The notes under the pieces: generated by a model
What the model was told of the DNA's origin: nothing
The model's database searches: none
The model's input: only the letters and a program-made list of their open reading frames with translations
Translations under genes and position numbers: made by a program
In this document: piece by piece, positions 1 through 64,000 of the stretch
Layout: each line of letters begins with the position of its first letter
Position numbering within the stretch: position 1 is the stretch's first letter
Source of the DNA: Candidatus Nanopelagicus limnes
GTDB taxonomy: Bacteria; Actinomycetota; Actinomycetes; Nanopelagicales; Nanopelagicaceae
Length of the DNA stretch: 64,000 bases
Direction: 5' to 3'
Assembly (NCBI RefSeq): GCF_002287885.2
Contig: NZ_CP016768.2
Location: 372,001 to 436,000, forward strand

Positions 1-744
1 GGTGAAATTATTAGACATGCAAATAGATTAGAAAGTGGTGAAAAAATTGTGCAAGAGACTCGTCACTTCCTAGAGGAAAGTGGTGAGACTAGACCTGGAA
101 GATCGAAAGAGCAGGCAGAGGATTACCGATACTTCCCAGAACCAGATTTAGTACCAGTAGTTCCTGATGCAAAATGGATTGAAGAGCTGCGCACTTTATT
201 GCCTGAAAAACCAGCAGACCGCAGAAAGCGATTACAAACTGCTTGGGCTGTGCCAGATAAAGAGATGAATGCGATGGTTAATGCAGAGCTTCTAGATACT
301 GTGGAGCAAACAGTTTTACTTGGCGCAGATCCAACAAAGGCTAGATCTTGGTGGTTAGGTGAAATCTCAAGAATTGCAAATGATAAAGCAGTTTCTCCAA
401 CTGATTTGATAACTGTAAATGATGTTGCTCAAATTATTGAGTTAATTTCTAAAGGTGAGCTAACTGATAAATTAGCCCGTCAAGTTGTTGAAGGGGTAAT
501 TGCCAAAGAAGGCTCCCCAAGTGAAGTTATTGCAAAACGTGGACTAAAGGTTGTCTCAGATGATTCTCAACTTATGAAGGCGATTGAAGAAGCAATTGCT
601 GCCGCTCCTGACACAGCTGACAAGGTTCGTGGTGGCAATATTCCAGCAGCTGGCGCTCTAATTGGAGCAGTGATGAAATTAACTGGCGGCCAAGCAGATG
701 CGGCTAAGGTGCGTGAACTATTACTAAAGCATTTAGGGCAATAA
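1..744 (+). CDS. gatB: Aspartyl/glutamyl-tRNA(Asn/Gln) amidotransferase subunit B, C-terminal part (5' end outside window)
   Basis: The reading frame is open from base 1, so only the last 247 residues are present. GatB is the subunit of the GatCAB amidotransferase that binds tRNA and activates the misacylated Glu or Asp before amidation to Gln- or Asn-tRNA. The conserved end of the catalytic domain is visible (an ESGEKIVQETR stretch, then EDYRYFPEPDL). It is followed by the helical tail and the C-terminal YqeY-like tRNA-binding domain, roughly the last 150 residues. The stop codon TAA at 742-744 overlaps the putative -10 element of ilvD. The family assignment is secure; the N-terminal part and the gatC/gatA neighbours cannot be seen. 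Confidence 0.96.
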   Translation, partial: GEIIRHANRLESGEKIVQETRHFLEESGETRPGRSKEQAEDYRYFPEPDLVPVVPDAKWIEELRTLLPEKPADRRKRLQTAWAVPDKEMNAMVNAELLDTVEQTVLLGADPTKARSWWLGEISRIANDKAVSPTDLITVNDVAQIIELISKGELTDKLARQVVEGVIAKEGSPSEVIAKRGLKVVSDDSQLMKAIEEAIAAAPDTADKVRGGNIPAAGALIGAVMKLTGGQADAAKVRELLLKHLGQ

Positions 745-753
745 ACTAATCCC
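742..753 (+). promoter_or_regulatory. Putative -10 element of a leaderless ilvD transcript
   Basis: TAAACT at 742-747 sits six bases before the ilvD ATG at 754 and overlaps the gatB stop. No Shine-Dalgarno sequence precedes the ATG. TANNNT followed by 6-7 bases and the start codon recurs at many genes here and fits leaderless transcription, common in Actinobacteria. Inferred from spacing only. Confidence 0.5.
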
Positions 754-2445
754 ATGAGCGAAAAAAATCCGCCAAACAAAATGAAGCCAAGATCTGGCTT
801 AGTTACAGATGGCATGGAGCGCGCACCTGCAAGAGGAATGCTTCGCGCAGTTGGTTTTAAAGATGAAGATTTTGCTAAACCACAAATTGGAATTGCATCA
901 TCTTGGAATGAGATCACTCCTTGTAATTTATCTTTAGATAGATTGGCAAAAGCTTCAAAGAAGGGTGTTATTGAAGCTGGTGGTTTTCCAATGCAATTTG
1001 GAACTATCTCAGTCTCTGATGGAATTTCAATGGGACATGAGGGAATGCATTTTTCACTTGTCTCTCGTGAGGTAATTGCCGATTCAGTTGAAACAGTTAT
1101 GCAGGCAGAGCGCTTAGATGGCATGGTTACATTTGCTGGTTGTGATAAATCATTGCCAGCGATGATGATGGCTGCAGCAAGAATGGATGTGGCATCAGTA
1201 TTTGTTTACGCCGGCTCAACTATGCCTGGCAAAGTAGATGGCCGTGATGTAACAATCATTGATGCATTTGAAGCGGTAGGTGCTTGCGCTAGAGGATTAA
1301 TCTCTCAAGATGAAGTAGATAAAATTGAAAGAGCTATCTGCCCAGGTGAAGGTGCATGCGGTGGTATGTACACCGCAAACACAATGGCAGCAGTAGGAGA
1401 GGCAATTGGTTTATCACTTCCAGGTTCTGCCTCCCCACCATCAATTGATCGACGCCGTGATGATTACGCAGTTAAATCAGGAGCAGCAGTTGTTGAGTTA
1501 ATTCGAAAAGGTATTACTACTCGACAAATTCTTACTAAAAAAGCTTTTGAAAATGCGATCACAGTTGTAATGGCCCTCGGTGGTTCTACCAACGCGGTGC
1601 TTCATCTACTTGCAATCGCGCATGAGGCTGAGGTTGATTTAACTTTGGAGGATTTCCAACGGGTCGGAGATAAGGTGCCACTTCTGGGAGATCTAAAACC
1701 ATTTGGTAAGTATGTAATGACAGATGTGGACAAAGTTGGCGGTATTCCAGTAATTCTTCGCGCACTACTTGATGCCGGACTTTTACATGGAGATTGTTTA
1801 ACTGTGACCGGCAAAACCATGGCAGAAAACTTAAAAGAAATAACTCCGCCAGACCCAGATGGTGAAATTCTTAAAGCGGTTAAAGATCCACTCTCCCTTG
1901 GCGGTGGAATTACAATTCTTAAAGGTTCACTAACCCCAGATGGTGCGGTGTGTAAAACAGCTGGTATTGGCGTGGATGTATTTGAAGGTCCAGCAAAAGT
2001 TTTTGAAAGAGAACAAGCAGCAATGGACGCGTTAGAAAATGGATCAATTGTGGCGGGCGATGTTGTAGTTATTAGATATGAAGGTCCAAAGGGTGGACCA
2101 GGTATGCGCGAGATGTTAATGATTACTGGTGCGATCAAGGGTGCCGGTCTTGGTAAATCTGTATTGCTATTAACAGATGGCAGATTCTCCGGTGGCACAA
2201 CTGGACTTTGCGTTGGCCATGTTTCACCTGAGGCAGTAGATGCTGGCCCAATTGCATTTGTAAAAACTGGAGACAAAATAAGAATTGATGTAGTTAATCG
2301 AACTTTAGATTTATTAGTTGAAGAGTCTGAGATGAATGAGCGAAAGAAAAGTTTTAAACCCCTTGCCCATAAGTATCGTCGTGGGGTATTAGCTAAGTAT
2401 TCAAAATTAGTTGGTAGCGCCGCCAAGGGCGCGGTCTGTGATTAA
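754..2445 (+). CDS. ilvD: Dihydroxy-acid dehydratase
   Basis: 563 residues, full length for the IlvD/Edd family. It dehydrates 2,3-dihydroxy-isovalerate and 2,3-dihydroxy-3-methylvalerate to the 2-keto acids of valine and isoleucine synthesis. The three iron-sulfur cluster cysteines are recognisable: C57 in a PCNLSLDRL context, C130 in AGCDKSLP, and C202 in [13 protein letters not shown]. It lies just after gatB and ahead of the leader/attenuator and ilvBNC. A separate start signal for ilvB downstream suggests ilvD may be its own transcription unit. The start ATG has no Shine-Dalgarno sequence but is preceded by TAAACT at leaderless spacing. Confidence 0.97.
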
Positions 2446-2476
2446 TACTTTTTTGTTATCTGCCTAGGCTCAAATA

Positions 2477-2494
2477 CTGAGATTGATATCTCAG
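2477..2494. repeat. 7-bp inverted repeat upstream of the ilv leader
   Basis: CTGAGAT, a four-base loop, then ATCTCAG. This perfect dyad lies between ilvD and the leader peptide. It could be a regulator-binding site for the ilvB promoter or a weak terminator-like hairpin for ilvD; no T-run follows, so a DNA-binding role is somewhat more likely. No regulator can be named from sequence alone. Confidence 0.4.
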
Positions 2495-2497
2495 GAG

Positions 2498-2527
2498 TTG
2501 ACTAGCCAATGCACCACCTGCGAAACT
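2498..2527 (+). promoter_or_regulatory. Candidate promoter of the ilv leader/ilvB operon
   Basis: TTGACT at 2498-2503 is separated by 18 bases from GAAACT at 2522-2527. The latter ends six bases before the leader-peptide ATG at 2534. The -35 is good and the -10 is imperfect (G instead of T at the first position). The spacing would give a transcript starting at or near the leader ATG. Confidence 0.4.
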
Positions 2528-2533
2528 AAGCCC

Positions 2534-2608
2534 ATGAAGAAGAGCTCACTTATCTCACAAATCGTGATCACATCAGTGGTCGTGGTGATTATTGAGCGTG
2601 CGCGCTAA
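2534..2608 (+). CDS. ilvB operon leader peptide (24 residues)
   Basis: A short ORF of 24 codons begins ATG-AAG-AAG and ends TAA at 2606-2608. Ten of its 24 residues are Ile or Val, including four consecutive Val codons followed by two Ile codons (residues 15-20), plus one Leu. It sits directly upstream of an intrinsic terminator (2629-2654) and of ilvB. This is the classic layout of a ribosome-mediated attenuator sensing charged tRNA-Ile/Val. No Shine-Dalgarno sequence is seen and the start may be leaderless. The composition and position make a chance ORF unlikely. Confidence 0.85.
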   Translation: MKKSSLISQIVITSVVVVIIERAR

Positions 2609-2635
2609 CTAGAAAAAGTTAGTTCGCACCCCTCA
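2593..2635 (+). promoter_or_regulatory. Proposed antiterminator hairpin of the ilvB attenuator
   Basis: Three nested pairings can be drawn: 2593-2596 (TGAG) with 2632-2635 (CTCA), 2598-2602 (GTGCG) with 2625-2629 (CGCAC), and 2605-2610 (CTAACT) with 2617-2622 (AGTTAG). The outer pairings use the 5' arm of the terminator, so the two structures exclude each other. A ribosome stalled on the earlier Ile/Val codons would leave this hairpin free to form. A ribosome at the leader stop codon would cover its 5' arm. The pairing is seen in the sequence; the mechanism is inferred by analogy with known attenuators. Confidence 0.6.
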
Positions 2636-2654
2636 GATAAAACTGAGGGGTTTT
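2629..2654 (+). terminator. Intrinsic terminator of the ilvB attenuator
   Basis: An 8-bp perfect stem (CCCCTCAG at 2629-2636, CTGAGGGG at 2643-2650) with a six-base loop is followed directly by TTTT. It lies between the Ile/Val-rich leader peptide and ilvB, so it would end transcription before ilvB when the leader is translated without delay. Confidence 0.88.
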
Positions 2655-2688
2655 GCTTTAGTAGGGCATATGAATGAGAGAGGAAGCA

Positions 2689-4424
2689 ATGAGCAAGATC
2701 AATGGTGCGCAAAGTTTAGTTAACGCACTAGAGGCTGCTGGGGTTGAAGTTATGTTTGGAATCCCTGGGGGCGCGATCCTGCCTGCTTATGATCCAATTT
2801 TTGATTCAAAGATTAGACACATATTAGTTAGACATGAACAAGGCGCGGGTCATGCTGCCACTGGTTACGCCCAAGCAACTGGTCGAGTTGGAGTTTGTAT
2901 TGCAACCTCGGGTCCTGGTGCGACAAATTTAGTAACACCACTTGCTGATGCACAGATGGATTCAGTTCCAGTTGTAGCAATCACAGGCCAAGTTCCATCT
3001 GCTGCAATCGGAACGGATGCGTTTCAAGAGGCAGATATTCGTGGGATTACCATGCCATTCACAAAACATAATTATTTGATTACAGATCCAGCTGATATTC
3101 CGCGGGCGATTGCAGAAGCCTTCCACATCGCAAGCACAGGTCGTCCTGGTGCGGTATTAGTTGATATTGCAAAGGATGCGCTGCAAAAAGAGACAACTTT
3201 TAATTATCCAAAGAGTGTTTCACTTGCTGGTTACAACCCAGTAATGGAGCCAAAGAGTGAGGCGATCAGAGATGCTGCAGCTTTAATTGCCCAATCTAAG
3301 AAACCAGTTTTATATGTTGGTGGCGGTGTAATTAAGGCAGAAGCTGCCAAAGAGTTAATGCAGTTAGCTGAGATAACTGGTGCGCCAGTTGTTACTACTT
3401 TAATGGGAAGGGGTGCTTTCCCAGATTCTCACAAGCAACACCTTGGTATGCCCGGCATGCATGGCACAGTTGCCGCAGTTACCGCTTTACAAAAGGCAGA
3501 TCTATTAATTACTTTAGGTGCCAGATTTGATGATCGAGTTACTGGAAAACTTTCAACCTTTGCGCCAAACGCCAAGATTATTCACGCTGATATTGATCCA
3601 GCAGAAATTGGCAAGAACCGCCATGCTGATGTGGCACTGATTGGTGATTTAAAAAATATTTTAAGAGCTCTAGCACCTGCAACTAAGGTGGCGCTGGCTA
3701 AATCTGCGCCGGATTTAACGCCTTGGCTTAATGAGGTTTATGGCTGGCGAAATAAGTTTCCACTTGGTTATGACAAGCCATCTGATGGCTCTGTTTCACC
3801 ACAGTATGTAATTGAAAGAATTGGCAAGATCTCAGGTCCTGACACAATCTTTGCTGCAGGTGTGGGACAACATCAGATGTGGGCATCTCAATTTATTGGT
3901 TATGAAAAACCAAGAACTTGGCTTAACTCAGGTGGCTTAGGAACTATGGGTTATGCAGTTCCAGCTGCAATGGGCGCAAAAGTTGGTGCACCTGATGCAA
4001 CTGTGTGGGCAATTGATGGTGATGGGTGTTTTCAAATGACAAACCAAGAGTTAGTAACTTGCGCGTTAAATAATATTCCAATCAAGGTTGCGGTAATTAA
4101 TAATGAATCCCTTGGCATGGTTCGCCAATGGCAGACACTGTTTTATAACCAAAGATATTCAAATACTGATCTGCACTCAAAGCGAATTCCAGATTTTAAA
4201 ATGTTGGCTGAAGCTATGGGTTGTGTTGGATTGCGCTGTGAGACACCAGGCGACGTGGATAAGACTATTGAAGCGGCGATGGCTATTAATGATCGCCCAG
4301 TAGTTGTTGATTTTAATGTTCATAGAGATGCGATGGTTTGGCCAATGGTGGCAGCTGGAACTTCAAATGATGACATCACTGTTGCTAGATCTATGGCGCC
4401 TGTCTGGGATTCACAGGAGTTGTA

Positions 4425-4425
<1 letters not shown>
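2689..4425 (+). CDS. ilvB: Acetolactate synthase, large (catalytic) subunit
   Basis: ThDP-dependent enzyme condensing two pyruvates to acetolactate, or pyruvate with 2-oxobutyrate to acetohydroxybutyrate. The three ThDP-enzyme domains are present. The N-terminal pyrimidine-binding domain contains the GxPGG and [10 protein letters not shown] region. The C-terminal domain carries the ThDP/Mg motif starting at IDGDGCFQM and ending in INN. I chose the ATG at 2689 because GAGAGGA lies just upstream and [10 protein letters not shown] fits the family N-terminus. An in-frame ATG at 2674 would add five residues. The stop overlaps the ilvN start by one base (TAATG). Expression is probably set by the attenuator upstream. 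Confidence 0.97.
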
Positions 4426-7623
<3,198 letters not shown>

Positions 7624-7627
<4 letters not shown>

Positions 7628-8661
7628 AAACTTTTAATTTAGCCACAATCCCAGGTGATGGAATTGGTCCTGAGGTAGTAACGCAAGGCCTGCGAGTATT
7701 AGATGCGATTGCTAAAAAATATGATTTAGAGTTTAAGAAAACTAATTATGAGCTAGGTGCCACCTACTGGCATAAGACTAAAGAGACACTGCCTGATTCA
7801 GTAATGGCTGAATTAGCAAAAGCTGATGTGATTTTATTGGGAGCAGTTGGTGATCCAACTGTGCCAAGTGGGGTACTAGAGCGAGGATTATTACTAAAAC
7901 TTAGATTTGCATTTGAGCACTATATAAACCTTCGACCGGCAAAGTTATTTCCAGGTGTTGCATCACCAATTACTAATAATAAAGGTATTGATTTTATTGT
8001 GGTGCGAGAAGGCACTGAGGGACTTTATGTTGGTGCAGGATCCATTAAAGATGAGGGCACAAATAAAGAGTTAGCAATTGAGGAATCGATTAATACCTAT
8101 AAAGGTGTTGAGCGAGTTATCCGAGATGCCTTTAATCGAGCAATGGATAGACCACGCAAAAAACTTACCCTTGTTCACAAAAACAATGTATTAACTAGAG
8201 CAGGTGGATTATGGACTCGTGTATTTAATGAGGTTGCTAAGGATTTTCCTCAAGTAACAACAGATTACTTACATGTTGACGCAGCATCTATGTTTTTTGT
8301 AACCAACCCAGAACGCTTTGACGTAGTAGTTACTGATAACCTATTTGGCGACATCATTACTGATATCGCAGCTGCAATCTGCGGTGGGATTGGATTAGCT
8401 GCAAGTGGAAATATCAATCCAACTGGTGCTTTTCCTTCAATGTTTGAACCTGTACATGGCTCAGCCCCAGATATTGCTGGTAAGAATTTAGCTGATCCAA
8501 CTGCAACAGTTTTATCTATCGCCATGATGTTAAATCACTTAGGGCAAACTCAAGCAGCAACTGATGTTGAAAAGGCAGTAGCTAAAGATTTAGCAGCACG
8601 TGGGGATAAGAAGAGATCAACATCTGAAATCGGGGATGCATTAGTGGCGGGAGTGTTATGA
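7624..8661 (+). CDS. leuB: 3-isopropylmalate dehydrogenase
   Basis: 345 residues, starting with GTG inside the end of serA (GTGA overlap). NAD-dependent oxidative decarboxylation of 3-isopropylmalate in leucine synthesis. The same enzyme class acts on beta-methylmalate in the citramalate route to 2-oxobutyrate. Family marks are [11 protein letters not shown] at the N-terminus, the [10 protein letters not shown] metal-binding region and the [12 protein letters not shown] region near the C-terminus. With cimA two genes downstream, a dual role in leucine and isoleucine formation is plausible. It overlaps ilvE by four bases (ATGA). Confidence 0.95.
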
Positions 8662-9743
8662 AGGTAATTAGTAATCCAAATACAAATCCAGTTTCATCTG
8701 CTGAACGAGACAAGCGAGTAGCAGAGCCTGGTTTTGGTAAGTACTACACCGACAATATGGTGGTCGCTGAGTGGAGCGAGGCAACTGGTTGGGCTGATGC
8801 CAAATTACAACCATATGGTCCAATTACATTAGATCCTGCCGCAATGGTTTTTCACTATGGCCAAGAGATCTTTGAAGGAATGAAGGCTTACTCACAACCA
8901 GATGGTGGAGTATCCCTGTTTAGACCTGATGCAAATGCAAAGCGTTTTGCAAAGTCTGCTGCTCGAATTGCTTTGCCTGAAATGCCAGTTGATTTCTTTG
9001 TTAAAACAGTTGAAGAGTTAGTTAAGGCAGATGCTGGCTGGGTGCCAAAGAAAATTGGTGAGTCTTTATACATTCGCCCATTTATGATCGCAACTGAAGT
9101 TGGCTTAGGAGTGCGACCATCAAATCATGCAACATATATTTTAATTGCTACCCCTGCTGCTGCCTACTTTAACTCTGCAAAAGCGGTAACGGTTTGGATC
9201 TCAACTGAGTATGTAAGAGCAGCTTTAGGTGGCACAGGTGAGGCAAAGTGCGGTGGAAATTATGCAGCATCACTCCTTGCGCAAAAACAAGCAGCTAAAG
9301 AAGGTTGTGATCAGGTTGCATACATTGATGCCAAAGAACGTAAGTGGGTTGAAGAGATGGGTGGCATGAATCTCTACTTTATTAAGGGAAGTGGTAAAGA
9401 TGCCAAGATCATTACACCAAAATTAACTGGCACATTACTTCCTGGAATCACCCGAGATTCAATATTGACTCTGGCAAATGATCTTGGATACAAAACTGAA
9501 GAGGCGATGATCTCAATTGATGATTGGCGAGATGGCGTTAAATCAGGAGAAATAACTGAGATATTTGCTTGTGGCACAGCTGCGGTTGTCTCAGCGGTGG
9601 GTACTGCAAAAAGTATTCATGGCACTTGGCAAACAGGTGATGGCCAACCAGGTCCAATTACAAATCAGATTAGAGCTGCCTTACTTGCGATTCAGCATGG
9701 AAGTGCTGAAGATAAACATGGTTGGAATAAACGGGTTATCTAA
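8658..9743 (+). CDS. ilvE: Branched-chain amino acid aminotransferase
   Basis: 361 residues, class IV PLP-dependent aminotransferase catalysing the last step of Val, Ile and Leu synthesis. Recognisable regions are [14 protein letters not shown] near residue 60, and the [14 protein letters not shown] stretch with the PLP-binding lysine near residue 197. It overlaps leuB by four bases and cimA by one base, so it is translationally coupled on both sides. Confidence 0.96.
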
Positions 9744-11332
9744 TGCCAATTAATGATTCATTTCATATCTATGACACCACACTTCGTGATGGCGCCCAGC
9801 AAGAGGGTTTGAATTTATCGGTACACGATAAGTTAACTATTGCTCGCCACCTTGATGATTTAGGTGTTGGTTTTATTGAAGGTGGCTGGCCGGGTGCAAA
9901 TCCAAAGGACACTGAGTTTTTTAAATTAGCCCAAACTGAGTTAAAACTAAAGAATGCAACCTTTGTTGCATTTGGTGCAACTAGACGTCCTGGAGTAAAG
10001 GCCGCAGATGATTTACTTCTGCGCGCATTGCAAGATTCAAAGGCGCCGGTTGTAACGCTGGTGGCAAAGAGTCATGATCGCCATGTTGATCTAGCTCTTA
10101 AGACACATCTTGATGAAAATCTTGCGATGATTACCGATTCAATTAAGTTTTTAAAAGCTGGTGGTCAGAGAGTTTTCTTAGATGCTGAGCACTTCTTTGA
10201 TGGCTACCTTTCCAATAAAGCTTACGCACTTGAGGTGGTTAAGGCTGCGGTTGAAGCTGGCGCTGATGTTGTAGCCCTTTGTGACACAAACGGTGGAATG
10301 TTGCCAGATCAATTATCAAATATTGTCCATGAGGTTTTAGCTGCGTCAAAGGCTCGTCTGGGTATTCACTGCCACAATGACACTGGGTGCGCAGTTGCTA
10401 ACTCACTTGCTGCAATTTCTGCTGGTGTTACCCATGTGCAGGGAACATTAAATGGATATGGCGAGCGAACTGGAAATGCGGATCTAGTAAATATCATTGC
10501 AAACCTAGAGTTAAAGAAGGAACAAATAGTTTTGCCGGCTGGTAAATTACAAGAAGCCTTCCGCATCTCACACGCAGTCGCTGAGATTACAAATGTTGCG
10601 CCAAGTGCGCGCCAACCATATGTTGGCACCTCTGCCTTTGCTCACAAGGCAGGACTTCATGCATCTGCAATCAAAGTAGATCCAATGATGTATCAACATG
10701 AAACCCCAGAATCAGTTGGCAATGACATGCGAATGTTGGTCTCTGAGATGGCTGGGCGTGCTTCAATTGAGTTGAAGTCAGTAGAGCTTGGGATTGATTT
10801 AGGTGGGGATAAAGATTTAATCGGCAGAGTTGTGGAAAAGGTTAAAGATCTAGAGGGAAAAGGTTTCACCTTTGAAGCAGCAGATGCCTCCTTTGAATTA
10901 CTGCTTCGCACAGAAGTTTTAGGAAAGAGGCCAAGCTTTTTCACAATCTTAGATTGGCAAACTACAGTCCACCAAGATGATTCAGGGGAAGTAACAAGTA
11001 AAGCAACGGTAAAGATAAATGCTAAGGGTGAAACTATTTCAGCCCAAGGTGTTGGAAATGGTCCAGTTAACGCAATTGATAACGCACTTCGCAGCGGCCT
11101 AGAAAAGTTTTATCCAGAGCTTTCAAAACTTGAGTTAACTGATTACAAAGTTCGTATTTTAGAAGGCCGGCTAGGAACTGGGGCGGTGACTAGAGTTTTA
11201 GTTGAGACTAGTGATGGCAATGGCGAGTGGAGCACAATTGGTGTGCATGAAAATGTGATTGCAGCCTCTGCGATGGCATTAGATGACGCGGTTACCTATG
11301 GCTTACTAAGGCAAGGACGCAAACCCGAGTAA
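9743..11332 (+). CDS. cimA: (R)-citramalate synthase
   Basis: 529 residues of the HMG-CoA lyase-like / LeuA family, CimA type. It joins acetyl-CoA and pyruvate to citramalate, a threonine-independent start to isoleucine. The TIM barrel begins with IYDTTLRDGAQQEG; metal ligands lie in the HCHNDTG segment, and a LeuA-type dimerisation/regulatory domain fills the C-terminal third. 2-isopropylmalate synthase is the main alternative, but the N-terminus, with EGGWPGANPKD, follows the citramalate synthase subgroup. It overlaps ilvE by one base, and its stop codon overlaps the proposed -10 of xerC. Confidence 0.9.
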   Translation: MPINDSFHIYDTTLRDGAQQEGLNLSVHDKLTIARHLDDLGVGFIEGGWPGANPKDTEFFKLAQTELKLKNATFVAFGATRRPGVKAADDLLLRALQDSKAPVVTLVAKSHDRHVDLALKTHLDENLAMITDSIKFLKAGGQRVFLDAEHFFDGYLSNKAYALEVVKAAVEAGADVVALCDTNGGMLPDQLSNIVHEVLAASKARLGIHCHNDTGCAVANSLAAISAGVTHVQGTLNGYGERTGNADLVNIIANLELKKEQIVLPAGKLQEAFRISHAVAEITNVAPSARQPYVGTSAFAHKAGLHASAIKVDPMMYQHETPESVGNDMRMLVSEMAGRASIELKSVELGIDLGGDKDLIGRVVEKVKDLEGKGFTFEAADASFELLLRTEVLGKRPSFFTILDWQTTVHQDDSGEVTSKATVKINAKGETISAQGVGNGPVNAIDNALRSGLEKFYPELSKLELTDYKVRILEGRLGTGAVTRVLVETSDGNGEWSTIGVHENVIAASAMALDDAVTYGLLRQGRKPE

Positions 11333-11342
11333 TCTGCTATTC
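11330..11342 (+). promoter_or_regulatory. Putative -10 element of a leaderless xerC transcript
   Basis: TAATCT at 11330-11335 overlaps the cimA stop codon and lies seven bases before the xerC ATG at 11343; no Shine-Dalgarno sequence is visible. Confidence 0.45.
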
Positions 11343-12242
11343 ATGTCCGCAGCCCTGATCACCCAGTATGAAGAGCATTTGGCGCTGGTTAGAAATTTAT
11401 CGGATAACTCTATAAAAGGTTATGTCACAGATTTAGAGTCTTTTCTTAAGCACATGGAAAAACTTGGAATTGTTGAATTTAATCAATTAGAAATTGAACA
11501 CATCAGATCATGGCTGGCGAATTTACAAACCACCGGTGTTGCCAGAGCCACCTTAACTAGGCGAATAGTTTCAATTAGAGCTTTCACAAATTGGGCAGCA
11601 GCAAGTGGCTGGTTAACCTCAGACTTAGGTGCAAATCTTGCAATTCCAAAACCTCATAAAGTATTGCCAGAGGTTTTAAATGTTGATGAAGCTGCAACGG
11701 TATTAAAAGCACTCGAGGTTAAATCTGTTGAGGAGCCAAGTGCAGTAAATGTTAGAGATTTAGCATTGGTTGAGGTTTTATATGGATCAGGAATTCGAGT
11801 CTCAGAACTTTGTGGATTAAACCTAAGTGATGTTGATCGATCTAGAAATACCTTAAATGTAATTGGTAAAGGTGATAAGCAGCGGGTGGTGCCATTGGGA
11901 TTACCGGCAATGCGAGCGATTGATAATTACTTAAAAAGTGGCAGAGATGAGTTTGTAAACAATTCATCTGCTGATGCCTTGTTTCTAGGTTCTCGCGGCA
12001 AGCGAATTGATCAAAGAACTGTGCGCGAGGTTGTCTATGAGGCGATGAAAGCAGTTGGCGCCAAGATGGGACCACATGGACTTCGCCACTCTGCTGCAAC
12101 TCACTTGTTAGAGGGTGGAGCGGATTTGCGAACTGTGCAAGAAATTCTTGGACATGCATCTTTATCTACTACCCAGATTTACACCCATGTCTCACCTGAA
12201 CGTTTGCAAACTGCCTATAAGCAAGCACACCCAAGGGCGTAG
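11343..12242 (+). CDS. xerC: Tyrosine recombinase XerC/XerD type
   Basis: 299 residues: an N-terminal SAM-like core-binding domain (about 1-90) and a C-terminal catalytic domain. Catalytic residues are visible: the Arg in YGSGIRVSEL, the HGLRHSAATHLL box (HxxR), GHASLSTTQIYTHV with the second His and the nucleophilic Tyr. It resolves chromosome dimers at dif with its partner recombinase. XerC is preferred over XerD because it sits upstream of rpsB, as in other Actinobacteria. No integrase-associated or phage genes surround it. Confidence 0.9.
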   Translation: MSAALITQYEEHLALVRNLSDNSIKGYVTDLESFLKHMEKLGIVEFNQLEIEHIRSWLANLQTTGVARATLTRRIVSIRAFTNWAAASGWLTSDLGANLAIPKPHKVLPEVLNVDEAATVLKALEVKSVEEPSAVNVRDLALVEVLYGSGIRVSELCGLNLSDVDRSRNTLNVIGKGDKQRVVPLGLPAMRAIDNYLKSGRDEFVNNSSADALFLGSRGKRIDQRTVREVVYEAMKAVGAKMGPHGLRHSAATHLLEGGADLRTVQEILGHASLSTTQIYTHVSPERLQTAYKQAHPRA

Positions 12243-12245
12243 TTT

Positions 12246-13418
12246 GTGAAGATTGAATTACCTGCTGCAATTTTGCAATTAGATCAACGAATTAGATCTG
12301 AATACTTTGTTAGGGCTGTGCTCTCTGGCCGGCGGCGAAATATGCAAACAGAGTATGAGCGGATTGATATCAAACCGGTACTAATAAAGGATGAGATTAA
12401 GTGGCAGATCATTTCAAGTGATGGCAAAAAAGATATAACTAAGAATGTGGCAGCTGATTTTAGTTTCAATCAATTGTTTGAAAGCGGATACGCCAACTTA
12501 TTAGTAGATACTCAAGATGAGTCCTATCAGGTGAGAATCTCTAAAAAGGATGAGGCGTTAGTTGCAATAACTAAGGTGAAGTTAACTCGAGATCTTTCCC
12601 ATGACCGCCAAAAGATGCGGATGTTGCCTGAGAGTAATCAGGTATTTAAAGCTCTTGATTTATCTGATCTTTTGGGGCGAATTAAGCCGAGCAAAATGGA
12701 TAAGTACAAGCAGGTGGATGAGTTTTTAAGATTAATTAGCCAAACATTAGATACTGATTTAAGTAATCAAGATGAGATCTCAGTAGTTGATTTAGGTTGT
12801 GGACATGCCTATCTAACCTTTGCTGTGCAGGAGTTCTTAAAGGATAAATACAGAAAGGTTTCAATTCTTGGCGTTGATGAGCGGGATGATTCCAAAGCAC
12901 ACAATGAAAAGGTGGCAGCTAAGTTAAAGATCGAGGCAAAATTCATAGCAGCAAAAATTGCCGATACACCCAATCAAAAGGTTGATATTGCGATCGCACT
13001 TCACGCCTGTGATACCGCAACTGATGACGCCCTTTACTGGGCGGTTAAAAATAAAGCGAAGGTAATCATGGCAGCGCCATGCTGCATGCATGAATTACAA
13101 ACACAGATTAAAGATTCACCTGAGCCATGGGGCTTATTAACAAAGTATGGACTTGTTAAGGAGCGCTTAGTTGATCTAATGACAGATTCACTACGGGCTC
13201 AAATTTTAAAATTACTTGGCTACCGCGTAGATATTGTGGAGTTTATTGGTGGGGAGCACACCGCTCGCAATATATTAATTAGAGCAGTCTTTACCGGAGC
13301 CAGCCCTGCGCAAATAGATAAAGAGCGGTATCTGCAATTACTAGAGCAGTGGCAGATCACGCCATACTTGGCTAAATTGTTAAAGGATGAATTAAAAGCT
13401 GCGGCGCAGATAGGTTGA
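12246..13418 (+). CDS. SAM-dependent methyltransferase-like protein, substrate unknown
   Basis: 390 residues, GTG start four bases after xerC. The C-terminal half has a Rossmann methyltransferase core: a SAM-binding motif VVDLGCGHAYLTFAV near residue 180, GVDERDD after it, and the ALHACDTATD / APCCMHE segments. The latter recall the methyltransferase family that includes METTL25 and GSTCD-like proteins. The N-terminal about 150 residues are unlike anything I recognise. The substrate is unknown; RNA or a small molecule are possible. Its 3' end overlaps the opposite-strand small ORF at 13392-13532 by 27 bases. Confidence 0.75.
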   Translation: MKIELPAAILQLDQRIRSEYFVRAVLSGRRRNMQTEYERIDIKPVLIKDEIKWQIISSDGKKDITKNVAADFSFNQLFESGYANLLVDTQDESYQVRISKKDEALVAITKVKLTRDLSHDRQKMRMLPESNQVFKALDLSDLLGRIKPSKMDKYKQVDEFLRLISQTLDTDLSNQDEISVVDLGCGHAYLTFAVQEFLKDKYRKVSILGVDERDDSKAHNEKVAAKLKIEAKFIAAKIADTPNQKVDIAIALHACDTATDDALYWAVKNKAKVIMAAPCCMHELQTQIKDSPEPWGLLTKYGLVKERLVDLMTDSLRAQILKLLGYRVDIVEFIGGEHTARNILIRAVFTGASPAQIDKERYLQLLEQWQITPYLAKLLKDELKAAAQIG

Positions 13419-13532
13419 ATCTAGCTGCGCGCAGTAGGTAGTACTTTCACAACTTATATTTTCATAATCACCAAAGAAGATTCCAATAACCACTCCAATT
13501 ACCAAGGTGGTTAGCAGGTAGGTGTATTTCAC
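13392..13532 (-). CDS. Possible small single-span membrane protein (46 residues)
   Basis: On the minus strand a GTG at 13532 opens 46 codons ending TAA at 13392. Residues 4-20 are strongly hydrophobic (YLLTTLVIGVVIGIFF region), followed by an acidic stretch with two cysteines and a basic C-terminus. An in-frame stop lies one codon before GGG-GTG, so this is the only reasonable start. An AAGGGG run abuts it, too close for ideal Shine-Dalgarno spacing. It is convergent with the methyltransferase gene. The hydrophobic pattern is suggestive but the ORF is short; conservation would decide. Function unknown. Confidence 0.4.
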   Translation of the reverse strand: MKYTYLLTTLVIGVVIGIFFGDYENISCESTTYCAQLDSTYLRRSF

Positions 13533-13832
13533 CCCTTAATTTTGCTTGATTTGTGCCCGCTGCCGTATGGCCTGGGTTGGATGGTGTGGAAATTGGGGTG
13601 TAAAAGTTCAGGTAGTATTTGCCTCAGCACAAGACCTTAAAAAGTTTTGTGACTTCACGCATCTTAAAGTGATTAATTGATTACCAATTAAGTACTTAAG
13701 AACCTGTTCGGTGTAGTTAGTAATAACTACTCGGTTCGAAGATGCTAGGGATTTAGCAAATTGCTAGATCACAAACCGAGTGCTCTTTTCTTACCTTGCG
13801 TAAAAAAAGAGTGAAAAAAGGAGTGTGCCTAA
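13533..13832 (+). other. Upstream region and leader of rpsB
   Basis: Together with the small minus-strand ORF this fills the 414-base gap before rpsB. The right part (from about 13700) is rich in inverted repeats and is treated separately. In the left part (13533-13695) I see no convincing gene. A 37-codon plus-strand frame at 13567-13680 exists but has no start signal. A promoter for the rpsB operon must lie here, but no -35/-10 pair is convincing. Confidence 0.6.
13713..13780 (+). promoter_or_regulatory. Structured 5' leader of rpsB
   Basis: Two stems are seen. GTAGTTA (13713-13719) pairs with TAACTAC (13724-13730) around a GTAA tetraloop. CTCGGTT (13730-13736) pairs with AACCGAG (13774-13780), enclosing a short GCTA/TAGC pair. 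The second stem is followed by TGCTCTTTTCTT. This may be an autoregulatory ribosomal-protein leader or an attenuator; it is not a family I can name. Confidence 0.45.
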
Positions 13833-14648
13833 ATGGCAGTTGTAACAATGCGAGAGCTTCTCGACAGCGGTGTTCACTTTGGACATCAGACTCGTCGATG
13901 GAATCCAAAGATGAAGCGCTATATCTTCACTGAGCGCAATGGCATCTACATCATCGATATCCAACAATCATTAGCGCTAATTGATGCCGCCTATGAGTTT
14001 GTTAAAGATGCAGTTGCAAAGGGTGGCCACGTACTTTTCGTTGGCACCAAAAAGCAAGCACATGAACCAATCAAGCAGCAATCTGCCAGGGTTGGGATGC
14101 CTTATGTAACAGAGAGATGGCTAGGCGGAATGCTTACCAACTTCCCAACAGTTTATAAGCGCGTGCTTAGATTAAAAGAGTTAGAGGCGCTTGAGACAGC
14201 AAATGATCAACTTCTAACCAAAAAAGAGTTACTTGTTCTTCGCCGTGAGCGCGAGAAGTTAAATAAGAACCTTGATGGAATTCGTAATATGACCAAACTA
14301 CCTTCAGCAATTTGGGTAGTAGATACTAAGAAGGAGCACTTAGCTGTTGCTGAGGCGAAAAAACTTGGTATTCCAGTTATCGCAATCTTGGATACAAATT
14401 GTGATCCAGATGAGGTTGATTTTAAGATTCCTGGAAACGATGATGCGATTAGATCTATTGCTCTATTAACTAGAGTAATGACTGATGCAATTGTGGCCGG
14501 ACTTCAAATTAGATCAGCAAATGCTGCAAAGATTGCTGATAAGGCAGCTGCTGAAGCAGCCGCAGCAGCTGAGAAAACTGCTGAACAACCTCTTGCTGAT
14601 TGGGAAAAAGATCTAATCAAAGAGCCAACTGAAAACAAGGGTGAATAA
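13833..14648 (+). CDS. rpsB: 30S ribosomal protein S2
   Basis: 271 residues, starting [27 protein letters not shown], the family N-terminus. Conserved blocks ([30 protein letters not shown]) are present, with an Ala/Glu-rich C-terminal tail of about 40 residues. An AAAAGGAG Shine-Dalgarno sequence precedes the ATG. It heads the rpsB-tsf-pyrH-frr-cdsA-rlmN group, and tsf begins within or just after its stop. Confidence 0.98.
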
Positions 14649-14649
14649 G

Positions 14650-15477
14650 TTGGCCTACACAGCAGAGGATGTTAAGAAATTACGGGAGCAGACCGCTGCC
14701 GGAATGCTTGATTGCAAAAAAGCATTAGATGAAGCAGATGGTGATTACCAAAAAGCGGTAGAGATCATCCGCGTTAAAGGTCAAAAGGGTGTTACAAAAC
14801 GTGAAGGCCGAGCCACCTCAAATGGCTTGGTAACAGCAAAAGCTGAAGGTGACTTGGGCGTAATGCTTGAGTTGAATTGCGAAACTGATTTCGTTGCAAA
14901 GGGCGATAAGTTTCAAGCTTTAGCTGATGAGTTGTTAAATCATCTAGCAGCATCAAAAATTGGTGAGCTAGATAAGTTTTTATCTTCAAAGCTAGCCTCA
15001 GGTAAAACTGTGCAAGAGGTAGTTGATGAGGGAAATGCGATGTTGGGGGAGAAGATTGAGATTAAGCGAATTAGTGTTTTAACTGGTTCACCAGTCTCAC
15101 TTTACCTACACAAGACATCTCCTGATCTGCCACCACAAGTTGGCGTGTTAGTTCAGCTAAAGAGCGCTGCTGAAAATGTTGGTAAAGATATTGCCCAACA
15201 TATTGCAGCCTTTGCACCACTTTTTGTTAGCCGAGATCAAGTACCAGCAGATGAAATTGCTAAAGAGCGCAGATTGGCGGAAGAGACAGCAAAGGCAGAA
15301 GGAAAGCCGGAAGCCTCTATCGCCAAAATTGTGGAGGGCCGTGTTACTGGCTTTGTTAAAGAGGTATCACTCCTTGAGCAAGCATTTGCTAAGGATGCTA
15401 AAAAGACAGTGCAACAAATTCTGGATGAGGCCAAGACCGCCGTGTCTGCCTTTAATAGATTCCGCGTAGGTCAGTAA
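14650..15477 (+). CDS. tsf: Elongation factor Ts
   Basis: Guanine-nucleotide exchange factor for EF-Tu, about 275 residues. It has the N-terminal UBA-like domain (YTAEDVKKLREQTAAGMLDCKKALDEA) and core domain with the NCETDFVAK motif. I prefer the TTG at 14650 as start because AAGGGTGA lies about seven bases upstream and the protein then begins MAYTAEDV as in the family. The GTG at 14641 would overlap rpsB and add three residues. Confidence 0.95.
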   Translation: MAYTAEDVKKLREQTAAGMLDCKKALDEADGDYQKAVEIIRVKGQKGVTKREGRATSNGLVTAKAEGDLGVMLELNCETDFVAKGDKFQALADELLNHLAASKIGELDKFLSSKLASGKTVQEVVDEGNAMLGEKIEIKRISVLTGSPVSLYLHKTSPDLPPQVGVLVQLKSAAENVGKDIAQHIAAFAPLFVSRDQVPADEIAKERRLAEETAKAEGKPEASIAKIVEGRVTGFVKEVSLLEQAFAKDAKKTVQQILDEAKTAVSAFNRFRVGQ

Positions 15478-15509
15478 ACTAGTAATACAAATTAATTAAA
15501 GGAGCGCTC

Positions 15510-16226
15510 ATGCCACGTAAAGGTTATAAACGAGTGCTCCTTAAATTATCTGGTGAAGTTTTTGGTGGCGAAAAAGGCATCGGTGTTGATCCTGATGTAG
15601 TCCATGATGTGGCAAATCAAATCGCAGAGGTTGTAAGAAGTGGAACACAGATTGCCATTGTTGTTGGCGGTGGAAATTACTTTAGAGGAGCAGAGCTGCA
15701 ACAACGCGGCATGGATAGAGCGCGCGCTGATTACATGGGCATGCTTGGCACAGTAATGAATTGCTTGGCTCTACAAGATTTCCTAGAAAAAGAGGGTATT
15801 GAAACCCGCGTGCAAACTGCAATCACAATGGGTCAAGTGGCAGAACCTTATGTACCACGACGAGCGATTAGACATTTAGAAAAGGGAAGAGTTGTAATTT
15901 TTGGAGCAGGTGCTGGCATGCCATTTTTTACCACCGACACAGTTGCAGCACAGCGCGCACTTGAAATTGGTGTGGACGCACTTCTACTGGCAAAAAGTGG
16001 TGTGGATGGTGTTTATTCTGCTGATCCACGTAAGGATAAGAGTGCTACAAAGTATGAATCAATTTCCTATGATGAGGTTTTAAGTAAATCACTTGCGGTT
16101 GCAGATGCAGCCGCCTTCGCGCTTTGCCGTGAGAATAAACTGCCAATTGTGATCTTTGATCTAAAGAATCAAGGCAATATCAGGCGGGCAGTATCTGGTG
16201 AAAGCATTGGCACACTAGTTTCCTAA
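15510..16226 (+). CDS. pyrH: Uridylate kinase (UMP kinase)
   Basis: 238 residues of the amino-acid-kinase fold, phosphorylating UMP to UDP. It begins with [26 protein letters not shown] binds the phosphates, and the [11 protein letters not shown] segment is typical. AAAGGAG lies a few bases before the ATG. It follows tsf by 32 bases in the usual actinobacterial order. Confidence 0.97.
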
Positions 16227-16288
16227 GCCTTATTTATTACCCTTTGTAATTTGCTAGTAGAGTTGGATTAATTAAAGGAGATGGGAAA

Positions 16289-16852
16289 ATGTCAGATTTA
16301 AACACCTCACTGGCTGAGTGCAACACCAAGATGAATAAAGCAATTGATGTTGCTAAAGAGGATTTTGCCACCATTAGAACTGGCAGAGCTCACCCGGCGA
16401 TGTTTGCAAAGTTAATGGTGGATTACTACGGCACTGGCACTCCCTTATCTCAACTTGCAACTGTGCAAGTTCCAGAGGCCAGACTTGCTCTCATAACTCC
16501 TTATGACAAAGGTGCGATGGCTGCTATTGAAAAGGCGATTCGCGATTCAGATTTAGGTGTTAATCCAGGCTCTGATGGCACAGTAATTCGAGTTAACTTT
16601 CCTCAGTTAACTGAAGAGCGACGCAAAGAGTTTATAAAAGTTGCAAAGGGTAAGGCTGAGGATTCAAAGGTTTCAATTCGTGCAATTAGGCGAAGTGCGA
16701 AAGAAGCCATGGAGAAGTTAGAAAAAGATGGCAAGGTTGGCAAAGATGATTTAGCCAGGGCTGAAAAAGAGTTAGAAAAAGTTACTGGTGAGCACACCAC
16801 CAAAATTGATGAGCTGCTAAAGCATAAAGAAGCTGAGCTGCTCGAGGTTTAA
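16289..16852 (+). CDS. frr: Ribosome recycling factor
   Basis: 187 residues, mostly helical, with RTGRAHPAMFAKLMVDYYGTGTPL at the domain I/II junction and the C-terminal helix rich in Lys/Glu. Together with EF-G it splits the post-termination ribosome. A strong AAAGGAG precedes the ATG. Its TAA overlaps the cdsA start by one base (TAATG). Confidence 0.97.
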   Translation: MSDLNTSLAECNTKMNKAIDVAKEDFATIRTGRAHPAMFAKLMVDYYGTGTPLSQLATVQVPEARLALITPYDKGAMAAIEKAIRDSDLGVNPGSDGTVIRVNFPQLTEERRKEFIKVAKGKAEDSKVSIRAIRRSAKEAMEKLEKDGKVGKDDLARAEKELEKVTGEHTTKIDELLKHKEAELLEV

Positions 16853-17700
16853 TGATGGCAGACCTGCACGCAATAAATGATGCGATAAATAAAAAGGCAG
16901 GTCGCAAACTTCTTCCTTCTATTTTAGTATCCCTATTTTTACTGGGATTAATCTTTGGCACCATCAATACCGAGCCAATCTTATTTTTTGCACTGATCTG
17001 GCTTGTAATCATGATCGGAGTTCGAGAGATCACTGCTGCATATGGCAAAGGTGGAATTGAACTTCCAGATTATGTGCTGATGATTGCTGCCACTGTTTTA
17101 TTGGTGGCAACATGGTATGGCAATACCCAAGGCCTTGCGGTCTCAACTGGACTTACAATCCCGATTTTAATGTTTACCTTGCTTTTGATCTCTCAAAAAG
17201 ATTTCATTAAAAGATCAACCTCTGCTGTTTTTATCACCTTCTACCTAGCTGTCCTTGGTGGATTTATCTTGCTATTAGCAAATCATGAGGATGGCGCAAC
17301 AAGAATTTTTGCATTGGTTGCCTTGATTGCTTGCAATGACACCTTTGCATATATTGCTGGAGTTTTAATTGGTAAACACAAACTTGCGCCAAGTATAAGT
17401 CCAAAGAAAAGTTGGGAAGGATTAATCGGGGGAGCGATCGCAGCTGTTATCGGTGGCTCATTTATCTTTAATTCCCTCTTTGAAACCGCTTGGTTTGTTG
17501 GAGCATTAATTGGATTGATGACAGTTGTTACTGCCACCTGTGGTGATTTGATTGAATCTGCGATAAAAAGAGATTTAGCTATTAAAGATATGTCTAATTT
17601 ATTACCTGGCCATGGCGGGATTATGGATCGATTAGATTCTGCCCTTTTCACAGCCCCAGCTGTTTGGTTTGCAATTGAATTAATTAATCGGTACTTATAG
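16852..17700 (+). CDS. cdsA: Phosphatidate cytidylyltransferase (CDP-diglyceride synthase)
   Basis: 282 residues, integral membrane enzyme making CDP-diacylglycerol from phosphatidate and CTP. About seven or eight hydrophobic segments follow a short charged N-terminus. The family signature is complete near the C-terminus: SPKKSWEG, then GDLIESAIKRDLAIKDMSNLLPGHGG and MDRLDS. Its product is the substrate of pgsA at 57329. It is coupled to frr by a one-base overlap and abuts rlmN. Confidence 0.96.
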   Translation: MMADLHAINDAINKKAGRKLLPSILVSLFLLGLIFGTINTEPILFFALIWLVIMIGVREITAAYGKGGIELPDYVLMIAATVLLVATWYGNTQGLAVSTGLTIPILMFTLLLISQKDFIKRSTSAVFITFYLAVLGGFILLLANHEDGATRIFALVALIACNDTFAYIAGVLIGKHKLAPSISPKKSWEGLIGGAIAAVIGGSFIFNSLFETAWFVGALIGLMTVVTATCGDLIESAIKRDLAIKDMSNLLPGHGGIMDRLDSALFTAPAVWFAIELINRYL

Positions 17701-18798
17701 ATGGCTGATTTAGTATTTGATGCCCCACCGGTTAAGAAAAAAACACCAATACATCTTGCTGATTTAACCCCGGCTGAGCGCAAAGCGCGGGCAGTTGAGT
17801 TGGAGCTTCCGCCATTTAGAGCTAATCAATTGGCAGTGCATTTTTTTACTCATCACAATGATAATGTTGAAAGTTTTACCGATATTCCAAAGGATTTGCA
17901 GGCAAAATTAGGTGATGCCTTTTTACCTAAATTACTTACATTAGTTAAATCTGTAACTTGTGATGGTGGTAAAACTAGAAAAGATCTATATCGATTACAT
18001 GATGGAGTTTTAGTTGAATCTGTTTTAATGCGCTACACCGATCGCACAACAGTTTGTATTTCATCCCAAGCCGGATGCGGCATGCAATGCCCATTTTGTG
18101 CAACTGGCCAAGCAGGATTAACTAGAAATTTAACAGCTGGTGAGATTACTGCGCAGGTAATGATGGCGGCTCGTGCTTGTGATTTAGGTGAGATGCCAGG
18201 TGGGCCAACTCGGCTATCTAATGTGGTTTTTATGGGTATGGGTGAGCCAATGGCTAATTACAAAGCGGTGATGCAAAGTATTAGAAACATTACAAATCCT
18301 CAGCCAGATGGTTTAGGAATTGGGGCAAGATCGGTAACACTTTCTACAGTTGGTTTGGTAAGTGGCATCGAGAAGTTAATTGAAGAAGATATTCCAGTAA
18401 CTCTTGCAATTTCACTACACACACCAGATGATGAGTTGCGCGACACTTTGGTGCCAATTAACTCAAGATGGAAAGTGCGAGAGGTACTACAAGCTGCTGA
18501 TAAGTATGAAGCTAAGACGGGACGTCGTTATTCAATTGAGTATGCATTAATTAGAGATATTAATGATCAAGTGTGGCGGGCTGATTTATTAGGAAGATTG
18601 TTAAGAGATAAAAATGCTCATGTTAATTTGATTCCATTAAATCCAACCCCTGGATCTAAATGGACCGCCTCCAGATCTGAGGATGAACGAGCCTTTGTTG
18701 AAACATTAGAAGGGTATGGGGTGCCAGTTACGGTGCGCGATACCAGAGGGCGGGAGATTGATGGTGCTTGTGGCCAATTGGCGGCATCTGAAAAATAA
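17701..18798 (+). CDS. rlmN: 23S rRNA (adenine2503-C2)- and tRNA methyltransferase RlmN
   Basis: 365 residues, radical-SAM enzyme. The CxxxCxxC cluster motif is at C126, C130 and C133 ([13 protein letters not shown]). The second, methyl-carrying region includes GACGQLAA near C357. An N-terminal helix-hairpin-helix region precedes the core. It begins immediately after the cdsA stop. Absence of the Cfr-specific pattern and the location downstream of cdsA support RlmN. Confidence 0.96.
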
Positions 18799-18824
18799 GT
18801 AACATTTTTTAAATAATTGATCTA

Positions 18825-18853
18825 TTGATAAGAGCTGGGCAGATAACTAGACT
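18825..18853 (+). promoter_or_regulatory. Promoter of the polyamine catabolism/uptake operon
   Basis: TTGATA at 18825-18830 and TAGACT at 18848-18853 are separated by exactly 17 bases. Both are close to the sigma-70-type consensus. The start would lie near 18860, leaving a short leader with AAGGAG before the GTG of the dehydrogenase at 18886. It probably drives the dehydrogenase and potDABC. Confidence 0.7.
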
Positions 18854-18885
18854 CTGAAGTAAGTTAATTAGCCAAGGAGTATTTA

Positions 18886-20313
18886 GTGAAAACGCTGCAA
18901 AACTTTGTCAATGGTAAAAAGGTAAGTGCCACCTCAGATAAGGTCCAGGATTTAATTAATCCAGCAACTGGTCAAGTATTTGCAAAAGCGCCAGTTTCCA
19001 ACGCCTCTGATGTTGATAAGGCAATGGTCGCTGCAGCAAGTGCCTTTGAAGTTTGGAAAGAGTCAACGCCAGGTGAGCGACAAAAAGCGATAAATAAAAT
19101 TGCAGATGCAATTGAGGCAAGAAGTGAAGAGTTAATTGGAATTGAATCAGAAAATACCGGTAAACCAATTGCTGTAACTCGGGCCGAAGAGATAGGTCCA
19201 ATGCTTGATCAAATTAGATTTTTCGCAGGGGCTGCTAGAAATTTAGAAGGAAAATCAGCGGCTGAATACTTTAAAGGCCACACCTCATTTATTAGACGTG
19301 AACCAATTGGCGTGTGTGCGCAGGTAACACCGTGGAATTATCCAATGATGATGGCGGTATGGAAGTGGGCACCAGCAATTGCGGCTGGAAATACTGTTGT
19401 ACTAAAACCAAGTGATACCACTCCAGTTTCAACACTTTGGATGGCAGAGTTAATGCAGGAGTTTTTGCCAGAGGGTGTAATAAATGTTGTAGTGGGAGAT
19501 CGTGACACTGGTAGAGCATTAGTTGAGCATGAGATTCCGCAGATGGTTTCAATTACTGGCTCAGTAAGAGCTGGCATGGAGGTAGCAGGCAGTGCTGCTA
19601 AAGATTTAAAGAAGTTACACCTTGAGTTAGGTGGTAAGGCGCCAGTTGTAATCTTTGATGATGCTAATTTAGAAGCAGCTTGTCAGTGGATTGCAGTTGC
19701 TGGTTACTTTAACGCCGGCCAAGATTGCACCGCAGCAACTCGCGTATTGGTAGAGGCAAGTGCTTATGATGATGTGGTCGCACTGCTTTCTGAGCAGGCA
19801 AAAAATGTAATTAAAGTTGGTATGCCAGATGAGGATGTATTAGTTGGCCCAGTAAATAATGCTAATCAATTAGCAAGAGTTCAAGGATTCTTAGATCGAG
19901 TGCCAGCTCACGCAAGAGTTACAGCTGGTGGTACTGCCATAAAGGGCCCTGGATATTTCTGGAATCCAACTGTGGTGGCAGATCTAAAGCAAGATGATGA
20001 GATGATTCAAAATGAGATCTTTGCGCCAGTTATTACTGTGCAAAAGTTTAAGGATGAGGCAGAGGCTGTTCGTTATGCCAACGGTGTTAAGTATGGATTG
20101 GCTTCAAGTGTTTGGACTAAGGATCATGGCCGAGCGATGCGAATGGCAAAGGCCTTTGATTTTGGTTGCGTGTGGATCAATACCCATATCCCGATGGTGG
20201 CCGAGATGCCTCATGGCGGATTTAAGCACTCAGGAACTGGAAAGGACCTATCTGCTTATGGATTTGAGGAGTACACCCGCATCAAACACGTGATGACTAA
20301 CCTCAACGCCTGA
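18886..20313 (+). CDS. patD: Aldehyde dehydrogenase, gamma-aminobutyraldehyde dehydrogenase type
   Basis: 475 residues of the NAD(P)-dependent aldehyde dehydrogenase superfamily. The motifs are PWNYPMMMAVWKWAPAIAAGN, ITGSVRAG, the general-base Glu in LELGGKAP, and the catalytic Cys in FNAGQDCTAATRV. The GQDCTA form is typical of aminoaldehyde dehydrogenases that oxidise 4-aminobutanal to GABA. The potDABC genes directly downstream and speB/gabT nearby support a polyamine-degrading role. The start is GTG, preceded by AAGGAG. Betaine-aldehyde dehydrogenase is the main alternative; no choline genes are near. Confidence 0.85.
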   Translation: MKTLQNFVNGKKVSATSDKVQDLINPATGQVFAKAPVSNASDVDKAMVAAASAFEVWKESTPGERQKAINKIADAIEARSEELIGIESENTGKPIAVTRAEEIGPMLDQIRFFAGAARNLEGKSAAEYFKGHTSFIRREPIGVCAQVTPWNYPMMMAVWKWAPAIAAGNTVVLKPSDTTPVSTLWMAELMQEFLPEGVINVVVGDRDTGRALVEHEIPQMVSITGSVRAGMEVAGSAAKDLKKLHLELGGKAPVVIFDDANLEAACQWIAVAGYFNAGQDCTAATRVLVEASAYDDVVALLSEQAKNVIKVGMPDEDVLVGPVNNANQLARVQGFLDRVPAHARVTAGGTAIKGPGYFWNPTVVADLKQDDEMIQNEIFAPVITVQKFKDEAEAVRYANGVKYGLASSVWTKDHGRAMRMAKAFDFGCVWINTHIPMVAEMPHGGFKHSGTGKDLSAYGFEEYTRIKHVMTNLNA

Positions 20314-20379
20314 TAGATTTCCCCACACTCCCCAAAGCAAAGTGCACTGTTCCTACGAGAGTAATAAGAAAGAGAAGAA

Positions 20380-21579
20380 ATGAAAAAAGATATTAACTCC
20401 TTATCTCCTGAAGCTCGCGCAATTATTCGCGCCCAGGTTTCTCGTCGTTCAGTTCTTGCTGGTGTTGGCGCAGTTTCAGCGGCTGGTTTATTAGCAGCAT
20501 GTGGCACAGGATCATCTACTGGAGTGAAGGTTGCAGTTGATGTTAGTGATACTGAAAAAATTGTACGCTGGGCAAACTGGCCGCTATATCTAGATTTCAA
20601 TGAGGATACAAAGGTTTATCCAACTCTTGCTGCCTTTGAGAAGCAGAGTGGTTTAAAGGTTACCTATGAAGAAGCAATTGATGACAACAATACTTTTTAT
20701 GGCAAAGTACAAGGACAACTTTCAATCGGATCAGATATTGGTTATGACATCGTCGCACCAACTGATTGGATGGCAGCAAGATTTATTGAGCAGGGATATG
20801 CTCAAAAATTAGATCCAGCTAATGTGCCAAACAAATCTAATATTCGCCAAGTTCTATCAGATGTTGGTTTTGATAAGGGTCGTCAGTATTCATTAACCTG
20901 GCAATCAGGTTTTGCCGGCTTTGGCTGGAATACCCAAAAACTTCCAAAGGGTGTTCGCACTATGGATGATCTGTTTGCTCCTGCAAACAAAGGCAAGGTT
21001 GTAGTTCTTTCCGAGCTACGCGACACAATTGGTGTAATCATGCTTTATCAGGGAGTGGATCCATCCTCTAACTTCACCGAGGATCAATTTATGAATGCAA
21101 TTGATTTCTTCAAGAAGAAGATTGCAGATGGATTTATCCGCCAAGTTAAGGGTAACTCTTACTCAGAGGATCTAAAGCGTGGGGATGCCAACGCGGTTAT
21201 TGGTTGGTCTGGCGATATCTTTATTTTGAAATCTGAGTCAGGTGGCAAATTTGATTTTGCTATCCCTGAGTCAGGTGGAACTCTATGGAGCGATAACATG
21301 TTGATTCCATCTACATCAACTCATAAGAAAAATGCTGAGAAGTTAATGAATTACTACTACGAGCCTGCAGTTGCAGCTGAGGTTGCCGCATATGTTAATT
21401 ACATCTGCCCAGTAGAGGCTGCCCAACCTGAGCTTGAGAAGATTGATCCAGCACTCGCTGCCAGCCCATTTATTTTCCCAGATGCTGCCACCCTCGCAAA
21501 GGTGAAGGTATTTAGATCTCTTAGCGCTGATGAGAGCACTAAATTCCAAACAGCATTTGATGAAGCTATCGGCAATTAG
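20380..21579 (+). CDS. potD: Spermidine/putrescine-binding lipoprotein of an ABC importer
   Basis: 399 residues. The N-terminus has a twin-arginine (R22-R23 in VSRRSVLAG), a hydrophobic stretch and a lipobox ending in C41 (LLAAC), so the protein is probably a Tat-exported lipoprotein anchored outside the membrane. The mature part follows the PotD/PotF fold (VRWANWPLYLD, GYDIVAPTDWMAARF). The potABC genes lie directly after. AAAGAGAAG serves as Shine-Dalgarno. The exact ligand among putrescine, spermidine and agmatine cannot be read from the sequence. Confidence 0.92.
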   Translation: MKKDINSLSPEARAIIRAQVSRRSVLAGVGAVSAAGLLAACGTGSSTGVKVAVDVSDTEKIVRWANWPLYLDFNEDTKVYPTLAAFEKQSGLKVTYEEAIDDNNTFYGKVQGQLSIGSDIGYDIVAPTDWMAARFIEQGYAQKLDPANVPNKSNIRQVLSDVGFDKGRQYSLTWQSGFAGFGWNTQKLPKGVRTMDDLFAPANKGKVVVLSELRDTIGVIMLYQGVDPSSNFTEDQFMNAIDFFKKKIADGFIRQVKGNSYSEDLKRGDANAVIGWSGDIFILKSESGGKFDFAIPESGGTLWSDNMLIPSTSTHKKNAEKLMNYYYEPAVAAEVAAYVNYICPVEAAQPELEKIDPALAASPFIFPDAATLAKVKVFRSLSADESTKFQTAFDEAIGN

Positions 21580-21600
21580 GCTTTCGACAAGTAGCTGGTG

Positions 21601-22728
21601 ATGGCGAACAGTAAGGTCTCACAAGATACTGGTGATTTAAAACTAAATAGAGTCTCAAAACATTACGGTGATTTTTGCGCCGTTGATGATCTCTCATTAG
21701 TAGTTCCAGATGGTTCTTTTTTCGCACTCCTTGGACCATCTGGTTGCGGAAAAACTACAACGCTTCGAATGATTGCTGGTTTAGAGGAGCCAAGCGCTGG
21801 AACTATTTCAATTGGCGATACTGATATCACAACCCAAAAATCATATCGACGAAATGTAAATACAGTTTTCCAAAACTACGCATTATTTCCTCACCTAACA
21901 ATCTTTGAAAATATTGCCTTCGGCTTACGTCGGCGCGGAATTAAAGATGTTAAAACTGAGGTTGAAAATGCGTTAAACCTCGTGGAGATGGGCCATTTAT
22001 CTGAGCGCAAACCAAATCAATTATCAGGTGGTCAGCAACAACGTATTGCAGTTGCCAGAGCAATTGTTAATAGACCAGAGGTTTTATTACTTGATGAACC
22101 GCTGGGAGCCCTTGATCTAAAGCTTCGCCGGCAGATGCAGATTGAATTAAAGCGAATTCAAACTGAGGTTGGAATTACTTTTATTCACGTCACCCATGAT
22201 CAAGAAGAAGCAATGACAATGGCAGACACCATCGCAGTAATGAATCAAGGAAAGATTGAACAAATGGGAAGTGCCACTGATCTTTATGAGGCGCCAAAGA
22301 CCGCCTTCGTTGCTAACTTTCTAGGTCAATGTAATTTGATTAAAGGAAAGGTCACATCAAGGAGTGGGGATAAGGCAACGGTTACGGCCAAAGGATTAAA
22401 TTTCGAGGTGCCATTATCAAGAGTTGCAACAACAAATGATTCCGTGTTTTTAGGTGTGCGCCCTGAAAAGCTTCGCCTGGATGACACAGGAATTAACTCA
22501 ATTAAGAATTGCGTAGTAACGGATCGTTCATTTGTTGGTACCTCAACTCAGTACATGGTTCGTTCGCCTTGGGACTTAGAGTTAGTAGTTTTTGAGCAAA
22601 ATGATGAAGGATTACATGATCTAAGAGTTGGCGATACGGTTTCACTTGAATGGGATCCAGAACATACATTTGCATTAGATGGTGCTGGTGATATTAATGC
22701 TGGCGCTGATCTTGATGATGAAGAGTAA
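21601..22728 (+). CDS. potA: Spermidine/putrescine ABC transporter ATP-binding protein
   Basis: About 375 residues. The nucleotide-binding domain contains Walker A GPSGCGKTT, the signature LSGGQQQR, Walker B LLLDEPLGALD and the HVTHDQEEA switch. It is followed by the C-terminal TOBE regulatory domain of the polyamine/maltose type. A GTG at 21598 directly precedes the ATG at 21601 and could equally be the start. potB follows after three bases. Confidence 0.95.
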   Translation: MANSKVSQDTGDLKLNRVSKHYGDFCAVDDLSLVVPDGSFFALLGPSGCGKTTTLRMIAGLEEPSAGTISIGDTDITTQKSYRRNVNTVFQNYALFPHLTIFENIAFGLRRRGIKDVKTEVENALNLVEMGHLSERKPNQLSGGQQQRIAVARAIVNRPEVLLLDEPLGALDLKLRRQMQIELKRIQTEVGITFIHVTHDQEEAMTMADTIAVMNQGKIEQMGSATDLYEAPKTAFVANFLGQCNLIKGKVTSRSGDKATVTAKGLNFEVPLSRVATTNDSVFLGVRPEKLRLDDTGINSIKNCVVTDRSFVGTSTQYMVRSPWDLELVVFEQNDEGLHDLRVGDTVSLEWDPEHTFALDGAGDINAGADLDDEE

Positions 22729-22731
22729 GTA

Positions 22732-23634
22732 ATGGCTTTTCTGCACGCAGTTTCATCTGGAACTTCAGCTACAAAAAGCGTGTTAAAAAGTAAATCTCTC
22801 ACGCCCTACCTACTACTCGCACCAGGCTTAATTTGGTTAGTTACATTTTTTATTATTCCTATATTTTCATTGGCCAGCACATCAACAATGGTCAGACCCG
22901 ATGGCGCTCAAGTTGGGGTTTATGAACAAAAGCTTAGGTTTGCAAATTATGTAGATGCTTTTATTGCTAATCAAGACCAATACGTTAGATCTTTCTTCTA
23001 CGCAGCCCTTGCCACAATTTTAGCCCTTGCAATTGCATACCCACTTGCTTATGCAATTGCTTTTAAATCAGGTAAGTATCGAAATATTTTACTTGTCTTA
23101 GTTATTGCTCCATTTTTTACCTCTTTCTTATTACGAACTATTGCCTGGACTCAGATTTTGGCTGACTCTGGCCCTGTAGTTTCGACAATACAAGTATTGC
23201 CATTTGTGGATGAGTTGTTTCGAATTAACAACACCTCAACTGCAGTTGTGATTGGTTTGGCATATAACTTTCTTCCATTTATGACCTTGCCACTTTATGC
23301 AAGCCTTGAGCGAATTGATCCAAGAACTCTTGAGGCAGCAGGAGATCTTTATGCAAATGGTCTAACCACCTTTAGAAAGGTGACACTTCCATTATCTATG
23401 CCAGGTGTTGTTGCTGGCACACTTTTAACATTTATCCCTGCAGCTGGTGATTATGTGAACGCTGCGATCTTAGGTAATCCAAATACCAAGATGATTGGAA
23501 ATGTTATTGAGTCTCGCTTCTTTGCTGTGGTGGATTACCCAACTGCTGCTGCGCTTTCATTTACTTTAATGGCAACAATTTTAATTTTAGTAACACTTTA
23601 TATTCGAAAATCTGGAACGGATGAGTTGGTATGA
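22732..23634 (+). CDS. potB: Spermidine/putrescine ABC transporter permease
   Basis: 300 residues with six predicted membrane spans. The first follows a polar N-terminus (LLLAPGLIWLVTFFIIPIF). The cytoplasmic EAA loop is at LEAAGDLYANGLTTFRKVTLPLSMPG. It overlaps potC by four bases. It forms the translocation channel with PotC. Confidence 0.94.
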   Translation: MAFLHAVSSGTSATKSVLKSKSLTPYLLLAPGLIWLVTFFIIPIFSLASTSTMVRPDGAQVGVYEQKLRFANYVDAFIANQDQYVRSFFYAALATILALAIAYPLAYAIAFKSGKYRNILLVLVIAPFFTSFLLRTIAWTQILADSGPVVSTIQVLPFVDELFRINNTSTAVVIGLAYNFLPFMTLPLYASLERIDPRTLEAAGDLYANGLTTFRKVTLPLSMPGVVAGTLLTFIPAAGDYVNAAILGNPNTKMIGNVIESRFFAVVDYPTAAALSFTLMATILILVTLYIRKSGTDELV

Positions 23635-24458
23635 CAACTATCAACGCTCCAATGCCAAGTTTGAGTCATCGTGCCTCAAGATGGTTTTCCCGAAACTTAA
23701 TTAGAATTTATGCAGCGCTGGCATTTATCTATCTATTTATTCCAGTTGCCTACACATTTGCCTTCTCCTTTAATAATGCCGGAAAAAGCAACCTGGTTTG
23801 GCAAGGTTTTACTTTAGAAAACTGGAAAAACCCATGTGGTGCACCGCAAGTTTGTGAGGCGGTAGGAAACTCATTAAAGATTGGTGTGATCTCAACTTTA
23901 CTGGCCACCATATTAGGAACCATGATTGCTTTTGCATTAGGTAGATATAAATTCAAAGGGCGCACATCAACAAATCTTCTAATTTTCCTTCCAATGGCAA
24001 CACCTGAGGTTGTACTCGGCGCCTCTTTACTTGCAATGTTTTTAAACCTTCGAGTCAATCCTAGTTTTTGGACCATCGTTATCTCACACGTAATGTTTTG
24101 TATCTCCTTTGTAGTGGTAACTGTTAAGGCAAGAATTGCTTCACTTGATCCTCGGCTTGAACAAGCTGCAATGGACCTTTATGCAAATGAGAAGGAAACC
24201 TTTAGATATGTAACTTTGCCACTTGTTATGCCAGGTATTGCAGGTGCGGCTCTCTTGGCCTTTTCACTTTCCTTTGATGATTTTATTATTACTAATTTTA
24301 ACTCTGGCACAGTTTCAACATTTCCAAAGTTTGTTTATGTCTCAGCTGCTCGCGGAATTCCAGCACAAGCAAATGTGATTGGTAGTGCGATGTTCTTTAT
24401 TGCTTTAATTATTGTGATAGTCGGGCAAGTTGTTAGCCGGAAGAGAAAGAAGTCGTAA
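23631..24458 (+). CDS. potC: Spermidine/putrescine ABC transporter permease
   Basis: 275 residues with six membrane spans, paralogous to potB. The EAA loop is LEQAAMDLYANEKETFRYVTLPLVMPG. It ends 40 bases from the stop of a convergent small gene (24499-24642). No strong intrinsic terminator is seen; a weak GCTAA/TTAGC dyad lies at 24483-24503. Confidence 0.94.
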   Translation: MTTINAPMPSLSHRASRWFSRNLIRIYAALAFIYLFIPVAYTFAFSFNNAGKSNLVWQGFTLENWKNPCGAPQVCEAVGNSLKIGVISTLLATILGTMIAFALGRYKFKGRTSTNLLIFLPMATPEVVLGASLLAMFLNLRVNPSFWTIVISHVMFCISFVVVTVKARIASLDPRLEQAAMDLYANEKETFRYVTLPLVMPGIAGAALLAFSLSFDDFIITNFNSGTVSTFPKFVYVSAARGIPAQANVIGSAMFFIALIIVIVGQVVSRKRKKS

Positions 24459-24498
24459 GGAAAGCAAGAACTTTTAAGATAAGCTAATTTTTATTAAC

Positions 24499-24642
24499 TT
24501 AGCCGTCTAACCCATAAGGATCATTTTCATTTAAAGAGCGCTTTCTAATTCTAATTTTATGAATCGACTGGTCAGTTTCTGGATCATAGAACTCAATGCG
24601 CTTACCGAAAATTAAATCTGCAAGCCAGTCTAGAAAACGCAC
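24499..24642 (-). CDS. Small uncharacterised protein (47 residues)
   Basis: A minus-strand frame of 48 codons starts GTG at 24642 and ends TAA at 24499. GGAAGGA lies about five bases upstream of the GTG, a clear Shine-Dalgarno sequence. The protein begins with an amphipathic/hydrophobic helix (RFLDWLADLIFGKRIEF), then a charged middle with KIRIRKRSL and an acidic end. It is soluble or peripherally membrane-bound rather than membrane-spanning. Its codon use resembles the neighbours. Function unknown. It faces potC and diverges from the truncated speB copy. Confidence 0.65.
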   Translation of the reverse strand: MRFLDWLADLIFGKRIEFYDPETDQSIHKIRIRKRSLNENDPYGLDG

Positions 24643-24760
24643 TGGGTTCCTTCCTAAATTTATGTGTCTTCAATTTTGAAGAGACTGAATGCTACTGCTT
24701 TAACTGCTGTAATTGGCTATAGGTAGTCATTTTTTTACCTCACCAATTAACTACTGGATA

Positions 24761-24773
24761 TATACTTAAGCCT
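24761..24773 (+). promoter_or_regulatory. -10 element before the truncated speB copy
   Basis: TATACT at 24761-24766 lies seven bases before the ATG at 24774. The second speB copy has the same hexamer six bases before its ATG, so the duplicate keeps a promoter-like start. Confidence 0.55.
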
Positions 24774-24847
24774 ATGACCAATATCGGCAATATGTATGGC
24801 CCAGATTTCACCTTTCTTGGTATTCCAAGATGTGATTTAGATAAGCC
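24774..24847 (+). repeat. Direct repeat, left copy (74 bp, speB start)
   Basis: Matches 28137-28210 at 72 of 74 positions in the same orientation; the two differences are silent in the speB frame. Confidence 0.95.
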
Positions 24848-24857
24848 GTTTATTTAG
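24774..24857 (+). pseudogene. Truncated duplicate of the agmatinase 5' end
   Basis: The first 74 bases (24774-24847) match the start of the intact speB at 28137-28210 with only two differences. Both are third-position silent changes (Thr ACC/ACT and Gly GGT/GGC). After the codon for Lys24 the match ends, and the frame closes three codons later (P, F, I, TAG at 24855-24857), leaving a 27-residue remnant. The upstream -10-like TATACT is also present. This is the left junction of the segment carrying the two peptidases. Confidence 0.85.
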
Positions 24858-24871
24858 TTTTAATATCCATA
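24858..24871. repeat. 14-bp inverted repeat, left copy
   Basis: TTTTAATATCCATA at 24858-24871 is the exact reverse complement of 28089-28102. It starts 11 bases after the left speB repeat. The pair brackets the two peptidase genes over 3245 bases. AT-rich, so chance cannot be fully excluded. Confidence 0.6.
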
Positions 24872-25084
24872 CATATTCGGGCTATGTACGAACCTTCTAG
24901 ATTTCTAGAATTAGCAATAATCTACAGCCAGGGTCTGACATCTCCTAAATATTGAACGGATATAGGTCAGATTTGGGCGAATCTCGTTTAAAGCTAATCA
25001 AAAGAGAATGTCAGTGGTCTTTGACAGTATGTGGATACTGGGAGAGGTATTGAAATCATTCGCCTTTGTATTTAAGGTTAAGTT
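24872..25084. other. Non-coding region ahead of the first peptidase
   Basis: No gene is seen. A TTGACA at about 25027 could be a -35 element for the peptidase pair, but no good -10 lies at 16-18 bases. GGAGAGG at about 25040 is too far from the ATG to be its Shine-Dalgarno sequence; AAGGTTAAGTT just before ATG 25085 could serve. Confidence 0.4.
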
Positions 25085-26650
25085 ATGAAGAAAAAGGTAA
25101 TCGCTTGCTTATCAATACTTTCTCTATCTCTACCCCTAGTTCCAGCCAGTGCTGCAGTGAAAGCTGGGAGTGTTTGCAAAAAGGTCGGTATTACTTCAGT
25201 TGTATCTAGTAAAACTTATACATGCATTAAATCTGGAAAGAAATTGGTTTGGAATAAGGGAGTTAGTAAATCAATTAATTCTGGCAGTTCAGGCCGTGAT
25301 TGGGCATCAATACGTTCGACAGATGCTGGATTTATAAATGAATACAACGGCTGGACTACGTACGAAAAAGATCTAAGCGGAAAATTAGGAGAAATTCAGT
25401 CTGCTTATTTTAATTACTCTAGAGCCAGCGGAATGTATAGAATTGCAAAATATGAATTAGGTACCAGCAGACCCACGGCAACTCTTTCAAGTACTAGTTC
25501 CGACCTCCCAATTAGTCAGTGTCAAATTAGCGATCCACCTAACACAGGTTTAGCAGGTTTCCCAAATTTACTAGGTCCTGGTTCTAGAGACTATTTAAAT
25601 TCAATTAAAGTTCCTGGCCCAAAAATGGTTGTTCAAGTGATTCCCATATTTGCCCCTGACTCAGCAATGCCATTGAAATCTCCCATACAAGATTATGATG
25701 TTTACCTAGATTTTATTAAATCCTGGGCTGAATATTCATCTGATGGCGAGTCAAATATTCAAATTAGAGTACCTCAGAGTTATTTATCTTTTTCAAAAAA
25801 TCTTGCAAATTACAAACTTACGCATATAAATAATCATGATAATCCTGAAAATATTAGGTTTGCAAAAGATATGATCGCAGAAGTTGATTCAGCGATAGAT
25901 TTTACGGGTGCAAATGCCGTCTTAGTTGTTGTACCTCCTGGAACTCAACACAAAGTTTTTCAACAATCAGTGTTAAAAAATTTCACTACCAGTGAGGGGA
26001 AAATCAACTCTGGAATGTCTACGACTCCTCTTACACTTACAGGATTAAATGACTTAGACGATGCTAATAAGCGACTTTCAAACTTCATCGTTCCTTACTG
26101 GTGGCTTCATGAGTTCTATCACGCAGGGTACGGTTTTAATGACCATCACGGCGCTTGGAACAGTCCTGATAAGTATGGGTTAGGTGAGTGGACATTAATG
26201 AGTGGTCATGGGGGAGATTTATCTGCATGGGAAAAATGGATCCTTGGGTTTACAACGGATTCACAAGTGCATTGTTTAAATACCACTCAATCCCAAACTC
26301 GCTGGATTGCTCCTTCTAGTGTAAAAACTAAAGAGAAGAAATTGATTGTTATTCCTCTGACACAATCTAAAGGGATTGTCATTGAGTCTATTAGGCCTGC
26401 AGGGCTTTACTACAAGATTCCAAAGTTAAGTAATGGAGTACTTGTCTATGAAGTAAATCTTGATGTTAGAGATCCTGGCTTAGAACTTAAATTGGTACTT
26501 CCTACAAATAGAAATCCAGATCAACCGCCTACGTGGTTATCGCAAGCGACGCTTAGGGGGGGTGAATCTGTGGTTTCAAATGGCCATAAAATTACAATCG
26601 TTGAATCTGGTGATTTCGGTGATGTAATTAAAGTTGAGAAGGTTCCTTAA
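25085..26650 (+). CDS. Secreted M6-like zinc metallopeptidase (first of a pair)
   Basis: 521 residues. A Sec signal peptide (KKK, hydrophobic core, cleavage likely after ASA at about residue 23) is followed by a 35-residue Cys-pair module ending in GKKLVWNKG (to about residue 59). The peptidase part has HEFYH at 342-346, then an Asp/His-rich stretch, and GEWTLMSGHGGDLSAWEKWILGF, as in M6 immune-inhibitor-A-like enzymes. The C-terminal GVLVYEVN / GESVVSNGHKITI region also fits M6 proteins. The third zinc ligand is not at the canonical HExxHxxGxxH position. It is followed after three bases by a paralogue. Substrate unknown; probably an extracellular protein. Confidence 0.75.
   Translation: MKKKVIACLSILSLSLPLVPASAAVKAGSVCKKVGITSVVSSKTYTCIKSGKKLVWNKGVSKSINSGSSGRDWASIRSTDAGFINEYNGWTTYEKDLSGKLGEIQSAYFNYSRASGMYRIAKYELGTSRPTATLSSTSSDLPISQCQISDPPNTGLAGFPNLLGPGSRDYLNSIKVPGPKMVVQVIPIFAPDSAMPLKSPIQDYDVYLDFIKSWAEYSSDGESNIQIRVPQSYLSFSKNLANYKLTHINNHDNPENIRFAKDMIAEVDSAIDFTGANAVLVVVPPGTQHKVFQQSVLKNFTTSEGKINSGMSTTPLTLTGLNDLDDANKRLSNFIVPYWWLHEFYHAGYGFNDHHGAWNSPDKYGLGEWTLMSGHGGDLSAWEKWILGFTTDSQVHCLNTTQSQTRWIAPSSVKTKEKKLIVIPLTQSKGIVIESIRPAGLYYKIPKLSNGVLVYEVNLDVRDPGLELKLVLPTNRNPDQPPTWLSQATLRGGESVVSNGHKITIVESGDFGDVIKVEKVP
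25124..25260 (+). repeat. Paralogous direct repeat, copy 1 (signal peptide/Cys module)
   Basis: Aligns without gaps with 26699-26835, about 88% identical by eye. It covers the end of the signal peptide and the Cys-pair module; downstream parts of the two genes are far less alike. It points to recent duplication or gene conversion of this module. Confidence 0.85.
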
Positions 26651-26653
26651 ATC

Positions 26654-28048
26654 ATGAAAAATAAGTCAGTAATTCTTTCATCAGTACTTATTGCTTGCCT
26701 ATCTCTACCCCTAGTTCCAGCAAGTGCTGCTGTGAAAGCTGGAGGTGTCTGTAAAAAGGCTGGAATCACTTCAGTTGTATCTAGTAAGACTTACACATGT
26801 ATTAAATCTGGCAAGAAGTTGGTTTGGAATAAAGGAATCTCAACGACATCATCAGTTCAATTTGCTGAAGTTGGCACAACAGTAGATGTTGAATCTTGCA
26901 AGTTGTTAGATGCTAGAACTAACAAACTGCAGCCAAACAATGTTGGTTTTCCTCTTCAGGAAGATATCATTCCAGCAGCTGGCAATTTAAATGTAATTGT
27001 TATTCCAGTTGATTTCAGTGATAGGCCTGGAGGTCAATTACCTTCTGAATATTTGATTGATCAAACAAATAAAATGAATGAGTGGTACAGATTTTTCTCT
27101 GGTAATAAGGTGAATCTCTCCTTCCAAATCGGTAAAGAGTGGGTAAGGGCCCCGAAAGCTGACTCAGAATATGTTGTTCCAAAAAGCGTTGCAAATTCGG
27201 CAGGAGTTGCAGTAGACGTTCAATTTAAAATGGCCCAAGACATAGTCACTGCTTCTAACAATCAATTTGATTTTAAGAAATCAAATATTTTGTTTTTTTA
27301 TACGCCAACAGTAAAAAGTGTTGACCAAGATATGGGTGGCCGAGGTATAAGTTTGAATACATCTGATGGCGCAAAAAACTTCTTTTTTTGGGGTGGGGGC
27401 GCTTACCATTTTGATGATAGAAATATTAGAGCAAGTGTAAAAAGAGAAAAGATGTGGGCATTTTGGATTCATGAAATGCTTCACTCGCAAAGCTTGGCAC
27501 TACATTCACCTGCAAATGGTTCTTCAACGGGATTACATGCAGATCAGTATGGAAGTTCACTAGCAATTGATTCTTGGGAACTTTTTAGGCTGGGGTGGAT
27601 TGAGAATGCGAATGTTGCATGTCTTGATAATTCGCTTGGCATAAGCAATAGATTAATTCTAAAACCAATTGAGATGGGAAGTAAGATTGCTAGATTTGCC
27701 ATAATCAAGTTAAATTCCTATGAAGCATTAGTAATCGAATCTCGAAGACCCACTGGATACTCCAAGGAATGGAAGCCAGACCAAAAAGGAATCTTGGTTT
27801 ACAGAATTGATGTCAGAAATGACAACGATCGATCTGGTGAATCCACTGGCGATACGGGAAATTCACCTGCATTTCCAAAATGGGGATATTTGTTAAGTCC
27901 AGATTCCAAGAATTTAGAAACACTTACACCTTATGAAATTGAGCGTTATATTTTAAGAACTAACCAAACAATTACTTACTCAAACATTAGAATTAAATTG
28001 TTAAATTCTGCCACTGACAAGGATTTGGTAGAAGTTACTAAATCTTAA
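26654..28048 (+). CDS. Secreted M6-like zinc metallopeptidase (second of a pair)
   Basis: 464 residues. The signal peptide (cleavage after about residue 25) and Cys-pair module are nearly the same as in the upstream gene. Then comes an M6-type segment (NVIVIPVDFSDRPGG, WYRFFSGNKV). The catalytic motif is HEMLH at 273-277, with a further His seven residues after the motif, followed by DSWELFRLGWI. The C-terminal KGILVYRID region matches the M6 pattern. It starts three bases after the first peptidase stop, so the two are almost surely co-transcribed. Function and substrate are inferred only at the level of extracellular proteolysis. Confidence 0.75.
   Translation: MKNKSVILSSVLIACLSLPLVPASAAVKAGGVCKKAGITSVVSSKTYTCIKSGKKLVWNKGISTTSSVQFAEVGTTVDVESCKLLDARTNKLQPNNVGFPLQEDIIPAAGNLNVIVIPVDFSDRPGGQLPSEYLIDQTNKMNEWYRFFSGNKVNLSFQIGKEWVRAPKADSEYVVPKSVANSAGVAVDVQFKMAQDIVTASNNQFDFKKSNILFFYTPTVKSVDQDMGGRGISLNTSDGAKNFFFWGGGAYHFDDRNIRASVKREKMWAFWIHEMLHSQSLALHSPANGSSTGLHADQYGSSLAIDSWELFRLGWIENANVACLDNSLGISNRLILKPIEMGSKIARFAIIKLNSYEALVIESRRPTGYSKEWKPDQKGILVYRIDVRNDNDRSGESTGDTGNSPAFPKWGYLLSPDSKNLETLTPYEIERYILRTNQTITYSNIRIKLLNSATDKDLVEVTKS
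26699..26835 (+). repeat. Paralogous direct repeat, copy 2 (signal peptide/Cys module)
   Basis: Partner of 25124-25260; same length without gaps, mostly silent differences. Confidence 0.85.
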
Positions 28049-28088
28049 GTTACGGCCTACTATTAGCCATTCTTTACACCTCTCAGAT

Positions 28089-28102
28089 TATGGATATTAA
28101 AA
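28089..28102. repeat. 14-bp inverted repeat, right copy
   Basis: TATGGATATTAAAA, exact reverse complement of 24858-24871. It lies 34 bases before the intact speB ATG. Confidence 0.6.
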
Positions 28103-28124
28103 TCACTATTGAACCAAGTACATA

Positions 28125-28136
28125 TATACTTCTCAC
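28125..28136 (+). promoter_or_regulatory. -10 element of a leaderless speB transcript
   Basis: TATACT at 28125-28130 is followed by six bases and the ATG at 28137. No Shine-Dalgarno sequence precedes the ATG, so a leaderless message is likely. Confidence 0.6.
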
Positions 28137-28210
28137 ATGACCAATATCGGCAATATGTATGGCCCAGATTTCACTTTTCTTGGCATTCCAAGATGTGATT
28201 TAGATAAGCC
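28137..28210 (+). repeat. Direct repeat, right copy (74 bp, intact speB start)
   Basis: Partner of 24774-24847, with two silent differences. This copy continues into the full-length gene. Confidence 0.95.
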
Positions 28211-29135
28211 TGAAAGCTATAAAGGTGCTGATGTAATTATTGTTGGCGCACCAATTGATAGCGGAACATCTCACCGATCAGGGGCGAAGATGGGTCCGCA
28301 AGCCATTCGAATGGGCGATTATCTTCCACATGATTCCTCCCGGCCACATCTTGCAATGCGAATTGATCCACTACAAAAACTAAAGATTTTTGATGCAGGT
28401 GACTTACTTATGTCAGGTGGAGATTTAGTGAATTCACTTAAGGTTTTAGAGGCTGCAACTGAGAAGATTTCAAAGGCTGGCGCAATCGCTGTTGTATTAG
28501 GGGGAGATCATTCAATTGCTTCAGCTGATGTGGCAGGAATTGCAAATCATTTAGGTAAGGGCAAAGTTTCAATGATTCATTTTGATGCTCATGCTGATAC
28601 TGGTGAGGATCAGTTTGGCGCACTAATTGGTCATGGCACACCAATGCGCAGATTAATTGAATCAGGATCTGTTCGTGGAGATCGCTTTTTGCAATTAGGA
28701 CTTCGTGGTTACTGGCCAGATGATGCCACTTTAAAGTGGATGGCTGGCAAAGGAATGAAATCTTATGAGATGACTGAGATTCATCACCGCGGAATGAAAG
28801 CGGTATTGGATGAATCATTTGCAATTCTTACCGATGGTTGTGATGGTGTCTTTTTATCAGTTGATATTGATGTAGTTGATCCAGGTATGGCGCCCGGTAC
28901 TGGCACACCAGAGCCAGGGGGAATGACAAGCAGAGAGTTACTAGAAGCGGTGCGAAGAATTTGTTTTGAATTACCAATTGTTGGCATTGACGTGGTTGAG
29001 GTTGCACCTGCTTATGACAGCAGCGATATCACTGCAATCTTGGCTAATCGAGTGGTGCTTGAGGCACTTAGTGCGATTGCGCTTAAGAAATCAGGCGGCG
29101 CGTATTCTGCAACTAGAAACTTACTAGATCGTTAG
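28137..29135 (+). CDS. speB: Agmatinase / ureohydrolase family protein
   Basis: 332 residues. It hydrolyses agmatine to putrescine and urea. Manganese-binding motifs of the arginase fold are present: GGDHS near 123-127, DAHADTGE near 150, and SVDIDVVDPGMAPGTGTPEPGG near 242-262. The neighbourhood (polyamine importer, aminoaldehyde dehydrogenase, GABA aminotransferase) supports agmatinase; guanidinobutyrase is the main alternative. Its first 74 bases are duplicated at 24774. It ends directly against the stop of the convergent gabT with no bases between. Confidence 0.9.
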   Translation: MTNIGNMYGPDFTFLGIPRCDLDKPESYKGADVIIVGAPIDSGTSHRSGAKMGPQAIRMGDYLPHDSSRPHLAMRIDPLQKLKIFDAGDLLMSGGDLVNSLKVLEAATEKISKAGAIAVVLGGDHSIASADVAGIANHLGKGKVSMIHFDAHADTGEDQFGALIGHGTPMRRLIESGSVRGDRFLQLGLRGYWPDDATLKWMAGKGMKSYEMTEIHHRGMKAVLDESFAILTDGCDGVFLSVDIDVVDPGMAPGTGTPEPGGMTSRELLEAVRRICFELPIVGIDVVEVAPAYDSSDITAILANRVVLEALSAIALKKSGGAYSATRNLLDR

Positions 29136-30488
29136 TTAAGAAGAAATTGAGGCTAGCGCCTCATCTAATACAGATAAGCCATCGCGTAGTAAATCCTCTT
29201 CAATAACAAGCGGTGGAAGTAATCTAATTACGTTGGCATATGTGCCAGCTGAAAGAATTAATACACCTTTACTGGTGCAGTACTTAATTGCAGTTGTTAA
29301 TGCTTCAGGATTTGGCTCATTAGTTCCAGGCTTAACCAATTCAATAGCTTGCATGGCGCCACGACCTCTAACCTCGCCAATGATTGAATGCTTCTTCATC
29401 ATTGCAGTTAACTCTTGGTGCATAATCTCACCAATTTTCTTTGCACGAGCAACTAAATTATCTTGCTCAATAACTTCAATCGCGCCAAGAGCTGCAGCAC
29501 ATGCAACTGGGTTTCCACCATATGTGCCACCAAGGCCAGATAGATGAATTGAATCCATGATCTCAGCACGCCCGGTGACACCGGCAAGTGGTAGACCGGC
29601 GGCAATTCCCTTGGCAGTTACTATTAAATCTGGGATTATTGATTCATCTTCACAGGCAAACATAGTTCCAGTTCGTGCAAATCCAGTTTGAACCTCATCT
29701 GCCACAAAAACAATCCCATTTTCTTTACAGAATTTAGCAAGTCCAGGTAGGAAACCTTTACATGGAACAATAAATCCACCTTCACCAAGAATCGGCTCTA
29801 TCACAATACAAGCAACATTACTGGCGCCAATTTCTTTTTCAATTTTATGGATTACCGTAGATAAAACAGAGCTTTCACAAGGTTTGGTGCATGCATCGCA
29901 TCGATAGGAGTATGCCATCGGCATTCGATAAACCTCAGGGGCAAATGGTCCAAATCCATCTTTGTATGGCATGTTCTTAGCAGTCATTGCCATAGTTAAA
30001 TTAGTTCTTCCGTGATAGCCATGTTCAAAAACAACAACTGCAGATCGCTTGGTAAATTTGCGAGCAATCTTCACTGCGTTTTCAATTGCCTCAGCACCTG
30101 AGTTGAAAAGAGCGGACTTCTTTTTATGAGTGCCAGGGGTTAATCGGTTTAGCGCTTCACACACTTCAACATAACCGGTGTATGGCACAACCATAAAACA
30201 GGTATGACTAAAGGCATCAATTTGAGTTTTTACTCGCTCTGCTACACGATTTTGTGAGTGACCAACATTTAATACCGCAATACCTGCGCCTAAATCTAAA
30301 ATTGAATTACCATCAACATCAACAATGATTGCACCTTGTGCGTGGTCAATAAAAACAGGGAATGCAGTTCCGAGTGAGGCAGAGACCGCCTCGCCTCTGC
30401 GCTTAATTAGCTCAGCAGATTTAGGTCCGGGGATAGCAGTTACTAGCTTTCGTTTTTGCGCTACCGGTTTTTTCGCCTCTGAGTACAT
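29136..30488 (-). CDS. gabT: 4-aminobutyrate aminotransferase (class III PLP enzyme)
   Basis: 450 residues on the minus strand. Converts GABA and 2-oxoglutarate to succinate semialdehyde and glutamate. Motifs are NSGAEAIENAVKIARKFT, the PLP-contacting VADEVQTGFARTG, and the lysine of VTAKGIAAGLPLAG. Class III enzymes can also act on putrescine, for which no separate aminotransferase is seen here. TAGTAT six bases before the ATG suggests leaderless transcription from the 52-base gap shared with dxr. The 3' end abuts speB. Confidence 0.9.
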   Translation of the reverse strand: MYSEAKKPVAQKRKLVTAIPGPKSAELIKRRGEAVSASLGTAFPVFIDHAQGAIIVDVDGNSILDLGAGIAVLNVGHSQNRVAERVKTQIDAFSHTCFMVVPYTGYVEVCEALNRLTPGTHKKKSALFNSGAEAIENAVKIARKFTKRSAVVVFEHGYHGRTNLTMAMTAKNMPYKDGFGPFAPEVYRMPMAYSYRCDACTKPCESSVLSTVIHKIEKEIGASNVACIVIEPILGEGGFIVPCKGFLPGLAKFCKENGIVFVADEVQTGFARTGTMFACEDESIIPDLIVTAKGIAAGLPLAGVTGRAEIMDSIHLSGLGGTYGGNPVACAAALGAIEVIEQDNLVARAKKIGEIMHQELTAMMKKHSIIGEVRGRGAMQAIELVKPGTNEPNPEALTTAIKYCTSKGVLILSAGTYANVIRLLPPLVIEEDLLRDGLSVLDEALASISS

Positions 30489-30500
30489 GCCTAAATACTA
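30489..30500 (-). promoter_or_regulatory. -10 element of a leaderless gabT transcript
   Basis: On the minus strand TAGTAT (plus coordinates 30495-30500) is six bases before the gabT ATG at 30488. It shares a 52-base divergent gap with the dxr promoter. Confidence 0.5.
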
Positions 30501-30528
30501 TCTGAGAAGGCTCAAAACTCGACACAGT

Positions 30529-30540
30529 TAAGATAGGCAT
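30529..30540 (+). promoter_or_regulatory. -10 element of a leaderless dxr transcript
   Basis: TAAGAT at 30529-30534 is followed by six bases and the dxr ATG at 30541; no Shine-Dalgarno sequence. Confidence 0.5.
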
Positions 30541-31668
30541 ATGCGTGATGTGGTGGTTTTGGGTTCAACTGGATCTATTGGGGTGCAGGCCCTGGAGATT
30601 GTGGCTGCCCATCCAAATAAGTTTCGCTTAGTTGGCTTAAGTGGTGGTCGTAAAAACCCACAACTATTAATGGAGCAAGCTAAAAAATTTAATGTGCCAA
30701 TAGTTGGTTCAATGGCGCCAGCTCCTAAAACCTCTGGCGTGCAGGTAATTGATGGTGACAACTCATCCATTGAAATTGCTGCCCTGCCTTGTGACATTGT
30801 TTTAAATGGCATCACCGGTTCAATTGGATTAGGACCAACGCTCTCGGCCCTCGGTGTTGGAAACAAGGTTGCCCTGGCAAATAAAGAATCCTTAGTTGCA
30901 GGTGGAGATTTAGTAATGAAGTTTGGCGCAGATAAAATCATTCCAGTTGATTCTGAGCACTCTGCCATTTTTCAAGCATTACTTGCTGGCAAGGTGAGTG
31001 ATGTTAAGAAATTGATTTTAACTGCAAGTGGTGGCCCTTTTAGAAATAGAGCAGATCTATCTGATGTGACTGTTGCTGATGCGCTAAATCATCCAACCTG
31101 GTCGATGGGTGAGGTAGTAACAATTAACTCAGCCACATTATTAAATAAAGGGTTAGAGATTATTGAAGCCCATTACCTATTTGGACTTGATTATGAAAAT
31201 ATCGAAGCGGTTATTCACCCACAATCTGTGGTGCACTCATTAGTTGAGTATGTGGATGGCTCAACAATTGCTCAAGCATCTCCGCCAAATATGAAAGGCC
31301 CAATTGCTTACGCACTGTCATATCCAGAGCGAATTAATAAAGCCACCGCTGCAATTGATTGGAGTAAATCTCACACTTGGGAGTTTTCCCCAATTGATAA
31401 TGAGAAGTATCCAGCGATTGAGTTGGCAAAACGTTGTGGTCAGGTGGGCGCAGGGTTGCCTGCTGTTTATAACGCCGCTAATGAAGTCGCAGTTGCTGCA
31501 TTTTTAGCAGGTCAGATTAAATTCACAGCCATTATTGATACAGTCGAATCAGTTGTTCAATCATTTGGCAGTAACACCTCAACTACTATTAGAGATATTT
31601 CTGATGTCAGTGGGATAGAGCAAAGTGCACGCTCTAAAGCAGCAGAGTTAATTAAGGAGATCGCTTAA
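30541..31668 (+). CDS. dxr: 1-deoxy-D-xylulose 5-phosphate reductoisomerase
   Basis: 375 residues, NADPH-dependent second step of the MEP isoprenoid pathway. The N-terminal NADPH site is VLGSTGSIGVQALEIV. The metal/substrate region contains LANKESLVAGG, VDSEHSAIFQ and ASGGPFR. First gene of the conserved dxr - site-2 protease - ispG group; the next gene starts on the next base. Confidence 0.97.
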   Translation: MRDVVVLGSTGSIGVQALEIVAAHPNKFRLVGLSGGRKNPQLLMEQAKKFNVPIVGSMAPAPKTSGVQVIDGDNSSIEIAALPCDIVLNGITGSIGLGPTLSALGVGNKVALANKESLVAGGDLVMKFGADKIIPVDSEHSAIFQALLAGKVSDVKKLILTASGGPFRNRADLSDVTVADALNHPTWSMGEVVTINSATLLNKGLEIIEAHYLFGLDYENIEAVIHPQSVVHSLVEYVDGSTIAQASPPNMKGPIAYALSYPERINKATAAIDWSKSHTWEFSPIDNEKYPAIELAKRCGQVGAGLPAVYNAANEVAVAAFLAGQIKFTAIIDTVESVVQSFGSNTSTTIRDISDVSGIEQSARSKAAELIKEIA

Positions 31669-32859
31669 ATGGCAATTATTGGAATTCTCGCCTTTGCAAT
31701 CGCACTTTTAGTTTCAGTAATGATTCATGAAGCAGGACATTATTTAACTGCTAAAAAATTTGGAATGAAGGTAACTGAGTTTTTCTTAGGTTTTGGACAA
31801 AAGATTTGGTCATTTACAAGGGGTGAAACCGAGTTTGGTTTAAAGGCAATTCCAGCTGGTGGTTACTGCCGAATTGTTGGCATGACGCCACGGGAGGAGT
31901 TATCACCTGAAGATGCCCCACGTGCATTTGTTAAAGCATCAGTTGCGCAGAGATTAATTGTTTTGGGTGCTGGTTCATTTTTGCACTTTGTAATTGGATT
32001 TGTACTGCTATTTGTTTTGTTTTCCTCAGTTGGGATTACTTCATTAACTAATAAGGTAGAGCGGGTCAGTGAGTGCATTCCGCAAACTGCCACTGAAGTA
32101 TGTTCAGCAAAATCTGTTCCATCCCCTGCTAAAAATGTAGGAATTGTTGCTGGCGATAAAATTGTTAAAGTAAATGGCATCTCATATAAAGAGTGGAATG
32201 ATGTTGTAACAGTTATTAGATCATCTGCTGGAAAACAACTAGATATTACAGTTGATCGAAATGGTAGTTTGATAAATCTATTGGTAACTCCGGCCGCTCG
32301 TGAATTAGATGGTGAAAAAATTGGTGTGCTGGGTGTGGTTAATGAGATTGGCACAATTACTTATGGACCATTTACCGCTCTCGGCAAAGCAACTAGATTT
32401 ACTGGCGAGATATTACAAAACAGCATCACATCCTTGATTTCACTGCCAAGTAAGATTCCAGATTTAATCAATCAAACATTTGGTAATCAAGAGCGTGATC
32501 CAGAAGGATTAGTTGGCGTAGTGGGCGTGGCTCGGGTGAGTGGTGAAACAGCTGAAACAAAGGCGTTAACAACACGAGAGAAGATTGCCACCTTTATTTT
32601 GATAGTTGCATCCCTTAATTTATTTGTGGGTATGTTTAATTTATTACCTCTTCTGCCATTAGATGGTGGACATATGGCAGTTGCAGTTGCAGATGGTTTT
32701 AGAAATGCACGGGCTAAACGAAAAGGGTTGGCAAAGCCAGCTCCTTTTGATGTCGAACGGCTCACACCAATTACTATGGTTGTCTTTGTATTAATGGCTT
32801 CTTTATCACTATTGCTGCTTACTGCAGACATACTCAACCCAATTCGGCTTAATTTCTAG
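31669..32859 (+). CDS. rseP: Membrane site-2 zinc metalloprotease (RseP/Rip1 type, M50)
   Basis: 396 residues. HEAGH at 20-24 in the first membrane span, a PDZ domain in the middle (about 120-220; VGIVAGDKIVKVNG), and the LLPLLPLDGGH motif supplying the Asp ligand near residue 330. It carries out regulated intramembrane proteolysis, for example of anti-sigma factors, by analogy with mycobacterial Rip1. It lies between dxr and ispG as in other Actinobacteria. Confidence 0.94.
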   Translation: MAIIGILAFAIALLVSVMIHEAGHYLTAKKFGMKVTEFFLGFGQKIWSFTRGETEFGLKAIPAGGYCRIVGMTPREELSPEDAPRAFVKASVAQRLIVLGAGSFLHFVIGFVLLFVLFSSVGITSLTNKVERVSECIPQTATEVCSAKSVPSPAKNVGIVAGDKIVKVNGISYKEWNDVVTVIRSSAGKQLDITVDRNGSLINLLVTPAARELDGEKIGVLGVVNEIGTITYGPFTALGKATRFTGEILQNSITSLISLPSKIPDLINQTFGNQERDPEGLVGVVGVARVSGETAETKALTTREKIATFILIVASLNLFVGMFNLLPLLPLDGGHMAVAVADGFRNARAKRKGLAKPAPFDVERLTPITMVVFVLMASLSLLLLTADILNPIRLNF

Positions 32860-32860
32860 G

Positions 32861-32872
32861 TAAGGTTTACCC
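32861..32872 (+). promoter_or_regulatory. -10-like element before ispG
   Basis: TAAGGT at 32861-32866, six bases before the ATG at 32873, just after the rseP stop; no Shine-Dalgarno sequence. Confidence 0.45.
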
Positions 32873-34024
32873 ATGGTTGATTTAGGAATTCCATCAGCGC
32901 CACCACCAACTCTGGCACCTCGCCGCAAATCTAGGCAGTTAAAGGTTGGTTCAGTTTTAGTTGGCGGGGATGCGCCAGTTTCAGTTCAATCGATGTGTAC
33001 AACTCTTACATCGGACGTAAATTCAACCTTGCAGCAAATTGCAGAGCTAACTGCATCTGGTTGCCAAATTGTTCGAGTAGCAGTTCCATCTCAAGATGAT
33101 GCTGACGCACTTGCTCAGATTGCTAAGAAATCTCAAATTCCAGTAATTGCAGATATTCACTTTCAACCAAAATATATTTTTGCAGCCATTGATGCAGGTT
33201 GCGCGGCAGTTCGGGTTAACCCAGGAAACATAAAACAATTTGATGACAAGGTTAAAGAGGTGGCAAAGGCTGCCGGGGATGCTGGTATTCCAATTCGAAT
33301 TGGTGTTAACGCCGGCTCACTTGATCCAAGGTTGCTGGCAAAGTATGGCAAGGCAACACCTGAGGCGTTAGCTGAGTCTGCGTTATGGGAAGCATCATTA
33401 TTTGAAGAGCATGGCTTTAGTGATATTAAAATTTCAGTTAAACATCATGATCCAGTAACAATGGTGAAGGCTTATCGATTATTAGCTGCAAAATGTGATT
33501 ACCCATTACATCTTGGTGTTACTGAAGCTGGCCCAATTTTCCAAGGAACTATTAAATCTGCTACTGCTTTTGGCATATTACTTGCTGAAGGAATTGGCGA
33601 CACTATTCGTGTTTCACTTTCTGCCCCACCAGTTGAAGAGGTTAAAGTCGGTATTTCAATTTTAGAATCCCTTAATTTGCGCCAACGAAAGTTAGAAATT
33701 GTTTCCTGTCCATCATGTGGCAGAGCTCAAGTTGATGTTTACTCATTGGCAGAAAAAGTTCAGGCAGGATTACAAGGAATGACTGTGCCACTTCGCGTTG
33801 CAGTTATGGGTTGTGTTGTTAATGGACCTGGTGAGGCAAGAGAAGCAGATCTTGGTGTGGCATCTGGAAATGGCAAGGGTCAAATATTTGTAAAGGGTGA
33901 GGTAATTAAAACTGTGCCAGAGGCACAGATTGTTGAGACGCTAATTGAAGAGGCGATGCGCCTTGCTGAAGAGATGGAGGCTGCTGGAGTGGCATCAGGT
34001 ACGCCATCTGTTGCTGTTCAATAG
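32873..34024 (+). CDS. ispG: 4-hydroxy-3-methylbut-2-en-1-yl diphosphate synthase (flavodoxin/ferredoxin)
   Basis: 383 residues, iron-sulfur enzyme of the MEP pathway. A TIM-barrel N-terminal part ([19 protein letters not shown]) is followed by the cluster-binding C-terminal domain with CPSCGR and [15 protein letters not shown]. It works with dxr two genes upstream. Confidence 0.97.
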
Positions 34025-34025
34025 A

Positions 34026-34037
34026 TAGGCTTTACCT
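34026..34037 (+). promoter_or_regulatory. -10-like element before proS
   Basis: TAGGCT at 34026-34031 is six bases before the ATG at 34038, without a Shine-Dalgarno sequence. Confidence 0.45.
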
Positions 34038-35753
34038 ATGTTAAAGATGTCCACCTTATTGTTGCGCACACTGCGTGATGATCCAGCTGATGCTGAGGTT
34101 GCATCCCACCGCTTATTAGTTAGAGCAGGATTTGTAAGAAGAGTTGCCGCTGGTATTTATTCATGGTTACCACTTGGTTATCGAACATATCGCAAGATTG
34201 AAAATGTTGTTAGGCAAGAGATGGATAAAGCTGGATTCCAAGAGGTTCACTTTCCAGCACTTTTGCCAAAGGATCCTTATGAGTCAACAAATCGTTGGGC
34301 TGAGTACGGACCAGATCTATTTAGATTACAAGATCGAAAAGGTAATGATTACTTACTAGGACCAACCCATGAGGAGATGTTCACTCTTATGGTTAAAGGT
34401 GAGTTTTCTTCATATAAAGATTTGCCATTATCGATCTATCAAATTCAAACTAAGTATCGAGATGAACCACGTCCTAGGAGTGGAATTATTAGAGGGCGCG
34501 AGTTTGTGATGAAGGATTCATACAGCTTTGATGTTGATGATGCTGGTCTTGAGGTTTCTTATAACAAACATCGCCAAGCTTATATAAATACCTTTGATCG
34601 CTTAGGTCTTAAATACAACATTGTCTCTGCGATGAGCGGTGCGATGGGTGGATCAAAATCAGAGGAGTTCCTAGCTCCATGCCCAACAGGTGAAGACACA
34701 TATGTTTTATGTAATGGCTGTGGTTATGCCGCAAATGTGGAGGCAATGATTACTAAGGTCACACCATTTAAGGGAGAAAAAGTAGGCGCAATTGAAGTTC
34801 TAGATACACCTAATACGCCAACTATTGATTCATTAGTTCAAGTTTTTAATAGTAAATACGGCGCGAATGTCACCGCAGGTGATACCTTAAAAAATGTTTT
34901 ATTGATGGCTGATAAAAAAGCCATAGCGGTTTTAGTACCAGGTGATCGTGAGGTTGATTTAAAGCGATTGGAAGCAAATTTAGCTGGCGTTAAAGAGCTA
35001 CGTTTATTTGAGGATGCTGACTTTGCTAAACATCCAAAGTTAGTAAAAGGTTATGTTGGACCACAAGATGCGAAAGCATTTGGAATTACGTTATATGCCG
35101 ATCCAAGAATTGTAGAAGGATCACATTGGATTACCGGTGCTAATCAAAAGGATAAGCACGCCCGATTTGTAACATGCGGCCGTGATTTTAAGGTTGATCA
35201 ATATATTGAAGCAGCAGAGGTTCGAGCTGGTGATAACTGTCCAAAGTGTGAAAAGCCGGTAGTAATTGATCGAGCAATTGAAATTGGCCATATCTTTCAA
35301 CTAGGCAGAAAATACGCGCAATCACTTGGGCTTACCGTGCTAGATAAAGAAGGTAAGCCAGTTGTTGTAACAATGGGATCTTATGGAATTGGTGTATCAA
35401 GAGCGGTAGCCGCCATTGCTGAACAAACTTATGATGAGCTTGGTTTAAATTGGCCAGCAGAGGTAGCACCTGCTGATGTTCATATTGTGGCAACTGGTAA
35501 AGAGGATCAACCATTTGATGTGGCAGAACAAATTGCTAAAGATCTAGAGGCAAAAGGGCTTGAGGTACTCCTTGATGATCGCAGGGAGGCATCTGCTGGA
35601 GTTAAGTTTAAAGATGCTGAATTAATCGGAATTCAAAAGATAATTATTGTTGGTAAAGCATTAGCAGATGGCAAGGTTGAAGTGCGGGATCGTAAATCTG
35701 GTGATAAGCAAGAGGTTGCGCTCGCAGATGTTGTTAAAACAATAGTTAAGTAA
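34038..35753 (+). CDS. proS: Prolyl-tRNA synthetase
   Basis: 571 residues, bacterial-type ProRS. Class II motifs are visible: LPLGYRTYRKIENVVRQEMDKAG (motif 1), YRDEPRPRSGIIRGREFVMKDSYSF (motif 2) and the TMGSYGIGVSRAVAAIAEQ region (motif 3). The INS editing domain lies between motifs 2 and 3 (about 240-385), and the anticodon-binding domain is at the C-terminus. An alternative ATG three codons later (MSTLLLRTLRDD) is possible. Confidence 0.97.
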   Translation: MLKMSTLLLRTLRDDPADAEVASHRLLVRAGFVRRVAAGIYSWLPLGYRTYRKIENVVRQEMDKAGFQEVHFPALLPKDPYESTNRWAEYGPDLFRLQDRKGNDYLLGPTHEEMFTLMVKGEFSSYKDLPLSIYQIQTKYRDEPRPRSGIIRGREFVMKDSYSFDVDDAGLEVSYNKHRQAYINTFDRLGLKYNIVSAMSGAMGGSKSEEFLAPCPTGEDTYVLCNGCGYAANVEAMITKVTPFKGEKVGAIEVLDTPNTPTIDSLVQVFNSKYGANVTAGDTLKNVLLMADKKAIAVLVPGDREVDLKRLEANLAGVKELRLFEDADFAKHPKLVKGYVGPQDAKAFGITLYADPRIVEGSHWITGANQKDKHARFVTCGRDFKVDQYIEAAEVRAGDNCPKCEKPVVIDRAIEIGHIFQLGRKYAQSLGLTVLDKEGKPVVVTMGSYGIGVSRAVAAIAEQTYDELGLNWPAEVAPADVHIVATGKEDQPFDVAEQIAKDLEAKGLEVLLDDRREASAGVKFKDAELIGIQKIIIVGKALADGKVEVRDRKSGDKQEVALADVVKTIVK

Positions 35754-35756
35754 TTT

Positions 35757-36524
35757 ATGAGTATTGAGATCGCAATCTTTTTGGCGATCGCATCAGGATT
35801 TGCCGGCTTTGTTGATGCCATGGCAGGTGGTGGGGGATTAATTCAATTACCAGCACTGCTGGTTGGCCTACCAAATAAAGAGCTGCCATTAATTTTAGGT
35901 ACTAACAAAGTTCCATCTATTTTTGGCACAGCAGCAGCTGCTCGAAATTACTTTAAAAATATTAAGCCAGATATTCCACTTACCTTAACCATGATGGCAC
36001 CAGCCTTTGCTGGCTCTATGGGTGGGGCAGCGCTAGCCGCATTTGTGCCAAAGGATTTATTCAAGCCATTTCTTGTCTTTTTGCTAATCGTTGTTGCTAT
36101 TTATACCTGGCGCAAACCTGAGTTAGGTATGGCTGAGAATTTAAAATTTACCCATAAAAAGAGATTAATAATTGTTGCCTTGATTGGATTAATGATTGGT
36201 TTCTATGACGGAATCTTTGGTCCAGGAACTGGCACATTCTTAGTCTTTTTTCTTGTTTCAACAATCGGTTATGCATTCTTAAAGGCCTCTGCCACTGCAA
36301 AATTAGTAAACATTGCAACTAATGCTGGTGCTATCTTGAGTTTTCAATTAACTGGCCATATTTGGTGGCAATTAGGTTTACTTCTAGCTTTTGCCAATGT
36401 GACGGGTGCGATTATTGGCTCACGCCTTGCAATCAAAGGTGGCTCGCCATTGGTGCGAAAAGTATTTTTAGCAGTCATATTTTTACTAATTACCCGCGTT
36501 GCTTGGGATACTTTTATAAGTTAA
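35757..36524 (+). CDS. TauE/SafE family membrane exporter
   Basis: 255 residues with about seven or eight hydrophobic segments. The N-terminal GFVDAMAGGGGLIQLPALL and the internal FYDGIFGPGTGTFLVF repeat-like motifs identify the TauE/SafE (DUF81) family, which exports small sulfur- or carbon-containing anions such as sulfite or sulfoacetate. The substrate cannot be told. It follows proS by three bases and is not part of the usual proS-rimP neighbourhood I recognise. Confidence 0.85.
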   Translation: MSIEIAIFLAIASGFAGFVDAMAGGGGLIQLPALLVGLPNKELPLILGTNKVPSIFGTAAAARNYFKNIKPDIPLTLTMMAPAFAGSMGGAALAAFVPKDLFKPFLVFLLIVVAIYTWRKPELGMAENLKFTHKKRLIIVALIGLMIGFYDGIFGPGTGTFLVFFLVSTIGYAFLKASATAKLVNIATNAGAILSFQLTGHIWWQLGLLLAFANVTGAIIGSRLAIKGGSPLVRKVFLAVIFLLITRVAWDTFIS

Positions 36525-36561
36525 ACTTAGGCACACAACTTAATATCGAAGAAGGAAAAAA

Positions 36562-37008
36562 ATGGGAAAGAAAGAAGAAATAATTGCGGTGATTACTCCC
36601 GCATTAGAAGCCCTCGGTTTTTATCTAGAGGATGTAACAATTACTTCAGCTGGCAGGCGCAGCATGTTAACTGTCATAGTAGATGGGGATACTCATCTAT
36701 CTCTTGATCAAGTTACAACAGCCACCAAAGGAATAAGTGAAATTGTTGAAGGTATTCAAAGTTTAGGTCAAACCCCATTTACCTTAGAGGTTACATCCCC
36801 TGGTTTAGATCGACCACTTACCAAACCAAGGCATTGGCGAAAAAATCTTGATCGATTAGTAAAAGTAATTTTGCTAGATGGTAAAGAGGTTAAGGGCAGA
36901 GTTAAAGATGTAAGTGAAAGTAATGCAACAGTTGATGAGCAGGTAATTAACTTCACCGATATTAAGCGCGCAACACTTGAGATTGAGTTTAAGCAGGTGG
37001 GCAAGTGA
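36562..37008 (+). CDS. rimP: Ribosome maturation factor RimP
   Basis: 148 residues. The N-terminal domain contains ALGFYLEDVTITSAGRRSMLTVIVD and the EVTSPGLDRPL motif; the C-terminal domain is SH3-like. It acts in late 30S assembly. It overlaps nusA by four bases (GTGA), the standard rimP-nusA arrangement. Confidence 0.95.
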   Translation: MGKKEEIIAVITPALEALGFYLEDVTITSAGRRSMLTVIVDGDTHLSLDQVTTATKGISEIVEGIQSLGQTPFTLEVTSPGLDRPLTKPRHWRKNLDRLVKVILLDGKEVKGRVKDVSESNATVDEQVINFTDIKRATLEIEFKQVGK

Positions 37009-38033
37009 GTGTTGATGTTGAAGCACTAAAACTTTTAGCCCAAGAAAAGAAATTACCACTCGAGCGGTTAATTAATGCGATTGAAAATGAGGTTGCAAAA
37101 GCATATGCCGAGCTGCCAGTTGCTAAACCACATGGACGAGCGGTTTTAAATCGCCAAACTGGTGAGTTAGTAATTTATGTGCCACTACTTGGCCCTGATG
37201 GTGATCGCCTAGACACAGTAGTTGATAATCCAGATGGCTTTGCAAAATTAGCTGATAAAACTGCGCGCAAAGTTATTAAAGAGAAGATGCGCGAGGCCAA
37301 AGATTTAGAAGTTGTCACAGAGTTCTCTGGCAGCGTCGGTGATGTAATTGGTGGGATTGTGCAGCAAGGAAGAGATGCTGATGTTATCTATGTAAGTTTG
37401 GGAAGAGTAGAAGGAAAGGTGCCACCTGCTGAGCAGGTTAAGGGTGAAGTTTATAAACACGGAGATCGAATTAAATGTTTTGTTGTTGATGTTAAGCAGG
37501 GTGAAAAAGGACCAGAGGTAACTTTATCTAGAACTCATCCAGCATTTGTGAAGATGTTATTTGCTCTAGAAGTGCCAGAGATTAAAGAGCGGGTAGTAGA
37601 TATTGTTGGAATAGCACGTGAGCCTGGGGCAAGAACAAAGTTGTCAGTTAGAACTCATCGCGCCGGAGTGAGTGCCAAGGGTGCGTTAATTGGCCCGCAA
37701 GGATCTAGAGCGCAAAATGTTATGAATGAATTAAATGGTGAAAAAATAGACATCATTGATTTCTCTGAAGATCCTGCTACTTATGTAGCAAATGCGTTAG
37801 CACCAGCAAAGGTAAGCTCAGTTGAGATTGTTGATTTAGAGATGAAATCTGCCAAGGTGATTGTGCCGGATTATCAATTATCACTTGCAATTGGTAAAGA
37901 TGGGCAAAATGCCAGACTTGCCGCTCGCCTTACCCAGTGGCGAATTGATATCCATCCAGATAATCCAGTAACGCAGATTAAGGCGGAAAAGACAGAGGAA
38001 GCGGCAACTATTTCACCCATCCAAGGGGCTTAG
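37005..38033 (+). CDS. nusA: Transcription termination/antitermination factor NusA
   Basis: 342 residues: an N-terminal RNAP-binding domain, an S1 domain (about 110-180; GIVQQGRDADVIYVSLGRVEG), then two KH domains (about 200-325; GPQGSRAQNVMNEL, AIGKDGQNARLAARLT). It lacks the C-terminal acidic repeats of proteobacterial NusA, normal for Actinobacteria. GTG start within the rimP end. Confidence 0.96.
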   Translation: MSVDVEALKLLAQEKKLPLERLINAIENEVAKAYAELPVAKPHGRAVLNRQTGELVIYVPLLGPDGDRLDTVVDNPDGFAKLADKTARKVIKEKMREAKDLEVVTEFSGSVGDVIGGIVQQGRDADVIYVSLGRVEGKVPPAEQVKGEVYKHGDRIKCFVVDVKQGEKGPEVTLSRTHPAFVKMLFALEVPEIKERVVDIVGIAREPGARTKLSVRTHRAGVSAKGALIGPQGSRAQNVMNELNGEKIDIIDFSEDPATYVANALAPAKVSSVEIVDLEMKSAKVIVPDYQLSLAIGKDGQNARLAARLTQWRIDIHPDNPVTQIKAEKTEEAATISPIQGA

Positions 38034-38046
38034 GGTAGAGTGCGCG

Positions 38047-38307
38047 ATGTTGGGTAAAAAACTAAGGCAACGCAGCTGCATCGCTTGTCGAAAGTTAGAT
38101 ACCAGAACAGATTTAATTCGAACAGTTTTGATCGGCAATGAAATAAAGGTTGATCTAAACCATCGGATGAGCGGTCGGGGAGCTTGGCTTCACGCAAACT
38201 GCTTTAAGGTGGCAACTGAACGAAAATCTTTTAATCACTCCTTCAAGTTTGAAGGTGAGATTAAAACAGATGAGTTAGATGATTACTTAAAAAATTTAGG
38301 TAATTAA
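38047..38307 (+). CDS. ylxR: YlxR family RNA-binding protein (DUF448)
   Basis: 86 residues with the signature RSCIACRKLDTRTDLIR and GRGAWLH. This small protein sits between nusA and infB in most Gram-positive genomes. RNA binding or nucleoid-associated regulation is reported for the family; its role here is inferred from position only. Confidence 0.92.
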   Translation: MLGKKLRQRSCIACRKLDTRTDLIRTVLIGNEIKVDLNHRMSGRGAWLHANCFKVATERKSFNHSFKFEGEIKTDELDDYLKNLGN

Positions 38308-38416
38308 CAAACAGTATGGAGCGAGCGAGAATGACACTCTAATGAGCACTACAAGATTATGAGTAGTTCTATTTAGGCTCGTGCGTAAATAACGCGGGGC
38401 CAGAAGAAGGAGAAGT
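38308..38416 (+). other. Gap between ylxR and infB
   Basis: 109 bases without a gene. It contains TAGGCT at about 38373, which could be the -10 of an infB promoter, and an AAGGAG Shine-Dalgarno sequence five bases before the infB GTG. A short ACTAC/GTAGT dyad is too weak to interpret. Confidence 0.35.
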
Positions 38417-41044
38417 GTGGCCAAGGTCCGCGTTTATGAGTTAGCTAAAGAGTTAGGGCTTGAAAGCAAAGAGCTCTTATCTAAGCTGCAAGAGGTTGGC
38501 GAATTTGTTCGCTCAGCATCATCAACTGTTGAAGCACCTGTTGTGCGCAAGTTGATGGATAAGTTTCCAGATTTAGTACCGGCAGAGGCTGCGCCAAAAG
38601 CGAAAAAAGCTCCAGCAAAAAAGGCTGCGCCAAAACAAACTGTAAAGGTTGAAGATTTACCACCTGAATTACAACAGATGATTGAAGATGCAACACCAGC
38701 AGCGCGCCCTGCAACACCAACGGCCCGTCCAGCTAATAATCCATTTTCTGCAGGTAGTGGCACACCAACATCACCAAGTGCGATGCCACGTCCGCCAAGA
38801 GCTGGAAATAATCCATTTAGCACTGGTGGCGGTGGACCACGTCCACCCGCAAGACCAATTAGACCTGGTGAGGCTGGAAGAACTCCTGGAAAATTACAAC
38901 CTGGCCAACGTCCACCAATGTCTGGTGCTCGTCCTGGTTCTGTTCGCCCAGGTTTTGCAGCACGTCCACCATCTAGTAATCCAAGGCCAAGTACTGGTGC
39001 ACCAACATCATCTCGTCCTGGTTCATCTTCGTCCCCTTATCGCACACCATCATCACCATCTGGTTCACCATTTGGTGGCAAAGGTGGCGGTCGTCCACCA
39101 CAACGTGGAGGCGCAGCTGGTGCATTTGGTAAAGGCGGTAAAGGTAAAGGTAAAAATCGCGGACAAAAGAGTAAAAAAGAAAGACGTGAAGATTTTGAAA
39201 ATCTACCAGCACCACAATTAGGTGGCGCGGTAGTTCCAAGAGGTGATGGCAAGAGCGTTGTAAGAATGCGCCGCGGTGCAACTTTGATGGATTTTGCCGA
39301 GAAAATTAACGCAGATCCAGCCGCATTAGTTTCAGCCCTATTCCATTTAGGTGAGATGGTCACTGCAACTCAATCAGTTGATGAAGATACCTTCACAGTA
39401 TTAGGAGCAGAGCTTGGCTTCATAATTCAGATCGTAAGTCCAGAGGATGAAGATCGTGAGTTACTTGCAGAGTTTGAGATCAATTTAGAGGAGGAGTTAG
39501 CCCAAATTGATCCGGAAGATCTGGTTGTGCGCTCGCCAATTGTTACCGTTATGGGACATGTTGATCATGGTAAAACTAGATTGTTAGATGCTATTCGTTC
39601 AACTGAAGTTGTGAAGTCTGAAGCAGGTGGAATTACTCAGCATATTGGTGCCTACCAAATTCATCATGAACATGATGGAGTTGAACGCGCAATTACCTTT
39701 ATCGATACTCCAGGCCATGAAGCGTTTACAGCGATGCGTGCTCGAGGTGCGAAGGTAACTGACATTGCAGTACTAGTTGTGGCAGCAGATGATGGTGTTA
39801 TGCCACAGACAATTGAAGCGTTAAATCACGCTCAAGCTGCTGATGTGCCAATTGTGGTTGCGGTAAACAAGATTGATAAAGAGGGTGCTAACCCAGACAA
39901 GATTCGTCAGCAGTTAACTGAGTACAACTTGATCGCTGAAGAGTATGGCGGACAGACAATGTTCGTAAATGTTTCAGCACTTTCTGGCAAAGGAATTGAT
40001 GATCTAATTGCAGCAATTTTGTTAACAGCAGATGCAGCGATTGATTTACGTGCAATTGCAGATGACATTGCAAGAGGTGTTGCGATTGAAGCAAATCTTG
40101 ATAAGGGCCGTGGACCAGTTGCAACTGTTTTGGTACAACGTGGAACCTTGCATGTAGGGGACGCGATAGTTGCCGGCGGTGCTTATGGCCGTGTTCGTGC
40201 GATGCTAGATGAGCATGGACAAACTTTGGAAGAGGCAGGTCCATCACGTCCAGTTCAAGTACTTGGATTTACATCTGTTCCTGGCGCTGGTGATTCATTT
40301 ATTGTTGCCGAAGATGATCGAACTGCACGCCAGATCGCAGAGAAGCGTCAACTTGCATCACGAAATGCATCTTTAGCTAAGGCACGCAAGAAGGTTTCAC
40401 TTGAAGATTTCATGGAGCAATCAAAGGTAAGTACTTTGAACTTGATTCTAAAGGGCGATGTTTCTGGATCGGTAGAAGCCTTAGAGGATGCGTTAGTTCA
40501 ATTAGATGTTGGTACTGAAGTTGACTTAAGAGTTATTCACCGCGGTGTTGGTGCGATTACTAAGAATGACGTTACCTTGGCATCTGCTTCAACAGCAGTA
40601 ATCATTGGCTTTAACGTTAAACCTGAACCACAAACTGCAGTCTTTGCCGAACAAGAAGGTGTTGAAGTTAAGTTCTACACCGTTATTTACAAGGCAATTG
40701 AAGAGATCGAAGCATCTCTTAAAGGACTTCTTAAGCCAGAGTTTGAAGAGGCAGTACTTGGTAATGCTGAAATTAGAGACATATTTAAATCAAGCAAGTT
40801 TGGAAATATTGCTGGTTGCGTAGTTTCTGATGGAATTATTCGCCGAAATGCCAAGGTTCGAACTATGCGAGCTGGTGTTGTGATTGGTGAAAACTTGAGC
40901 ATTGAATCACTTCGAAGATTTAAAGATGACGCCACTGAGGTTCGTGATGGATTTGAGTGCGGTATTGGTCTTGGATCATTTAAGGATCTGCAGGTTGGAG
41001 ATGTAATCCAAGCTTATGAAATCCGTGAAAAAAAGCGGGCTTAA
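38417..41044 (+). CDS. infB: Translation initiation factor IF-2
   Basis: 875 residues. The N-terminal IF2_N domain ([21 protein letters not shown]) is followed by an Ala/Lys stretch. A low-complexity Pro/Gly/Arg/Ser-rich segment spans about residues 85-255. The GTPase domain has G1 GHVDHGKT (380-387), DTPGHEAF and NKIDKEG, and domains II-IV bind initiator tRNA and the ribosome. The Pro/Gly/Arg tract is typical of actinobacterial IF-2. GTG start with AAGGAG upstream. Confidence 0.97.
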
Positions 41045-41047
41045 CAT

Positions 41048-41461
41048 ATGCCAAGTAAACGTCCACTACAGGTTGCCGATCGCATCAAAGAGTTAGTTGC
41101 TAACGCGCTTGAGTCACGGGTAAAAGATCCTCGACTTGGGTTTGTAACAATTACTGATGTTCGAGTAACTGGTGATCTACAACAAGCTTCAGTTTTTTAC
41201 ACAGTTCTAGGTGATGCTGCTGCGCATGAATCAAGTGCTGCAGCATTAAGTAGTGCAAAGGGAATGCTTCGATCTGAGGTTGGGCGAGCACTTGGCTTAA
41301 GAGTTACACCATCGATTGAATTTTTCTTAGATGGCATGGCAGATTCTGCTTCAGCAATGAATGATTTAATTGAACAGATGCATAAGGCTGATGCTGAACT
41401 TGAAAAGTTAAGAGCTGGTGCAAAACCTGTTGCTGAAGATCCATATAAAAAACATAATTAA
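41048..41461 (+). CDS. rbfA: Ribosome-binding factor A
   Basis: 137 residues, KH-like fold. Motifs are VADRIKELVANALESRVKDPRLGFVTITDV near the start and RVTPSIEFFLDG. It helps mature the 16S 5' end in 30S assembly. It follows infB by three bases in the usual order. Confidence 0.95.
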   Translation: MPSKRPLQVADRIKELVANALESRVKDPRLGFVTITDVRVTGDLQQASVFYTVLGDAAAHESSAAALSSAKGMLRSEVGRALGLRVTPSIEFFLDGMADSASAMNDLIEQMHKADAELEKLRAGAKPVAEDPYKKHN

Positions 41462-41472
41462 TAGGTGATTTA

Positions 41473-42348
41473 ATGGATGGCTTTTTATTAGTAGATAAAG
41501 CCGGGGCAATGACTAGCCATGATGTAGTGGCGATGGCTCGTAAAAAACTTGATACTAAAAAAGTCGGCCATGCTGGCACATTAGATCCGATGGCAACTGG
41601 GGTGTTAGTTCTTGGTGTTGGCATTGCTACCAGGCTTCTTACTTACATAACAGATGGTAAAAAAGCATATGAAGCAACTATTAATTTGGGAAGTGCAACA
41701 CATACTGATGATAAAGATGGGGATGTAATCTCAACCGCCACTGCTGCTCAGATAGCAAAAGTTAATGATGAAGTAATTACAAATGAGATAGCAAAGTTTG
41801 TTGGAACTATTAAGCAAAGACCTAGTTCAGTATCTGCCATAAAAATTGATGGAAAATCTGCTCATGCCAGAGTTAGGGCAGGGGAGAGTGTTGATATTCC
41901 TGAGCGAGATGTGACTATCGATGAGATAGTGGTTAAAGAGATTAGACATACAGCCACAGCAATCGAAGTTGATGTATCTGTTACCTGCTCTGCCGGAACT
42001 TATATTCGAGCGATTGCCAGAGATTTAGGTGAAAGATTAAGTATTGGCGGCCACTTAACCTCACTTCGTCGTACTTTAGTTTCACCATTTACTTTGCAAG
42101 ATTGTCAATCCTTGGCTAACGCGCCATTGATCTCTATCACTTCAGTAATTGAAAAACTATTTCCGATCAGAAAATTGGATTTATCCCAAAGCAGAGAGAT
42201 CACATTTGGCCGAGTGATTGAACAAAACCAACAAAGTGGGATTGTGGCAGCCCTGGATTCACAAGATAATTTCCTGGCTTTACTAGAGAACAAGTTACAA
42301 GGTTCACAAGTTATGGCTGCTCCAATATTAGTTAAGGTCAGTGAGTAA
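41473..42348 (+). CDS. truB: tRNA pseudouridine(55) synthase
   Basis: 291 residues. The catalytic region is KKVGHAGTLDPMATGVLVLG with the active Asp near residue 40; further motifs are YEATINLG and CSAGTYIRAIARDLG. It makes pseudouridine 55 in the T-loop of tRNAs. AGGTGAT lies shortly before the ATG. Confidence 0.96.
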   Translation: MDGFLLVDKAGAMTSHDVVAMARKKLDTKKVGHAGTLDPMATGVLVLGVGIATRLLTYITDGKKAYEATINLGSATHTDDKDGDVISTATAAQIAKVNDEVITNEIAKFVGTIKQRPSSVSAIKIDGKSAHARVRAGESVDIPERDVTIDEIVVKEIRHTATAIEVDVSVTCSAGTYIRAIARDLGERLSIGGHLTSLRRTLVSPFTLQDCQSLANAPLISITSVIEKLFPIRKLDLSQSREITFGRVIEQNQQSGIVAALDSQDNFLALLENKLQGSQVMAAPILVKVSE

Positions 42349-42373
42349 TTATGTTTTATGAAAGAATACGCAG

Positions 42374-43246
42374 ATGAAGGTATTAGCTCTTGGAATTTTT
42401 GATGGAGTGCACGCAGGCCATCAACAGATAATTGCAACTGCAAAACATCTAGGTGAAGTAACAGTTATGACCTTTGATCCTCATCCAACATCTGTGGTTG
42501 CACCCGAGCGCACACCCTCACAATTGATCTCTGTTAAAGATCGAATTGATTTACTCAAGCAAGCAGGTGCTAGCCATGTGGAGATAGTTAACTTCAATAA
42601 GGATTTTTCACAGCTATCCCCAGATCAATTCATTGAAGATGTTTTACTTGGCCGATTTAAAGCCGAGCATGTTGTGATTGGTGAGAACTTTAATTTTGGC
42701 TTTAAAGCCCAAGGTTCACCAAAGTACTTATCAGAGGTTGGACCTAAGTATGGCTTTGGTGTTTCAATAGTTAAATTGAAAGAAGAGCGTGGTTCCACAA
42801 TTTCTTCAACTCGAATTAGAAGTCTAATTATTGATGGTGAGATTGAGCGGGCTAATGAGTTGCTAACAAGAAGTTTTTATTTAAAGGGCCCAGTTGTGCA
42901 TGGTGAAAAGCGGGGAAGAGAAATTGGATATCCAACCGCCAATCTTGGATTAACTTCACTTGCCACAATTCCAGCAGATGGTGTTTACGCCGGTTGGTTA
43001 AGTGTTGGTGAAAAAAGATGGGCAGCTGCAATATCAATTGGAACAAATCCAACTTTTCCAGGAGTTAGAGGAAGACAAGTGGAAGCGTATGCAATTGATC
43101 AAGTCGGATTAGATTTATATGATCAAGAAGCAAAGATCGAATTTGGTTTTAGATTACGTGACACCTTAAAGTTTGATGGATTAGCACCACTTCTTGAGCA
43201 GATGAAAAAAGATTGTGATCAGGCAAGGGAATTGACCAGTAAATAA
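42374..43246 (+). CDS. ribF: Bifunctional riboflavin kinase / FAD synthetase
   Basis: 290 residues. The N-terminal nucleotidyltransferase domain (LGIFDGVHAGHQQII; ISSTRIRSLI) adenylates FMN. The C-terminal kinase domain (GREIGYPTANLGL, PADGVYAG) phosphorylates riboflavin. The order truB-ribF-rpsO is conserved. Confidence 0.95.
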   Translation: MKVLALGIFDGVHAGHQQIIATAKHLGEVTVMTFDPHPTSVVAPERTPSQLISVKDRIDLLKQAGASHVEIVNFNKDFSQLSPDQFIEDVLLGRFKAEHVVIGENFNFGFKAQGSPKYLSEVGPKYGFGVSIVKLKEERGSTISSTRIRSLIIDGEIERANELLTRSFYLKGPVVHGEKRGREIGYPTANLGLTSLATIPADGVYAGWLSVGEKRWAAAISIGTNPTFPGVRGRQVEAYAIDQVGLDLYDQEAKIEFGFRLRDTLKFDGLAPLLEQMKKDCDQARELTSK

Positions 43247-43312
43247 CGCTCAAATACGCGTGGATTTTAAGTATCAACTACTGCGCTGGTAATCTTGCCT
43301 TTACTAAAGCGA

Positions 43313-43350
43313 GAAGGTGCGCCTTCGTGAATAACACCGAGGCCCTCGTG
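43313..43350 (+). promoter_or_regulatory. Structured leader of rpsO
   Basis: GAAGG (43313-43317) pairs with CCTTC (43322-43326) around TGCG. A second hairpin, CGAG (43338-43341) with CTCG (43345-43348), follows just before the AAGGAG Shine-Dalgarno of rpsO. S15 leaders that bind S15 are known in several phyla; whether this is one is inferred from position only. Confidence 0.45.
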
Positions 43351-43372
43351 ACAGACAGAAGGAGCAATACAA

Positions 43373-43642
43373 ATGGCATTAACGCCAGAAGTTAAAAAGG
43401 AAATAGTAAGTAAGTACGGCTCATCTGCAACTGACACAGGTAGCCCAGAAGCACAGGTAGCACTTCTTTCAAAGCGTATTGATGAGATAACACAACATTT
43501 GCAGACAAATAAGAAAGATCATCACAACCGTCGTGGTTTGTTATTGATGGTCGGTAAGCGTCGTCGGATTTTGCAGTACCTCGCCAAGACAGATATTGAG
43601 CGCTATAGAGCGATTATCGAAAAGCTCGATCTTCGCCGTTAA
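43373..43642 (+). CDS. rpsO: 30S ribosomal protein S15
   Basis: 89 residues, the standard length. The family pattern is complete: [43 protein letters not shown] and the C-terminal [14 protein letters not shown] strong AAGGAG precedes the ATG. It stands before pnp as in most bacteria. Confidence 0.98.
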
Positions 43643-43698
43643 ATAACAATCAGCAAAAAACTTTATCGCTAAGAGTTTTGGTCCTCGGTAGTGGTTTC

Positions 43699-43766
43699 CG
43701 GAAAACGATTTTCCGTGAACTTCGATCGAAGATCCATTCTCTAGATTTAAAGTGTTGAGAAATGGA
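43699..43766 (+). promoter_or_regulatory. Multi-hairpin leader of pnp
   Basis: Three dyads occur in a row between rpsO and pnp: CGGAAAA/TTTTCCG (43699-43715, 3-base loop), the 12-base palindrome CTTCGATCGAAG (43720-43731), and TCCATTCTC (43733-43741) pairing with GAGAAATGGA (43757-43766) with one bulged A. The last covers part of the GGAG Shine-Dalgarno sequence at 43764-43767. By analogy with pnp leaders that are cleaved and autoregulated in other bacteria, these may mediate RNA processing or control. Confidence 0.55.
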
Positions 43767-43774
43767 GATGACCC

Positions 43775-45973
43775 ATGGAGGGTCAAGATGTGCAATCAGC
43801 CGTTGCAAAAATAGACAACGGTAAATTTGGAAAGCGGGAGATCCGCTTTGAAACTGGCCGACTAGCTCGGCAAGCAGCGGGAACAGCCGTTGTTTATTTA
43901 GATGATGACAGCATGTTGCTATCTGCAACTACTGCATCAAAAAATCCGAAGGATCAATTTGATTTCTTCCCACTAACAGTTGATGTGGAAGAGCGAATGT
44001 ATGCAGCTGGAAAAATTCCAGGATCATTTTTCCGTCGTGAAGGACGTCCTTCAGAGGATGCAATCCTTACTTGTCGATTAATCGATCGCCCACTACGTCC
44101 ATCCTTTATTAAGGGATTACGTAATGAGGTTCAGATTGTTGTAACTGTCATGGCGTTAAATCCAGATCACATGTATGACGTGATTGCGATCAACGCAGCA
44201 TCAATGTCAACACAATTAGCAGGACTGCCATTTTCTGGCCCAATCGGTGGAGTGCGAGTTGCACTAATCGAAGGTCAATGGGTTGCTTTCCCAAATCACT
44301 CTGATTTAGATAAAGCTGTCTTTGACATGGTAGTTGCTGGTCGAATTTCAGATGGTGATGTTGCAATCATGATGGTTGAGGCTGAAGCCACTGTTAAGAC
44401 AATTGAATTAATAAAGGGTGGCGCAACAGTGCCAACTGAAGAGATTGTCGGACAAGGACTTGAGGCAGCAAAGCCATTTATTAAGATACTTTGCGAGGCT
44501 CAGTTAGCACTTGCTAAGAAATCGGCAAAGCCAACTGGTGAGTTCCCAGTATTCCTTGAGTACCAAGATGATGTTTATGCAGTTGTTGAAAAGGCTGCTA
44601 AAGATGATCTAACCAAGGCGCTAACAATTGCTGGTAAGCAAGAGCGTGAAACTAAGTTAGATGAAATCAATAAGAGTGTTACTGAGAAAATCAGCGTAGA
44701 TTTTTCAGAGCGCACTAAAGAGATTTCAGCAGCACTTAGATCAGTAACTAAGAAGTTAGTTCGTCAACGGGTATTACGAGATAAAATTCGTATTGATGGA
44801 CGTGGATTGCGCGATATTCGTGCATTAACTGCTGAGGTTGAGGTAATTCCTCGAGTCCATGGCTCTGCAATATTTGAACGCGGTGAGACTCAGATTTTGG
44901 GTATCACAACATTAAATATGCTTAAGATGGAACAGCAACTAGATACTCTTTCACCAGAGGATCACAAGCGTTATATGCATAACTACAACTTCCCACCATA
45001 TTCTGTTGGTGAAACTGGAAGAGTTGGATCTCCAAAGCGACGCGAAATTGGGCATGGTGCACTAGCTGAACGTGCTCTTGTTCCAGTTCTGCCAACTCGC
45101 GAAGAGTTTCCATATGCAATTCGTCAGGTTTCAGAAGCACTTGGATCAAATGGATCAACATCCATGGGATCAGTTTGTGCTTCCACAATGTCATTGCTAA
45201 ATGCAGGCGTGCCACTTAAGGCTGCTGTTGCAGGTATTGCAATGGGATTAATCTCTGATGATGTTGATGGTAAGACTGAATATGTAGCATTGACCGATAT
45301 CTTGGGTGCAGAGGATGCATTCGGCGATATGGACTTTAAGGTTGCTGGTACAAAAGAGTTTGTTACCGCACTTCAGTTAGATACAAAACTTGATGGAATT
45401 CCTGCATCAGTTCTATCTGCTGCACTTTTGCAAGCAAAAGAAGCAAGACTTGCAATTTTAGATGTTATGAATCAAGCAATTTCATCTCCTGATGAAATGT
45501 CACTGCTAGCGCCAAGAATTATTTCAATCAAGGTGCCAGTTGACATGATTGGTGCAGTTATCGGGCCTAAGGGCAAGATGATTAACCAGATTCAAGATGA
45601 GACTGGTGCTGATATCACCATCGAAGATGATGGAACTATTTATATCGGAGCAACTGAAGGATCAGCTGCTGAAGCTGCGAAAGCGCAGATTAATGCGATC
45701 GCAAATCCAGTGCAGTTATCAGTTGGCGATAAGTTCAATGGGTCAGTTGTGAAACTGGCAACCTTTGGTGCTTTCGTAAATCTTGCTCCAGGTAAAGATG
45801 GCTTGCTACACATCTCGCAGATTCGCAAGATGCACGGTGGTAAGCGAATTGAAAACCTTGAAGAAGTTATGAAGGTTGGAGAGAAGATTGAAGTTGTAAT
45901 TAATGAGATTGACCCTAAGGGTAAGTACTCATTGGTTCCTGCAAATCTTCCAGAGGAAGCTAAGAGCGAGTAA
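43775..45973 (+). CDS. pnp: Polyribonucleotide nucleotidyltransferase (PNPase)
   Basis: 732 residues. Two RNase PH-like cores (about 15-235 and 330-550; second with [19 protein letters not shown] and [24 protein letters not shown]), a KH domain (about 590-650; [21 protein letters not shown]) and an S1 domain at the C-terminus. It degrades RNA phosphorolytically. Stem-loops precede its start; the M16 peptidase follows after one base. Confidence 0.97.
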
Positions 45974-45974
45974 T

Positions 45975-47246
45975 TTGGCAAGAACAGTTCTTCCTAGTGG
46001 CTTGCGAATAGTCACTGAAGAGGAAAAATCTGTTCGCTCTGCAGCTTTTGGTATTTGGGTCAATGTTGGCTCTCGCGATGAATCACTTTCAACCGCGGGA
46101 GCTTCACATTTTCTAGAACATCTTTTGTTTAAAGGAACTAAGAGACGAACTTCCTTAGAGATTTCCTCAGCGATTGAAGCTGTTGGTGGTGAAACAAATG
46201 CATTCACATCTAAGGAGTACACCTGTTTTTACGCACGAGTTATAGATAAAGATCTACCTCTGGCAGTTGATGTCATAAGTGACTTAATTACCTCTTCAGT
46301 TGTAAAGCAAGAAGATGTTGATGCAGAGCGCAAGGTTGTTTTAGAAGAAATTGCGATGCGAGATGATGATCCAAGTGATTTAATTCATGATCTATTTCTT
46401 GAAAAATACTATGGAGATACGCCATTAGGTCGACCTATTTTGGGCACAGTTGAATCTATTAAATCTATGCAGCGAAGCACAGTCTTTAACTACTACAAGA
46501 ATCGATATCAACCAAGTGATCTTGTGGTGGCAGTGGCAGGAAACTTCAAGCATAAGAATGTTGTAAATATGGTTGAAGATGCTCTAAGTAAAGATGGTTT
46601 CTTACATCAACCAAAGAGTGATTATGCATTGCGAACCTCCGGAAAAATTAAAGTACCTGGTCGGGGTGAAGTAACTTTGCTTGATCGCAAAACTGAGCAG
46701 GCTCACATAATTTATGGTGTACCGAGTGTGGCTAGAGATGATAAAAAAAGATTTGCTTTAAGCATTTTGTCTTCAGCACTCGGTGGTGGAATGTCCTCTC
46801 GATTATTTCAAGAGATAAGAGAAAAGCGTGGTCTGGCTTATTCAACTTATGCCTATAACCAACAATTTGCAGGCAGTGGAGTTTTATCTTTCTATGTTGG
46901 TTGCAAGCCAGAAAAAGCTGAAGAGGCAATTAAAATCATTCAATCGATATTGCAAGATGTGGCAGCAAATGGATTAACTGATGAGGAGATCACTCGCGCA
47001 AAGGGTGCTGTCTCTGGGGCGCTAGTTCTTAGCCAGGAGGACACTGGATCTCGAATGACTCGAATCGGTAAAAGTGAGTTGGTATATGGACAAGTTCTTA
47101 GCTTTGATGAAATTCTGCGTGAGATTGCCGATGTAACACAGGATCAAATAAAGGAAATTGCACGCCAAATCCTGCCGGAATCTCCTACCCTTGCGGTAGT
47201 GGGACCGTTTAGATCCACAAGTAAATTTGAAAGGCTGATCAAATGA
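45975..47246 (+). CDS. M16 family zinc peptidase
   Basis: About 423 residues from a TTG start at 45975, one base after the pnp stop. The inverted zinc motif HxxEH is at 45-49 (HFLEHLLFKGT), with the downstream Glu in VLEEIAMRDDDPSDLIHDL. It is followed by the second, inactive M16 domain. The frame is open upstream to 45903 inside pnp, but family similarity begins at RTVLPSGLRIVTE. The pnp-M16-dapB order is conserved in Actinobacteria; the natural substrate is unknown. Confidence 0.9.
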   Translation: MARTVLPSGLRIVTEEEKSVRSAAFGIWVNVGSRDESLSTAGASHFLEHLLFKGTKRRTSLEISSAIEAVGGETNAFTSKEYTCFYARVIDKDLPLAVDVISDLITSSVVKQEDVDAERKVVLEEIAMRDDDPSDLIHDLFLEKYYGDTPLGRPILGTVESIKSMQRSTVFNYYKNRYQPSDLVVAVAGNFKHKNVVNMVEDALSKDGFLHQPKSDYALRTSGKIKVPGRGEVTLLDRKTEQAHIIYGVPSVARDDKKRFALSILSSALGGGMSSRLFQEIREKRGLAYSTYAYNQQFAGSGVLSFYVGCKPEKAEEAIKIIQSILQDVAANGLTDEEITRAKGAVSGALVLSQEDTGSRMTRIGKSELVYGQVLSFDEILREIADVTQDQIKEIARQILPESPTLAVVGPFRSTSKFERLIK

Positions 47247-47986
47247 AGGTTGCAGTATTAGGCGCCAAGGGAAGAATGGGCGCAGAAGCAGTGGCAGCAA
47301 TTAATTCTGCAACTGATTTAACTTTAAGTGCTGCCTTAGATTTAGGTGATTCACTAGATCAACTAGTTTCAACTGGTACCGAAGTTATAGTCGATTTCAC
47401 TACGCCTGATTCAGTAATGAAAAATCTTGAGTTTGCTATCAATAATGATATTCACGTTGTAGTTGGAACTACTGGCTTTGACGATAAGAAACTTGAACAG
47501 CTTAAAAGTTTGTTAAGTAATCACCCAAAAGTGGGAGCGCTAATCGCCCCAAACTTTGGTTTAGGCGCAGTTTTGATGATGCAATTCTCCCAGACCGCTG
47601 CAAAGTATTTTGAAAGTGCTGAAATTGTTGAGATGCATCATGCGAATAAGGTTGATGCCCCATCTGGAACTGCAATTCGAACTGCACAAATGATTACAGA
47701 TGCCAGAAAGCAAAGTAAAAAGTCGGCAATGCCTGATGCAACTAAATCTGAGTTACCTGGTGCACGGGGTGGAAAAGTTGGGGATGTGCCGGTGCACTCA
47801 ATTAGATCTCATGGATATGTTGCACATCAAGAGGTTATTTTCGGTGACGCTGGAGAGACTTTAACAATTCGCCATGACTCAATAAATCGGGCAGGATTTA
47901 TGCCAGGAGTACTAATCGGGGTTAGAAATGTTGCAAAACATCCGGGCCTTACCGTAGGTTTGGAAAACTATATGGGAGGCATGTAA
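47243..47986 (+). CDS. dapB: 4-hydroxy-tetrahydrodipicolinate reductase
   Basis: 247 residues. N-terminal NAD(P) motif VAVLGAKGRMGAEAV, VGTTGFD, and the substrate motif EMHHANKVDAPSGTA. Second step of the lysine/diaminopimelate branch after dapA (49994). ATGA overlap with the M16 peptidase and one-base overlap with the next gene. Confidence 0.96.
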   Translation: MKVAVLGAKGRMGAEAVAAINSATDLTLSAALDLGDSLDQLVSTGTEVIVDFTTPDSVMKNLEFAINNDIHVVVGTTGFDDKKLEQLKSLLSNHPKVGALIAPNFGLGAVLMMQFSQTAAKYFESAEIVEMHHANKVDAPSGTAIRTAQMITDARKQSKKSAMPDATKSELPGARGGKVGDVPVHSIRSHGYVAHQEVIFGDAGETLTIRHDSINRAGFMPGVLIGVRNVAKHPGLTVGLENYMGGM

Positions 47987-48237
47987 TGAGTGAAATAACT
48001 ATGTACGGAGCAGAGTGGTGCGGAGATTGCCGTAGATCTAAGAAGTTCTTAGATGCTAATAACGTTAAGTACAACTACATCGATGTCGAAGCAGATGCAT
48101 CTGCCTCAGATAAGGTGATTGAAATCAACGGTGGCATGCGATCAATTCCAGTAATTCTATTTTCAGATGGAACACACCTTACAGAGCCATCAGACGCAGC
48201 GTTAAAAGAAAAATTAGAGGCGCTAAAAGTTCTTTAA
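47986..48237 (+). CDS. Glutaredoxin-like / mycoredoxin-type protein
   Basis: 83 residues with a thioredoxin fold. The active-site motif is C12-G-D-C15 (AEWCGDCRRSKKFL), the cis-Pro region is MRSIPVILF, and DGTHLTEPS follows. The CGDC form is common among actinobacterial glutaredoxin-like proteins that may work with mycothiol. It overlaps the convergent azlD stop by four bases. Confidence 0.85.
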   Translation: MSEITMYGAEWCGDCRRSKKFLDANNVKYNYIDVEADASASDKVIEINGGMRSIPVILFSDGTHLTEPSDAALKEKLEALKVL

Positions 48238-48542
48238 AACCAGTTATAAATTGCCGCAGATGTGATTGCGGCTGAGATAACAACTACTGGAAATGGCGCT
48301 TTGAACTTAAGTGCCACCAGCGCTACTAGTACTCCAGCAAATCTTTGATCAAGAACTAGTTCTTTCTTATTGGCAAAGGTTTGTACACCCACTAATGCGC
48401 TAAGAAGAACTATTGGAACTAGTGCGTTGATTCGCATAAAGCTTGGTCGATTAAGCCATTTTTCTGGAACGCTATGGCCGATATATTTATTTAAAAAAGC
48501 GGTAAAACTTGCCCCGAGTACTGCAATCCAGATGGCGCTCAT
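48234..48542 (-). CDS. azlD: AzlD family branched-chain amino acid transport protein
   Basis: 102 residues on the minus strand, with three or four hydrophobic segments (IWIAVLGASFTAFLNKY, INALVPIVLLSALVGVQ). I start it at ATG 48542, which overlaps azlC by four bases; the frame runs further upstream but only inside azlC. With AzlC it forms a two-component exporter for branched-chain and related amino acids. Confidence 0.88.
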   Translation of the reverse strand: MSAIWIAVLGASFTAFLNKYIGHSVPEKWLNRPSFMRINALVPIVLLSALVGVQTFANKKELVLDQRFAGVLVALVALKFKAPFPVVVISAAITSAAIYNWF

Positions 48543-49201
48543 CGTTTTAATCCAAAAATTACAGCAAGTAGCACTGTCGTAATAATAGGAATACCAGCGG
48601 GTGTGATCGGCGTCAGTAATAAAGCCCATGCAATAGCTACAGCTGAAACTACAAAGTGAGTTTTGTTTTTAAGACGTGGCCAAATCAAGCCACAAAAAGC
48701 GGCTGGAACTGCAGCATCTAATCCCCAAACTGATGGATCTCCGATTGCACTGGCACCTAAAGCACCAAGGAAGGTGAATAGATTCCAAAAGACATAAACA
48801 CCAATTCCGGTAACATAAAAACCTCTTCTGCGATCAGCATCATTTTCCTGCAAGGTCGCAACTGCTGTTGATTCATCAATAGTTATTTGTGCGGCCAGGA
48901 TTCTTTTTAATCCCTTAACTTTTAATATTGGCGCCATTTGAAGGCCATAAAGTGCGTTTCTAAATCCAAGCAAGGTTGAAGTTGCAATTGCACTCACTGC
49001 TGAGCCACCAGCTCCCATAATTCCGACCACTGCAAATTGCGATGCACCAGAGAAGAGCAAGATTGAAAGCAGGCAGGTTTGCAGGATTGAAAAGCCTGCA
49101 GTCACACCAGCGGCCCCAAAGGCGGCGCCATAAAGTCCTACGGTAAATGCAACGCTAAGGGCGGTTCGATCGACTTGAGTCCTTTTTGAATTTACTGACA
49201 C
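48539..49201 (-). CDS. azlC: AzlC family branched-chain amino acid permease
   Basis: 220 residues with about seven membrane segments. AzlC features include FGAAGVTAGFSILQTCLLSILLFSGASQFAVVG and LLGFRNALYG. The GTG start at 49201 is preceded at six bases by TAAAGT on the minus strand, suggesting leaderless transcription divergent from thyX. Its presence fits with the branched-chain amino acid operon elsewhere in the window. Confidence 0.9.
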   Translation of the reverse strand: MSVNSKRTQVDRTALSVAFTVGLYGAAFGAAGVTAGFSILQTCLLSILLFSGASQFAVVGIMGAGGSAVSAIATSTLLGFRNALYGLQMAPILKVKGLKRILAAQITIDESTAVATLQENDADRRRGFYVTGIGVYVFWNLFTFLGALGASAIGDPSVWGLDAAVPAAFCGLIWPRLKNKTHFVVSAVAIAWALLLTPITPAGIPIITTVLLAVIFGLKR

Positions 49202-49213
49202 GCCGACACTTTA
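49202..49213 (-). promoter_or_regulatory. -10 element of a leaderless azlCD transcript
   Basis: On the minus strand TAAAGT (plus coordinates 49208-49213) is six bases before the azlC GTG at 49201. Confidence 0.45.
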
Positions 49214-49240
49214 ATCCAGCCAATCATCAATCACCAAAGA

Positions 49241-49253
49241 TAGGGTCGCAACC
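49241..49253 (+). promoter_or_regulatory. -10 element of a leaderless thyX transcript
   Basis: TAGGGT at 49241-49246 is seven bases before the thyX ATG at 49254. No Shine-Dalgarno sequence. Confidence 0.45.
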
Positions 49254-49973
49254 ATGAGTGATGAGATCATATTTAGAGACGATATGTCAGTAGAGCTTGT
49301 TAAATCAAGTGCAAGTGATGCTGATGTTATTTGGGCAGCCCGTGTTTCAACCGCCGGTGATAAGTCATTGGAAGATGTTGGCGCTGATGCGGCGAAATCA
49401 GAAGGTCTCATTAATTATTTAGCACGTGAGCGACATGGCTCTCCATTTGAACATACCTCGATGACTTTTTTCATATCTGCTCCTATTTTTGTTTTCCGTG
49501 AGTTTATGAGACATCGGATTGCCTCATACAATGAAGAAAGTGGAAGATATCGAGAGTTAAAACCTGTTTTTTATATTCCAAGCAAAGAACGAAAATTAGT
49601 GCAGATTGGTAAAGCTGGTGCTTATACATTTGTTGATGGGACACCAGAACAGTTTGAAATTACAGTTGATGCAATTAAAGAAACTTGTAAATTGGCCTAT
49701 GCAAATTATCAAAAAATGTTAGAGGCGGGTGTGGCACGTGAAGTTGCAAGAGCAGTATTACCAGTGACTTTGTACTCATCTATGTATGTCACAATGAATG
49801 CAAGAGCTTTAATGAATTTTCTTTCACTAAGAACTGCGCGCGAAGGTTCACATTTTCCTTCATATCCACAACGGGAAATTGAGATGGTGGCCGAGAAAAT
49901 GGAAGCACATTTTGCCAAGTTAATGCCGATTACCTACGGAGCATTTCAAAAATCTGGCCGCATAGCCCCATAA
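49254..49973 (+). CDS. thyX: Flavin-dependent thymidylate synthase
   Basis: 239 residues. The ThyX signature RHRxxSxNExSxRY is complete at residues 86-99 (RHRIASYNEESGRY). It makes dTMP from dUMP using FAD and methylene-tetrahydrofolate. It lies next to dapA and RNase J as in other Actinobacteria. Confidence 0.97.
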   Translation: MSDEIIFRDDMSVELVKSSASDADVIWAARVSTAGDKSLEDVGADAAKSEGLINYLARERHGSPFEHTSMTFFISAPIFVFREFMRHRIASYNEESGRYRELKPVFYIPSKERKLVQIGKAGAYTFVDGTPEQFEITVDAIKETCKLAYANYQKMLEAGVAREVARAVLPVTLYSSMYVTMNARALMNFLSLRTAREGSHFPSYPQREIEMVAEKMEAHFAKLMPITYGAFQKSGRIAP

Positions 49974-49981
49974 ATAAGCGG

Positions 49982-49993
49982 TAGCCTTAACCC
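49982..49993 (+). promoter_or_regulatory. -10-like element before dapA
   Basis: TAGCCT at 49982-49987 is six bases before the dapA ATG at 49994. No Shine-Dalgarno sequence. Confidence 0.45.
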
Positions 49994-50884
49994 ATGCAAA
50001 TTACACCACCATTTGGTCGGCTAATCACCGCCATGGTCACTCCATTTTCAAAGTCAGGTGAGATTGATTGGGCTGGTGTTGAAAAGATCGCGGCACATTT
50101 AGTTTCAACTGGCCATGATGGAATTGCAGTTAATGGCACAACTGGTGAGGCACCAACTACTTCTGATGATGAAAAAGATCAGATAATTAAGATTGTCCGC
50201 AAAGTTGTGGGAGATAAAATCAAAATAGTTGCTGGCGCTGGAAATAATGAAACATCTCACTCAGTTGAACAAGCACAGCGCGCTGCAAAAGCAGGTGCAG
50301 ATGGATTATTAGTTGTTACCCCTTATTACAACAAACCACCACAAGCTGGTATCGAAGCTCACTTTAGAGCAATGGCAGATGCCACTGATTTACCAGTCAT
50401 GATGTATGACATTCCTGGTCGTACTGGTGTTGAAATTGAGTCAGATACGATCGTAAAACTTGCAGAACATAAAAATATTGCAGCTTTGAAAGATGCAAAA
50501 GGCAATCCGGCAGCAACTTCATGGGTAATTAAACGCTCTTCAATTCCTGTTTATTCTGGTGATGACATTTTGAATCTGCCATTACTTTCAGTGGGCGCAG
50601 TGGGTTTTGTTTCAGTTTGTGGTCACACAGTTGGCGCAGATTTAAGAGTCATGCTCGATGCTTGGTTTGCTGGAAATTCTGTTAAAGCGCTAGAGATGCA
50701 TCAAAAGCTTCTGCCAGTATTTACTGGAACATTCCGCACTCAAGGTGCGATATTAACTAAGGCTGCGTTAAATTTGATGGGCCTTCCTGGCGGATTTACA
50801 AGATTGCCACTTGTTGATGCAACTGATGCGCAAATTGCGCAATTAAAGGTTGATCTGCAAGCAGGCGGCGTTAAATTAAAATAA
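49994..50884 (+). CDS. dapA: 4-hydroxy-tetrahydrodipicolinate synthase
   Basis: 296 residues, (beta/alpha)8 aldolase-type enzyme. Motifs are AVNGTTGEAPTTSDDEK, VVTPYYNKPPQAG, YDIPGRTGVEI with the catalytic Tyr, and the Schiff-base Lys in IAALKDAKGN. First step of the lysine branch, upstream of dapB's product. Confidence 0.97.
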   Translation: MQITPPFGRLITAMVTPFSKSGEIDWAGVEKIAAHLVSTGHDGIAVNGTTGEAPTTSDDEKDQIIKIVRKVVGDKIKIVAGAGNNETSHSVEQAQRAAKAGADGLLVVTPYYNKPPQAGIEAHFRAMADATDLPVMMYDIPGRTGVEIESDTIVKLAEHKNIAALKDAKGNPAATSWVIKRSSIPVYSGDDILNLPLLSVGAVGFVSVCGHTVGADLRVMLDAWFAGNSVKALEMHQKLLPVFTGTFRTQGAILTKAALNLMGLPGGFTRLPLVDATDAQIAQLKVDLQAGGVKLK

Positions 50885-50888
50885 TTAG

Positions 50889-52563
50889 ATGAATCATCCC
50901 CATCCTGGACTGCCTTACCCTGCGAAGTTAGCTAAGAAAACTCTTCGAATAGTAGCTCTTGGCGGCTTAGGCGAAATCGGCCGCAACATGACAGTTTTTG
51001 AGTATGAAGGAAGATTATTAATTGTTGATTGTGGTGTGTTATTTCCAGGGGAAGATCAACCAGGTATTGATTTAATTTTGCCTGATTTTTCATATCTGAA
51101 AGATCGAATGAATGACATTGAGGCGATATTTCTTACCCACGGGCATGAAGATCATATTGGCGCTGTTCCTTATTTACTTAGAGAGCGCAGTGATATTCGA
51201 ATTATTGGATCTCAGTTAACACTTGCATTTGTTGCTCCTAAGTTAAAAGAGCGCAGAATAACTGCTCCGATGACTCAGGTTAAAGCTGGACAAGTTGAAC
51301 AAGTTGGACCATTTACCTTGGAGTTTGTAACAGTAAATCACTCAATTCCTGATTCATTGGCGGTTGCGATTAAAACACCTGCCGGAGTTATCTTGCACAC
51401 TGGAGATTTTAAAATGGACAAAATGCCACTAGATGGCAAAGTAACGGATTTAGAAACCTTCGCCAGGTTAGGAAAAGAAGGAGTCGATTTATTCTTAGTT
51501 GACTCAACAAATGCTGATGTGCCAGGACTAACTGTGGCAGAAAAAGACATCTATCCAGCATTAAAAGAGGCGATTGATAAGACACCAAGAAGAGTTGTTG
51601 TTACCTCATTTGCATCCCATGTTCACAGAATTCAGCAGGTATTAAACGCTGCTAATGAATCCAACCGTAAGGTTGCATATGTTGGTAGGTCGATGATCCG
51701 AAATATGAAGTTGGCAGAGGACTTAGGTTATTTAAAGGTGCCAAATGGTTTAGTGGTTGATTACAAAGACATTGATACATTCGGTGACAAAATAGTCTTG
51801 GTTTGTACTGGCTCACAAGGTGAGCCACTTGCAGCACTTTCTAGAATTGCAAATGGAGACCATGAAATCCAAGTTGGTAAAGGTGACACAGTAGTTTTAG
51901 CCTCGTCACTTATTCCTGGCAATGAAAAATCTGTTTATCGTGTTATAAATGAATTAACTAGATTTGGCGCTCATGTTGTTCATAAAGGCAATGCAATGGT
52001 TCACGTATCTGGACATGCATCAGCTGGGGAGCTACTTCACTGTTATGAAGTTGTTAAACCTAAAAACGTTTTACCAGTCCATGGTGAGTGGCGACATATG
52101 AGAGCAAATGCTGATCTTGCCATGAAGTCTGGTTTGTCTGAGCACAACGTTGTAATTGCTGAGAATGGAATTACCATTGATGTGGCAGATGGCCATGCTG
52201 ACATATCAGGTTCAGTACCTTGCGGTTATGTTTATGTTGATGGACAAAGTGTTGGCGAGATAACTGAAAGCTCACTAAAGGATCGTCGAATTTTAGGTGA
52301 TGAAGGGTTTATCTCAGTTGTAGTTGTTATAGATTCCCAAAGCGGAAAGATAGTTGCAGGTCCTGATATACACGCTCGTGGATTTACTGAGGATAAAACT
52401 TTATTTGATGATGTTAAAGGCGATATTGAAAAAGCATTAAGTAAGGCAGTTGCAGGTGGATTTAATGGTACGCATCAACTATCTCAAGTAGTACGTAAAA
52501 CCATTGGCAGCTGGGTGGGGGAGGAACATCGTCGTAAGCCGATGATCATTCCGTTAGTTGTTG

Positions 52564-52571
<8 letters not shown>
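50889..52571 (+). CDS. rnj: Ribonuclease J
   Basis: 560 residues. A metallo-beta-lactamase/beta-CASP core with the zinc motif H84-G-H86-E-D88-H89 (FLTHGHEDHIGA). RNase J-typical HVSGHAS and PVHGEWRHMRAN segments are present, with a C-terminal dimerisation domain. It combines endo- and 5'-exonuclease activity in RNA decay. The TAA stop lies inside the loop of an intrinsic-terminator-like hairpin. Confidence 0.96.
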
Positions 52572-54987
<2,416 letters not shown>

Positions 54988-55134
54988 TTCATTTGGCAGG
55001 GTGAGTGGATGGGTGAAAAATCTCTAAAGTTGTAAATAAGCGTGCTGACCCCCAAAAATTTCTCAAAAATTATTGTTCATTACTGCCCTTAAGTTCTACC
55101 ATTAATACTCCCCAAAGCAGGATTGGTTAGCTAA

Positions 55135-55869
55135 ATGGAAAGCAAATCTTCACTAGCGCAGGCAAGAGAAACTGCTGGCTTAACCGTTGAACAAATCTCT
55201 GCATTAACAAATATTCGAGTAGCTGTAATTAAAGATTTAGAAAATAACTCAGTTGATATCTGCGGAGGTATTGCATATGCCCGCGGACATATCCGAACAA
55301 TTACGAAGGTATTAAATCAAAAAACTCCCAAATCTCTATCCTTTGATGCTGACTTAATCGTTGCCGAGATAGAGGCAGCACAGAGTGAAGATGGCAGAAA
55401 AATTATTGAGCGTTTAGCAGAAAATAATGTGGCAGATAAACCAAAAGAGAAAAAGAGAATGAAGTTTCGAACACTGGCTTCAATTTCAGCTGCAGTGTTA
55501 AGCATAGGCTTTGTTGCTCAAGTTGCAATAAATAATGTTTCAAATATTGATGTTGATACCTCTCAAATCACAACAACTCGCAAAAGCTTTCAAAGTGAAG
55601 CTGCTAGCACCCCAACTGGTGTTAACTTAGTAGTGACAGGCATAAGTGGAAAAAGTTGGATTGGTCTAACAAATGCAAATGGTGAGCAAGTGTTTAATGG
55701 ACAAATTTCATCAGGCCAGGTCGCAACTTTTTCTGATCCGCAATTAATTAAAGCTGTGATTGGAAATGCTGGCGCCGTCAAATTAAATCTAAATGGCTCA
55801 GATTTAGGAGTTGCTGGAGCCGATGGTGAGGTAGTTCGCTTAGATTTTGATGCGAATGGGCAGTTGTAA
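55135..55869 (+). CDS. RodZ-like helix-turn-helix membrane protein
   Basis: 244 residues. An N-terminal HTH_25 domain (LAQARETAGLTVEQISALTNIR; about 5-70) is followed by a basic segment and one membrane span (about 110-130). The extracellular part holds a DUF4115-type beta domain. This architecture matches RodZ, which links the cytoskeleton to wall synthesis in rods. Its role here is inferred; many Actinobacteria carry it between ftsK and rimO. Confidence 0.8.
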   Translation: MESKSSLAQARETAGLTVEQISALTNIRVAVIKDLENNSVDICGGIAYARGHIRTITKVLNQKTPKSLSFDADLIVAEIEAAQSEDGRKIIERLAENNVADKPKEKKRMKFRTLASISAAVLSIGFVAQVAINNVSNIDVDTSQITTTRKSFQSEAASTPTGVNLVVTGISGKSWIGLTNANGEQVFNGQISSGQVATFSDPQLIKAVIGNAGAVKLNLNGSDLGVAGADGEVVRLDFDANGQL

Positions 55870-55919
55870 TTCGCTAAATTAGAAGTTATGCAAGCCCTGC
55901 GCTGTATCCTTAGCGCACA

Positions 55920-57332
55920 GTGAGTTCAAAAATCCTTAATGAGAAAAAACCACGTACGGTTGCGTTGGTTACTTTGGGTTGTGCCCGAAATGAAACAGAC
56001 TCTGAGGAGTTAGCTGGGCGACTTGCAGCTGATGGTTGGCAACTAGTTACCAATCCTGCTGATGCTGAAATTGCGGTAATTAACACATGTGGATTTATTG
56101 AAAGCGCTAAGAAAGATTCTATTGACGCTCTGATTCAAGCTCATTCACTTAAGGCAAATGGTGTAACCAAAGCGGTGGTAGCAGTTGGTTGCATGGCTGA
56201 GCGGTATGGCACCGAGCTTGCTCAAGAAATGAGTGAGACTGATGCGATCTTAAGTTTTGATGATTACAAAGATATTTCAGAGCGCTTAAATACCATTATT
56301 GAGGGTGGAAAGATTAAAACCCATGTACCCAAAGATCGCAGAACTCTGCTTCCAATCGCACCGGTTGATCGTGCTGCCAGTCGAGATCTAGCTAAGGGCA
56401 GAGAGGTAAATCCAATTGGCACGGTACTGCGAAAACGACTTGATAATGCACCAATTGCGCCTTTAAAAATTGCAAGCGGTTGCGATCGAAGATGTTCATT
56501 TTGCGCCATCCCATACTTTCGGGGTTCCTTCATCTCTCGCAAACCAGCTGAAATTATTGAGGAAGCAAAGTGGTTGGCAGATAATGGTGTTACCGAGCTT
56601 TACCTAGTTAGCGAAAACACCACCTCATTTGGCAAAGATTTCGGCGACTTAAAAATGATGGAGAAAATGCTGCCTGAGCTTTCTAAAATTGAAGCAATTA
56701 AACGAATCAGACTTTCCTATCTGCAACCAGCTGAGGTCAGGCCAACATTGCTACAAGCCATGATTTCAGTAGATAAAGTTGTTCCTTACTTTGATCTATC
56801 TTTCCAACATGCAAATGGTGATCTGCTTAGAAGTATGCGCAGGTTTGGCGATGGTGAGAAATTCTTGCATCTAATCTCCCAAATCAGAGCACTTTCACCA
56901 ACTGCTGGAATTAGGTCAAACTTTATTGTTGGTTTTCCTGGGGAAAGTGATGCTGCTTTTATGGATCTAATCGAGTTTTTATCTGAAGCACAATTAGATG
57001 CAATTGGAGTATTTGGGTACTCAGATGAGGATAAAACAGAAGCAGAAACTCTTCCAAACAAGGTTGCGCCAGAGCTAATTGCAGAAAGAGTTTCTGAGCT
57101 TTCAACTTTAGTAGATGAGTTAATTACTCAACGCTCTGAGATGAGAATCGGTGAAAAAATTTCTGTATTAATTGAGGATGAAGCAGAACAAGAGGGAAGA
57201 GCAGAACATCAAGGCCCAGATGTTGATGGTTCAACCTTTGTGAAATCTCGAAACAAGTACCGTGTTGGTGATTATGTGGATGCAGTCGTTAGTGATGTCG
57301 CAGGTGTTGACTTGATAGCGCAGGTAATATGA
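55920..57332 (+). CDS. rimO: Ribosomal protein S12 methylthiotransferase RimO
   Basis: 470 residues. The UPF0004 domain has cysteines C21, C57 and C91. The radical-SAM cluster is C188, C192 and C195 (SGCDRRCSFCAIP). A TRAM domain ends the protein. GCDRRCSFC with IPYFRG places it as RimO rather than MiaB. GTG start; overlaps pgsA by four bases. Confidence 0.94.
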   Translation: MSSKILNEKKPRTVALVTLGCARNETDSEELAGRLAADGWQLVTNPADAEIAVINTCGFIESAKKDSIDALIQAHSLKANGVTKAVVAVGCMAERYGTELAQEMSETDAILSFDDYKDISERLNTIIEGGKIKTHVPKDRRTLLPIAPVDRAASRDLAKGREVNPIGTVLRKRLDNAPIAPLKIASGCDRRCSFCAIPYFRGSFISRKPAEIIEEAKWLADNGVTELYLVSENTTSFGKDFGDLKMMEKMLPELSKIEAIKRIRLSYLQPAEVRPTLLQAMISVDKVVPYFDLSFQHANGDLLRSMRRFGDGEKFLHLISQIRALSPTAGIRSNFIVGFPGESDAAFMDLIEFLSEAQLDAIGVFGYSDEDKTEAETLPNKVAPELIAERVSELSTLVDELITQRSEMRIGEKISVLIEDEAEQEGRAEHQGPDVDGSTFVKSRNKYRVGDYVDAVVSDVAGVDLIAQVI

Positions 57333-57871
57333 AAAAAGTTGGACGTCCGAACTTGCCAAATTCACTTACAATTTTTCGAATCATAGCTTTGCCCTTTTGC
57401 GCATACGCCCTATTTAAAAATGGCGGCGATGATGAGAATTGGCGAATTATCGCCTTCACCTTGTTTTTCATCGTGGGCTTAAGTGATATTTTAGATGGCA
57501 AGATTGCCCGAGATCGAAATCAAATTACTGAATTTGGAAAATTACTAGATCCAATTGCTGATAAAGCAATGTTGGCAACTGCCACGATTGGTGCCTCACT
57601 TCTTGGCTATTTGTCTTGGTGGGTGACGGCAATATTTTTAGTCCGAGAGGTTGCTGTAACAATCTTGCGTTTTGCGGTGATTAAAAAAGGTGTGATTCCA
57701 GCAAGTAAGGGTGGCAAACTCAAGACTTTTTTCCAAAACTTTGGAGTGGGATTTTATATATTGCCACTGCCGACAGTTTTAACCCTACCCCGAGATATTT
57801 TCATGGCAATTGCTATTTACTTAACAATTTCAACTGGCGTGGATTACTTTAGAAAGGCATTAAAGAAGTGA
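57329..57871 (+). CDS. pgsA: CDP-diacylglycerol-glycerol-3-phosphate 3-phosphatidyltransferase
   Basis: 180 residues, membrane protein with the CDP-alcohol phosphotransferase motif spanning DILDGKIAR to FGKLLDPIADKA. It makes phosphatidylglycerol phosphate from CDP-diacylglycerol supplied by CdsA. It overlaps rimO and cinA by four bases each. Confidence 0.93.
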   Translation: MKKVGRPNLPNSLTIFRIIALPFCAYALFKNGGDDENWRIIAFTLFFIVGLSDILDGKIARDRNQITEFGKLLDPIADKAMLATATIGASLLGYLSWWVTAIFLVREVAVTILRFAVIKKGVIPASKGGKLKTFFQNFGVGFYILPLPTVLTLPRDIFMAIAIYLTISTGVDYFRKALKK

Positions 57872-58344
57872 GCTCGCCAGTACTGGCTAAATCGATTGTT
57901 AAAAAACTTACAAAAAAAGGGTTGAGCCTTTCAGTTGCTGAATCGGTAACTGCCGGTGGCTTAGCAAGTGAATTGACCAAGATAGCTGGCTCATCAAAGG
58001 TTTTTAAAGGTGGGGTAATTGCATATAGTGATGAGGTTAAAATTTCTGAATTAAAAATTAGTAAAGCTGATTTAAAAAAACACACCGCAGTTTCAGAGGA
58101 GATTGCAATTGCAATGGCGCAGGCGGTGCGATTGAAATTAAAAACAGATTATGCAATATCAACTACTGGGGTAGCAGGACCTGGTAAGGCATATGGCCAG
58201 AAAGTGGGAACTGCCTGGGTTGGGGTATCTAGTAAAAAAGAGAGTTTTGCAGTGGCCTTGACCCTTTCCGGTGATAGGGAATCGATCCGACATGCCATTA
58301 TTGCCAGCGCATTAGCAGCTATAGAGCGTATTCTTAAGCCGTGA
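57868..58344 (+). CDS. cinA: CinA C-terminal domain protein (NMN amidohydrolase type)
   Basis: 158 residues, only the C-terminal CinA/PncC domain: [38 protein letters not shown] and STTGVAGPG. The family deamidates nicotinamide mononucleotide. The N-terminal MoCF domain of longer CinA proteins is absent, usual for this locus. GTG start within the pgsA end; overlaps clgR by four bases. Confidence 0.9.
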
Positions 58345-58625
58345 TACTTCTACGAACTCATATCGGAAGCACCTTACGTGCTGCCCGGATTGAACAAGGA
58401 CGCACCCTTCGTGATGTTGCAAAGAGCGCCCGAGTTTCTCTTGGCTATTTATCTGAGGTTGAGCGCGGACACAAAGAAGCATCAAGTGAGTTATTAAATG
58501 CAATTTGCTCAGCCCTTGATCTATCTCTTTCCACAATCTTGGTTGATGTTGCCACTGTGGTTAAAAACCACGAATCCCCAGTATTAACAATCTCGACTTT
58601 GCAAGTGGTAGAGACCGCAGCTTAA
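58341..58625 (+). CDS. clgR: XRE-family regulator, ClgR-like
   Basis: 94 residues, a single helix-turn-helix domain ([41 protein letters not shown]) as in ClgR. In other Actinobacteria ClgR activates clp protease genes. Position after cinA and before recA supports this. The C-terminal tail is short. GTG start. Confidence 0.85.
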
Positions 58626-58626
58626 A

Positions 58627-59166
58627 TTGTCAGCCGAGCAGGCGGCACCACTTTACGCCCGCCAAACTCTTACCAGCAACAAGTCTCGCGCTGCTATCTT
58701 TAAAGGAGCAAAGGCAGTAATTGCTGAGGTTGGAAATTACCAATCTAATATTGCAGATATTGCTTTGCGAGCGCAGGTTTCTAAAGCCACAATTTACAAT
58801 CAATTCGCCGACAAAGCCGAGATGATGGAGTGCTTAGTTGAAGCTGAAGTAATTAGATTGACCGATCTAGCGCTGAGTGCTTCTTCAAGACAAGAGGCGT
58901 TATACCTATTATCAAAGGAGATCTCCCAAGATCTTGCACTTCGTAAATTAGTTGAAAGTGATCCATTAGATATTGCAAAGTTAGTTACCATCACCCCACA
59001 TTTAACCTGGGTTTTAGTCCATCAGGGAATTGCAAAAGTTTTTGGCGCAGACTCAGCAACTCTTGGGGTAATTCTTCGCTGGTTAATTGGCCAGATTTCA
59101 TCGCCAATTACGCAAGAGGAGTCATTGCAGCAAGCAAAGCGATTATCTGCCACCTTATTTAGCTAG
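58627..59166 (+). CDS. TetR-family transcriptional regulator
   Basis: 179 residues from a TTG start one base after the clgR stop. The N-terminal HTH is ADIALRAQVSKATIYNQFADKAEMM (about 45-70), with a helical ligand-binding part after it. The regulated genes are unknown. It takes the place where other Actinobacteria often have a pspA-like gene between clgR and recA. Confidence 0.8.
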   Translation: MSAEQAAPLYARQTLTSNKSRAAIFKGAKAVIAEVGNYQSNIADIALRAQVSKATIYNQFADKAEMMECLVEAEVIRLTDLALSASSRQEALYLLSKEISQDLALRKLVESDPLDIAKLVTITPHLTWVLVHQGIAKVFGADSATLGVILRWLIGQISSPITQEESLQQAKRLSATLFS

Positions 59167-59178
59167 TAGTTTTTAATA

Positions 59179-59370
59179 ATGCGCATTTCAGAGCTCAGGT
59201 CTCGATTAGCAGATTACTTTCCAGATTCAGATACCTATGCCAGGGATATCATCCACACTGAGCTTGGCGGCATAAGCGTTAATGCCGCGATTGAGATTGG
59301 CATGGAGCCAGATGAGATTTGGAAGGCGGTTATCCGCCATAACCCTTCGATGCCGGCTAAGTACAGATAA
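59179..59370 (+). CDS. DUF3046 family protein
   Basis: 63 residues, containing RLADYFPDSDTYARDIIHTELGGISVNAAIEIG and PDEIWKAV, matching the small actinobacterial DUF3046 family found just upstream of recA. Function unknown. It ends 28 bases before the LexA-type box. Confidence 0.85.
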   Translation: MRISELRSRLADYFPDSDTYARDIIHTELGGISVNAAIEIGMEPDEIWKAVIRHNPSMPAKYR

Positions 59371-59398
59371 CGGCGTGTCCTAGCCCGGTTTTACCCTT

Positions 59399-59420
59399 TC
59401 GAACAGTTGTTCGATACAAT
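59399..59420 (+). promoter_or_regulatory. LexA (SOS) box overlapping the recA promoter
   Basis: TCGAAC-AGTT-GTTCGA at 59399-59414 is a perfect match to the actinobacterial LexA operator (TCGAAC-N4-GTTCGA). It abuts a good -10, TACAAT, at 59415-59420, so bound LexA would block polymerase. No clear -35 is seen, which is common for these promoters. lexA itself is outside the window. Confidence 0.9.
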
Positions 59421-59432
59421 TAGCCTGCCCAA

Positions 59433-59498
59433 CCAGAGCGGATCCACAGTTCCGCTGGCACCTCGTGCCAGCCGTCAGTGGAACTCCGTACCTTCTGG
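59433..59498 (+). promoter_or_regulatory. Large nested stem-loop in the recA 5' leader
   Basis: Four nested pairings form one long hairpin: CCAGA (59433-59437) with TCTGG (59494-59498), CGG (59439-59441) with CCG (59486-59488), AGTTCC (59448-59453) with GGAACT (59480-59485), and CTGGCAC (59455-59461) with GTGCCAG (59465-59471) around a three-base loop. It begins about 6 bases after the expected transcript start and is clearly GC-richer than its surroundings. No known RNA family is recognised. Confidence 0.65.
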
Positions 59499-59576
59499 AC
59501 CGAACAATATGACCTCGCTGCTGGAGTTAAAAAAACCCAAGAGCTGGTCAAGGAGATGAAAGGAAACAAATCAACT

Positions 59577-60671
59577 ATGGCCTCTGCAAACAGAGAACCA
59601 CAAGAAGATAAAAAAGAAGATAAACGATCTAGCGATCGTGCTAAATCCCTAGATACCGCCCTTGCCCAAATCGAGCGTCAGTTCGGTAAAGGATCGGTAA
59701 TGAAAATGGGAGATCGCAAAGCTGTTGCCATGGAGGTTATTCCAACTGGCTCAGTTGCATTAGATATCGCACTCGGCGTCGGTGGCTTGCCACGTGGTCG
59801 CGTTGTTGAAATCTATGGCCCAGAATCATCTGGTAAAACAACGGTGGCATTACATGCAATTGCTAATGCACAAAAAGCTGGCGGTATTGCAGCATTTATT
59901 GATGCTGAGCATGCCCTTGATCCTGAGTATGCAAAGAAACTTGGCGTTGATATTGATGCGCTACTAGTTTCCCAACCAGATACAGGCGAGCAGGCACTTG
60001 AAATTATGGATATGTTAGTCAGATCAGGTGCGATTGATATTGTCGTAGTTGACTCAGTTGCAGCTTTAGTACCAAGAGCTGAAATTGAAGGCGAGATGGG
60101 TGACTCACATATGGGTCTACAAGCCCGCCTTATGTCACAAGCGCTTCGTAAAATGACTGGTGCGCTTCACCAATCAAATACCACTGCAATCTTTATCAAT
60201 CAGCTGCGAGATAAGATCGGTGTTTTCTTTGGTTCACCAGAGACAACTACAGGTGGTAAAGCATTAAAGTTTTATGCATCAATTCGATTAGATGTGCGCA
60301 GAATTGAAACCTTAAAAGATGGTCAAGATGCGGTTGGTAATAGAACTCGCGTCAAGATTGTTAAGAACAAGGTTGCGCCCCCATTTAAGCAAGCAGAGTT
60401 TGACATCATCTATGGCGTTGGAATCAGCCGTGAGGGCTCTCTAATTGATATGGGTGTTGAAGCTGGCATCGTTAAGAAATCTGGCGCCTGGTTCACCTAC
60501 GAAGGTGATCAACTAGGTCAGGGTAAAGAAAATGCCCGCGCCTTCTTAATTGATAATCCAGATCTTGCAAATGATATTGAGAAGAAGATTCGGGCATCAT
60601 ATGTGCCAGCTGATATCGACCCTGCATTAGTGGCAGCAGTTGATGAGGCTACAGCTGATGTTGAGTTCTAA
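59577..60671 (+). CDS. recA: Recombinase RecA
   Basis: About 364 residues from ATG 59577. Walker [10 protein letters not shown] at 81-89, Walker B region [20 protein letters not shown], and the [24 protein letters not shown]-binding loop are all present. It forms the recombination filament and triggers LexA cleavage. Upstream ATG 59556 and GTG 59478 are in frame. I chose 59577 because the extra residues are not part of the RecA family and AAAGGA lies 12 bases before it. No intein. It is controlled by the LexA box upstream. Confidence 0.95.
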
Positions 60672-60694
60672 TCTCTAACTCATTTAAAAATACC

Positions 60695-61183
60695 TTGAAG
60701 AAAAATCAAGAGGTAGTAGCTGATCCCTACTCTGAGGCGATGTCGATTGCGTTATACGCTCTCGCGCCACGCGCTAAGAGTAGGGATGAGTTGTTTAAAC
60801 AATTACTAAAACGTGGTGTGGATGCTGATAATGCCAATGCAGTCTTAGATTCTTTGGAGTTACAAGGTTTATTAAATGACTTAGAGTTTGCCAAGTTATG
60901 GAGTGAATCAAGGCAACGGGCTAAGAAGTTAAGTAAGCGAGTAATCGCCGGTGAGCTTCGTAGCAAGGGAGTCTCACAAGATATTATCAATGAGGTTATT
61001 GAAGAAATTGATGATGAGACTGAGTACAACCAAGCGTTTTTACTGGCAGAGCGAAAATATAAATCAATCGCGCACCTTGATCCTGAGGTCACATATCGAA
61101 GAATTTCAGGTTTATTAGCGCGTAAAGGTTATGGTCATGGAATTTGCGCAAGAATTATGCGGGAGTTAACTCAGGTTAATTAG
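60695..61183 (+). CDS. recX: Regulatory protein RecX
   Basis: 162 residues with RecX three-helix repeats ([43 protein letters not shown]). It inhibits RecA filament growth in other bacteria. TTG start without a clear Shine-Dalgarno sequence, 23 bases after recA; a downstream start is possible. Confidence 0.9.
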
Positions 61184-61187
61184 CAAG

Positions 61188-61200
61188 TAGAATTGGGCAT
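61188..61200 (+). promoter_or_regulatory. -10 element of a leaderless miaB transcript
   Basis: TAGAAT at 61188-61193 is seven bases before the miaB ATG at 61201; no Shine-Dalgarno sequence. Confidence 0.5.
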
Positions 61201-62637
61201 ATGCCTACCTTTGTAGTTGAAACCTACGGCTGTCAGATGAATGTTCATGACTCCGAACGTATCTCAGGTCTTTTATTAGATGCTGGTTATACCCAAGCGT
61301 TGGCAGATACTCAACCAGATTTAGTTGTTTTTAATACTTGTGCGGTTAGAGAAAATGCTGACAATAAACTTTATGGAAATCTATCCTTCCTAGCGCCTCG
61401 CAAGAAAAGTGATCCAAACTTTCAAATTGCTGTTGGTGGTTGCATGGCGCAAAAGGATCAAGATGCGATTATTAAACGAGCTCCATATGTGGATGTGGTC
61501 TTTGGAACTCACAATATTGGCTCACTGCCAATTTTGTTAGAACGTGCTCGAATTGAGGAAGCATCTCAGGTTGAAATCAAAGAATCACTTGAACACTTCC
61601 CATCCACCTTGCCAGTTAAACGTGATTCAGCATTTTCAGCGTGGGTTTCAGTTTCAGTAGGTTGTAATAACACCTGCACATTTTGCATCGTGCCATCCCT
61701 GCGCGGAATTGAGAAAGACCGGCCTGCCGATGAAATTATGAAAGAGGTCAAAGCCTTAGTTGCTCAAGGGGTAATTGAAGTTACCTTGCTTGGCCAAAAT
61801 GTAAATGCATATGGAGTTGATTTTGGTGATCGAGGCGCCTTTGCAAAATTACTTCGCCAGTGCGGTGAGGTTGATGGATTAGAGCGAGTTAGGTTCATGT
61901 CTCCTCACCCAAGAGATTTTACAGATGATGTAATTGATGCGATGGCGCAGACGAAAAATGCTATGCCACACCTGCATATGCCATTGCAATCAGGTAGTAA
62001 TCAGATTTTACAAGCGATGCGTCGTTCATACCGCAGGGAAAGATATTTAGGAATCATTGAAAAGGTGCGAGCAGCGATGCCAGAGGCAGCAATTACTACC
62101 GACATTATTGTTGGTTTTCCTGGGGAAAGTGATGATGATTTTGCGCAAACTATTGATTTAGTTAAAGAAGCCAAATTTTCAGCAGCATATACATTTCAAT
62201 ACTCAAAGCGTCCGGGTACACCTGCTGCCACCATGCCTAATCAAATTGCTGATGATGTAATGGCAGATCGGTATAACCAGCTGCATAAAATTCAACAAGA
62301 GATTTCAAAGAGTGAAAATGAAAAACTCATAGGCAAAACTGTGGAGTTATTAGTTTCAGGCCATGAAGGCCGACATGATTTAGATCAAAATCGAATGAAT
62401 GGTCGCAGCGCTGATTTTAGGCTTACTCATTTTGATAACTCAGCTGCAACTGCCAGACCTGGTGATCTAGTTAAGGTAAAAGTAGTCGAGGCTTTTGCAA
62501 ACCATATTGTTGCTAGCGCGCCAATCTCAGTGACTAAAACTCGTGGCGGTGATGCTCATGCCAGTTGGATGGCAGAAAAAGGGGATAAGAAGATATTACT
62601 TGGGATACCAACTTTGGCATCTTTAAAGTCTTTATGA
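61201..62637 (+). CDS. miaB: tRNA-2-methylthio-N6-dimethylallyladenosine synthase MiaB
   Basis: 478 residues. UPF0004 cysteines C11, C47 and C81; the radical-SAM motif C155-NNT-C159-TF-C162; and a C-terminal TRAM domain. It adds the methylthio group to i6A37 made by MiaA, encoded directly downstream with a four-base overlap. Confidence 0.96.
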
Positions 62638-63536
62638 GTTTGATAATAATATGTGGTGCAACTGCTACTGGAAAAAGTGATTTAGCCTTAGCTGTTGCCA
62701 AGGAAATAAATGCTGAAATTATTAATGCAGATTCAATGCAGGTTTATAAGGGCATGGATATTGGAACAGCTAAATTACCAATCTCAGAGCGAAATGAGAT
62801 TCCACATCACCTTCTAGATTTACTTGAGGTCACACAGGAGGCAAATGTTTCCTGGTATCAAGGCCTAGCTAGAGAAAAAATTGATCAACTTCTTGGCACT
62901 GGAAAATCAGTTGTAGTTGTTGGCGGAACTGGTCTTTATATCAAAGCCATTTTAGATGATCTAAATTTTCCAGATACAGACCCAATAGTGCGCCAACAAT
63001 TAACTGATGAGGCGCAAGTAGTTGGAAATGATCAAATGCATGAGCGGCTTGCAAAGTTAGATCCGGCAGCAGCTCTTGCAATTCCAAAAGAGAATATCCG
63101 CCGAGTCATTAGAGCACTTGAGGTAATCCAAATTACTGGTAAACCATTTACAGCTAATTTACCAAGGCAGGCAAGCAGTAAATATCCAGATGCAAAGCAG
63201 TTTGGTTTAGTTCTAGATCGTGAGAATTTAGATTCTAAAATCGATAAAAGAGTTGAAAATATGTGGGAGAAGGGATTCATCCGAGAGGTCATGCAACTTA
63301 TGACTAAAGGGTTGGAGCAAGCAACGACTGCCAAGATGGCTCTTGGTTATAGCCAGATAATGAATTATTTAAATGGTGAGTGTGATGAAGCATTTGCAAA
63401 AGAGGAGACTAAACGAGTTACTCGGGCATATGCCAGACGGCAAGAAACCTGGTTCTCGCGGGATGATCGAATCAAGTGGTTGGCGCCAGAAAGTAAGGCC
63501 GGCCAGTTAGAAAAACTGTTGGCTAGTATTAATTAA
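62634..63536 (+). CDS. miaA: tRNA dimethylallyltransferase MiaA
   Basis: 300 residues. The P-loop is [16 protein letters not shown] near residues 6-20, followed by [18 protein letters not shown] and [12 protein letters not shown]. It prenylates A37 of tRNAs reading U-starting codons. The donor DMAPP comes from the MEP pathway (dxr, ispG). It overlaps miaB by four bases and dapF by one. Confidence 0.96.
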
Positions 63537-64000
63537 TGATAAAAGCTACCTACGGCCATGGCACACACAATGATTTTGTGCTGGTCTTTGATGAAGCAGA
63601 TCAGCTGAAATTTACATCAGAGCAGATAAAGAAAATTTGTGATCGAAGCACTGGTGTTGGTAGTGATGGATTTATAAAGATTGTTAAAAAAGATGGCCAG
63701 TGGTTTATGGATTACCTAAATGCCGATGGCAGTGTGGCTGAGATGTGTGGCAATGGAATTCGAGTAATGGCTCGCTACCTTACGCAGAATAATCATCAGG
63801 GTAGTGGCATCTATGCAATTAATACTAGAGATGGACGAAAATTTCTTTCAGTACCTGAAGAGGGTGATATCGCTGTGAATATGGGCCAGGTTGCACAAGT
63901 TCCTGGTGAAATAAAAGTGACTGTAAATGGCAATACTTTTCGAGGATTTAACATTGATATGGGTAATCCACACGCAGTGGTTTTTGTAGAAGACATGAGT
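63536..64000 (+). CDS. dapF: Diaminopimelate epimerase, N-terminal part (3' end outside window)
   Basis: The frame starts at ATG 63536 overlapping the miaA stop (TAATG) and is open for 155 codons to the window end. KATYGHGTHNDFVLVFD and STGVGSDGFI match the start of DapF, and the first catalytic cysteine is in EMCGNGIRVMARYL. It converts LL- to meso-diaminopimelate for lysine and peptidoglycan, and joins dapA and dapB in this window. Confidence 0.95.
   Translation, partial: MIKATYGHGTHNDFVLVFDEADQLKFTSEQIKKICDRSTGVGSDGFIKIVKKDGQWFMDYLNADGSVAEMCGNGIRVMARYLTQNNHQGSGIYAINTRDGRKFLSVPEEGDIAVNMGQVAQVPGEIKVTVNGNTFRGFNIDMGNPHAVVFVEDMS

Follow-up and report, generated by a model that had tools for sequence, protein, structure and literature searches.

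The 5′ end of speB as a probable recurrent attachment site for an integrase-less cassette family carrying secreted peptidase genes in Nanopelagicales

Tycheposons carry cargo at tRNA genes. The tandem ssrA islands of Dehalococcoides are delimited by target-end copies, show a conserved motif beside each repeat and insert in the T-loop; 15 Dehalococcoides islands devoid of an integration module were read as CIMEs mobilised by accretion (PMC3146451). Elements at the 5′ end of protein genes, such as IMEVchUSA3 (dusA) and the ICE SXT (prfC), are large and encode an integrase as well as mobility genes (PMC8409611). For Methylophilaceae, the accessible portion of the report on additive flexible genomic islands describes tRNA-Lys(ctt) end repeats that recur through a variable island (PMC10872708).

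The locus described herein lies in a 64-kb stretch (hereafter the window) of the genome of Candidatus Nanopelagicus limnes, which was assembled as one contig and is 100% complete. The locus probably belongs to an integrase-less, CIME-like cassette family that uses the 5′ end of speB as a recurrent attachment site and that also occupies tRNA-Lys and tRNA-Val. A cassette pool shared by the 5′ end of a protein gene and two tRNA genes appears to be a new form of a known type of element; in the literature searched, which included only a minority of subscription papers, no report was found of speB as an integration site or of comparable arrays in Nanopelagicales.

The central feature is a 74-nt direct repeat of the speB start, located at exactly 24774–24847 and 28137–28210 (97% identity). 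Two silent substitutions, ACC/ACT at nt 39 and GGT/GGC at nt 48, separate the copies. The frame of the left copy (plus strand, as are all features below unless noted) runs through 27 codons, reading MTNIGNMYGPDFTFLGIPRCDLDKPFI and then TAG, and only the right copy continues into the full agmatinase of 332 aa (speB, 28137–29135; PF00491 Arginase family, E=3e-83). Coordinates, silent differences and the restriction of the full gene to the right copy are thus as the preliminary description had given them. Direct repeats of at least 40 nt number only three in the 64 kb: this one, a 138-nt start common to both peptidase genes, and a further coding repeat. Across the genome, strong matches to the 74-mer are confined to these two copies; an additional match of 32 nt (E=0.007) is at chance level.

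Upstream, potC (23631–24458), the last gene of the pot operon, is followed by a 315-bp unit (24459–24773, no strand assigned) that can be aligned with units of genomes G017 and G018. It contains a 47-aa ORF on the minus strand (24499–24642), which is 72–91% identical in G001, G017 and G018 and without match in a family search, and a TATATACTT motif just before the left speB start (24759–24767), a putative speB promoter. Behind the left copy follow an element-specific flank (GTTTATTTAGTTTTAATATCCATACATATTCGGGCTATGTACGAACCTTCTAGATTTCTAGAATT..., 24848–24930), which is conserved in G001, in G003 at another locus and partly in G007, and a segment of 48 nt (GGGTCTGACAT...AGGTCAGATTTGGGCG, 24931–24978). 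Two genes for secreted M6-like peptidases, A (25085–26650) and B (26654–28048), lie between this segment and a second TATATACTT motif (28123–28131), the putative new speB promoter brought by the peptidase unit. Rfam yielded a single sub-threshold match (24 bits versus a gathering score of 208).

Alignment of the potC-to-gabT interval, the check that the preliminary description had proposed, bears out its reading of an insertion and the expected empty site in relatives. The potC–speB junction is empty in seven genomes of the genus (G002, G003, G009, G011, G012, G014 and G020) and filled in 11, with differing cargo; the same structure in all relatives, which would have refuted that reading, was not seen. 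At the empty sites, potC leads straight into speB, mostly with an overlap of the potC stop and the speB ATG (ATGA). Sister contrasts in the tree are G012 (empty) versus G023 (filled), G003/G014 (empty) versus G017 (filled), and G002/G009 (empty) versus G000/G007 (filled). Displaced speB starts of 42–74 nt occur in several filled genomes of the genus and in two other genera, whereas the filled sites of G005, G010, G016, G018, G019 and G022 contain none, a point against the attachment-site reading. In G007, G017, G051 and G091, the host potC tail stays upstream of the left copy; the DNA upstream of the right copy is new in three of these, the exception being G051, where 26 nt of potC are also repeated. 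The left copy represents the start that speB had before the insertion. In the window, the 5′ end of the target is replaced in frame together with a new upstream region, and speB remains open over 332 codons; the TATATACTT motif precedes the ATG at many filled sites.

An assembly artefact or a one-off local duplication, for which no support was found, has a negligible probability: the genome is a closed single contig, and the same architecture recurs with other cargo in independent genomes from isolates, metagenomes and single cells, which excludes the assembly error that had been considered earlier.

The insertion did not take place in one step. The 315-bp unit lies directly 5′ of an intact speB in G017 and G018, and a more diverged version is found in G001. 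The sister pair G018 and G001 displays the order: potC–47-aa ORF–speB in the former versus potC–47-aa ORF–left copy–peptidase–speB in the latter. The window records two successive insertions, first the 47-aa-ORF unit and then the peptidase unit; at the end of each stands a TATATACTT motif with a fresh speB start behind it. Of the single acquisition proposed in the preliminary description, the insertion stands and the single event does not, since the left start had already been re-supplied by the 315-bp unit. The silent differences fit its suggestion of two diverged but functional speB alleles, yet nt 1–42 compared with the empty relatives do not single out the host-derived copy. Its report of no transposase or integrase holds, in that the insert contains no integrase, and its unknown element can now be placed in a cassette family that shares the ~48-nt segment and the peptidase cargo with arrays at tRNA-Lys and tRNA-Val.

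In the proposed mechanism, a cassette would enter at or just after the start codon region of speB, and the old start would persist to its left as a displaced fragment. The right end of the cassette would deliver, besides the promoter-like TATATACTT motif, a new speB start in frame with the rest of the gene. With each insertion, the new beginning probably brings a putative new promoter, so that the gene can still work; speB would stay intact, yet be severed from the pot operon. Repetition by later cassettes would give rise to a tandem series, and such cassettes may be mobile to the present day. In general layout, a member of the family would start with the displaced target end, followed after 65–83 nt by the shared ~48-nt segment and then by one or more secreted peptidase genes, with the intact target last.

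Within this bacterial family, the 3′ ends of tRNA-Lys(CTT) and tRNA-Val(TAC) also bear cassettes, in tandem arrays, and the speB cassettes appear to form a single cassette family with them. The segment at 24931–24978 was found (E=1.2e-11) by a profile built exclusively from 30 tRNA-associated sites, all from other genomes. At those sites, which form tandem arrays with peptidase cargo homologous to that of the window, the segment follows the displaced tRNA 3′ ends at fixed spacing: for 23 displaced ends in the fetched loci (19–25 nt exact), it is located at 70–71 or 82–83 nt. It points towards the intact tRNA, wherever this lies on the contig. Homologous HExxH peptidases are the cargo at all three targets, and a speB-type cassette is located within a tRNA-Val array of the single-cell genome SCGC AAA278-I18.

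The segment could instead be merely a promoter or leader of the peptidase family, unrelated to movement, with gene and leader duplicated into hotspots. Its position ~90 nt 5′ of the cargo ATG in several cassettes agrees with this, as does the lack of a conserved RNA fold or consensus structure among 27 sequences. However, a leader accounts neither for the fixed spacing behind displaced target ends nor for the presence of the segment upstream of an unrelated SMR-type transporter gene (L084), and we regard this explanation as improbable. A promoter role and an attachment-region role of the segment are compatible.

Compared with Dehalococcoides CIMEs and ssrA islands, the cassettes are likewise tandem units bounded by target-end copies, with the intact target at one side and a conserved motif, and those of the window contain neither an integrase nor transfer genes, carrying just the 47-aa ORF and the two peptidases. 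In contrast to these, the 5′ end of a protein gene is also a target, the units measure 0.3–3.4 kb with one or two genes, the search at speB revealed no integration module, and one family uses three targets (PMC3146451). With the dusA and prfC 5′-end elements, the speB cassettes share the in-frame replacement of the target's 5′ end along with a new upstream region, but they differ in being stacked in tandem without integrase or mobility genes (PMC8409611); a target-specific integrase encoded by the speB cassettes was not found. The Methylophilaceae islands also belong to streamlined plankton and repeat the tRNA-Lys(CTT) end through a variable island, but in another phylum and with another repeat sequence; the accessible portion of that report describes neither a speB target nor a common segment that joins several targets (PMC10872708). 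The present cassettes contain no recombinase, unlike those islands and tycheposons. Tycheposons combine a tRNA site with their own tyrosine recombinase; the tRNA arrays share only integration at tRNA genes with them, and the speB units reside at a protein gene.

No integrase was found in the insert or beside speB in any genome examined. This absence is consistent with the action of RecA alone, without a site-specific enzyme: DNA taken up from relatives with cargo before speB would recombine through its homologous potC and speB sequences, and illegitimate joins, or circles integrating through the 42–83 nt repeats, would create the displaced starts. Consistent with RecA, the displaced copies stop at varied points (42, 45, 49, about 57, 72 and 74 nt), so that no fixed crossover point is evident at speB, the repeat in G051 amounts to ~80 nt of homology with the potC portion included, and within a genome the left copy is similar to the right one, cargo being only 44% identical in protein. 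However, the segment keeps a constant spacing after tRNA ends of only 19–25 nt, which are short for RecA, these tRNA genes do serve integrases, and the joins of repeated insertions always lie no further than 74 nt into speB. Recombination of flanks between genomes surely contributes to the spread, but RecA as the sole agent is rather unlikely. A dyad in speB (TCTTGGTATTCCAAGA, nt 41–56) was considered as crossover site and dropped, since some displaced copies stop before it.

The cassettes are likely to depend on a tyrosine recombinase supplied in trans; our best guess is a tyrosine integrase of elements that transiently occupy these sites. Tyrosine integrases directly adjoin tRNA-Lys in G001 and G011 and tRNA-Val in G134, and PF00239 serine recombinases are absent from the genus. 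The integrase-bearing element of G001 is not a demonstrated helper because its displaced end measures 44 nt and the shared segment is missing. A likeness of the segment to DNA beside the G134 integrase (p=0.003 in one of 16 comparisons) is too weak after correction. Phages as a source were rejected: IMG/VR contigs contain no match to the shared segment, the speB start patterns or the tRNA-Val end, nor close relatives of the two tRNA-target integrases. One IMG/VR contig carries a tRNA-Lys-like end.

The cassettes could also be moved by the host's own XerC and XerD, encoded at a distance of 16 kb in this genome, as in IMEX elements. The two genes (310 and 312 aa, XerC- and XerD-like; one Xer-like gene lies inside the window at about 11.7–12.2 kb) are the only PF00589 genes of this complete genome (G000). 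Nevertheless, the cassettes yielded no dif-like site, insertion occurs at three different targets, and Xer proteins occur in nearly all genomes, which makes their presence uninformative; this route is very unlikely.

A bolder reading, which we put forward only tentatively, is a single pool of integrase-less cassettes with the ~48-nt segment as common recombination segment, in which a tyrosine recombinase in trans would exchange cargo between three unrelated targets (tRNA-Lys 3′, tRNA-Val 3′ and speB 5′). It would constitute a gene-capture system for secreted proteases, comparable to integrons in function but unrelated to them, in a streamlined lineage that ranks among the most abundant in fresh water. 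Integron arrays are similar in having single-gene units head-to-tail, a recurrent site between units and a recombinase in trans. The cassettes are not integrons, since no IntI exceeds the TIGR02249 cut-off in any of 296 family genomes (weak matches being Xer-like) and the segment has no conserved attC-like fold.

Streamlined freshwater actinobacteria have tiny genomes with few recognised mobile elements, yet their strains vary greatly. The cassettes would provide them with a concrete route for acquiring and exchanging secreted proteases at three defined sites while leaving the target gene unbroken, and would account for puzzling gene fragments that would be lost in annotation. On this reading, the start of speB and the ~48-nt segment would be testable att-like sites for finding the recombinase.

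The two cargo proteins (521 and 464 aa) have signal peptide-like starts, HExxH motifs (HEFYH in A, HEMLH in B) and a common N-terminal module. The 138-nt common start (25124–25261 and 26699–26836; 88% identity) encodes the signal peptide and a KAG..C..G..YTCIKSGKKLVW module, which is present across cassette cargo. In contrast to M6 (immune inhibitor A-like) metallopeptidases, the window proteins show this new module and no Pfam match, and neither reaches the curated TIGR03296 or PF05547 threshold, the TIGR03296 (M6-metalloprotease) matches being weak (E=9e-9 and 3e-7). Searching PDB sequences with the peptidase profile gave only weak matches (E≥0.4). Gene A, a metzincin-type peptidase, resembles M6 peptidases in its HExxHxxGxxD motif in addition to the partial TIGR03296 match, and its structure model (pLDDT 68.5), the only one of the two on which the M6-like fold is based, aligns with 4yu5 at Z 14.2 over 331 residues, the next unrelated rows scoring at most 8.

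The genome holding the window is closed (1.24 Mb) and is that of a streamlined freshwater actinobacterium. The 74-bp direct repeat reported in the preliminary description (24774–24847 and 28137–28210) was borne out, its copies being 97% identical with two differences, both silent. The left copy of the speB start stays open for 27 codons and then meets a TAG, and the right copy is the beginning of an intact agmatinase of 332 amino acids. Between them lie two genes for secreted HExxH peptidases, gene A (25085–26650) and gene B (26654–28048), whose initial 138 nt are 88% identical to one another (25124–25261 versus 26699–26836). The predicted structure of the gene A product (pLDDT 68.5) aligns with the fold of immune inhibitor A (M6) at Z 14.2 across 331 residues, and both products match the M6 domain model, each below the cut-off of the model. 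Cassette peptidases at many loci, these two included, carry a near-constant signal peptide and a KAG..C..G..YTCxKSGKKLVW module before widely differing catalytic domains, and look as if the catalytic domains had been swapped behind a fixed start.

Twenty-five genomes of the genus were searched with the 74-mer and with SpeB, and the potC–speB interval was read in the fetched subset. Seven junctions are empty: in G002, G009, G011, and G020 the stop codon of potC overlaps the ATG of speB, and in G003, G014, and G012 a gap of about 16 to 26 nt separates the genes. Filled junctions occur in the window's genome (G000) and in G001, G005, G007, G010, G016, G017, G018, G019, G022, and G023, with inserts of 0.2 to 3.7 kb that differ in content between genomes, the cargo being peptidases, a VanY-type carboxypeptidase (PF02557), a putative opposite-strand lipoprotein, or a 47-aa ORF. 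Displaced speB starts, left behind from the former target, are present in G000, G001, G007, G017, and G023. On the tree, sister pairs have unlike junction states (G018/G001, G012/G023, G003+G014/G017, and G002+G009/G000+G007). Genus g17 has displaced copies adjoining potC in G051 and G091, next to empty relatives (G072, G040, G106, G111, and G116). The empty state in the window's genus may be a loss. In other genera (L202:1464–2837; loci of g3, g9, and g16), a gene for a TrpB-like PLP enzyme (NF009057) or a similar-sized gap lies between potC and speB. In G005 (L060:3808–5583), a 592-aa peptidase gene begins directly at the potC stop without a displaced speB start, perhaps by a fusion-type insertion or through loss of the left copy. 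G187, from a third genus, holds an orphan speB start away from speB (L188:984–1055); it lies behind a secreted HExxH protein gene, next to aminotransferase and aldehyde dehydrogenase genes.

Immediately before intact speB in G017 and G018 lies the 47-aa unit, an older insertion unit of 315 bp, which ends in GGATATATACTTAA(T/G)CC(T/C) followed by ATG. Because this end sequence is also found just before the window's left copy, the left copy served as the working speB start following the first insertion. The peptidase unit was inserted second, supplying a further TATATACTT and speB start. G017 still retains the 42-nt speB start that the first unit displaced, and this oldest displaced copy is absent from the window. 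By position and resemblance to a -10 box, the motifs before the speB starts are putative promoters.

Conservation of the DNA 3' of the left copy extends to G001, to part of this DNA in G007, and, at another location, to G003. The final 48 nt of this DNA (24931–24978), the shared segment, are spread through the family, in 35 of 296 genomes and 9 of 17 genera. Elsewhere, the segment is preceded by the 3'-terminal 22–25 nt of tRNA-Lys(CTT) or 19–20 nt of tRNA-Val(TAC), copied exactly and broken within or adjoining the T-loop, and the intact tRNA is located farther along in the same sense as displaced end and segment. Since these loci were picked for the presence of the segment, it is the displaced end and the constant spacing that count as evidence: tRNA end and profile start are 70–71 or 82–83 nt apart in 23 of 23 displaced-end/segment pairs. 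A profile was made from 30 of these tRNA-associated sites, each in a genome other than the window's, without any speB site; it detects the segment of the window with E=1.2e-11 and the copies in G001, G003, and G007 with 1e-10 to 5e-9. Arrays comprise as many as four units in a single direction (G009, L126). Homologues of the window peptidases are cargo at tRNA-Lys sites (G009, G048, G273, and G269) and tRNA-Val sites (G002, G004, and G003), and the single-cell genome G003 (SCGC AAA278-I18) holds a cassette with a speB-type end inside a tRNA-Val array. Additional segment sites with a recognisable target again involve tRNA-Lys or tRNA-Val, others being too decayed for assignment; the window's own genome has a decayed tRNA-Val site at 970372. 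In another genus, contig C89 of G079 (L237) combines speB and a tRNA-Lys-type cassette site within 10 kb. No RNA fold was found for the shared segment, which may serve recombinase binding, cargo expression, or both. In its alignment (A1), two sub-blocks tend to covary, TAGTCAAT with GGTCAGAT and TAGGGATG with GGATGGAT, and in sequence look like paired protein-binding repeats.

The cassettes have the same architecture as site-specific integrations that restore their target. Integrase-less tandem islands bordered by target ends, as the cassettes are, are known as CIMEs and as Dehalococcoides ssrA islands (PMC3146451). At dusA and prfC, integration restores the 5' end together with a new promoter (PMC8409611), and the speB 5' end is likewise restored, with a putative promoter. 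In freshwater Methylophilaceae, an additive island with recurring tRNA-Lys(ctt) ends is known (PMC10872708), resembling the recurrence of tRNA-Lys(CTT) ends in the present arrays. Our literature search found no description of a cassette family whose units carry one or two secreted peptidases and whose common segment occurs both at the 3' ends of tRNA genes and at the 5' end of a protein-coding gene.

Integrase genes directly adjoin tRNA-Lys in G001 and G011 and tRNA-Val in G134; in this bacterial family, integrases therefore use these tRNA genes. No integrase was found at speB in the genomes examined, and the window's genome has just two Xer-like proteins. We therefore propose that the cassettes would be mobilised in trans or, by accretion, together with passing helpers, and would spread between cells through homologous recombination of the flanks. 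Because the displaced speB copies differ in where they end (after 42 to 74 nt, with an extra 26 nt of potC in G051), it is possible that homologous recombination alone accounts for the insertions at speB. A gene for an Xer-type tyrosine recombinase lies at about 11676–12200 of the window, ∼16 kb upstream of speB, and several relatives have an Xer-type gene on the speB contig at a comparable distance. In G134 (L180:2500–2693), the DNA between the tRNA-Val integrase and the tRNA weakly resembles the reversed shared segment (p=0.003, one of 16 tests).

Follow-up and report, generated by a model that had tools for sequence, protein, structure and literature searches.

The window (the whole 64,000-nucleotide stretch analyzed here, from Candidatus Nanopelagicus limnes) carries on its plus strand a recA gene preceded by a LexA-type promoter, a long stem-loop, and a second, separate hairpin. 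We call the upstream LexA-type promoter P2, after the naming used for mycobacterial recA, where P2 lies upstream of P1. The recA product, 364 amino acids long from the ATG at 59577, scores 578 bits against TIGR02012 (cut-off 325). The features of the locus are as follows:

59398–59414, plus strand: SOS box (predicted LexA operator) TTCGAACAGTTGTTCGA of P2, from the sequence and a layout shared by family leaders
59415–59420, plus strand: -10-like TACAAT of P2, from the sequence and the hairpin spacing in leaders
59433–59498, plus strand: covarying stem-loop, from the RNAfold fold and covariation
59433–59437/59494–59498, plus strand: outer stem of the stem-loop, CCAGA/TCTGG, 5 bp
59438–59442/59485–59489, plus strand: second stem, GCGGA/TCCGT, 5 bp
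59443–59447/59478–59482, plus strand: third stem, TCCAC/GTGGA, 5 bp
59443–59449, plus strand: TCCACAG box, a set distance before P1; in this genus it doubles as the 5′ side of the third stem
59454–59461/59465–59472, plus strand: inner stem, GCTGGCAC/GTGCCAGC, 8 bp, with a 3-nt loop
59473–59480, plus strand: -26 box CGTCAGTG of candidate promoter P1, RecA-NDp/PafBC type, by consensus pattern match
59489–59494, plus strand: -10 box TACCTT of candidate P1, 8 nt past the -26 box, by consensus pattern match
59510–59550, plus strand: second leader hairpin, TGACC...GGTCA, directly 5′ of AAGGAG, from folding z-scores
59577–60671, plus strand: recA

The SOS box and the -10-like TACAAT are both present in the sequence just upstream of the stem-loop, where a first-pass annotation of this DNA had placed an SOS-controlled promoter. 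Transcription from P2 probably starts near 59427, about 7 nt past the -10, which would give a 150-nt leader up to the ATG at 59577; the earlier estimate of about 150 bases agrees with this length, which is counted from a predicted start only. Most leader rows share the layout (21 genus leaders; 33 family rows including the window), and among the 40 leaders matching the search expression the distance from the P2 -10 to the hairpin is exactly 12 nt in 28, the remaining 12 mostly having an extra hairpin in between or a one-base difference.

The 66-base hairpin with a three-base loop described by the first-pass annotation is confirmed by RNAfold, by shuffling, and by sampling across the window. 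The segment 59425–59510 has a minimum free energy of -33.8 kcal/mol, compared with -20.3 on average for shuffled versions (z -4.6; 0 of 200 shuffles equally stable), and none of 10,656 66-nt windows sampled across the whole window (step 6, plus strand) matches the stability of the hairpin. The nesting of the pairings stands as first described, but their lengths, given as 5, 3, 6, and 7 bp, do not: RNAfold forms helices of 5, 5, 5, 1, and 8 bp, with a single C-G pair between the third and inner stems. The GC-rich patch noted at the same time is borne out as well, with a GC content of 64% in the hairpin, 47% in either flank, and 42% in the whole window, in which only 0.02% of 66-nt stretches are equally GC rich. 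Likewise, the statement that no known RNA family is recognizable holds against Rfam 15, which gives no match up to an E value of 5 within 4 kb; in 201 bases the top-scoring model, for an animal microRNA, reaches 16 bits where its gathering score is 90.

A long GC-rich stem between P2 and recA could in principle act as an attenuator, a pause site, or a terminator-like element on P2 transcription. However, the GC stem lacks a T-run, 59340–59620 contains no terminator-like site, and neither a conserved competing stem nor an attenuator partner was found, so that the terminator-like option raised at first pass is unsupported. We regard a role of this kind as very unlikely, and a terminator or attenuator was rejected on the absent T-run.

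At the DNA level, the 3′ half of the hairpin reads CGTCAGTG-GAACTCCG-TACCTT (59473–59494), a match to the RecA-NDp consensus. This consensus is given as tTGTCRgtg-8nt-TannnT in PMC5656591, which also describes P1 reporters, and mycobacterial recA P1 is a RecA-NDp promoter that depends on PafBC (PMC8223512 for the PafBC link). The site in the window resembles mycobacterial P1 in its -26 GTCRGTG, its 8-nt spacing, its TANNNT, and its position 3′ of the LexA-controlled P2 and before recA; it follows the consensus from GTC onward and differs in the preceding base, which is C where the mycobacterial consensus has T. It differs further in lying within a covarying hairpin, in the 3′ arm. As in known RecA-NDp/PafBC systems, the genome has genes for both PafB and PafC, encoding two adjacent WYL/WCX proteins with tatC alongside, of which one carries HTH_PafC (PF19187, 95.8 bits) and the other matches PDB entries 7p5x and 9fnd and the PafBC structure 6sj9. 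The site at 59473–59494 thus matches a PafBC-type promoter and is a candidate P1, with a transcription start predicted near 59501, 3′ of the hairpin. Both promoters are presumed to work. With the P1 start past the hairpin, P2 transcripts alone would contain the hairpin, and a shorter, hairpin-free transcript would be expected from the second promoter motif in the 3′ half.

Because the 3′ arm is a P1-type promoter, part of the sequence conservation at this site is promoter derived. The first-pass reading of the element as a leader structure had overlooked P1 in the 3′ arm and needs to be amended to that extent, while its structural core is upheld by compensated pairing, described below. The overlap also raises the alternative that the pairing is a functionless by-product of promoter conservation, given that the -26, -10, and CCACA boxes account for much of the fixed sequence.

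A 66-nt search pattern that fixed everything except the inner 25 bases and a few others matched 93 of 296 family genomes, with one copy each; only the free columns of these 93 matches count as evidence, since the remaining bases were set by the pattern. The 203 unmatched genomes include genera g16, g3, g9, and g12, others with altered or missing elements, and incomplete genomes. All 71 distinct sequences form the nested hairpin with identical outer stems, and a few differ mid-hairpin. A covariance model built from 33 leaders was applied to 296 class genomes. Of the 28 from the family, 27 have one copy each, the exception being a genome of genus g9 (G032); outside the family the model gave only weak matches, in 6 of 268 genomes (E values of 0.002–0.08), fewer than expected by chance at that threshold. 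The motif occurs on GTDB contigs of Candidatus Nanopelagicaceae, Candidatus Planktophila, and acI bins. By these searches, the leader element is specific to the Nanopelagicaceae (acI actinobacteria). Within the family, the recA leaders of two g9 loci (L039, L040) lack the hairpin, and those of g12 (L043, L048) and g5 (L052–L054) look different. A search of viral contigs with RecA returned 12 relatives, with best segments 30–71% identical. Leaders of the Nanopelagicaceae type also appear in records titled Bifidobacterium breve (L097, L099, L128, L136, L152), Clavibacter (L109, L134), and Streptomycetaceae (L162, L169); these titles are probably wrong.

An alignment (A6) run through RNAalifold yields little covariation, because the search pattern behind A6 had held the stems constant. 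Ranking all 1,953 column pairs of 69 distinct 66-nt leaders by an APC-corrected G statistic (the three-mismatch sequences G315 and G320 excluded) places pair 3-64 first, with 48 A-T, 17 T-A, 4 C-G, and no broken pairs. Pair 24-38 ranks second and 26-36 fourth, while columns 17-45, in third place, combine as C-G, U-A, U-G, and G-A; at pair 12-49, C-A replaces C-G in 13 of the 69. Across 33 aligned leaders the predicted structure has a covariation score of 0.220, compared with 0.060 ± 0.010 for column shuffles (0 of 500 as high) and 0.016–0.068 for structures slid along the alignment. Column shuffles leave relatedness in the data; arm permutations were run on distinct arm pairs. When the arms of the inner stem were permuted among species (48 pairs), the native pairing stood out at z -14.1, with 0 of 1000 permutations as good. 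The outer stem offers only 4 distinct arm pairs, and 44 of 1000 permutations do as well.

Genus g16 was searched with a pattern in which AGAGCGG and CCGTACCTTC alone were fixed, matching 88 of 135 genomes. Its third stem takes the forms UCCAC/GUGG, UCCAU/AUGG, UCCAA/UUGG, UCUAA/UUAGG, CCGC/GCGG, and CUCUAC/GUAGAG, and permutation of 38 distinct arm pairs gives z -7.0 (0 of 1000); the g16 inner stem gives z -7.9 (0 of 1000). Three genomes are exceptions in which the third stem pairs poorly (G246, G252, G278). The -26 box of g16 meanwhile changes from GTCGGTG to GTCGTTG, GTCGTTA, GTCGCAG, or GTAGCAG, in contrast to mycobacterial P1. That the third stem is rebuilt while this box drifts indicates that the pairing is retained independently of the box. 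Between the covarying stems, an internal loop, UCCGC/GCCGUC, is conserved; the g16 set used for this loop has 61 rows; of the rows left out, eight were used for the CACA spacing described below, most of the others appear to be exact repeats, and G299 is a distinct sequence.

These observations bear directly on the by-product alternative: the inner stem contains nearly no promoter letters and yet shows the strongest covariation, and the third stem is rebuilt in g16. The chance that the pairing has no function of its own is therefore close to negligible in our judgment, and the view that it merely reflects promoter letters was rejected, being contradicted by the covariation results. Neither the lack of covariation nor the rapid loss of pairing in close relatives that the first-pass annotation named as counterevidence was found, compensated pairing extending across most genera of the family. 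There is, in sum, a strong comparative case for a conserved structure of the recA leader.

The 5′ arm of the third stem coincides with a further element that appears to act as DNA. Among 296 genomes of the class, the pattern TCCAC-N24-TGTCRG-N10-TANNNT has 100 typed matches in 77 genomes, compared with 6 for a reversed control, and of the next two free bases after TCCAC the first is A in 77 matches and the second is G in 73, out of 100. These class-wide counts indicate that a TCCACAG box, 28 nt before the -26 box, is typical of PafBC-type promoters beyond recA. Its core resembles the DnaA box consensus, TTRTCCACA. In the family, with the P1 -10 as the reference point, the -26 position is preceded by CACA at 28–29 nt in all 66 distinct g16 sequences and in 69 of 71 others, a spacing kept even where the box falls in the apical part of the hairpin rather than in a stem arm. 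The accessible parts of the PafBC literature consulted do not mention a TCCACAG box.

The hairpin could be a DNA-level element of P1, a cruciform or single-stranded DNA hairpin that sets up PafBC–RNA polymerase or exposes single-stranded DNA. The whole hairpin overlaps P1, the CACA spacing is held at 28–29 nt, and the internal G-U and A-C counts of the main hairpin are nearly equal (G-U 13 and 21 against A-C 10 and 16 in the two sets; 34 against 26 in total), which leaves the strand test flat. Folding energy is similarly divided, the sense strand folding better in 54 of 71 sequences of one set and the antisense strand in 37 of 58 of the other. On the other hand, the pairing survives the drift of the -26 box, and the inner hairpin is near random in other promoters of the class, with mean z-scores of -0.33 at 67 TCCACA sites and -0.32 at 14 recA-type sites. 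These scores draw on the 100 pattern matches, a set believed complete, and 11 of the 14 recA-type sites are tied to recA by coordinates and three (G354, G368, G337) by similarity to G084. The same near-random spacers led us to reject a hairpin shared by every PafBC promoter. Bulges and internal loops, moreover, disfavor cruciforms.

A DNA-level element also sits poorly with additional covarying hairpins that lie upstream of P1, beside the P2 start. One or two extra hairpins occur between the P2 -10 and the main hairpin in g15 (L030, L031, L033), g17 (L044, L050), and g16 (L037), and one is found near the P2 start in G039. We selected 14 g15 and 18 g17 leaders of this kind by eye (G049 from L031), of which 13 + 10 entered the count of G-U and A-C pairs and 12 + 10 the arm permutation. 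The arms of the g15/g17 extra hairpin, which is located outside P1, covary (22 pairs, z -9.1, 0 of 1000), and internally there are 20 G-U pairs against 1 A-C mismatch, an excess that is the expectation for a sense RNA. The working form is thus likely to be an RNA rather than a DNA hairpin, and we consider a purely DNA-level role unlikely.

We propose that the element is a lineage-specific structured 5′ leader of the P2-derived recA mRNA, most likely a 5′-terminal stabilizer, whose 3′ half doubles as P1; the evidence leaves this reading evenly poised between right and wrong. Transcription from the LexA-controlled P2 would yield a recA mRNA carrying the structured leader, with the hairpin folding about 6 nt from the predicted start, or behind one or two hairpins beginning about there. 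At the DNA level, the same 3′ half would supply both boxes (-26 and -10) of P1, a second, PafBC-type damage promoter, whose transcripts would start just 3′ of the hairpin and so be made without it. The hairpin would shield the SOS-induced recA mRNA from 5′-end-dependent decay and, this protection being limited to P2 mRNA, the P1 and P2 messages are proposed to differ in stability. Among the roles considered here, 5′-terminal stabilization appears the most likely. There are precedents in the review PMC7509114, which reports that the recA mRNA of Acinetobacter baumannii is stabilized by a 5′ UTR stem-loop and cites work on the 5′-terminal stem-loop of Escherichia coli ompA. Like these, the present element is a stable stem-loop at or near an mRNA 5′ end, and the A. 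baumannii case shares the gene itself; it differs in phylum, in sequence, and in its internal promoter overlap, and stabilization would here be deduced by analogy. A 5′-end role is also consistent with the additional hairpins that some genera have at the P2 start. The approximately 5–6 unpaired nucleotides before the main hairpin are more than a classical 5′-terminal stabilizer would normally tolerate.

Conserved details such as the UCCGC/GCCGUC loop are more readily accounted for by a binding site than by a simple shield. This loop and the loop pair 17-45 make a binding role the main rival to stabilization: as a regulatory RNA, the loop and stems could be recognized by a small molecule or by a protein such as RecA or the WYL domains of PafBC, and provide feedback on SOS-derived recA mRNA. 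In favor of this, the loop lies between covarying stems, the base combinations at columns 17-45 resemble those of a structured loop pair, the leader has a second hairpin immediately 5′ of the ribosome site, and the WYL domains of PafBC have an Sm fold (PMC6789036). Yet GCCGUC is constrained as promoter DNA too, column 45 being the R of the -26 box, neither a switching partner nor a terminator was found for the leader, and PafBC is activated in vitro by single-stranded DNA (PMC11804915). We consider this role doubtful, if worth keeping in mind.

The stabilizer and the binding site have in common that the RNA layer is superimposed on a promoter, and a more elaborate version can be envisaged in which the two layers form a dual code. 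The DNA would then encode the PafBC-type P1 with its CCACA box, a so far unnamed element about 56 bp upstream of the P1 start, while the P2 RNA would form a sensory or protein-binding leader that reports which pathway made the recA message. Co-evolution of the DNA and RNA layers would account for the position of the CACA box, in a stem arm in some genera and in the apical part in g16, with its DNA spacing unchanged despite the rebuilding of the RNA stem. We see only a slim chance that this version is correct.

Few bacterial genes have been studied as thoroughly as recA, and its pair of actinobacterial promoters is well known from mycobacteria. A literature search, largely outside subscription papers, found no report of this recA leader. 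As far as searched, a PafBC-type P1 and 5′ stem-loops are known kinds of element, and their superposition with co-evolving pairing is new. If our proposal is true, a post-transcriptional layer would be added to the damage response in very abundant freshwater bacteria, and this 66-base stretch would be a clean natural case of promoter and RNA fold codes evolving together. The class-wide survey in addition indicates a fixed-distance CCACA box in PafBC-type promoters.

The second leader hairpin (59510–59550) has a mean folding z-score of -2.85 across 21 genus leaders and is weaker or absent outside the genus. Its outer 5 bp are invariant, and their covariation is hence nil; its inner part varies, with pairing retained in many genus leaders. 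Transcripts from either promoter would include this hairpin, which could modulate translation.

PafBC-type promoters were also observed elsewhere. At L075, around 1452–1540 on the minus strand (G000:C1 near 871050), such a promoter reads GTCGGTGGGGTTTAGTATCTT, with an SOS box just 3′ and CCCCAC/GTGGGG flanking its -26 box. Two further PafBC-like promoters of the genome of the window lie at L072 (1480–1540) and L074 (1486–1540, minus strand), each with CCCCACA close upstream, and one of these two has an ATG at most about 15 nt from its -10, in a leaderless-like arrangement.
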